Shown here piece by piece: positions 1 through 29,323 of a stretch of 29,323 nucleotides of DNA. The position numbers and the translations under genes were made by a program. The first letter of the stretch is position 1. Each line of letters starts with the position of its first letter. Source of the stretch: a virus; the IMG/VR virus record IMGVR_UViG_3300024518_001171, positions 1-29,323 of that record; one strand, written 5' to 3'. Under the pieces are notes generated by a model. It did not search any database. It was not told where the DNA came from and saw only the letters and a list, made by a program, of their open reading frames with translations.

Positions 1-139
1 GAGTGTTATCAGCGGTTCCACGTCCACAACCATTAAGAAATGGTGTGTCCATTGGACTGATATTATATATAATATTTGATAGGTCTTCCCTAATGCCAAT
101 GGCACCATAGGTTTCCCTAGTATCTGTCGGAACTGTCAT
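1..139 (-). CDS. Major capsid protein, N-terminal 46 residues (partial, SU10/DUF5309-like)
   Basis: The reading frame starts at an ATG at 139-137 on the minus strand and runs off the window at base 1. A strong Shine-Dalgarno (plus-strand TCCTCCTT near 148-155) lies about 8 bases upstream. The visible peptide contains GIREDLSNIIYNISPMDTPF followed by an Asn-Thr near the edge. That matches the N-terminal pattern of SU10-type major capsid proteins (REDL..I..ISP.DTP), where this arm helps build the capsomer. It directly follows the scaffold gene, which is the expected place. Only the first 46 codons can be read, so the fold and length are not verified. Confidence 0.82.
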   Translation of the reverse strand, partial: MTVPTDTRETYGAIGIREDLSNIIYNISPMDTPFLNGCGRGTADNT

Positions 140-156
140 AATGCAGTCCTCCTTAG

Positions 157-1194
157 TTAAGTGTCTATAAAATCCTCTAAAAGTTTAGTCGCATCGTGGA
201 TGTGACCTGACCCTTGAAGACGCTCCATTTGTTTTCTACGTGCCGCCTTAGAATTGCTGGATTTGTCCCTAATAGACCCAGAAGATACCACCTTCGGTTT
301 GTTTCTGAGCTTTTTCGATGCAACTTTAGAGGGATTGGCTTTGTCGTAAAGCATAGCCTTGCGTAATACAAGCAATGATCTGTGGTCTACCAAAGACCCA
401 ACTTCTTGGGTGGAATATCCCAAGCTAGTCGCATAGTCTCGTAATTGAGTTCCTATTTTTTGCCTCTTAGCTTCGTCTTTCCAATCTGGTAGTTTTTCAG
501 CAAGCTTCTTATGTTCACTTACTACCACATTCTGATGCTGTTTTGCAGCATCCTCTGCCTGCTTTGCCCTAACCATTTCTTGCTGCTGGAACATAGCTTG
601 GACACGATCTTGCGCATCTCTATAGTCTTCTCGTAGAGTAACATACTCTATAGGACTTTCTTCCTTTAGACGTTCCCAATCGACGTTCATAAACTGCTGA
701 AGATGCTCGTTTGAGTTGTCTATTACGTTCTGCAATGACGCAACGTATTCTTCCCGTTCTTGCTGAATTTGACCAATTTCTGAACGCGCCATTTCTAGCG
801 CCTCTTCCATATGGTTTCTTTCTTCAGCTATTTCCTGGGTTTTCTTGGTGTAATCTGATTGTCGAGAATAACCTTTTACGAGTTCTTCAAGGGACACCTC
901 ATGATCTGCACCGTTTACTCTAACAGTGTAGGAATCAGGCTCCTCTCCCTCCTCGCTCTCTTCATCAAACTCTTCAGACTCTTCCTCAGAATCGTCTTCA
1001 GATTCCGCTTCCAATGGTTCGTCTTGAGATTCCTCAGTAGACTCTACCTCTTCCGCCGGTGTGGCTTCCTTTTCTTCAGGGATGTCCTCATCGGTTCCCA
1101 TAAGTCCAATTAACGCCTCTTGTGCTTTTGCTATACTGCCAGCACCTCCTACTACCGTTTCCGGCAATTGCGGGGCTTCATGCGTGTCCGCCAT
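157..1194 (-). CDS. Head scaffolding protein
   Basis: 345 residues. The N-terminal half (about residues 35-85) is extremely rich in Glu, Asp and Ser. A short ordered patch follows (YTVRVNGADHEVSLEELVKG, about 90-109). A long charged helical, probably coiled-coil segment runs from about 115 to 235, and the C-terminus is Lys/Arg-rich. Acidic N-terminus, coiled coil and basic C-terminal tail are typical of phage scaffolds, which nucleate the procapsid and leave before or during packaging; the basic tail usually contacts capsid. The gene lies between portal and capsid genes, the standard position. The ATG at 1194 has GGAG about 9 bases upstream. No protease motif is seen, so it is not obviously a protease-scaffold fusion. 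Confidence 0.85.
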   Translation of the reverse strand: MADTHEAPQLPETVVGGAGSIAKAQEALIGLMGTDEDIPEEKEATPAEEVESTEESQDEPLEAESEDDSEEESEEFDEESEEGEEPDSYTVRVNGADHEVSLEELVKGYSRQSDYTKKTQEIAEERNHMEEALEMARSEIGQIQQEREEYVASLQNVIDNSNEHLQQFMNVDWERLKEESPIEYVTLREDYRDAQDRVQAMFQQQEMVRAKQAEDAAKQHQNVVVSEHKKLAEKLPDWKDEAKRQKIGTQLRDYATSLGYSTQEVGSLVDHRSLLVLRKAMLYDKANPSKVASKKLRNKPKVVSSGSIRDKSSNSKAARRKQMERLQGSGHIHDATKLLEDFIDT

Positions 1195-1206
1195 AATAAA
1201 TTCTCC

Positions 1207-1455
1207 TTAGATGTACGGGTGTTGCTTGTCTAGCATCCTTTCCATTTCCCCTGTTTGAACAACAGAGGCTATATGTCCTTTCAGCCTTTCAAGCAGTCTC
1301 AGTGCCAGCCAGAAAGCTTCTCGCTGGTCTACATCGTGTGACCCGGTGGTTTTCCACAGGTCTAAAATCTCTTGTTCTACAACTTGGAATGACTCTACTA
1401 ATAATGGATCTTGTAGAAGTCGTTTAGCATTTCTTTCTCTAGCTTCGTCTGTCAT
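1207..1455 (-). CDS. Small helical protein between portal and scaffold (unknown)
   Basis: 82 residues, predicted almost entirely helical and charged, with no Cys and no membrane segment. Its ATG overlaps the portal stop codon (ATGA), so it is probably translated by coupling from the portal gene. Small proteins of this sort are common between portal and scaffold in short-tailed marine phages. Their function is not established, and I do not recognise a named family. A role in head assembly is inferred from position only. Confidence 0.75.
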   Translation of the reverse strand: MTDEARERNAKRLLQDPLLVESFQVVEQEILDLWKTTGSHDVDQREAFWLALRLLERLKGHIASVVQTGEMERMLDKQHPYI

Positions 1456-3428
1456 GTCGCTCCTATCGCAACAGCTCTATTCTGCTCTTCTTCCAATGCC
1501 AATTCTGCCATTTTGAATTGGTTGTCAGATTGTAATTTAGCAGTTTCAAGTTGTAGTTTCTGCGCTTTGAGTTGTGTCTCAGCCGATTTAATCTCCAGCT
1601 CTCCCTTCTTTATCTGTAGTTCAGCTTGCGCCATTTCTTGGCGCGGGTCTGTCTTTTGAGGAGCAACCGAAGGATCTGTCAAGAAGTCGTGAACATTCTG
1701 AAACCCCATGTTCCGTATTAAAGCAGCACCCATGTTGTATAGGTTTTGTTCTGTTACAATATTAAGCCCTCCAGACATTGCCTGAGAAGCGAATTGCATC
1801 ATTTGAGATAAGTGCATCATCTGTTGGTCACGATTACCATGCCCAAGGCCAACCGATATAGTGCAGTCTGATTTGTCTCTCCACATATCTGGCCTTACAG
1901 CAACCCACTCATTATTCAACTGTATAACCCGCTCCTTATCCTGGTTCTTTTGAACTAACTCATATATACCCAGCATAAGCTCCTTTACGCCAGTCTCCGC
2001 GAAGTTTCTGGCAATGAGCTCAACTCTAGCTTGTGCGGCAGTCATAACCTGCGCAACAGCCGTTGCTGTCTGATGGGATTTTAACGCATCATCATTTAAT
2101 CCCTGTGTATTCTTAGATACACCGGATCTTGACTCACGAATTCCATCAAGATATGTGAGCATCTGGAACGAATAGGGTTGTAGTGGCGGGGTTGTTAGAG
2201 GCATAACCGCATTCGGGCTCTTCACACGAACTACGCCTCCAGGTCTTTGGGTAAGAAGGTCATCTAAATTTGCTTGCCCTTCAAGAACAGCATAGCGACC
2301 AAAGTTCTGGTTATACATGTTGTCCATTAAATTCCGCATCAATGTGCTCTTCATCAATTGAAGATCCATCACTAAGTCGGCAACAGACAGTCCAAAAAAC
2401 TTATGCGGTATTTTTATTGGCGTCAAAGAAACGAATGGATAACGATCTATCTCATCATTAGACAGCACCTTGTTTCCAACAGTGCAAACCTTGCGTAATT
2501 CAGCTATACCATCATTATTGTAATCTGTTCTTAGGAAGCTTTCATGCAACCAGTAAGTTCTCAGAGACTCATCGTAAGAACCACCTCCCCACGCATCACC
2601 CCAATAATTTGCAGACTTGTCAAACTCATACCTTGAAAGCCTTTCCATTGAGTATTCGTCTTCATCAAAACCACCGCCAGTTAAATCTTCAGGTTCAAGA
2701 TTTTGATCGGGGTACATCTCTCTGAGATCTGATAGTGTTTTAGGAACCCGGTGACAAACGAATCTTGCATCCTGAAGCGTCTTAGCTTCCCTTGAAATTA
2801 GAAACTCATCTGGCGGGACATTCTCTATGCGAACGCTACCCCTCTTTACATTCCTGGTAATAACTATGTGATGCCCCTCGGATGAGGTAACTCCATAATC
2901 AGACTCCACTTCCTCCCCTGGAGGAGTGTGCTCAATAACCTCTACATCATCGTCAGCCACAAGAGCGGCAAGCTCTTCATCATCAAGACCTTTGTATTCT
3001 TCCCTATTCCATTTCTCAGACTCATCCCACCAAATCTTAACAATTCCGTTTTTCTGTAATAGCGCATCTGTAAACCAAGAATAAAGAATCTCCCAGCCGG
3101 GATTATCCTTCATAAATACGTGATTAACGTAATCAGTAGCTTGTTTCGCCGCTTTTACATCTTCAGGACCTACAGGGGAAAAGGTTACCATGGTGTCTCC
3201 TGACGCGAATACACGCATCAGAGAGGGCTTTAGCCATTCAATAGTATCCTGTACGGTAGAGTCTACGAACTGACTGCGGCCATCCACTTCGTTTCCGAAG
3301 GGCAAGCTGTAGTAATAGTCCATAGCCTTTTCACGCTGCTTAGATATAGTATCACTGTAGCCAAGAGAGTCGGTAATCTCCCCACGTATTCTTGTTACAA
3401 TGTCTTCTTCGCTAATTTTTTCAGCCAT
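1452..3428 (-). CDS. Portal (head-tail connector) protein
   Basis: 658 residues, in the usual range for P22-type portals. The N-terminal region carries patterns typical of this class: DYYYSLPFGNEVDGRSQFVD near residues 37-56, then VQDTIEWLKPSLMRVF. A helical wing/stem region lies in the middle. The last ~70 residues are a charged Gln/Lys/Glu-rich helix, as in portals with a C-terminal barrel or coiled coil. Twelve copies would form the ring through which DNA enters and leaves the head. The gene directly follows the large terminase with a TAATG overlap and is followed by the 82-aa gene with an ATGA overlap, so the head block is translationally coupled. Confidence 0.93.
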   Translation of the reverse strand: MAEKISEEDIVTRIRGEITDSLGYSDTISKQREKAMDYYYSLPFGNEVDGRSQFVDSTVQDTIEWLKPSLMRVFASGDTMVTFSPVGPEDVKAAKQATDYVNHVFMKDNPGWEILYSWFTDALLQKNGIVKIWWDESEKWNREEYKGLDDEELAALVADDDVEVIEHTPPGEEVESDYGVTSSEGHHIVITRNVKRGSVRIENVPPDEFLISREAKTLQDARFVCHRVPKTLSDLREMYPDQNLEPEDLTGGGFDEDEYSMERLSRYEFDKSANYWGDAWGGGSYDESLRTYWLHESFLRTDYNNDGIAELRKVCTVGNKVLSNDEIDRYPFVSLTPIKIPHKFFGLSVADLVMDLQLMKSTLMRNLMDNMYNQNFGRYAVLEGQANLDDLLTQRPGGVVRVKSPNAVMPLTTPPLQPYSFQMLTYLDGIRESRSGVSKNTQGLNDDALKSHQTATAVAQVMTAAQARVELIARNFAETGVKELMLGIYELVQKNQDKERVIQLNNEWVAVRPDMWRDKSDCTISVGLGHGNRDQQMMHLSQMMQFASQAMSGGLNIVTEQNLYNMGAALIRNMGFQNVHDFLTDPSVAPQKTDPRQEMAQAELQIKKGELEIKSAETQLKAQKLQLETAKLQSDNQFKMAELALEEEQNRAVAIGAT

Positions 3429-4933
3429 TAAACAATACCATAATTCATATAATCCACGTCTTTAGTCCATGTTGGGTCATCTTCAGCAACAGAAAATCTA
3501 GCTGACATTGCAGCGTATCTTGTTGCAGACATTAAGTCATCGTGCAAGGGGACGATTTTACCCTCTTTCCTGTGGTACATTCTAAACTCTTGAAACCAAT
3601 CACCAAGGGTTGAAAAGACATGGAATTTACCGTCCTCCATTCTTTGCAGCATAGCCATTATGCCTTCTTCAATCGAGTTTCCGCCCTTTTTCTCCCCCAA
3701 AGCTGGAGGGTTTTCAAAGTGGAATGGTAGCATATTACACCCAAGAGCCCTGTATTGATCTGCCAATCCAGGGTTGCCCATTGAGTCACGCCTATTACCA
3801 TCGTGAGGCCATGCAACAGGTATGAACCTGGGTCTGTTGTTAATCGCCGACGCATGTACAGAAGGAGGCGCTTTTGCCTGTCGATAGCAATCGTATACAT
3901 ACATCTCATCCTCGTCCCTGTCCCAAGCCAACCACACAAGGGCTGTTGGGTGGTCAAATCCAAAATCAATTCCACAGATTCTAGGCCAATACTCTGGTAT
4001 TGGGAACGGATCTACAATAATCTTCTCTTCCATTATAGGAAATACAAGCCCAGAACCTACTGTTGGCCTACCATAGCGCCTCATCTCACGCTCATGTGGG
4101 CTGTAGCTGGAAAGGATCTGCTCCATCACAAGATGGTTTAGATGCCCAGCGTTCCCCAGCAAGCTATTTACGTCTTCAGAAGCGTCGTCCCAAGTAGCGT
4201 TATTCAAAGACTGTCCAGGCTGTAGGTTATTCAAGAAACCCGCTACGGTTTCTGTCATGCCCATTTCAGGAGTAAAGGTCATATACACCATGCCTTTTCT
4301 ATCCAGGGTTCTCGTTACAGCCTGTGAGTATATGTCCCGTGGAGGCTCTTCGTCAAGCCAAATACAATCAACCGACCTTCCTTGCCATTTCTCAACACCC
4401 ATTTCATAGGCTTTGAAAAAGAGCGAACTGTTGCCGCCTGACACGTGCCTAATAAGGGCAACACTCTTTGCATTAGGGACGCCGGGTTTCCGCTCTGCTT
4501 TTATTATCAAATGCTTGGGAACAGATCCACTCCCCCAAGCTGCCGGGTCATCAGGGGAACCCAATAATTCATACTGCACAATGTCTCTGGTGGTTTCATT
4601 TGAAACCCCACCAGCCCATGCAACTATTTCTTTGTAAAACCGCTTTCCTTTCCACCAGTCTGGATATAATCCAGTCAAGTGCATTGCTAACTCAGCACTC
4701 CCGCAATAGGACTTTCCTATACGGTTAGCAGCCATCAATAATCTCTGATTGGCTGAAGCTCCAGTTCCGTGGAAGTTTATCTGATATGGGTAGGGATCGT
4801 AGAAGTCAAGCTTGTTGAATCGCTCACGCTTTCTTAGTTCTCTTGCTATTTCTACCGCTCTTTCTAGTTCCTCCCTTGTAGCCGCTTGCGTAGGCAGCTC
4901 GTGCTTGCTTTTCTGCTCCCGATCTAGTCGCAT
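3428..4933 (-). CDS. terL: Terminase large subunit (packaging ATPase and nuclease)
   Basis: 501 residues with both expected domains. The N-terminal ATPase has a Walker A-type AANRIGKS at 68-75, a Walker B with catalytic acid CIWLDEEPP around 190-198, and a coupling-motif-like TFTPE at 219-223. The C-terminal RNase H-fold nuclease shows GIDFGFDHPTALVW from 321 (Asp323), WPHDGN at 375-380 and HDDLMSA at 464-470, giving the usual acidic cluster. It cuts concatemers and pumps DNA through the portal. The ATG at 4933 has a weak AGG about 8 bases upstream. A 69-base gap without a gene separates it from the small subunit. Confidence 0.96.
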   Translation of the reverse strand: MRLDREQKSKHELPTQAATREELERAVEIARELRKRERFNKLDFYDPYPYQINFHGTGASANQRLLMAANRIGKSYCGSAELAMHLTGLYPDWWKGKRFYKEIVAWAGGVSNETTRDIVQYELLGSPDDPAAWGSGSVPKHLIIKAERKPGVPNAKSVALIRHVSGGNSSLFFKAYEMGVEKWQGRSVDCIWLDEEPPRDIYSQAVTRTLDRKGMVYMTFTPEMGMTETVAGFLNNLQPGQSLNNATWDDASEDVNSLLGNAGHLNHLVMEQILSSYSPHEREMRRYGRPTVGSGLVFPIMEEKIIVDPFPIPEYWPRICGIDFGFDHPTALVWLAWDRDEDEMYVYDCYRQAKAPPSVHASAINNRPRFIPVAWPHDGNRRDSMGNPGLADQYRALGCNMLPFHFENPPALGEKKGGNSIEEGIMAMLQRMEDGKFHVFSTLGDWFQEFRMYHRKEGKIVPLHDDLMSATRYAAMSARFSVAEDDPTWTKDVDYMNYGIV

Positions 4934-5002
4934 AACATTTGCCTGATTTTCCCCATTTCCACCCCTTTTTACCGCTAGATAAAGTACACGCCTGAATAGG
5001 CA

Positions 5003-5416
5003 TTAGTTCAGTCTTTCTGGAATCTGCTCTTCTTCAACAACTTCCCTTTTTGTGAGTATATCCAACTCTCTCATCAAATCACTCGTTGAAGACTGCTCTA
5101 CCCTTGAGATGGTCTGCTCTATTCGCTCAGTTGGCTTCAATCCCGCTCTGTCGAGGATGTCTTTGTTAGCAGCAAGCTTAACGCTCTCTGAAATAGCTTC
5201 AGAGGCTAGTTCACGCATCTGTGCTAAAGCCATAGGAGCAGCATCAAGCAAGTTCTGCTCTATGTGCTTCTTTATCTCTTGAGCGAACTGCTTTTTAAGC
5301 TTATGGCCCTGTTGTTTGGAGGTCTTCTCAGAGTACCCCGCAAAAATAGCAGCTTTAGATGCGTTTCCCGTTAGGGAGTAAGCCTCTATGAACTTACCTT
5401 GCTTTTCGGTTACCAT
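5003..5416 (-). CDS. terS: Terminase small subunit
   Basis: 137 residues. The N-terminus reads as a helix-turn-helix of the Terminase_2 type (VTEKQGKFIEAYSLTGNASK at 2-21, then AGYSEKTSKQQGHKL). A helical oligomerisation region and an acidic C-terminal tail follow, the usual arrangement of small terminases that recognise the packaging site and stimulate the large subunit. It sits just upstream of terL on the same strand and overlaps the end of the preceding gene by 7 bases. GCAGG about 8 bases before the ATG can serve as ribosome-binding site. Confidence 0.88.
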   Translation of the reverse strand: MVTEKQGKFIEAYSLTGNASKAAIFAGYSEKTSKQQGHKLKKQFAQEIKKHIEQNLLDAAPMALAQMRELASEAISESVKLAANKDILDRAGLKPTERIEQTISRVEQSSTSDLMRELDILTKREVVEEEQIPERLN

Positions 5417-5955
5417 CCTAAATACCTGCGTCTCAGAGCCATATTAGGAGGCCCTCTCCTCGCTGGTTCTATCAGACCAAAGCCAGGGTGCCTTGGCGCA
5501 TTCCTATAAAGCGCATTAGCCTCTGCTAGAGACACCATAGATGGATCCAAAAGCTTCCTCATTTGCGCTTGCCGCATGAAGTCGTCTTGCACCCCTCCAG
5601 ACCCTCCATACATTGGCTCTGGGCCGCTTTCCATATCCCCCAGCATTTCATGGTGAAAGGATGGTGGAGAGAACCTAGGGCGCATCCTTCCTGGAACCTG
5701 TGAAGGGCCACCTCTAGTGGCTGTGGGGGCACGTCTGGCCCCTTCATTCATCCAAAATCTCTGGTCGCGTGGAGACTGGCCCATTTGCTCCTGTCCTGTT
5801 CTTTCATGACCCTGCAACCTAGCAATGAGAGCCGCTATTGCTCGCATCCTTTCTGCGGTTTTCTCCTCCCGCATTTGGCGAATCGCTTCTATCGCTGGGC
5901 CATGCGCCTTTGGACCCCAAGGTATGTCGTCTCTATATTCGCTTTCGTGTGCCAT
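5410..5955 (-). CDS. Hypothetical protein upstream of terS
   Basis: 181 residues. The first ~60 are helical and charged. The rest is rich in Pro, Arg, Gly and Met with little predicted order, including PRFSPPSFHHEM and GPPNMALRRRYLGW at the C-terminus. No signal peptide, membrane helix or catalytic motif is visible, and I do not recognise the family. A purine-rich GAGAG precedes the ATG at 5955, and the 3' end overlaps terS. Lying in the packaging operon, it could be a minor virion or morphogenesis protein, but that rests on context alone. Confidence 0.7.
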   Translation of the reverse strand: MAHESEYRDDIPWGPKAHGPAIEAIRQMREEKTAERMRAIAALIARLQGHERTGQEQMGQSPRDQRFWMNEGARRAPTATRGGPSQVPGRMRPRFSPPSFHHEMLGDMESGPEPMYGGSGGVQDDFMRQAQMRKLLDPSMVSLAEANALYRNAPRHPGFGLIEPARRGPPNMALRRRYLGW

Positions 5956-5968
5956 AGCATTTCTCTCT

Positions 5969-6676
5969 TTATTGTCGGTTTCTTTCTCTGAACTTCTTTT
6001 TCAGTTGATCAATCATTCTGAGCGCGTCTGTATCCCTTGCGAATCTAGAAGGCACATTTCTCTTCATGTATTTCATTAGCTCTTCTACGGGCATTTTATT
6101 GTCTTTAGCAATCTTCTCTATATACAATCTGGCGTGTTTTTTCTGGCTTTCCGTTCCATACTCTGCATCATACATCCTTGCAAGCACTTCCTCAATTACG
6201 CGAGGTATGCCGTATCCTAAAGCCTCTATTCCTTCATGTCTTAATTCGTGGTTCCATACTTGACGCGGAAGTTTCCTGTCAATATGCCCAATAAATCCCT
6301 TATCCATAGGGTATTGTGGATATGCTTCTAAATCCTCAACACTCTTTATGCTCTCTGCAAGAAGTCCTCTGTTAGATAAATCTTCGTATAGCTCAGGAAC
6401 GCTTAAACGGGGTTCGTTGGTGCGCGCAAATATCTCAGGAGCGCTTGCGCTTTCCTTGCCAAACAATTTTTTAGCTATTGTGGGGCTGATGTTAACACCG
6501 ACAGTTGCCCTTTTCGCAGACGGTTTTAATATACTAGGTAGAACTTGCATGTGAGGCTCCATCCTCACCCCCAATTCTAGCATTGGATCAGCACCACCGT
6601 ACTTCATCCTCTGCATAGCAAACTCTGTATCGAAGTGCTTCTGTTTTAACCTTCTCTGAAAGTCTTCAATTTCCAT
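5969..6676 (-). CDS. Putative HExxH zinc metallopeptidase-like protein
   Basis: 235 residues. It contains WNHELRHEGIEALGYG at 141-156, a classic HExxH zinc-binding motif (His143, Glu144, His147). Acidic residues in IEEVLARMYD at 161-170 are placed to give a third ligand, as in gluzincins. The N-terminal ~90 residues have no recognisable domain, and the C-terminus is basic (KKKFRERNRQ). Known HExxH proteins hydrolyse peptide bonds using the Glu as general base; here the substrate is unknown. It lies two genes before terS, so head maturation or host-envelope digestion are both possible. The start has GGGGG about 7 bases upstream. The motif is seen directly; enzyme activity is inferred. Confidence 0.6.
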   Translation of the reverse strand: MEIEDFQRRLKQKHFDTEFAMQRMKYGGADPMLELGVRMEPHMQVLPSILKPSAKRATVGVNISPTIAKKLFGKESASAPEIFARTNEPRLSVPELYEDLSNRGLLAESIKSVEDLEAYPQYPMDKGFIGHIDRKLPRQVWNHELRHEGIEALGYGIPRVIEEVLARMYDAEYGTESQKKHARLYIEKIAKDNKMPVEELMKYMKRNVPSRFARDTDALRMIDQLKKKFRERNRQ

Positions 6677-6725
6677 TCTAAGCCCCCAAATAGCCTCTCT
6701 AAGCGACGTTTAGCGTTAAGCCCTA

Positions 6726-6911
6726 CTACACCTCAAACATAGTGCTTAAAAGCTCGTCAAGCTCCTTTAATTTGGATGAGACGTATCTCTCGTATAGAAA
6801 AGGAAATATACCGTGAATGACGCCCACTACAGACGCTACAGCAAGTGCTGCACTTACCTTCCAGATGAGGAATAAGTGCTTAAAATAGGTTGTATTTTCT
6901 AGATGCCTCAA
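6726..6911 (-). CDS. Small membrane protein, DUF6356-like
   Basis: 61 residues with one hydrophobic segment, LIWKVSAALAVASVVGVIHG at about residues 15-34, followed by IFPFLYERYVSSKLKELDEL. The HGIFPFL/F element after a membrane helix resembles DUF6356 proteins, small single-pass proteins of unknown function common in proteobacteria and phages. No ATG is available. The start is TTG at 6911, preceded by a strong GGAGGG (plus 6916-6921, spacing about 5), which decides the call. It is the first clear gene of the leftward late block. Confidence 0.6.
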   Translation of the reverse strand: MRHLENTTYFKHLFLIWKVSAALAVASVVGVIHGIFPFLYERYVSSKLKELDELLSTMFEV

Positions 6912-6967
6912 AATTCCCTCCGCTGTATGGGGACAATATCAAAAAAGAATTAAAAATAAAAGGGGGG

Positions 6968-7060
6968 TCACTGCCAAACAGCAACAGCAACGGCAACGGC
7001 AACAGCCACGGCAACAGCAACAACAACAGACTTAATGCCCTCGCAAGCTCGGAACGGCAC
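6968..7060 (-). CDS. Possible 30-residue Val-Ala repeat membrane peptide
   Basis: The minus strand carries a 31-codon frame from GTG (7060) to TGA (6968): MPFRACEGIKS, then eight Val-Ala pairs built from GTT-GCY codons, then Val-Trp-Gln. The hydrophobic run is about 18 residues, enough for one membrane span. A stop codon lies just upstream of the GTG, so no longer form exists. There is no convincing Shine-Dalgarno. A TATAAT on the minus strand (7082-7077) would place a transcript start only about ten bases before the GTG. It may be a real micro-protein or simply how a hexamer repeat translates. Confidence 0.3.
   Translation of the reverse strand: MPFRACEGIKSVVVAVAVAVAVAVAVAVWQ
6977..7030. 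repeat. Hexanucleotide tandem repeat, nine units
   Basis: Nine contiguous 6-base units of consensus AACRGC, with a few substitutions (units 6, 8 and 9 vary). The array lies in the divergent junction between the late and early blocks. On the minus strand it falls in frame inside the 30-codon Val-Ala peptide. Arrays of this sort change length by slippage. Confidence 0.9.
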
Positions 7061-7137
7061 TCTTTATAGGCAGAAAATTATAATATTCTAATATTAACCA
7101 ACGGCGTTATCAGGGAATAATAACCCTACTGCCTTTG

Positions 7138-7215
7138 TTGTATATTAAATGGTAGGGCGAATTTAACATACCGGGCGGACCTGGACCAACGGATCTGGAA
7201 GATCTGGCGGATCTG
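7138..7215. repeat. Complex box, left copy: palindrome plus three GATC motifs
   Basis: Starting at TTG 7138, the half-site GTATATTAAAT (7140-7150) is followed by GGTAGGGCGA and then ATTTAACATAC (7161-7171), an 11-base inverted repeat with one mismatch and a 10-base spacer. Nineteen bases further comes CGGATCTGGA (from 7190), the first of three GATCTG-NNN units in exact 9-base register (7192, 7201, 7210). The same elements in the same order recur at 9158-9258. The layout suggests a protein-bound site (operator, origin or attachment site); none of these is proven. Confidence 0.6.
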
Positions 7216-7294
7216 CTCGAGCTCGAGCGCCGGATGCGTCCGGCTGCGGTCGGGATTCTCGCGCCGGGTTCGGAACCGGCGGGGTTCGGGAACC
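7215..7294. other. GC-rich hairpin cluster
   Basis: Four dyad symmetries lie nearly end to end. There is a 14-base palindrome of two CTCGAG cores at 7215-7228. GCCGGA-TGCG-TCCGGC at 7229-7244 has a six-pair stem and a four-base loop. CGCCGG (7262-7267) pairs with CCGGCG (7276-7281). GGTTC (7283-7287) pairs with GAACC (7290-7294). No T-run follows, so these are not intrinsic terminators. They may be structured leader RNA, an origin, or just GC-rich coding remnants. Confidence 0.45.
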
Positions 7295-7352
7295 GGGTTG
7301 GGTTTGGAGCTGACCATTTCGTGAAGCCCAGAATTCATAGTGTGAGTGTGCC

Positions 7353-7401
7353 CGATATATATCGTTTTCCACTGTCAATCTGTCCCCGTATCGTTTACAA
7401 T
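7353..7401 (+). promoter_or_regulatory. Candidate promoter with upstream 12-bp palindrome
   Basis: CTGTCA (7372-7377) and TACAAT (7396-7401) are separated by 18 bases and match the sigma-70 -35 and -10 boxes at 4/6 and 5/6 positions. The perfect palindrome CGATATATATCG at 7353-7364 lies just upstream, where an operator or activator site could be. Transcription would begin near 7408, about 35 bases before the ATG at 7443. This is judged by eye only. Confidence 0.35.
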
Positions 7402-7442
7402 CACTGGGCCAATAACGGCATAACATTGTGGAGCTTTTAATT

Positions 7443-7751
7443 ATGACTCAAAGTCTAAGAGCGGGACCCACGGTAAACGTCATTCCTTGCGACAAGTCTA
7501 CTCGTTTGGGTAAAGCGTTATCCGAGGATGAATCGTCAATCGCTACGTTGGAAAATAAGTGGACCACCTTGTTGATCGACGAAGCCAGGGATTGGCCGGG
7601 AGAGAAGCGCCCCGGTTGGATTCCAATGGCTGCTGTTTTTATGGTCCTGGAACAGGTCTACAAAGACGGGATAACCGTTGGCGCTAGATCCTGGCAAGAT
7701 GAAGATGATGATAATTTACTAGAGCACTTTTCCTATGGGGGAACTAAGTAA
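7443..7751 (+). CDS. Unknown 102-aa protein paired with the DUF932-like gene
   Basis: 102 residues, acidic at the C-terminus (QDEDDDNLLEHFSYGGTK) and with no signal peptide or membrane span. I do not recognise a family. I chose ATG 7443 over an in-frame GTG at 7428 because GTGGAG at 7428-7433 then serves as ribosome-binding site with about 9 bases spacing, while nothing suitable precedes the GTG. Its stop shares one base with the next ATG (TAATG at 7749-7753), so it is very likely translated together with the DUF932-like protein and may be its partner. Its codon use is that of the island, not of the phage core. Confidence 0.65.
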   Translation: MTQSLRAGPTVNVIPCDKSTRLGKALSEDESSIATLENKWTTLLIDEARDWPGEKRPGWIPMAAVFMVLEQVYKDGITVGARSWQDEDDDNLLEHFSYGGTK

Positions 7752-9028
7752 TGAATGAACCAATCACGGGAACACCGACATCCTTTAATATGCGGCTGCC
7801 GAGCTGGTACTCGCAGCGCGATTGCTGGTTCGCAGCCGATCAGGATATGCCACCGATACGGGATTTTCTAGATCCGGTCACGGGCGACTATCTCCTGGAG
7901 AAACACGGGTTAAATTTTGAATGGGGAACCAGGAAGATCTGGGCAGCGGACCGTTTAATGGACCGGGGCGCGGATGCTAACCCTATTCATCATGCGAAAC
8001 GCGTCGAAGCTTGTACCAGGAATAACGATATTATCCGAGGTTCTGGAACCTTCGTTGCTAACAGCTACACTTTTGAGGGCCACCAACCCCGGGACATGAT
8101 TAAATTCTTTTCCGAACTTGAGTACAAGGTAAACGCCCTGGCCGATAAGGGAATAACCCTGGAATTCCAACAATTGTCGCCGATCAATTACGGGCGGCAG
8201 ATCTTCGCAGCGGCCAAGCTTAAAGGCACAACAATGCGGCTGTTCGATGGCGAAGAACAGGCGGAGCCCTGGGTTTGTTTCACAACCGGGATCGGTCAAT
8301 CGACGCGCCTATGGTTGGAAGCCGTTATGCTTAGTTGCTCAAATGCTTTTCCAACTAAGTTTAATGACAAGACGGCAAGCGCCTGGTCGCATCGGTCACG
8401 GGCAAACTTGCTTAATATCCACACCGATATTGCTGACCCTACTTTCCTGGAGAACCGCGACGATTTTGATCGCTTCTCTCTGGGCATGGGCGAAGATGAC
8501 CGGCGCGCCTACTTTCTAGACGTCTTATGGCGGAACCGAGGGACCCTTTATCAGATCCCGAGTTATCACCACGGCGGACCCAAGAGTTATCGGGAACTCT
8601 CCCGCACGGCAGACTGGGCCCAGGCGAAAGACGTTAAGGACCGGACCGCTGCCGAACGCACGTCGATAGCGGGACGGAAACGACTTCTTAAACATCTGGT
8701 CACAATCTCAAATATCTACACGGTAGCCCCTGGGCAAGATTCACCCGCCCGTCAGGGGAAGATCTGGGGCGCGTTGAATGCCATTGTTTATTGGCTGGAC
8801 CACGAGAAGCCCGAACGCCCGACTACTAAAAAAGACGGGACCCCGGCGCTGGGGATCTCTGATACCCCTGGGCTTAATTCGATGCTGTTAGGCCAGCGGT
8901 CTATTCTGAAACGGTCCGCGATGAAGATCGCGACCGAGCAGACCGACCTACGATGGAAACAGGCTAGAAGCTTAGAAGCGGCTGATCACGCTATGCACGA
9001 CGTTACACGTTATTGGCGGGTTGCTTGA
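7751..9028 (+). CDS. DUF932-like protein (phage/plasmid-type), accessory island
   Basis: 425 residues. The middle of the protein follows the DUF932 pattern: a conserved segment around residues 105-145, then INYGRQIFAAAKLKGTTM, then the pattern x-CFTTGIGQSTRLWLEAVMLSCSNAFP, then AWSHRSRANLL. In DUF932 these correspond to the G+..A+L, dG(S/T), C.NA and H+ elements. The N-terminal ~90 residues and the C-terminus are less typical. The family is common on plasmids and phages and its biochemical role is unknown. Arginine is mostly CGN here, whereas the RNR gene uses mainly AGA/AGG, indicating a different source. It is followed by a strong terminator. The family match is by remembered pattern and moderately sure; the open frame is certain. 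Confidence 0.6.
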   Translation: MNEPITGTPTSFNMRLPSWYSQRDCWFAADQDMPPIRDFLDPVTGDYLLEKHGLNFEWGTRKIWAADRLMDRGADANPIHHAKRVEACTRNNDIIRGSGTFVANSYTFEGHQPRDMIKFFSELEYKVNALADKGITLEFQQLSPINYGRQIFAAAKLKGTTMRLFDGEEQAEPWVCFTTGIGQSTRLWLEAVMLSCSNAFPTKFNDKTASAWSHRSRANLLNIHTDIADPTFLENRDDFDRFSLGMGEDDRRAYFLDVLWRNRGTLYQIPSYHHGGPKSYRELSRTADWAQAKDVKDRTAAERTSIAGRKRLLKHLVTISNIYTVAPGQDSPARQGKIWGALNAIVYWLDHEKPERPTTKKDGTPALGISDTPGLNSMLLGQRSILKRSAMKIATEQTDLRWKQARSLEAADHAMHDVTRYWRVA

Positions 9029-9133
9029 GGTCTCACGAAACCGAGACGCTAATCATAGCGTTAATTCTGTTAATAATTGTCCTGATGGTATGATCGCCCC
9101 CCGGCGGCGATAGTAGCCGGGTCCTCCACATTG
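9029..9133 (+). other. Structured 3' region with two mutually exclusive hairpins
   Basis: Between the DUF932-like stop and the terminator there are several short dyads: GTCTC with GAGAC (about 9030-9046), CGCTA-ATCA-TAGCG (about 9044-9057), ATCGCC (9093-9098) with GGCGAT (9106-9111), and CCCGGC (9100-9105) with GCCGGG (9116-9121). The last two share bases, so only one can form at a time. This could be mRNA 3' structure, an attenuator-like switch or a small RNA. No coding frame is evident. Confidence 0.4.
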
Positions 9134-9159
9134 CCCCGCCACCCGGCGGGGTTTTTTTT
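9134..9159 (+). terminator. Intrinsic terminator after the DUF932-like gene
   Basis: A perfect seven-pair GC stem, CCCCGCC (9134-9140) and GGCGGGG (9145-9151), with loop ACCC, is followed by eight T residues (9152-9159). It is a textbook Rho-independent terminator in plus orientation, closing the 102-aa/DUF932 transcription unit. Confidence 0.93.
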
Positions 9160-9258
9160 GTATGTTAAATTTTTAACATACAGGGACCACGACGCGCCCC
9201 GGATCCTGGAGACGGTCACCCTTAGATTCAGCGAGATCTGAGCCCCCAGGCGGATCCG
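9158..9258. repeat. Complex box, right copy: palindrome plus three GATC motifs
   Basis: TTG then GTATGTTAAA-TT-TTTAACATAC (9160-9181), a perfect 10-base inverted repeat. CGGATCCTGGA starts 19 bases after it (9200), AGATCTG is at 9234-9240 and GCGGATC at 9250. These elements match the left copy at 7138-7215 in order. The palindrome-to-CGGATC distance is identical, and the two half-sites are exactly 10 bp closer together than on the left. The exact 10-mer TTTAACATAC recurs 2,010 bases apart. The half-site is close to known XerD arms (TTATGTTAAAT), but no XerC arm is visible. Confidence 0.55.
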
Positions 9259-9265
9259 CAGCGGG

Positions 9266-9913
9266 TTATCGAGTCACCCTGGGCCCCCTTCCTCTTTTAG
9301 GAAATCCGACCATAAAAATCCGCCCGTGTTGGTAACAAATTGAGCACGTGTCGCATCCTACAATGCCCCCGAGCCCGTGCCAATCTGCTGGGCAAGATAC
9401 CACCTTATGACCGGCGGGGGTAAATTCTACTTTATCGCATCCGGTCGCCTGTAGGGTAGCAATTGGCGCGGTACTGCTAGCCGCTATCTCATCGGCTTCT
9501 GTGTAACTATCGGCTGACCAATTGATTGTGAATCCCTGGGCCCCAGCCCATTCTACCAGTCTGATATTGTGCGGGGTTCTAGGATGGTGGGTATAGGTAA
9601 ATCCGTGTTTGTTTCTGTTCGCGCTCACCAGTAGGCGCAACATAGATTCATCAATCTGACCGTGGCCATTGTGCGGTATATCTCCCGCCTGGGCATAGCG
9701 CCACCTCTGCCCCTTGGGTAGGCGTTTAATTGCCGTGCATAAGGTAGGCCAGTCCGTCCCACGTTCTCCACTGGTCACCTTATCCCAATGCCATTTTAAC
9801 GGCGGTCGTTTTGCATAACAGAATTTACAGTCCACGCTGCATGTTTCCGCCCCAGCGGTTACCGTAGGAATGCGGGTTTTTCTGTTTCCGCGTAAGTTAA
9901 GAGAATATGCCAT
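9266..9913 (-). CDS. Radical-SAM-like Fe-S protein of phage type
   Basis: 215 residues. ETCSVDCKFCYAKRPPLKWH at 23-42 has the canonical CX3CX2C motif (Cys25, Cys29, Cys32) followed by Tyr, which in radical SAM enzymes binds a 4Fe-4S cluster and S-adenosylmethionine. RWRYAQAGDIPHNGH (about 70-84) is reminiscent of the second-strand Gly/Asp region. Near the C-terminus there is a second Cys cluster, GCDTCSICYQHGR (Cys187, Cys190, Cys193), with Cys174 before it. Compact proteins with these two Cys clusters occur in phages; no substrate is known to me. The length is short for a full TIM barrel (usually more than 250 residues). It points toward the DUF932 module. AGGA lies about 7 bases before the ATG. 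Confidence 0.65.
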   Translation of the reverse strand: MAYSLNLRGNRKTRIPTVTAGAETCSVDCKFCYAKRPPLKWHWDKVTSGERGTDWPTLCTAIKRLPKGQRWRYAQAGDIPHNGHGQIDESMLRLLVSANRNKHGFTYTHHPRTPHNIRLVEWAGAQGFTINWSADSYTEADEIAASSTAPIATLQATGCDKVEFTPAGHKVVSCPADWHGLGGIVGCDTCSICYQHGRIFMVGFPKRGRGPRVTR

Positions 9914-9939
9914 AATCAGATCCTGGTAAAAGGGTCTGA

Positions 9940-9945
9940 ATTATA
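9940..9945 (-). promoter_or_regulatory. Candidate -10 element for the radical-SAM-like gene
   Basis: A perfect TATAAT on the minus strand lies 27 bases upstream of the ATG at 9913, giving a predicted leader of about 20 bases that contains the ribosome-binding site. No good -35 hexamer is visible at 16-18 bases spacing, so it would be weak or activator-dependent. Confidence 0.35.
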
Positions 9946-9948
9946 CAC

Positions 9949-10095
9949 TTATTCGGGCCAGTCTGCCACTAAATTCCTACGATTGTATTTTTTCGCTGTA
10001 GCGTGTTTTTTGGGTTTATATGGGCTGTGCTTCTGTACAAGGTTCCTCGTGCGTCGGCGGTCACGACGTGCCTTTACGTGCTCCCGCTCGTGCAT
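9949..10095 (-). CDS. Possible small basic protein (48 aa)
   Basis: From an ATG at 10095, 48 residues, of which nearly half are Lys, Arg or His: MHEREHVKARRDRRRTRNLV, then PYKPKKHATAKKYNRRNL, ending VADWPE. The codons (CGC, CGT) agree with the island genes. An in-frame TTG at 10137 would add 14 residues. No clear Shine-Dalgarno precedes either start. If real it could bind nucleic acid. It lies just upstream of the radical-SAM-like gene on the same strand. Confidence 0.35.
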   Translation of the reverse strand: MHEREHVKARRDRRRTRNLVQKHSPYKPKKHATAKKYNRRNLVADWPE

Positions 10096-10516
10096 TAAAA
10101 GAAGACCATGGCGAATACGAAAAAAGCTAAGACCCAATAAAACCCCGTGTCCGACATTCTTATTCCCCTAGATGCTGTGCATTTGGACATACCTCGTCTT
10201 TTGACAGGGCATAGTCAAACTATGGCCCGTCTGTGATTGTGCTTGGTACTGTACGATATTGTCGTGGCATGGGTTACCATGGATGAACTGTTTGACTTAG
10301 CCCACGTGTTGATCGCGCCCCCTGTCATAGCGCGCCGTGCAGTAGCCCCTTTCCAACCTGATCCATCCAGAGCCAAGGATGATATTTTTAACTGTCAGGC
10401 AACAGCCCCTCTTACTTTGTAGGAAATAACCACCAAGAATGGCTTGTTTCCGCCGTTTTTGCCTTTTCAACCATACTGTGCTAATCTGCGCTCTTATTTC
10501 CTACACTGTGAGAACC
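10096..10516. other. Gene-poor junction between island and early block
   Basis: No confident gene. There is a weak plus frame from ATG 10279 to 10422 (47 codons, MDELFDLAHVLIAPPVIARR at the start) without a good ribosome site. An imperfect hairpin lies at 10207-10228: GGGC plus ATAGT, loop CAA, ACTAT, a bulged G, GCCC. An overlapping 6-base inverted repeat, TTTGAC (10200-10205) with GTCAAA (10214-10219), cannot form together with it. TTGACA at 10201-10206 matches a -35 box, but no -10 box follows at proper spacing. No tRNA is seen. Confidence 0.4.
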
Positions 10517-10753
10517 ATGAGTAAAATACGATTTATGAAAAAAGACGGGTTTGAGGCAATCTGGCGTCCAGAATCACGCTACCTCGACATTTATGAGCTG
10601 GACAGGACTTCCGCACCTTATTTCCTTAGAGCTAAGCAGTTCACTAATGCTCGGGTAGCGGAATCTTACTTCATGGACAAGGTTGGCAAACGACCCAGTG
10701 ATGGACTACAATCCCCCCTACAGGAGAGCGATAATGGCGAAAGCCAAGACTAA
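10517..10753 (+). CDS. Early hypothetical protein (78 aa)
   Basis: 78 residues starting MSKIRFMKKDGFEAIWRPES, soluble, mixed alpha/beta in appearance, with no recognised domain. ATG 10517, with GAGA just upstream, is preferred to an in-frame ATG at 10439, whose extra N-terminus is Cys/Phe-rich and unlike a protein start. It is the first gene of the rightward block after the island and overlaps the next gene by 20 bases. Confidence 0.55.
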   Translation: MSKIRFMKKDGFEAIWRPESRYLDIYELDRTSAPYFLRAKQFTNARVAESYFMDKVGKRPSDGLQSPLQESDNGESQD

Positions 10754-11006
10754 AGAGCAACTGATGATTGATCGTGAAAAGCTGGCGCAAGCAAGCGCAA
10801 TTGCTGTTAGCTGCACTGATAAGTTTGTTGACCACTTTTTCGACATGGATGGAGAGGTGTTCTACAGCGAAATAATAAAATTGCGTGATACAGTTTTCCA
10901 AGCACGACATGCTAGCAGAGTCTGTGCCATGCCCCGTGTTGGCTCTACATGGGATTGGAATAAAGGCGTCACTGGCGAGTATTACTACGAAGATGAAACG
11001 ACGTAA
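10734..11006 (+). CDS. Early hypothetical protein (90 aa)
   Basis: 90 residues, MAKAKTKEQLMIDREKLAQA at the N-terminus, largely helical, ending EYYYEDETT. AGGAGAG at 10722-10728 sits about 6 bases before ATG 10734, which decides the start over an upstream in-frame ATG at 10683. The start region (a run of C, then TACAGGAGAGC) recurs in altered form at 11849-11868. No family recognised. Confidence 0.6.
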   Translation: MAKAKTKEQLMIDREKLAQASAIAVSCTDKFVDHFFDMDGEVFYSEIIKLRDTVFQARHASRVCAMPRVGSTWDWNKGVTGEYYYEDETT

Positions 11007-11592
11007 TCTATTACCCTCTGAGGTAATTAAAGACTCCATCAGGCGTATACGAAATCTAGAGAAAGAAGTCCGTACCAAATCGTACAGATCTGGTGCGGCC
11101 CCTCTGGATAACATACTAAACAAAATACTAGAACATATCGGGTATATCCGAACCACCGCGTCCCCGAGTGAGCGGTGGGAAAATCTGGTAGAGCTTCGTG
11201 AGCGCGCTTTAGAATCAGCCTGGAAATCCTACATGAATGTCCAGGATTACCGTGGTCCTGAAAAATCTTCGTATTCTAGCGGTCTTCGTGAGGTTCCTCT
11301 AAGTAACCTATCAGGTGATGACACGGAATGTGCCAAGGAGTATTCGGGTGGGCACTTAGGATTTGCTCACGTGAAATGGGGGAGAAGTTCTCTCGGTGCG
11401 TCTGTGCCTGTGTCCAAAATGACGCAGAGCAGCAGGAGCCCGTGGTGGAATCCCCGTGGCTACGCACCTAGATTCTTCCGTGACTTGCAAGACAGCGACT
11501 ATTGGGTTTATAATCCGAAATTCCACGGCGTGGACAAAGAGAATGACGAATTTTGGAGAAACTTACCATCACACAAACCAGGGAAAAAATAG
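10993..11592 (+). CDS. Early hypothetical protein (199 aa)
   Basis: From ATG 10993 the protein reads MKRRNLLPSEVIKDSIRRIR, a basic helical N-terminus. The C-terminal half is rich in Ser, Trp, Tyr and Arg (RSPWWNPRGYAPRFF, DSDYWVYNPKFHGV) and ends in PSHKPGKK. The start overlaps the previous gene's end by 14 bases, so I prefer it to an upstream ATG at 10885 that would run 100 bases further into that gene. No enzymatic motif or membrane helix is seen, and no family is recognised. Confidence 0.55.
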   Translation: MKRRNLLPSEVIKDSIRRIRNLEKEVRTKSYRSGAAPLDNILNKILEHIGYIRTTASPSERWENLVELRERALESAWKSYMNVQDYRGPEKSSYSSGLREVPLSNLSGDDTECAKEYSGGHLGFAHVKWGRSSLGASVPVSKMTQSSRSPWWNPRGYAPRFFRDLQDSDYWVYNPKFHGVDKENDEFWRNLPSHKPGKK

Positions 11593-11593
11593 C

Positions 11594-11650
11594 ATGGACG
11601 CTCTTAGCTTGGTGTTGCTTGGTCTTGCTCTTATCGTATTCTTAGGCTAA
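11594..11650 (+). CDS. Possible 18-residue membrane peptide
   Basis: ATG 11594 to TAA 11650 encodes MDALSLVLLGLALIVFLG, almost wholly hydrophobic, the length of one membrane span. AGGG lies about 12 bases upstream, rather far. The stop shares its last A with the ATG of the following 50-codon frame (TAATG), an arrangement used throughout this phage. That is the main argument for it being translated. Confidence 0.35.
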   Translation: MDALSLVLLGLALIVFLG

Positions 11651-11802
11651 TGGACTGCGATATAACACTTGAGATGATTGATGCGTATTTACTGGACGCT
11701 TGTGCTTCCGCTGAATACTGCTCAACCAATGTAGCTGGCGACGTAACAGAATACATCGTCAGAATAGGAGAAAGGGTCTATGTTTTCATCATTCCTGAAT
11801 AG
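11650..11802 (+). CDS. Small early protein (50 aa)
   Basis: 50 residues: MDCDITLEMIDAYLLDACAS, then AEYCSTNVAGDVTEYIVRIG, then ERVYVFIIPE. Amphipathic helix followed by probable beta strands, four Cys, acidic. The ATG overlaps the preceding TAA (TAATG). The composition looks like a genuine folded mini-protein. No function recognised. Confidence 0.5.
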   Translation: MDCDITLEMIDAYLLDACASAEYCSTNVAGDVTEYIVRIGERVYVFIIPE

Positions 11803-11827
11803 TACGTCATATAGAGGAATCTGAATA

Positions 11828-11917
11828 ATGACTCATAGAGAGAGAGTTATGCCCCCTTATAGGAGAGCAGTTGTAGACCCTTATGTAGGAGGACCATTAA
11901 GTTGTGTCCCCTTGTAG
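11828..11917 (+). CDS. Possible micro-ORF (29 aa)
   Basis: ATG 11828 to TAG 11917, with AGAGGA about 9 bases upstream. The peptide begins MTHRERVMPPYRRAVVDPYV. Its DNA contains the repeat of the ribosome-site region of the 90-aa early gene, so it may instead be a duplicated regulatory segment. It overlaps the next micro-ORF by 14 bases. Confidence 0.25.
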   Translation: MTHRERVMPPYRRAVVDPYVGGPLSCVPL

Positions 11918-12056
11918 AGCGCGAGTTATACCTACTTATGAAACGGTCGCCCTAGTAATGGAGAAAGGTGTTACCAGTGATAGGGGAAAGGTGATCCTAG
12001 TAATGGAGAAGAATAGGGTATATACCTTATCTATACTTTCTGGGAGGGGTTTATGA
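11904..12056 (+). CDS. Possible micro-ORF (50 aa) spanning the tandem repeat
   Basis: GTG 11904 to TGA 12056, preceded by GGAGG about 11 bases upstream. Its end overlaps the ATG of the following gene (ATGA), as real genes here do. The tandem repeat below is read in frame and gives two VMEK elements: ALVMEKGVTSDRGK, then VILVMEKNRVYTLSILS. It may be a real coupling ORF or an accident of the repeat. Confidence 0.3.
   Translation: MSPCRARVIPTYETVALVMEKGVTSDRGKVILVMEKNRVYTLSILSGRGL
11951..12017 (+). repeat. Degenerate tandem repeat, three 22-23 bp units
   Basis: Units begin at 11951, 11974 and 11996: CCTAGTAATGGAGAAAGG, CCAGTGATAGGGGAAAGG, CCTAGTAATGGAGAAGAA. Looser relatives (CCCTTATAGGAGAGC, CCCTTATGTAGGAGGACC, CCCCTTGTAGAGCGCG) lie just upstream at about 11852-11925. 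Each unit carries a purine-rich Shine-Dalgarno-like core. The array ends about 35 bases before the 142-aa gene. Confidence 0.7.
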
Positions 12057-12481
12057 AAGTTGGTTCCGGTTCAGTCCATGATACTGTGACGGGTATATGG
12101 TATAAATCCAGGCATGACGCTATAAAGGCGCTTGCTCCTGACATTTCAATCAAACAGGCTTTCAAAGGAAAGCGATTAAAGGTACTTACCATGAAAGATC
12201 TCATCAGAGCTTTAGGAGCTTCTGCTGAAGAAGATATAAATAACGTATCTATAGATTGTACCGGCGTTGCTGATTTGTTGCTGTCTAACCCTAGAGATAT
12301 TGATGGGTTCTACGACTGCGCTGAGATTATGGCTGATTTCTCCAAGCACTTACTAGAGGTTCGGGAGAGTCTGCTTAAGTGTGTTGACCAGCTCAGCAAA
12401 GCTGAAGAGGACAAGCATCACAGAATATTATTAAATACTGATATAGCGAGTAAGGGGGTGTCTAGTGCAATCGTTGACTGA
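12053..12481 (+). CDS. Hypothetical protein upstream of helicase (142 aa)
   Basis: 142 residues. The first ~45 (VTGIWYKSRHDAIKALAPDI, then KQAFKGKRLK) resemble a small DNA-binding or adaptor domain in composition. The rest is helical with several Cys and a charged C-terminus. GGGAGGGG lies about 6 bases before ATG 12053, the strongest ribosome site in the area. It overlaps the helicase start by 17 bases, suggesting coupled translation and perhaps a helicase-associated role (loader or regulator), which is inference. No family recognised. Confidence 0.65.
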   Translation: MKVGSGSVHDTVTGIWYKSRHDAIKALAPDISIKQAFKGKRLKVLTMKDLIRALGASAEEDINNVSIDCTGVADLLLSNPRDIDGFYDCAEIMADFSKHLLEVRESLLKCVDQLSKAEEDKHHRILLNTDIASKGVSSAIVD

Positions 12482-13394
12482 GGAGGAGATTGCGCCGTAC
12501 CTTCAAATTGAGGAGGAGCAGAGTGTTCGCCCGTCTAGCGACTTCACTCAAGAGGTTCTAGAGCATTATCTAGCCCCAGAGCAAACGACAGGGGTTGTAA
12601 TGCCGTTTGGGGATCTTGGCGATAGGTTTAGGCTTAGAGAAGGTGAGTGCAGCATCTTGGCTGGCATCAATTCATCGGGTAAAAGCCTTTTGGCAGGGCA
12701 GCTACTTTTGGCAAGTCTCACTCAGAATGTAAAATGTTTATCTGTTAGTTTGGAAATGAGCCCTCGCCAGCAGTTAATAAGACTATATAGACAAGCCTCC
12801 CTAGACAGCTCTCCAACCCTCGACTTCGCCTTGGACTTTAGTAATTGGTCCTCTGATAAACTGTACTTCTTTGATAAGATGGGCTCTGTTGACTTGAACA
12901 CCTTAATGGCTGTGATTAGGTACTCTATCGACAAGTTCAATACGCGCATGATCCTTGTGGATAGCTTGATGACAATCGCTGGCATAGCTAACGACGACTA
13001 CACAGCTCAAAAACGAATAGTCCTCAAGATAGCAGAAACGGTGCGAGATTTGCAGTGCCACATAATTTTAGTGGCTCATGCACGTAAGTCTATGTCGATA
13101 AAGGATAAAATAGACAGATTTTCAATCAGGGGGGCTGGCGAGCTGGCTGATGTTGTTGATAACGTGTTGTTATTACAGAGATATTATTCAAACGATCCAG
13201 GCGAGCCTAGCGCGCTGCTATCTATATCTAAGGCCAGACACTGGGATATGGCTGAGTGTGAGATGGATCTGTACCTGGACCTCCCCTCCTTAAACGCCTT
13301 TACAGAAGGGTCCTTGCCTCAGAAAATACCAATGGATACCGCTACGCTTTCTGAAAACACCAACCTTTTATCTGACCGCCCCATAGGTGGATAA
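12465..13394 (+). CDS. DnaB/RecA-fold replicative helicase (helicase domain only)
   Basis: 309 residues of RecA-like ATPase. Walker A is GINSSGKS at 67-74, SLEMS at 95-99 carries the catalytic Glu of the DnaB H1a motif, Walker B is RMILVDSLM at 161-169, then LVAHARKS at 202-209, and IRGAGELADVVDNVLLL at 221-237 matches the DnaB H4 region. The first ~55 residues are a short linker; there is no primase or DnaB N-terminal domain. It should unwind the phage replication fork as a hexamer. The start is GTG 12465 with GGGGG upstream. A RadA/recombinase-type role is the main alternative. Confidence 0.82.
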   Translation: MQSLTEEEIAPYLQIEEEQSVRPSSDFTQEVLEHYLAPEQTTGVVMPFGDLGDRFRLREGECSILAGINSSGKSLLAGQLLLASLTQNVKCLSVSLEMSPRQQLIRLYRQASLDSSPTLDFALDFSNWSSDKLYFFDKMGSVDLNTLMAVIRYSIDKFNTRMILVDSLMTIAGIANDDYTAQKRIVLKIAETVRDLQCHIILVAHARKSMSIKDKIDRFSIRGAGELADVVDNVLLLQRYYSNDPGEPSALLSISKARHWDMAECEMDLYLDLPSLNAFTEGSLPQKIPMDTATLSENTNLLSDRPIGG

Positions 13395-13689
13395 GCCATG
13401 GAAGAGGTTTGAGCGTAGGGTTGCTGCTATATGCGGCGGAGAGAGAATACCAGTGTCAGACAGGAGAACACCTTTGGATGTAAAGCATGACCTGCTAGGG
13501 ATTGAGTGCAAGTTTAGAACCAAGCTTCCTAAGTGGCTTTTTAACGACGCCTGGAACCAAGCTGTAGCCGGGTGTGCCGGAACAGACCTGATACCCACAG
13601 TTGTCGCTGGAGAGAAGGGGAATAGCAATGCTTTCGCAATCATCAACCTCGATGACTTGATGAAAATATTAGAGGGGAGAAACAAGTAG
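13387..13689 (+). CDS. Small PD-(D/E)XK nuclease, resolvase-like
   Basis: 100 residues with the nuclease signature: KRFERRVAAICGG (Glu9), TPLDVKHDLLGIECKFR, giving Asp31 and Glu40-Cys-Lys42. A later helix (FNDAWNQAVAGC) supplies the Gln-Ala element common in VRR-NUC and archaeal Holliday-junction-resolvase relatives. Such proteins cut branched or flapped DNA. The GTG start at 13387 overlaps the helicase end by 8 bases, and the stop overlaps the RNR start by one base. The substrate is not predictable from sequence. Confidence 0.68.
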   Translation: MDKPWKRFERRVAAICGGERIPVSDRRTPLDVKHDLLGIECKFRTKLPKWLFNDAWNQAVAGCAGTDLIPTVVAGEKGNSNAFAIINLDDLMKILEGRNK

Positions 13690-15560
13690 TGGATGAATAT
13701 CAGAAATTTATACATAAGAGTCGGTACGCTAGGTATCTCGACTCAGAGGGAAGGCGTGAAACTTGGGAGGAAACCGTAGATAGGTATTGTCGGTTTTGGG
13801 AAAACACAATCTCACACAAGGGCAAAAAGCTACCCCTTCCAGATGAGGTTAGACAGGCCATCTTGGATATGGAGATCATGCCAAGCATGAGGGCTTTGAT
13901 GACTGCTGGGCCAGCCCTGGAAAGAGATCACATGGCTGGTTATAACTGCTCTTTCATTGCTGTCGATCACGTTAGAGCTTTTGATGAGAACCTGTACGTT
14001 CTCCTTTGTGGTACTGGAGTAGGGTTCAGCGTAGAGAGGCAGTTCATCAGCAAGCTGCCTGATGTAGGAGAAGCCTTTCACGATACTGACTCCACCATAG
14101 TGGTGAGGGACAGCAAGATTGGCTGGGCAAGTGCCCTTCGGGAATTGATCAGCTTTCTATATCACGGTCTGATACCTAAGATAGACTACTCTAGGATTCG
14201 TCCTTCCGGGGCTAGGCTGAAGACTTTTGGAGGCAGGGCTTCCGGGCCAGACCCTTTGAAAAGATTATTCATGCAGTACATTAGAATATTTCAAAACGCA
14301 AAGGGAAGGAAGCTAACCAGTATAGAGTGCCACGACCTTCTCTGCTTTAATGGGGAGGCTGTAGTGGTCGGAGGGGTCCGTAGAGCAGCGGAGCTAAGCT
14401 TGAGCAACCTTACCGATGAGCGCATGCAAAGAGCTAAGATGGGTCAGTGGTTTATCGAGAACCCACAACGAGCCTTGGCAAACAATTCCGTATGCTACAC
14501 AGAGAAGCCAGATATTGGGATATTTATGAGGGAGTGGGTGGCCCTCTATGAATCAAAGAGTGGGGAGAGGGGTATCTTCAACCGCCAAGCGGCTAAAGCT
14601 CTCGCCCCTGAACGGAGAGATACCGACCATGAGTTCGGCTGCAATCCTTGCAGCGAGGTGGTGCTTCGGAGTTGCGGTTTGTGCAATTTATCAGAAGTTA
14701 TACTAAGACCCTCGGACACCATACCTAACGCTCTACGAAAGGTTAGATTGGCTACAATCTTAGGGACTTACCAGTCAACCCTTACAGACTTCAGATATGT
14801 TCGGCCCGTCTGGAAGCGTAATGCAGAGGAGGAGAGGCTACTTGGAGTTAGCTTTACGGGGGTATTTGATTGTCCGGTTATATTAAATGCGTCCCCTGCC
14901 GACCTGGAAGATATGAAGCTGCAAGCTGTGGAGGTTAACGCGCTCTGGGCCAAGAAGTTGAATATTGAACAATCTGTGGCTACAACCTGCATCAAGCCGT
15001 CTGGAACGGTTAGTCAGTTAGTGGGGGTTGCGGGATCCGGGCTTCACCCGTCTTACTCCAAGCACTACATACGAAGAGTCAGGCAAGATATCAAGGACCC
15101 TCTGAACGCAGCTTTAATTAGCGCAGGGCAACCCTTCATACCGGACCCATACAACAAGGACGCTTTGGTGTTTGAGTTCCCGATGAAGACTCCTGCGAAA
15201 TCTCTCACCAAGGACAAGGTGAGCGCTATAGAACACTTGGAGATTTGGAAGAAGTTTTCCATTCACTGGTGTGAACATAAGCCAAGCGTTACAATCTACA
15301 TTGCAGAAGATGAGTGGCTGGCTGTTGGAGCATGGTGCTGGGATAACTTTGATATACTTAGTGGAGTTAGCTTTCTCCCTAAAGCGGATGATGCTCATAT
15401 ATATGAAGCCGCCCCATATGAAGAGATCAACTCAGAGGCGTATAATGCAATGTTGAAGAAAACAAACCTTGCTATTGACTGGGACTCTGTTGTAGAGGAG
15501 AATGACAACACCACAGGCAGCCAGGAGCTTGCTTGCACGGCAGGAGCTTGCGAGATATGA
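13689..15560 (+). CDS. nrdJ: Adenosylcobalamin-dependent (class II) ribonucleotide reductase
   Basis: 623 residues. All catalytic elements are visible: Cys87 in AGYNCSFIAVD and Cys332 in the RSCGLCNLSE segment form the active-site redox pair; NPCSE at 319-323 gives Asn319, the thiyl-radical Cys321 and Glu323; KPSGTVSQLVGVAGSGLHPS (436-455) is the phosphate/substrate loop. The C-terminus has a CX4C pair (Cys616, Cys621) for thioredoxin-type re-reduction, as in the monomeric Lactobacillus reductase. VVGGVRRAAELSLSN also fits that class. Members of that family are about 740 residues, so this is a compact form. It would make deoxynucleotides using host vitamin B12. GTG start at 13689, GAGGGGAG upstream, one-base overlap with the nuclease gene. 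Confidence 0.93.
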   Translation: MDEYQKFIHKSRYARYLDSEGRRETWEETVDRYCRFWENTISHKGKKLPLPDEVRQAILDMEIMPSMRALMTAGPALERDHMAGYNCSFIAVDHVRAFDENLYVLLCGTGVGFSVERQFISKLPDVGEAFHDTDSTIVVRDSKIGWASALRELISFLYHGLIPKIDYSRIRPSGARLKTFGGRASGPDPLKRLFMQYIRIFQNAKGRKLTSIECHDLLCFNGEAVVVGGVRRAAELSLSNLTDERMQRAKMGQWFIENPQRALANNSVCYTEKPDIGIFMREWVALYESKSGERGIFNRQAAKALAPERRDTDHEFGCNPCSEVVLRSCGLCNLSEVILRPSDTIPNALRKVRLATILGTYQSTLTDFRYVRPVWKRNAEEERLLGVSFTGVFDCPVILNASPADLEDMKLQAVEVNALWAKKLNIEQSVATTCIKPSGTVSQLVGVAGSGLHPSYSKHYIRRVRQDIKDPLNAALISAGQPFIPDPYNKDALVFEFPMKTPAKSLTKDKVSAIEHLEIWKKFSIHWCEHKPSVTIYIAEDEWLAVGAWCWDNFDILSGVSFLPKADDAHIYEAAPYEEINSEAYNAMLKKTNLAIDWDSVVEENDNTTGSQELACTAGACEI

Positions 15561-15901
15561 GTTTGCAGAAGAAGAAGCGGTGGACCTCAAGACCTTACCT
15601 TAATTGGGTTAGCAAGCTTCCTTGCGCTTCTTGCGCTATGCTCGATGAAACCATAGTGGCTCATCACCTAACAAGCAGAAACGCCCCATTCTGTGGGGGG
15701 ATGGGGTATAAAGCGTCGGACATATTTGTTATGCCTTTGTGCCATAAGTGTCACAGCGATGCACACAACGGGGATGCGGACGTTCTGGACTGGCAATTCA
15801 CGTTCATCTTTGATACACTTGACAAGGCAACAAGGGCTGGAGTTTTGGAGGTTGATAACATGAGGTCAAAATTTCCACCAGACGAGGGGGTGGTTCTGTG
15901 A
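15557..15901 (+). CDS. HNH/DUF968-type zinc nuclease-like protein
   Basis: 114 residues. RPYLNWVSKLPCASC at 12-26 (Cys23, Cys26), IVAHHLTSRN at 33-42 (His36, His37), FCGGMGYKASDIFVMPLCHK at 45-64 and CHSDAH at 65-70 (Cys62, Cys65, His66, His70) reproduce the DUF968/HNH pattern. The paired Cys bind zinc and the HH provides the catalytic His. Relatives in phages act in recombination or nick DNA. ATG 15557 overlaps the RNR stop (ATGA) and has AGGAG about 10 bases upstream. Confidence 0.8.
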   Translation: MSLQKKKRWTSRPYLNWVSKLPCASCAMLDETIVAHHLTSRNAPFCGGMGYKASDIFVMPLCHKCHSDAHNGDADVLDWQFTFIFDTLDKATRAGVLEVDNMRSKFPPDEGVVL

Positions 15902-16230
15902 TTGACGAGCAAACGGTTGAGAGTGCGTTAGACTTTTTAAGGGATAACGCTGAGAAGATTGCGAAGGCTCGGGCTGAAAGGATCTACCTGGAACAATTCA
16001 GGAAGAGCAAGAAAGCCATTCTCTTCACCCAATCTTTAGAAGATACTGTAGCCGCAAAGGAGCAGTGGGCGTTACAACACCCTGACTACCTAAAGTTACT
16101 AGATGCTTTATCCACGGCGGTTTGCGAGGATGAACGGTTGAGGTTTTTAACTGCGGCAGCGGAGGCTAAGATCGAGGTATGGAGAACAATGCAGGCGAAT
16201 GCAAGAGCAGAGGGAAAGGCGTATTCGTGA
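15898..16230 (+). CDS. Conserved-looking helical phage protein (110 aa, unknown)
   Basis: 110 residues, nearly all helix. It begins MIDEQTVESALDFLRDNAEK and continues IAKARAERIYLEQFRKSKKA, then a region ending AAEAKIEVWRTMQANARAEG. This style of protein (VESALDFLRDNA...ARAERxYLE) is frequent beside single-strand-binding and recombination genes in proteobacterial phages; its function is unknown to me. The GTG start at 15898 overlaps the HNH stop (GTGA), and GGGGGTGG lies just upstream. Confidence 0.75.
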   Translation: MIDEQTVESALDFLRDNAEKIAKARAERIYLEQFRKSKKAILFTQSLEDTVAAKEQWALQHPDYLKLLDALSTAVCEDERLRFLTAAAEAKIEVWRTMQANARAEGKAYS

Positions 16231-16571
16231 GCGGCAGTGAGGCTTTCGGAACAGAAGAGCAGTGGCTACAGGAGTACGAGAATGTTGTGGCGCAATTTGC
16301 GCATGAAGACAGTCTAAATCAACAACGCAGGAGCAAACAGATGGCATATGACCAGAAGGACAACGCGGTATCACTATTTAAGAACGAGGAGAGATCCAGC
16401 GAAAAACATCCACACTACAGCGGTAAGGGGCTTGTTGGCGGGAAGGAGTGGCGCGTAGCTATGTGGAAGAACACAAGCAAAAACGGAAAGGTGTACCTTA
16501 GCTTGAAGTTTGAGGAGCCAAGAGAAAGAGTCCAAGCAACTTCCACCATGGAGGACGATGTACCCTTCTAA
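16227..16571 (+). CDS. SSB/DUF736-like single-strand DNA-binding protein
   Basis: 114 residues from GTG 16227 (overlapping the previous stop), or 76 from ATG 16341, which has a good AGGAG 8 bases upstream. The longer frame adds an acidic Gln-rich segment. The conserved part reads AVSLFKNEERSSEKHPHYSG, then WRVAMWKNTSKNGKVYLSLK, the DUF736 pattern, small OB-like proteins. The last residues, TMEDDVPF, copy the acidic aromatic tip of bacterial SSB (DDIPF), which recruits replication proteins. Position between recombination genes and the exonuclease supports an SSB role. Start choice remains open; both may be used. Confidence 0.72.
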   Translation: MSGSEAFGTEEQWLQEYENVVAQFAHEDSLNQQRRSKQMAYDQKDNAVSLFKNEERSSEKHPHYSGKGLVGGKEWRVAMWKNTSKNGKVYLSLKFEEPRERVQATSTMEDDVPF

Positions 16572-17335
16572 TGACTACAGAACATAAAATAGAATACCAT
16601 GATGGAAATGAGGTAATTCTAAATTTCAACCCAAAGAAGCACTACTATACTGTAGATGATAAGTACGCGCCATCCGTCACCACCATCCTTGATTCTATTG
16701 CTAAACCAGCATTGATACCATGGGCTGCAAGTGAGGGTGCAAAATACTTCAAAGCTAACGTAAAGCCCTTTACCGTAGGCGATATGACTGTTGACGATAT
16801 GGCAAAGGGTATACGCAGTGCGTATAAGAAGAGGTCCGGTGACGCCTTGGTGATAGGGCAGCAAGTCCATGAGTGGGCTGAAGGAGCTATCTTATGGAAG
16901 CTTGGGCGCGGAGAGGCCCCCACTATGCCTGACAGCGAGGAAGCCAAGTCTTCTATAGGTGCATTCAGAGAGTGGGTAAAGACCAACGATATTGAATGGG
17001 TTTCCTCAGAAGAGAAAGTGTTTCACCCGCATAGATGGTATGCCGGTACGGTAGATGCTGTGGCTAGGGTGAATGGGGACTTCTCTGTCATCGACTTCAA
17101 GACATCTGCTGCAATCTACAGCCCGTACCATCTACAGTGTGCCGCTTACGCTAAATGTGTAGAGCTCATCTATGGGGAAGAGGTTGAGAAAGCTTACATA
17201 TTGAGGTTTGATAAGAAAACTGGAGACTTCGAGGCACAAGCATCTTCAGAAATAGAAGAAAACTTCCGTGCATTCCTGGGGTTTTTAGAGGGGTATCGCA
17301 GGCTGAAGGATCTAGAAAACAAAGGGAGTAAATAA
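16571..17335 (+). CDS. RecB/Cas4-like PD-(D/E)XK exonuclease
   Basis: 254 residues. Motifs in order: SVTTILDSIAKPALIPWAAS (35-54), typical of phage PDDEXK exonuclease N-termini; GQQVHEWAEG with His100; WYAGTVDAVARVNGDFSVID with Asp162 and Asp175; DFKTS with Lys177; and YHLQCAAYAKCVE with Gln189 and Tyr193. These are the RecB-nuclease ligands and catalytic Lys. It probably degrades or resects DNA ends with the SSB-like protein made from the gene just upstream (TAATG overlap). There are not enough cysteines in the right place for a Cas4 Fe-S cluster. Confidence 0.85.
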   Translation: MTTEHKIEYHDGNEVILNFNPKKHYYTVDDKYAPSVTTILDSIAKPALIPWAASEGAKYFKANVKPFTVGDMTVDDMAKGIRSAYKKRSGDALVIGQQVHEWAEGAILWKLGRGEAPTMPDSEEAKSSIGAFREWVKTNDIEWVSSEEKVFHPHRWYAGTVDAVARVNGDFSVIDFKTSAAIYSPYHLQCAAYAKCVELIYGEEVEKAYILRFDKKTGDFEAQASSEIEENFRAFLGFLEGYRRLKDLENKGSK

Positions 17336-17336
17336 C

Positions 17337-17606
17337 ATGCGTGATGAGGAGCCAGGAATAGCGGGGATGATGATGTTTCATGTCTCCGCTGCTGTTTCGC
17401 TAATGCGAATGGTGATTGAGAATGATTTGGTTGATAGAGAGGTTCTCTTATCCATCATAGAGGAAACAGCTAATGAGTCGGACTGCGTTAGAGAGCAGGC
17501 GTTGTGGGAGACATTCGCAGACTTCTTAGACGAGTCTATTGATGAGGTGGTTGAGAGTCCCGCGCTAAGTGTTGTTAAATTCCCTGGGAGTGACACAGTA
17601 CAATGA
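17337..17606 (+). CDS. Acidic hypothetical protein (89 aa)
   Basis: 89 residues, helical and strongly acidic in its second half (ADFLDESIDEVVES). The N-terminus (GIAGMMMFHVSAAVSLMRMV) is Met-rich and hydrophobic but interrupted by His and Arg, so probably a packed helix rather than a membrane span. AGGGAG lies about 10 bases before ATG 17337. Its stop overlaps the phosphoesterase start (ATGA). No family recognised. Confidence 0.65.
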   Translation: MRDEEPGIAGMMMFHVSAAVSLMRMVIENDLVDREVLLSIIEETANESDCVREQALWETFADFLDESIDEVVESPALSVVKFPGSDTVQ

Positions 17607-18343
17607 ATTTACTTATTATTGGTGACCCACACGCTAATCCAGACTACGATAACGACAGGTTTGAAGTCTTAGGTAAGTTCATTGCAAAAGAAAGGCCGCA
17701 CCATATCGTGTGCATAGGTGACATGGCAGATATGCCTAGCCTCTCGTCTTACGACAGAGGCACCAGAGGATTTGAAGGGCGAAGGTACTACAAGGACATA
17801 GACTCTGTAATAGATGCTCAGGAGAGGCTGTTTAAGCCCATAAAGAAGGTCCGTGGGTATAAACCTAAGTTATATATGACCTTGGGGAATCATGAGGACC
17901 GGATAGAAAGGGCTGTAAACACCAACCCAGAGTTGGACGGGGCTATAAGCGTAGACGATCTAAAGTATAAGGAGTTTGGCTGGAAGGTGACCCCTTTCAA
18001 AAGTGTGCTAACCATACAGCGCATCTCATTTAGTCATTACTTTACAAGCGGTGTAGCCGGGAGGCCAATCAGTTCAATACACATAGGGCATCAGCTTGTG
18101 TCTAAGCTCCATTGCTCTGCTGTGCAAGGACACTCACACCTGTACAACCATTCAGAACAGTCTAGGCCAGACGGACAAAAGATCTTTGGGCTTAGTGTGG
18201 GTTGCTTCTCACACCCTAAGTACCGTGAGTCCTGGTGCGCTGACACTGTGCATCAGTGGTGGAGGGGGGTTATCATGTTAGAAGGACTGGATGGGGAGGG
18301 GTACTACAATAGTATTAGAGCAATCACGCAACGATCCCTATAA
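17603..18343 (+). CDS. Calcineurin-like metallophosphoesterase
   Basis: 246 residues with the full metal-binding series: GDPHAN at 7-12, GDMAD at 39-43, GNHED at 95-99, a mid-chain His (IGHQ near 161), and GHSHLYNH at 176-183. These coordinate the two-metal centre of calcineurin-type phosphoesterases. The substrate may be a nucleotide, cyclic nucleotide, phosphoprotein or DNA end; context among DNA metabolism genes favours a nucleic-acid or nucleotide target, by inference. It is the last gene of the plus block, ending where the opposing terminator begins. Confidence 0.85.
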   Translation: MNLLIIGDPHANPDYDNDRFEVLGKFIAKERPHHIVCIGDMADMPSLSSYDRGTRGFEGRRYYKDIDSVIDAQERLFKPIKKVRGYKPKLYMTLGNHEDRIERAVNTNPELDGAISVDDLKYKEFGWKVTPFKSVLTIQRISFSHYFTSGVAGRPISSIHIGHQLVSKLHCSAVQGHSHLYNHSEQSRPDGQKIFGLSVGCFSHPKYRESWCADTVHQWWRGVIMLEGLDGEGYYNSIRAITQRSL

Positions 18344-18365
18344 AAAAAGGCCCCGTTAGGGGCCT
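18342..18365 (-). terminator. Intrinsic terminator of the leftward block
   Basis: On the minus strand a seven-pair stem (AGGCCCC and GGGGCCT, plus positions 18348-18354 and 18359-18365, loop TAAC) is followed by a run of seven T (plus-strand A-run 18342-18348). It ends leftward transcription exactly at the stop codon of the rightward phosphoesterase gene. In plus orientation no T-run follows the stem, so it would act mainly one way. Confidence 0.9.
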
Positions 18366-18378
18366 CGGCTACGAATGG

Positions 18379-18459
18379 TTAGGCGTATGTTCTTTTGCGG
18401 ACGCATTGCTTGGGTCGCCCTGTTTTTTTACCCGTGCTCCGATTGGAGCGTTGAGTTGT
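18379..18459 (-). pseudogene. Basic AT-hook-like frame without a start codon
   Basis: The minus strand reads KATTQRSNRSTGKKTGRP, then KQCVRKRTYA and a stop at 18381-18379. The peptide is very basic and has a GRPK core as in AT-hooks. The codon where a start would be expected, just before Ala-Thr-Thr, is AAG not ATG, and no ATG, GTG or TTG lies upstream in frame. Either the start was lost or the frame is not coding. It is the last potential gene before the terminator. Confidence 0.25.
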
Positions 18460-18473
18460 AGCCTTTAAGTTAA

Positions 18474-18770
18474 CTACAAGTAAGTAATATCCACTACACA
18501 TCCCTTGGGGAACGCTGTTATCCCGTAGGGTACGGGCTTGTCCGTAGCTTTGCCCTCCCAGTCTTCATAGTCTAGAGTGTTAGCGATCTTTAGGGTTTTT
18601 TCATCTTCGTAGACATGCCATCCTATGCTTTCCAGGACAGGGCATTTAACCTCTGTATGCTTCTCCCACTCATTAGAGGCAATGATATCTCGCCACTTTA
18701 TGCGGCAGATCTTATAAGAAGTGAAGTTTACTTCTTCTTCTTGCGTTCCAGTGGACCGGGGAGTATCCAA
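18474..18770 (-). CDS. Phage hypothetical protein (about 98 aa)
   Basis: The clear part begins at EVNFTSYKICRIKWRDIIAS and ends GITAFPKGCVVDITYL. A W-D-I start, a GWHVYEDEKTLKIANT middle and a P-K-G-C-x-x-x-I end form a pattern I associate with small conserved phage proteins of unknown function. No ATG is available. A TTG at 18770 gives 98 residues and another at 18812 gives 112; both overlap the lipoprotein gene. The 5' end is therefore uncertain. Soluble, no signal peptide. Confidence 0.6.
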   Translation of the reverse strand: MDTPRSTGTQEEEVNFTSYKICRIKWRDIIASNEWEKHTEVKCPVLESIGWHVYEDEKTLKIANTLDYEDWEGKATDKPVPYGITAFPKGCVVDITYL

Positions 18771-19126
18771 CCCAGCACCATAGGAGCTAATATTACTAAT
18801 ATTAATAGCCAACCTCCCATACTGACGAGATCGCCAAGTAAGGTCCAGAAGTTATCAGGTGCGCAATTATTCAATGTGGTGCCTCCAGTCTTCTCGCTTG
18901 ATAGATCCGCACCCACACTCATCACAGAGGCAGCTAGTCCCCCAGCTACCGCCGGTACAAGGGCACCCGAACTCACTACAGATCCCACACCCGCAGCCGC
19001 TGTCGTGACTCCCCCGACTATTGCCGCTTTCTTTAGGCTGCTGCATCCTACGAGAACAAGTGGTAAAGAACAGACGCTAATATAACGCCAATAATTAGTG
19101 CGTAGATAGGGTTTTCTTTTGCCCAA
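18728..19126 (-). CDS. Lipoprotein with C-terminal membrane segment, lysis-region candidate
   Basis: From TTG 19126 the protein (132 aa) has a textbook lipoprotein signal: basic MGKRKPYLRTNYWRY, hydrophobic ISVCSLPLVLV, then lipobox LVGC with Cys28. The mature part starts SSLKKAAIVGG, has a Gly/Ala-rich stretch (AAGVGSVVSSGALVPAVAGG), then a second span WLLILVILAPMVLGWIL and a KKKK tail. A longer frame to 19234 would disrupt the signal and overlap the IscA gene. The start lies inside the 31-aa gene in another frame, an arrangement like Rz/Rz1 outer-membrane spanins. A spanin or holin-type role is inferred. Confidence 0.6.
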   Translation of the reverse strand: MGKRKPYLRTNYWRYISVCSLPLVLVGCSSLKKAAIVGGVTTAAAGVGSVVSSGALVPAVAGGLAASVMSVGADLSSEKTGGTTLNNCAPDNFWTLLGDLVSMGGWLLILVILAPMVLGWILPGPLERKKKK

Positions 19127-19143
19127 ATTTTTAATGATTCCAT
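19048..19143 (-). CDS. Small membrane protein (31 aa)
   Basis: ATG 19143 to TAG 19048: MESLKIWAKENPIYALIIGV, then ILASVLYHLFS. One hydrophobic span with an N-terminal charged end. GAGGA lies about 7 bases upstream and the ATG overlaps the IscA stop (TAATG), strong signs of real translation. Its 3' two thirds overlap the lipoprotein gene in a different frame. Possibly a holin-like or spanin-associated peptide. Confidence 0.6.
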   Translation of the reverse strand: MESLKIWAKENPIYALIIGVILASVLYHLFS

Positions 19144-19448
19144 TAAGTTTCCTCAAGTGTGAAAGAATTACCGCAACCACATGACTTAGTGTTGGGTATT
19201 TTGAAGTTGAAGGAGGGGGAGAACGGGTCATCAATCCAATCCAGAGTCGCCTTTGACAAATACGCCGCCGAGGTGGAGTCTATAACCAAGTTCCTTTTCA
19301 GCCATATGTCGTTCTCGTTTGCTCCATCTGTCTTCGACAAGCCTACCGTGAATCCGCTGCAACCACCCCCATTGACTTCTACCCTTAGATATTCTGCTTC
19401 GGATAGAGTTTGATCTATTTTCTTTTCTGCTGCTGGTGTGATGTTCAT
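19143..19448 (-). CDS. A-type iron-sulfur carrier (IscA/ErpA/HesB family)
   Basis: 101 residues, the normal family length. The three ligand cysteines are present: Cys30 in VEVNGGGCSGF, and Cys90 and Cys92 in PNTKSCGCGNSF, matching Cys35/99/101 of IscA. The beta-rich middle with FNFKIPN before the CGCG motif is typical. These proteins bind iron or 4Fe-4S clusters and pass them to target enzymes. In a phage this is an auxiliary gene, perhaps serving a viral or host Fe-S protein. It overlaps the coiled-coil gene upstream (ATGA) and the 31-aa gene downstream (TAATG), so it is co-translated with the membrane genes. Confidence 0.92.
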   Translation of the reverse strand: MNITPAAEKKIDQTLSEAEYLRVEVNGGGCSGFTVGLSKTDGANENDIWLKRNLVIDSTSAAYLSKATLDWIDDPFSPSFNFKIPNTKSCGCGNSFTLEET

Positions 19449-19711
19449 TGGGCACGGCGAAGTCCTAAGTTATCAATTTTAAATGTAAGGGATTTTAACA
19501 TATCTTTTATTTCGCTGAATTGTTCGCTGTGCCGCTCGTCTGTCCTGTCCATTCTTTCGGATAGGCTTTTCAACTCCATCTTATTAACAACTGTTTCTTG
19601 TTCTATGCCAGTAACATAGGTAAAGAATCCGACAGCAATAGCTATAGTGCTGAGTAAATGGGATACACTGAGACTCTTGCTCATGTGCCAGCCGTTCTTT
19701 TGCTCTTCCAT
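19445..19711 (-). CDS. Membrane-anchored coiled-coil protein (88 aa)
   Basis: 88 residues: a short polar N-terminus, one hydrophobic span (LLSTIAIAVGFFTYVTGI, about 19-36), then a charged heptad-like helix (MELKSLSERMDRTDERHSEQ, FSEIKDMLKSLTFKIDNLGL). The layout, inner-membrane anchor plus periplasmic or cytoplasmic coiled coil, suits an i-spanin or holin-associated protein. It overlaps the neighbouring genes by TAATG and ATGA. Confidence 0.65.
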   Translation of the reverse strand: MEEQKNGWHMSKSLSVSHLLSTIAIAVGFFTYVTGIEQETVVNKMELKSLSERMDRTDERHSEQFSEIKDMLKSLTFKIDNLGLRRAQ

Positions 19712-20013
19712 TAGCGAACCTTCGTTGCTAAGATTTTGTCTAACATTTGTTCTATAGACTGCAATCTATAGACCATCACATCTAAATCTTTCACAGCTTC
19801 TTGAACCTCTTTCTGATCCCCTGTGAGCTTCTTGAGATTATGTATCTCTATACCACACTGCTTAGCTTCCGCCTCTAAAGCGGGTATAGCGCGTCCCTGG
19901 ATTCCTGATAGACGCTCTACCTCTGCAGATAGTCCAGAAGCCCACCAGATTGCACCGCATGTCTGTACAATAACAAAGATTATTGCACCAAAAAATTTAG
20001 CGTCTATATTCAT
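19711..20013 (-). CDS. Membrane-anchored coiled-coil protein (100 aa)
   Basis: 100 residues: MNIDAKFFGAIIFVIVQTCG, then AIWWASGLSAEVERLSG gives one membrane helix from about residue 7 to 27, followed by coiled coil to the C-terminus. It resembles the next gene in plan but not in sequence. GGAG lies 5 bases before the ATG at 20013. Such paired short membrane coiled-coil proteins occur in lysis cassettes of marine phages; holin or spanin roles are possible and not distinguishable here. Confidence 0.65.
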   Translation of the reverse strand: MNIDAKFFGAIIFVIVQTCGAIWWASGLSAEVERLSGIQGRAIPALEAEAKQCGIEIHNLKKLTGDQKEVQEAVKDLDVMVYRLQSIEQMLDKILATKVR

Positions 20014-20403
20014 TTACACTCCTAGCTTTGGGCCTTCTTCTGAGGGTTGTTTAGCTGGTAAACTCTTTGCCTCTGTTGGTACCAAGGAATCCTTTGCTGT
20101 CATAAAAATACAAGACATATTGAGATTAGGATTTCCCAATATAATTGTAGAGGATGGGTTGTTCTTATTCTCAGTAATAATCATGAACAAGGGAAGCGGC
20201 CTGTCTACAGTGATCTCCATGGTATAAGCTGGCACCTCGTTATACTTCTCCATCAGTTCTAGTATTAGATACTCAGGACCACCCTTTGTGCATAGTACTT
20301 GCATCGGCACCACCGTAGCGTAGGGCTCAACCTTTACTGCATCGGCTGTCGGTGAAAACGTGAACGCCGCCCACAGCAGTAGTATCATTAGTTTAGCTGT
20401 CAT
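20014..20403 (-). CDS. Secreted hypothetical protein (129 aa)
   Basis: 129 residues with a Sec signal peptide, MTAKLMILLLWAAFTFSPTADA, cleavage likely after Ala22. The mature part contains CTKGGPEYLILELMEKYNEV and DRPLPLFMIITENKNNPSST, ending in a Pro/Lys-rich tail. Two Cys (about 38 and 97) could form a disulfide in the periplasm. I know this only as a phage hypothetical type. Its place beside the membrane coiled-coil genes suggests an envelope function. Confidence 0.65.
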   Translation of the reverse strand: MTAKLMILLLWAAFTFSPTADAVKVEPYATVVPMQVLCTKGGPEYLILELMEKYNEVPAYTMEITVDRPLPLFMIITENKNNPSSTIILGNPNLNMSCIFMTAKDSLVPTEAKSLPAKQPSEEGPKLGV

Positions 20404-20410
20404 CTCGATC

Positions 20411-23230
20411 TCACCGTATTAACCCGGCCCCCATCTCAAAAAGCTTCGCTCCACCGACCCCGGCTGCAGTTAGTGCATGTCGTACTGGTGGGGATTCTGT
20501 AATATCCTCTGCAATAGGCGTTCCTCCAAGAGCAATCTTCAGTATAGTTCTAAGCTCTGTTTGCTGAACCTGGGAAAGCTTTTGTATCTTTGAGTTTATA
20601 AGTCTGGCATAAGTATCTCTCTTAGGGCCTGTCGCTAACAATAAATCAAGAACAGCATCTCTTACAACCTTATCACTAAAAAACTTACCCCTGGTTAGAG
20701 CTCTGTCTAGGGCCCTAGCTGCTGCAAAGGGGACTGAGAACGCAAACTCTGCAGTTCTTTTAGCGAAGAGCCCAATAAGCTGCCCCAAGTTTCTCTGCTC
20801 GTCTGATGTGTCGAAGAAGCTCCTCTTGTTTACATTCCTTTGAGTTATACCAAATCTCTTTGCTGCTCGTGTTGAAGCTAACCAGTTCTGGAAGCCTACT
20901 TTATCTCCCTGGAATAGGAATTCCATTCTCTTGACGGTTTCCCCGTCTAACATATCTGTACCTTCTTTTCTGGCTTTTCCAACAGCCTGGAGCCATGCTC
21001 TCTCAGCAAGAGCCTCCTTCTGTACCTTGGTTCTTACCCTGCCATTGGAATCCCTGTTGAAATTCCTTTTCAATTCTTCAAAGGTCATTCCTTTCTTTGG
21101 ATCTGTATTAAAGAAGTTTTTCCCTATGCCTTCCGCTTCCTCAACTCTGTGTACTTGCTCTCCAGCAGTTTGAGCTCTCCTTTGAGTTCTGTGCCCGAAG
21201 AACTTATCACGTATATCACGTACACGATCCTGGTAATTCTTCTGGACCCCGCCTAATGCTTGTTGTTCAGACAACGCCGTATACCCCTGCATTAGTCCAT
21301 GAGCATCTCTTGCCGAAAGGTAGCCACCCTCCGGTGCACGAGGATCAAAAAATGCGTGATGTTGCCTTCCCAGTTCTTCGCCTTCTCCCACCTTCCTATA
21401 CTGCCTTACAGATAGGCCAAGCCTTTCAGCTATCCCTCTTAGTTCGTTATCTGTTTTGCTTGCAAAATATCCACCGGATAAAGTCCTATAACCGCCCAAA
21501 GCTTCCTGAATGGTAGGCATGTGGTGGAATGGATTATTGATGTCTAAATCCCCACCCGGCTTAAACTCGCTTTGCCGCAATGTCCTTGCTGCCGAAAAAG
21601 CATCCCTCATGCTATCATCTGATTGCATAAGAGCTCGCCACTCATTGTCTATTGGGATAGCTTTTTGCCCATACGCTTCCCTATATAAAGGAGTAGCAGC
21701 GGCTGACAACTCCTTTTTTCTTGCCTTTGCTACCTTACCGGGATCTGTCACCGCTCTGTGTTGAATTGGCGCAACAACTGCCTCGCCCATCCTATCGCCT
21801 CTTGCTTCTAATTCCATAAGATGTTTTTGTTTAATTGGGGTAATTGGACCCATCTGCATAGCGGAAGCAGCAAGCCTTCCCGTAGCGGCTGGATGCTTCT
21901 CAGTTCCATAAGGGGGACCCATTGCCTCATCAGCCAATGTGGTCACCGTATCATGCGGCCTCCTTGGAACAACTCCACGACCAGCCCCTAAATCTGTATG
22001 GGCCGTATCTTGAAGGACTGCCACATCATCTCCCATAGCAGCAGCAACTACATCTGCCCCTTCTTCTAGCTCTGGGCTAAACTCAGCGGGTTTTCTAGGT
22101 GCGCCAGCAAGCCTTCTCTTCAATCCTTCGTAAGTAGCTGGTATTCTATTTGCAACATGCCCAATCGCTCTAGCGCCACCGCCCAAGACAACAGGGGCAA
22201 GACCACCATATAACGCCATCTCTGCGCCGCCTAAAGAACGCTCTCCAACATCACCTCGACCACTACCAAATCCATAAGCGTAGCCCATAGGGGCTCCTAC
22301 ACCAACCGACGGCCCAGCCCAATCCTTAACATTATAAAAGTGTCTGCTTAATTTTGTAGGAGATCTGTGTGCTCCAAACTTTCCTGGCACGAAGGCCGCT
22401 GGAACACCACCAACGCCTAACGCTTCAGAGGTTCGGGGATACAAACTGGTTCGAGCCATTGACCTATTCGCTGCTTCAGCACTAGCTCTTTCCATAGGGC
22501 TAGCAGACCATTGAGCCTGGGGGGTGAACTTCTTACCGGCTTGTTGTGCTAGCAGCCTCTGAGTGCCTTTAACCGTTTGTAGCCCTAGCGATGCCGCCGC
22601 ACCCGGAAGACCATAAACCCCACCGCCACCCACAGCAGCCGCAACATTTTTCCATGGGTCATTTATCCTGCTTTGCGCCAACCTATCTTCAGAGGCTTGC
22701 ATGTATTTATTCCACTTAGGAGTATTCCAGGGAAGCTTTCTTTGCTGGATGGATTGAGGGAGAGATGATAATAAGGCCCCCGATTCATTCCCTATTCCGA
22801 AAGTTGCTGTATTTATACCTTCTTCTGTTAGCCCTGCTGCTGTAATTTCGTCAGGGATTGTGTATCTCGATATAACATCATAGATCTTTTTTTGCGTCTT
22901 ACCAGAAGCACCGGCTTTTTGGGCGATCCCTGTAGCCAGGGTAGGTAACATAGCTAACCCTGGAGTTGTCTGGCTTGTAAAAGCAACTTCCTTCTCTCTT
23001 TGTTTGTCAGAATCGTATACTTCCCAATCGCCTTCAGCGTTCTGAACCTGGAATGGCGGTATCCTATCACCATACATGGACATAGGATTACTCAGATTCT
23101 TTATAGCAAACGCCCATTTATCCACCTCCGACTTTTTCCAAAAAGAAGAATTAGAAGGGACATCCTTGCTATACCATCTTCCATTAAACTGGAATGAATA
23201 GGGCTTCAATTCGGTATCAAGAGTAGCCAT
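20411..23230 (-). CDS. Large virion protein, probable internal/ejection protein (939 aa)
   Basis: 939 residues from ATG 23230 (TAATG overlap with the preceding gene), chosen over a longer frame into that gene. The N-terminus is polar; about 230-390 has Gly/Ala-rich and mildly hydrophobic stretches (AAAVGGGGVYGLPGAAASLG, VGVGAPMGYAYGFGSGRGDV). The rest is charged helix with many Arg/Lys (about 640-820) and an amphipathic C-terminal region. Very large, Ala/Gly-rich then helical proteins at the end of the late block are typical of internal virion proteins ejected into the host. No lytic-transglycosylase or peptidase motif is recognised. Confidence 0.65.
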   Translation of the reverse strand: MATLDTELKPYSFQFNGRWYSKDVPSNSSFWKKSEVDKWAFAIKNLSNPMSMYGDRIPPFQVQNAEGDWEVYDSDKQREKEVAFTSQTTPGLAMLPTLATGIAQKAGASGKTQKKIYDVISRYTIPDEITAAGLTEEGINTATFGIGNESGALLSSLPQSIQQRKLPWNTPKWNKYMQASEDRLAQSRINDPWKNVAAAVGGGGVYGLPGAAASLGLQTVKGTQRLLAQQAGKKFTPQAQWSASPMERASAEAANRSMARTSLYPRTSEALGVGGVPAAFVPGKFGAHRSPTKLSRHFYNVKDWAGPSVGVGAPMGYAYGFGSGRGDVGERSLGGAEMALYGGLAPVVLGGGARAIGHVANRIPATYEGLKRRLAGAPRKPAEFSPELEEGADVVAAAMGDDVAVLQDTAHTDLGAGRGVVPRRPHDTVTTLADEAMGPPYGTEKHPAATGRLAASAMQMGPITPIKQKHLMELEARGDRMGEAVVAPIQHRAVTDPGKVAKARKKELSAAATPLYREAYGQKAIPIDNEWRALMQSDDSMRDAFSAARTLRQSEFKPGGDLDINNPFHHMPTIQEALGGYRTLSGGYFASKTDNELRGIAERLGLSVRQYRKVGEGEELGRQHHAFFDPRAPEGGYLSARDAHGLMQGYTALSEQQALGGVQKNYQDRVRDIRDKFFGHRTQRRAQTAGEQVHRVEEAEGIGKNFFNTDPKKGMTFEELKRNFNRDSNGRVRTKVQKEALAERAWLQAVGKARKEGTDMLDGETVKRMEFLFQGDKVGFQNWLASTRAAKRFGITQRNVNKRSFFDTSDEQRNLGQLIGLFAKRTAEFAFSVPFAAARALDRALTRGKFFSDKVVRDAVLDLLLATGPKRDTYARLINSKIQKLSQVQQTELRTILKIALGGTPIAEDITESPPVRHALTAAGVGGAKLFEMGAGLIR

Positions 23231-25872
23231 TATTGAGCAAACCCCGCACCCACTGCTTCTTCTTGTTCTTTGGTTAAGCCAGTTGTAGGACGCCACTTAG
23301 AGCCCCTTCCGCTTCCACCTGTATCTGGAGTCCCAGTGTAAAAGGCTGACCTATTTCGATCCGTTATAAAACTCTTGTACTCCTCTTTGCCGGTTGAAGG
23401 ATCTTTTTCCATTAACCTATTATTCACTCCGTTATAAAACATGTCAAAGTCTTGTCCAAATACGAGGTCCCCTATAGTTCTCTTTTGACCTAACTTCACC
23501 TGGGAGTGGAGTGGATTCTTAACGTACAATTCGTTAATGCCAGATATTTCCGATTTCATTGATTCAAGGTATCTTTTCATTCCTAATTGGTTAGCTAAAA
23601 GCATGGCTTCAACTTGGGAGCCTGTCAGCACATCACCCGACTTTAGAGTTTGAAGAGACAGCATGAATGCGTCACCAAGACCTATCTGGGTTTTCACAAA
23701 ATCAATTTCATTTATGGTTATCATTGATTTATCAGTAAGCTTCTTATACACATCAATAAGCTGCGCGTGTAATGTACCAAGAGATTTTTTCTTCCTATCT
23801 GACTGTTTAATAAGGTGTATCCCTTCAACTATCCCCAGCGCGTGATCCCAGCGTTTCAGCACCTCATCAAGAGCGTCTCTACGCCTGTTCCATCCAGTAT
23901 CTTTGTGGAACTTCGCTTGCTCAATCGCCCATTTGTCTGACCAAAGAGGAATCCATTTCTGATCATCGCCAGGGTAATAGTTATAGTCATTACCATCTTT
24001 TCGATTAAAGAACCGATCCTCGCTTGATCCTGACATAACCCCAGTTGGGTGCTTGTCTCGAAGCGCTCTCAAACTCGCCTGATCTTCTATCGGATTAAAG
24101 GTTACTTTCTGAGTAGTTGGGTCATGGACTATCCAGAATCTCTGTTTATCTGGGTCTGCTGGTTTTCCTTTTCTAACCGCATCTATGGGCAGTCCATCTT
24201 CTCCGATTACAGCTATTTGCTCATTATTATCTTTGTCAAAATACTTTAGAGTGTCACCAGCTTTTCCAAGAATGGCTGGCCGCTCATTTCTGTATCCCCC
24301 TTGGAGCATTAACTCACCAGCGGTAGGCTCGTCAGGTTTATTCTTGTCACGATGAATTGAAACCACTTTTCTAGTCCACCCAATATCTGGATACGCCTCT
24401 GGATCTTGAAGTACATTGCCATCCTTATCCTTTTTGTAGTATAGGGTATCAGACGATCCCGCTTCCTTGTCTAGCTGGTACTCGTTAGTTAATAGCGTCT
24501 GCTTTTGGGTTTCTGTTTGATGCGCTCTGTCTATTTGACTATGGTAGAATTTACGGGCTTGCTCTTTAACCTCAGCAGGGCTCAAAGCAGCTTTCGCCAG
24601 AGAGCTGTTACCATACTTCTGCATAACACTGTTTTCAAATTCTTCATACGTGGTGCCAGTAGGGAGCTCCTTACGCGCTTCTAAAATAATCTGTCTTCCT
24701 GCTGTTTTAGCATTTTGGTCAAATAGAGTGGTGTTCGTAAGCCAATTTGCATCTTTAGACATGCTATCATAGTCGGTGGTATTCTTTCGGACTCTCTTTT
24801 CCTCCATCATACCATTATCACCCATACGGAAAAACACCGCATAATCTCCGGGCACAGTGTGCCCAGTCTTTTCCAAAAGGAAGGTTAGGGGGGATTGAGC
24901 ACCACCACGATGATAGCCTTTCTTTATTGCCCAGTTCATCACTTGGCGTTTACTTGGGCTAGGACCAACTTCTCTATACAGGAGCTCTAAGGCTTCTCCC
25001 TGTAAATTACTAAGAGCCTCGGTTTGACGGAGAACGGCTATATCCTTCTCTGCAGCATAACCAGCTTTTATCTCCTCTGTATTGGGTAGATTCTTGTTTC
25101 TCCAAATTACTTCAGTTTTTCCAAGATCCTGATTCCATCTATACAGGGGTATCAAAGCGCCCAAATCATAGTTTTCCATAGCGGTCCACATGGCTTGCCT
25201 CTGAGCCATAGTAACACCTGGAGTCACTGAGATAATCTTCATCATCTCAGCTCTATTTTGTGGCCCATGCTTGTCAATTAAAGCTTGCAATCCACGGGAT
25301 GCCGATTCTGTCTCTTGTCTTCGAGCTTCAGTAGCAGAAACTGATGGATTTGAAGTAAGACCTCTAAGGGTGTTTCCTCCGCTTCTAATGTTTGCTCCTG
25401 GATTCGAGATATTATAAAGAAGAGCGATATTATCCTGTCGCCCAGCTTCGTCCAAGAGAGTTCTATCTCCAGCCGCTTTCTTTCTCAAATAATCACTGCG
25501 AAGCTTTCTTGAATCTGCAAGTATAGTATTAGCCTCACCCAAATCAAGCACTCTTTCTTCTGTAAAGGCCGGGATTTCTGTATATGCGGATTCTGCACTT
25601 GGTGGGGTTGCTGCCGCAGGTAAAAGACCAGCGGAAGCAGGAACAAAAACTCCCTCGTCCCTAGTTCTTGAGGGAACGTACCTGCGAGCGTCCTTTCCCA
25701 CAGTGTCGGTAGTCGAGCCGAATAGAAGTTCATCTTCTGGCGAAATGATACCGAGCGACTCTGGATTGCTCGCGGCATATCCACCAAGAGAGCGTTGCGG
25801 ACCCCAAAAAGGGCTTCCAAATCGTGGATCGCCCCCGAAGCCCATTGTAAAAGGATTTATGTACTTAGCCAT
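23230..25872 (-). CDS. Large virion protein, probable internal/ejection protein (880 aa)
   Basis: 880 residues. The N-terminal ~150 are low-order and Gly/Pro/Ser-rich (AKYINPFTMGFGGDPRFGSP). The remainder is mainly helical and charged, with Lys/Asp-rich linkers (DKDGNVLQDPEAYPDIGW, HRDKNKPDEPTAGE). No enzymatic motif is seen, and I do not recognise a named family. It shares TAATG overlaps with both neighbours and pairs with the 939-aa protein, so the two probably form part of the same internal core or DNA-ejection apparatus. Confidence 0.6.
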   Translation of the reverse strand: MAKYINPFTMGFGGDPRFGSPFWGPQRSLGGYAASNPESLGIISPEDELLFGSTTDTVGKDARRYVPSRTRDEGVFVPASAGLLPAAATPPSAESAYTEIPAFTEERVLDLGEANTILADSRKLRSDYLRKKAAGDRTLLDEAGRQDNIALLYNISNPGANIRSGGNTLRGLTSNPSVSATEARRQETESASRGLQALIDKHGPQNRAEMMKIISVTPGVTMAQRQAMWTAMENYDLGALIPLYRWNQDLGKTEVIWRNKNLPNTEEIKAGYAAEKDIAVLRQTEALSNLQGEALELLYREVGPSPSKRQVMNWAIKKGYHRGGAQSPLTFLLEKTGHTVPGDYAVFFRMGDNGMMEEKRVRKNTTDYDSMSKDANWLTNTTLFDQNAKTAGRQIILEARKELPTGTTYEEFENSVMQKYGNSSLAKAALSPAEVKEQARKFYHSQIDRAHQTETQKQTLLTNEYQLDKEAGSSDTLYYKKDKDGNVLQDPEAYPDIGWTRKVVSIHRDKNKPDEPTAGELMLQGGYRNERPAILGKAGDTLKYFDKDNNEQIAVIGEDGLPIDAVRKGKPADPDKQRFWIVHDPTTQKVTFNPIEDQASLRALRDKHPTGVMSGSSEDRFFNRKDGNDYNYYPGDDQKWIPLWSDKWAIEQAKFHKDTGWNRRRDALDEVLKRWDHALGIVEGIHLIKQSDRKKKSLGTLHAQLIDVYKKLTDKSMITINEIDFVKTQIGLGDAFMLSLQTLKSGDVLTGSQVEAMLLANQLGMKRYLESMKSEISGINELYVKNPLHSQVKLGQKRTIGDLVFGQDFDMFYNGVNNRLMEKDPSTGKEEYKSFITDRNRSAFYTGTPDTGGSGRGSKWRPTTGLTKEQEEAVGAGFAQ

Positions 25873-26300
25873 TATGCTAATAGCCCTCCTGCCGAGTGCA
25901 TTTTTTTCTTTTTCTGTCTTTTAGCCATTAACCGCTCTCTTGTGCTTGTCTCAGGGCCAGCTATCGCAGGATCTTCTTGCGTTGGAACCATAGGACCAGC
26001 GTCAAAAGGTTGCGCCACAAACTTACCACCAGGAGTCTTTTTATGCCCTGTGAATGGCTTGGGCTTCGTACTTTCTCCAAGCATCTGCATAGCCATATCG
26101 CGTCTACTTTGGTCAATAGTCGACTTCCTTGTTGCAGCAGAGTAGGCTTGTTGGTTAAATACCCCGTCGGGATTGAATTTAGGATCATAAGGATCTGGAG
26201 ATTTACTACCCAATAACCCCCCTAAACCGCCAGCGCCCGTACCAGCCGCGCCCGGATTAACTCCCAGCCAACTTCCTATAGATGCCATTCCACCAGCCAT
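25872..26300 (-). CDS. Gly-rich small virion protein candidate (142 aa)
   Basis: 142 residues. The N-terminus is Gly/Ala-rich (GSWLGVNPGAAGTGAGGLGG), followed by a polar low-order region and a basic patch (LMAKRQKKKKMHSAGGLLA) at the C-terminus. It overlaps both neighbours by TAATG. It has the look of a small internal virion protein, but no family is recognised. Confidence 0.6.
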   Translation of the reverse strand: MAGGMASIGSWLGVNPGAAGTGAGGLGGLLGSKSPDPYDPKFNPDGVFNQQAYSAATRKSTIDQSRRDMAMQMLGESTKPKPFTGHKKTPGGKFVAQPFDAGPMVPTQEDPAIAGPETSTRERLMAKRQKKKKMHSAGGLLA

Positions 26301-27271
26301 TATGTAGCTCCGAACAGTTTGCCGTAATTAACAAACCTATACCCATTAATCTTGATAACCGCTTCAGGCATAATCTTTTCAACCTCTTGAGCAATGACTC
26401 CGATCCACTTCTTAGGACTCCATATATAATTATATTCGTATATGTTAAATCCCTTATGAAAGCCTACCTGTTCTATATTTTCCTTAAATCGTTCATCAGA
26501 ACCACCAAACATAGACGCTATAGAGGCAAGCGTTCCCAGCGTCTGTAATCCACTAGGCCCAGGCTGTTGCGTAGTAGACCCGTAATCACCTGATATGCCA
26601 GCCATATAGTTGGTGAGCGCCTGTTGTCCTTTAGTAGCATCATACTTATATCTGGCTACCCCTTCATCAAGCCCTCTCTGAGTCATGTCTTGTCGTGCAG
26701 CACCTACGTCTTCCATGGCTCCTGATATACCTAATGGAGCCGCCATTAATGACGGATACATCCCTACAGCTCCAGGACGCATCCCCTGCGCCTGAGTGTA
26801 TGCACCCCCATACATCTCTGCTAACTTATTCGTCATCTGTTGGTTTGCAGCAGCAATAGCGTTTCCTTGGACTATATCGCCCCTGGAGCTTCCGCCGGGC
26901 TGGTATTGCACCATCTGCTGTCTTATTCCTGGAAGAACATTTGAAGTTAATTGAGTTTTAGCTTGGTCACCTAAAGCAGTAGCCATTCTACCGAAGTTCC
27001 CTGAAGAGTAGTCTACATTACCGCCCATAAGCTGCATGCCTTGGGTTTCAGCAGCTTTTTGCATCTCTGCTGGTCTTTCTCCCTTAGTGTAACCTAGAGT
27101 GTATGCTTGGGCAGCTTCTTGCGCCGGGTCGAATCCAGCTATGCTTTTCCCCGAATAGTAATCAGGAACGCCCATAGTATACATGCGCTGAGCTTCGCCC
27201 ATACCATATTTAAGATAGGGTTTCTGCGCGTCCCAGGGTTCTGTTCTAGTTGTTTGTGATCCGCCGCCCAT
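26300..27271 (-). CDS. Virion protein with C-terminal peptidase S74 chaperone
   Basis: 323 residues. Residues 1-255 are Gly, Gln and Ala-rich with QTTRTEPWDAQKPYLKYGMG near the start and helical segments, like the T7 gp14-size internal virion proteins. Residues 258-323 match a peptidase S74 intramolecular chaperone: SDERFKENIEQVGFHKGFNI, YEYNYIWSPKKWIGVIAQEV, then EKIMPEAV. In endosialidase-type S74 domains the Ser and the Lys five residues later cut the chain just before the Ser; both are present (Ser258, Lys263). The chaperone usually guides trimer folding of fibres, so its presence on this protein is notable. GGAG precedes ATG 27271. Confidence 0.78.
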   Translation of the reverse strand: MGGGSQTTRTEPWDAQKPYLKYGMGEAQRMYTMGVPDYYSGKSIAGFDPAQEAAQAYTLGYTKGERPAEMQKAAETQGMQLMGGNVDYSSGNFGRMATALGDQAKTQLTSNVLPGIRQQMVQYQPGGSSRGDIVQGNAIAAANQQMTNKLAEMYGGAYTQAQGMRPGAVGMYPSLMAAPLGISGAMEDVGAARQDMTQRGLDEGVARYKYDATKGQQALTNYMAGISGDYGSTTQQPGPSGLQTLGTLASIASMFGGSDERFKENIEQVGFHKGFNIYEYNYIWSPKKWIGVIAQEVEKIMPEAVIKINGYRFVNYGKLFGAT

Positions 27272-27309
27272 AGGTTATTCTCCGTCAGTTACTGAACTTC
27301 TTTTGTATA

Positions 27310-28317
27310 TCACTCTACTGGATCTCCGCCTTCACCACCACTCTCTTCTTCTTCACCACCATCATCGTCTTCCTCTTCAGCAGCAGGCGCTGGTGGAGGA
27401 GCTCCATAAATAAGGCCAAGGGCCTTTATGTCTGGATATGTGTACGCATTTTCAAGCAATCCCTCATAATGAGGCATATACCCAGTTAGATGCCCTGGAA
27501 CATCGTATCCACCTTCCCATCGTGGAGATGGGATAGCGTATGGTGTGCCGTACCTTCCCCATTCATATTCAGCATGAGGAGAGCCAGACCACCAAGGGGG
27601 GATTATCGATCCCGGTAATGGGCCGCCCACAACTCCTGGAGCGCCGGGAGCCGGAGCACCTGGGGCTGGAGCTGGGGTTCCGCCGGGTGGTGGTTCTCCA
27701 CCGCCTTCTGAAACTTCGTCATCACCCTCGGGCCAATCCAGTTTTCCTGCTGGAGTCAACCCATGACCGTATCCATAAGTTGCTGCATCATCAATTCCCC
27801 AGCCCCAAGTGGGATCAATCAATCCTCCGAAGTCGCCAAAAGACGAAGTTGCACCACCGCCAGAGGTTCCAGAAAGGCCCATCGAGGCTGCACCGCCTGT
27901 TGCACTTTCCATTCCAGAGCCAGCAGTAGGCCCACCAACACCAGACATTCCATGATCCGGGTGCCCTCCAGGGGGTCCGCCAGCTCCAGGGTCACTATGG
28001 TCATCAAGAGAGGTGTCGGCTTCAGAAGAGGGGCCAACGGGGCCTCCAGTTCCTGGGGATCCTGATGGGCCAGGGCCAGCGAAGTCTGCTACATCTGCGC
28101 CGCCTGTGTAACCGCCGCCACCACCCATATCAGTTTCACCCATATCCCCAGCTTCACCAAAGTCAGCGGCTTCAGCATCACCATCTCCACCACCACCCCC
28201 ACCTAACTGAGAGATAGGACCGTCTTTATCGGTGTCATGCCAATAGAATTCATCCTCTTCGACCTTTCCGGTCATAGAGTCAATAACAATTCGGGTGTGG
28301 ATTTTATTTAAGCTCAT
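27310..28317 (-). CDS. Gly/Pro/Asp-rich low-complexity virion protein (335 aa)
   Basis: 335 residues. An ordered start (MSLNKIHTRIVIDSMTGKVE, then EFYWHDTDKDG) is followed by about 200 residues of Gly, Ser, Pro, Ala and Asp with long homopolymeric Gly runs (residues ~39-75). A Tyr/Pro-containing segment (GLTPAGKLDWPEGDDEV, HAEYEWGRYGTPYAIPSPRW) comes next, with an acidic C-terminus. It is probably disordered or collagen-unlike filler in the virion. The start overlaps the neighbouring stop. No function is assigned. Confidence 0.65.
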   Translation of the reverse strand: MSLNKIHTRIVIDSMTGKVEEDEFYWHDTDKDGPISQLGGGGGGDGDAEAADFGEAGDMGETDMGGGGGYTGGADVADFAGPGPSGSPGTGGPVGPSSEADTSLDDHSDPGAGGPPGGHPDHGMSGVGGPTAGSGMESATGGAASMGLSGTSGGGATSSFGDFGGLIDPTWGWGIDDAATYGYGHGLTPAGKLDWPEGDDEVSEGGGEPPPGGTPAPAPGAPAPGAPGVVGGPLPGSIIPPWWSGSPHAEYEWGRYGTPYAIPSPRWEGGYDVPGHLTGYMPHYEGLLENAYTYPDIKALGLIYGAPPPAPAAEEEDDDGGEEEESGGEGGDPVE

Positions 28318-28757
28318 TAATGAATACTCTTTTTCTTTAAGTCATAAGTGTACACAATGTACGAGGATTTCCAATCTTTTAGGATCTTTGCCCAGCCCTT
28401 CCTACCCCAGGCTTCCAGGGAGGCGCAATCTAACGACATGGCAAAGTCTTCCAGCGTTGGGAAGAACTGCCACCATCTTTCCATTCCCTCTCCCCCTATA
28501 GCAACAATTCTTAACACCTTCTTGCGGGGGTATACGATAACCTGCGTTACCATCGCGGCTATAATATTCTTATCCTCTATAGCCGCCCATAGGTGCATTT
28601 GACCATCGACTAGAAATGCGAAGAAATCATCAGGTGTTAGTTCCCCTTCAGCTCGTGCAGCACTTCTTGCTATATGGTCCTTTACATGAGGCCAGACAAC
28701 ATCAATATCTTCAGGGAAGATTAAAGCGACTCTACATTTTGGTCCAGGAGGACCCAT
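28317..28757 (-). CDS. GNAT-fold-like virion protein (146 aa)
   Basis: The region VALIFPEDIDVVWPHVKDHI, followed by a region ending LWAAIEDKNIIAAMVTQVIV, then RIVAIGGEGMERWW and LEAWGRKGWAKILKDW, has the beta-alpha layout and the closing GR-x-GW-x-x-x-L motif of GNAT-like phage proteins found beside internal virion genes. Acetyltransferase activity is doubtful; T7 gp13-type proteins are structural. ATG 28757 is preferred because it overlaps the preceding gene by only 26 bases. In-frame ATG 28805 or TTG 28862 would lengthen it inside that gene. Confidence 0.62.
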   Translation of the reverse strand: MGPPGPKCRVALIFPEDIDVVWPHVKDHIARSAARAEGELTPDDFFAFLVDGQMHLWAAIEDKNIIAAMVTQVIVYPRKKVLRIVAIGGEGMERWWQFFPTLEDFAMSLDCASLEAWGRKGWAKILKDWKSSYIVYTYDLKKKSIH

Positions 28758-29010
28758 CGAACCAATAAATTCCTGCACCCGCTCCCGGATTCCAGTTAGT
28801 TCCATCAGCGTATCTGATGTCGCCGTCTCTTGGTTTTGCTGGGGCTGTGTTCGTTTCTTCAAGTCTCATCACCGATTGGTTGAATAGTATGCTTCCTAAT
28901 CTCTTTAATTCCGTAACTACATAGATTCCCAAATCCTCTGTATTCTCTGGTAGTGGTCCCGGCTCGTATCTTGTTACGGACTTGACCTTCTTTACAGAAG
29001 CCATTACCAT
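28732..29010 (-). CDS. Small tail/virion protein (92 aa)
   Basis: 92 residues. It begins MVMASVKKVKSVTRYEPGPL, has a helical middle (VVTELKRLGSILFNQSVMRL) and closes with RDGDIRYADGTNWNPGAGAG, then IYWFDGSSWTKM. The DGDIRYADGTNW-x-PG-x-G-x-Y pattern is common in small tail-associated or fibre-head proteins of podoviruses. AAGGAG lies 6-7 bases before ATG 29010, and the ATG shares a base with the upstream stop (TAATG). It likely forms part of the tail or tail-fibre attachment; exact role unknown. Confidence 0.68.
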   Translation of the reverse strand: MVMASVKKVKSVTRYEPGPLPENTEDLGIYVVTELKRLGSILFNQSVMRLEETNTAPAKPRDGDIRYADGTNWNPGAGAGIYWFDGSSWTKM

Positions 29011-29323
29011 TAGTAACTCCTTGAGCCGCGTCTACCAGCATCGTCTAATTCAAACTCTAGCCCATCCAGTCTCCAAGAGGTATCCCCGGTAGATTCAATC
29101 TTGATTCCATACAATTTACCACTCGCTCTACAAGATACCTTGGATTGGCTATCTGGGTTAAAAGTTATTGGAGAGCTCCACGTAATAGCCTCTTCCGTAG
29201 ACATCTGGGTTCCTATGTAGAAATTTACTGTATCGGTACTTGCTATGGTCATCTTGGGCCAGATGGCCTTTATTCTTTTTACCGTTGATTGGTCTGGATT
29301 GTTTTGAGCGGTAAATGTCAAGC
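29010..29323 (-). CDS. C-terminus of a tail-like virion protein (partial)
   Basis: The frame is open to the right edge, so the start lies outside the window; 103 residues are visible. The visible end contains IKAIWPKMTIASTDTVNFYI, ITWSSPITFNPDSQSKVSCR, then SGKLYGIKIESTGDTSWRLD, GLEFELDDAGRRGSRSY. Beta-rich domains ending S-G-x-L-x-x-I-x-I-x-S-x-x-x-x-x-W-R-L-D-G-x-E-F-x-x-x-x-x-G-x-R are typical C-termini of phage stabilisation or tail-hub proteins. This is the upstream neighbour of the small tail protein, with TAATG overlap. Confidence 0.7.
   Translation of the reverse strand, partial: LTFTAQNNPDQSTVKRIKAIWPKMTIASTDTVNFYIGTQMSTEEAITWSSPITFNPDSQSKVSCRASGKLYGIKIESTGDTSWRLDGLEFELDDAGRRGSRSY

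Follow-up and report, generated by a model that had tools for sequence, protein, structure and literature searches.

A compact phage DUF7227 protein with a predicted radical-SAM-like barrel and a second conserved cysteine set

The window analysed here, a stretch of viral DNA of 29,323 nucleotides (IMG/VR record IMGVR_UViG_3300024518_001171), carries on its minus strand an open reading frame (9266..9913) encoding a full-length protein of the Pfam family DUF7227. Probably it is a small enzyme of the radical-SAM-like type that belongs to the SplB lineage and has an auxiliary site, which in turn probably holds an Fe-S cluster.

The DUF7227 reading frame and its conserved residues

The reading frame starts with ATG and encodes 215 amino acids, of which residues 9-209 are covered by the profile PF23872 (1.4e-57, 195.3 bits compared to a curated cut-off of 27). 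The dN/dS values (NG86) against two near twins from IMG/VR were 0.028 and 0.036; such values around 0.03 indicate that purifying selection on the gene is strong. Because of the profile match, the low dN/dS and seven cysteines present in 60 of 60 aligned proteins, a chance reading frame can be dismissed. A profile search, as suggested in a preliminary description of this DNA, yielded with DUF7227 a phage family of unassigned function, but neither PF04055 nor any other radical SAM family profile matched the window protein or the 60 aligned proteins at E up to 10.

A tblastn search with the protein (E ≤0.01) matched 182 phage records, 166 of them from Pseudomonas phages, and two plasmid matches were obtained. 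The 60 of the 182 phage matches listed are annotated as 'hypothetical protein' or carry no annotation, and no open-access literature on DUF7227 was found. Examples of the family occur in Pseudomonas phage PAK_P1, the cyanophages P-SSP7 and P-SSP2, roseophage CRP-345 and a Variovorax plasmid. A promoter-like site (GTGGCA, 18 nt, TATAAT; 10/12) is located 5' of the gene at 9940..9969 on the minus strand; since the region contains 2 such sites compared to 1.7 in shuffled sequences, which is chance level, its role as promoter of the DUF7227 gene is suggestive only.

For the analysis of conserved residues, homologues were retrieved by alignment, namely 24 genome loci and, out of 590 viral relatives, the best 80. 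The alignment used below, termed A3, comprises the window protein and 59 of 105 loci chosen for mutual identities below 85% (n = 60), including a twin of the window protein with 97% identity (L001). The patterns used for retrieval, TYTH and WRxxxAGD, are free of cysteine; the conservation of TYTH and AGD in A3 is therefore partly built in.

Seven cysteines (C25, C29, C32, C174, C187, C190 and C193) are present in all 60 proteins, while Cys59 and Cys159 of the window protein lie outside this set. C25, C29 and C32 (codons within 9818..9841, minus strand) form a candidate radical SAM [4Fe-4S] loop. The spacing of this loop varies within the family: CX3CX6C was found in 43 of 60 proteins, CX3CX13C in 6, CX3CX5C in 4, CX3CX7C in 3, and CX2CX6C and CX3CX9C in one each. 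The canonical CX3CX2C was confined to the window protein and its near twin L001 (2/60), and we rejected it as a signature of the family; it is an oddity of this lineage within DUF7227. The preliminary description had taken CX3CX2C at residues 25-32 as the radical SAM motif. Its position and spacing agree with this for the window protein itself, where the three cysteines follow a strand (17-20) with canonical spacing, but the spacing is atypical of the family. Apart from the shortened loop, the window protein shares with DUF7227 the full-length match, the seven cysteines and the AGD, TYTH and N-x-S residues.

C174 (9392..9394, minus strand), the first candidate ligand of a second site, is followed by P175 in 60/60 proteins, and the other candidate ligands, C187-x2-C190-x2-C193 (9335..9355, minus strand), show an invariant CxxCxxC spacing in A3, with 8-12 residues between C174 and C187. 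The second cluster including Cys174 that had been noticed earlier is hence a conserved feature; the string GCDTCSIC given for it starts at G186. CxxCxxC together with a distal CP is a cluster pattern of ferredoxins. SPASM/Twitch auxiliary clusters follow a pattern beginning CX9-15GX4C, which was not found in DUF7227, where the arrangement is C-x8 to x12-C-x2-C-x2-C.

Further conserved positions were located with the aid of the structural model described below. These are A76-G77-D78 at the predicted end of strand 2 (9680..9688, G77 and D78 in 60/60), H109 of the TYTH motif after strand 3 (9587..9589, 60/60) and N131-W-S133 in strand 4 (9515..9523, N131 and S133 in 60/60), all on the minus strand. 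R198 is invariant in A3, too. Radical SAM enzymes often, although not universally, carry GGE at the end of strand 2. This motif was not found in the DUF7227 protein, which has AGD in its place. Since GGE is missing and PF04055 gave no match, we do not file the protein as a canonical radical SAM enzyme but as a member of DUF7227 that most likely acts in a similar manner.

These deviations could also mean that the barrel is derived from radical SAM enzymes and has lost SAM chemistry, binding structural zinc or an Fe-S cluster and serving to bind a ligand, a nucleic acid or a partner protein. The canonical cysteine spacing in only 2/60 proteins, the lacking match to radical SAM profiles and the replacement of GGE by AGD all agree with such a loss. 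However, D78, H109, N131, S133 and R198 are invariant in 60/60 proteins and were kept in a clade with transposed sequence blocks (see below), and for these two reasons they look like an active site. We therefore regard a barrel without SAM chemistry as unlikely.

Predicted fold and stepwise kinship

The AlphaFold2 model of the window protein, computed with A3, reached a pLDDT of 91.7 and a pTM of 0.89, with somewhat lower confidence over the second cysteine region (blocks of 78-95). It is a small beta/alpha barrel in which the three-cysteine loop comes directly after strand 1 (17-20), AGD after strand 2 (70-76) and H109 after strand 3 (103-108). Strand 4 (129-134) bears N131 and S133, and a strand at 170-173 runs into C174-P175. 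This order of strands and motifs is that of radical SAM enzymes. The radical-SAM-like architecture proposed from the sequence agrees with the model in its predicted barrel, its three-cysteine loop after strand 1 and AGD after strand 2.

A zinc-ribbon protein lacking even a partial barrel, with CX3CX2C arising by chance, had been named as the outcome that would speak against this architecture. The CxxC and CP motifs alone could indeed be zinc ligands. The model, however, is one beta/alpha barrel of high confidence, and the 21 structural matches listed with Z of at least 5 are apparently proteins of the TIM-barrel type, which makes a zinc ribbon highly improbable. The protein had also been considered short for a full radical SAM barrel. 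Since its relatives are of similar size (mostly 215-275 amino acids as called, some with over-long start choices), we do not regard it as a truncated barrel; for the same reason a truncated fragment of a larger enzyme found no support.

A Foldseek search of the PDB with the model gave no significant match: all values were above 1e-3, and the 50 matches listed did not include a radical SAM enzyme. A second structural comparison gave the highest Z (6.4) for CutC, which is not a radical SAM enzyme, and 15 of the 50 matches listed were radical SAM enzymes (Z 4.5-5.9), some of them presumably so; Z values under 8 may reflect merely a common arrangement rather than relatedness. The four longest alignments (173, 173, 171 and 169 residues) were all to spore photoproduct lyase (Z 4.9-5.2). 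With their start at model residue 1 = chain residue 66, these alignments would map C25/C29/C32 onto 90/94/97, a register that is deduced from the ends of the aligned ranges and assumes that there is no gap before residue 32. According to PMC3742179, the cluster cysteines of the B. subtilis enzyme are C91, C95 and C98, and the numbering of the crystallised spore photoproduct lyase is shifted by -1, giving 90, 94 and 97.

The peptide-modifying radical SAM enzymes EpeE, SuiB, anSMEcpe and CteB were among the structural matches as well (Z 4.5-5.7). They would fit a radical SAM enzyme modifying a peptide or protein, with the C-terminal cysteines as a SPASM/Twitch-like auxiliary cluster. The cysteine spacing of DUF7227 (8-12 residues, then CxxCxxC) differs, however, from the SPASM pattern, and the recurrent neighbour of the gene is DUF932; a peptide modifier is therefore quite improbable.

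Among viral models (BFVD), 11 matches passed 1e-3, including named DUF7227 and GP88 proteins. Beyond this threshold, the matches comprised a Gp37/Gp68-like protein (5.9e-3), further GP88 proteins and, as a weak match at 0.041, a Radical_SAM protein. Two GP88-domain proteins of archaeal viruses, R4TH14 (6.7e-4) and A0A514K2X2 (1.5e-3), also match the fold; the viruses are Halogranum tailed virus 1 and Nitrosopumilus spindle-shaped virus.

Comparisons of profiles and alignments suggest a stepwise kinship leading from DUF7227 through GP88 and DUF5131 to SplB-like radical SAM proteins. For the first step, a search allowing E up to 10 matched 16 of the 60 A3 proteins to the GP88 profile (PF17338), the best of them at 3.6e-9, and hhalign aligned DUF7227 and GP88 over 177 columns (p 9.1e-4), a score reached by none of 60 shuffles. 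The window protein itself had no match to GP88 at E up to 10, and the DUF5131 profile (PF07505) matched neither it nor any of the 60 A3 members. We therefore rejected filing it under either family. GP88, which occurs in mycobacteriophages, pelagiphages and archaeal virus proteins, has strands that align with those of DUF7227, with shared motifs around the acid of SD/GD, at the YTK/YTH strand and in the closing VGL.AKG/VGF.AHG; its three-cysteine loop, in contrast, is CX6CX3C, and the C-terminal cysteine set is absent.

For the second step, 9 of 13 DUF5131 proteins matched the GP88 model with E values of 0.1 or less (best 1e-7), and of three genomes above the GP88 cut-off, two reach it via DUF5131 proteins. 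An alignment of 8 GP88 sequences was not significant against DUF5131 (34/60 shuffles as high). DUF5131 (phage Gp37/Gp68) and TIGR04471 are linked to DUF7227 through GP88 and have in common with it a three-cysteine loop, here ending in CYA, and motifs at strand 2 (here SMSD) and strand 3 (here LTKR), but the loop of DUF5131 is CX6CX2C and the CxxCxxC set is lacking. By inspection, no counterpart of the CP...CxxCxxC set was seen in the GP88 or DUF5131 alignments.

For the third step, hhalign of DUF5131 with SplB-like PA0069 proteins placed the cysteine loops of both opposite each other in an alignment of 172 columns (p 2.1e-5, 0/60 shuffles as high); an earlier, larger alignment of the two had given p 2.5e-4. 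The TIGR04471 model ('radical SAM mobile pair protein A') was matched, below the cut-off, by 3/3 DUF5131 proteins given (best 8.4e-30); one GP88 protein and two DUF7227 proteins compared with it gave no match. GP88, DUF5131 and TIGR04471 look like one superfamily (PF17338 and PF07505 proteins L125, L126 and L129). Direct comparisons of DUF7227 with DUF5131 (p 0.16, 8/60 shuffles as high) and with the SplB-like set (2/60 shuffles as high) were not significant. Sequence searches of the PDB yielded SkfB (0.001) and NifB (0.19) for the SplB-like set, four weak and seemingly unrelated matches for DUF5131 (best 0.14) and nothing for DUF7227 at E up to 10.

The SplB-like proteins (NF033668 PA0069 family; spore photoproduct lyase) resemble DUF7227 in the longest structural alignments and in cluster cysteines that would lie in register by offset, but they are much longer. 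No counterpart of the H-donor cysteine of spore photoproduct lyase was established in DUF7227, and there was no sign of UV repair. In the open-access literature, we found nothing naming 'radical SAM mobile pair', nothing joining DUF5131 or phage Gp37 with SplB or a three-cysteine-motif partner and, by title, nothing relevant on PF17338, PF07505 or gene product 88.

A clade with transposed sequence blocks

In the protein WJZ48072 of phage DSL-LC04 (L017:5878-6570), the pieces of the DUF7227 profile occur out of order. Of 287 viral stretches related to it, 80 were kept (L147-L226); they form an aquatic phage clade. In 79/79 full-length proteins of this clade the last stretch maps upstream of the preceding one, compared to 0/119 ordinary proteins, and in 13/13 records searched the profile pieces follow the order ~6-36, 88-218, 36-87, with no further copy listed. 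Two cysteines of the cluster loop remain near the N-terminus, and the third one has been relocated near the C-terminus along with helix 1 and strand 2, which bears AGD. The equivalents of H109, N131, S133, C174, C187, C190, C193 and R198 are invariant in 24/24 aligned proteins of the clade, whose last cysteine spacing is CxxCx6C.

As each moved block is a unit of loop, helix and strand, the rearranged chain could still form an identical barrel. The AlphaFold2 model of a transposed-clade protein reached a pLDDT of 68.4 and a pTM of 0.75, and the second structural comparison with this model gave nothing above Z 3.1. Because of its low confidence and the differing order of elements, we consider this model uninformative.

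DUF932 neighbourhood and proposed mechanism

Downstream of the DUF7227 gene, and converging on it across 237 bases, lies a DUF932 gene (7751..9028, plus strand) encoding 425 amino acids. Its match to PF06067 is borderline (24.1 bits, cut-off 23), and TIGR03299 matched the protein with 27.5 bits, below the cut-off of 110.7. The adjoining, convergent DUF932 module of the preliminary description was thus recovered. A terminator-like hairpin with a T run is situated between the two genes (9133..9152, plus strand); 6 such sites were found in the region compared to 1.6 in shuffled sequences.

PF06067 was detected in 7 of 45 ordinary DUF7227 viral contigs and not in the other 38; these contigs, many of them fragments, were 44 chosen from the best 80 of 590 relatives plus the L001 contig, and the seven positive ones include three close relatives (L026-L028) and the twin of the window. 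In the transposed clade, DUF932 was found in 24 of 30 contigs (30 of 80 kept), which count once for the association because they represent one lineage. As a control, 50 of 80 contigs listed for an arbitrary 15-mer were used, with larger ones preferred, and DUF932 was present in only one of these 50. A neighbourhood analysis had been proposed earlier, and it revealed DUF932 within 1.4 kb of DUF7227 (216-1396 bases) in 31/31 viral contigs where both were found; this closeness is partly forced in short contigs, yet it holds in contigs of 40-84 kb.

In the ordinary family DUF932 is located upstream in 2 cases and downstream in 5, with a convergent orientation only in L001, as in the window, and in the transposed clade downstream in 24/24. 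The association recurs in different arrangements (adjoining genes in L071, L026, L033, L022, L001, L012, L017 and L147-L218) and is not obligate. In the L022 contig (67,995 bases), each end carries a DUF932 match, one at 785-1000 and the other at 64413-64628, which may reflect a terminal repeat or an overlap in the assembly. No open-access article about the function of DUF932 was recognised by title among the matches listed.

On the Variovorax plasmid (L012), DUF932 lies 0.9 kb from DUF7227, and a YqaJ-type recombinase is also annotated nearby. DUF7227 is situated in conserved islands of this plasmid and of several Variovorax genomes (L102-L113), in which recurrent neighbours gave no usable functional clue. 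Clustering of neighbours at 70 loci resulted in six clusters reaching at least 4 loci, one of them DUF932-like. In the Autographiviridae phage P-SSP7, DUF7227 is the first annotated gene; a similar place is taken by GP88 as third gene in HTVC120P and second gene in Lo5R7ANS, while the numbering for the DUF7227 position differs in P-SSP2.

The window also encodes, as described earlier, an IscA-type Fe-S biogenesis protein (19143..19448, minus strand; PF01521, 1.5e-8), which may have a role in the maturation of the DUF7227 protein. Other genes comprise a ribonucleotide reductase (13689-15560, plus strand) whose insertion domain is of the B12-dependent class II type (PF21995, 9.5e-7) and a DUF968 protein (15533-15901, plus strand; 3.7e-15) with a weak, below-cut-off match to a RecA-dependent nuclease. 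The SU10-type portal (PF23899, 4.4e-222) and large terminase at 1452-4933 on the minus strand point to an SU10-like phage.

If the DUF7227 protein is a radical-SAM-like enzyme, C25/C29/C32 would ligate a [4Fe-4S] cluster, S-adenosylmethionine would bind to its free iron, and D78, H109 and N131/S133 would position this cofactor. One-electron reduction would then split it, releasing the 5'-deoxyadenosyl radical, which would abstract hydrogen from the substrate. The C-terminal cysteine set may hold an auxiliary Fe-S cluster acting as electron relay or substrate anchor. Given such an enzyme, the kinship to SplB and the recurrent company of DUF932 make a nucleic-acid base, for repair or modification, a tentative candidate for the substrate; this is the most speculative part of our proposal. 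Taken together, DUF7227 may comprise two-cluster, SplB-derived phage radical enzymes acting with DUF932 on nucleic acid, and the transposed clade a natural split-cluster radical SAM enzyme with two cysteines near the N-terminus and another one some 50 residues before the C-terminal end; as a joint reading we consider this rather doubtful.

DUF7227, GP88 and DUF5131 are families without assigned function that occur in many phages, including Pseudomonas phage PAK_P1, which is accessible in the laboratory. Placing them beside SplB-like radical SAM proteins turns them into one testable enzyme prediction, and the link to DUF932 offers a first functional partner for another function-less family. The transposed clade represents a natural rearrangement experiment that points out the residues required to come together in the fold; activity of its proteins would show that the cluster site of radical SAM enzymes tolerates a split cysteine motif.
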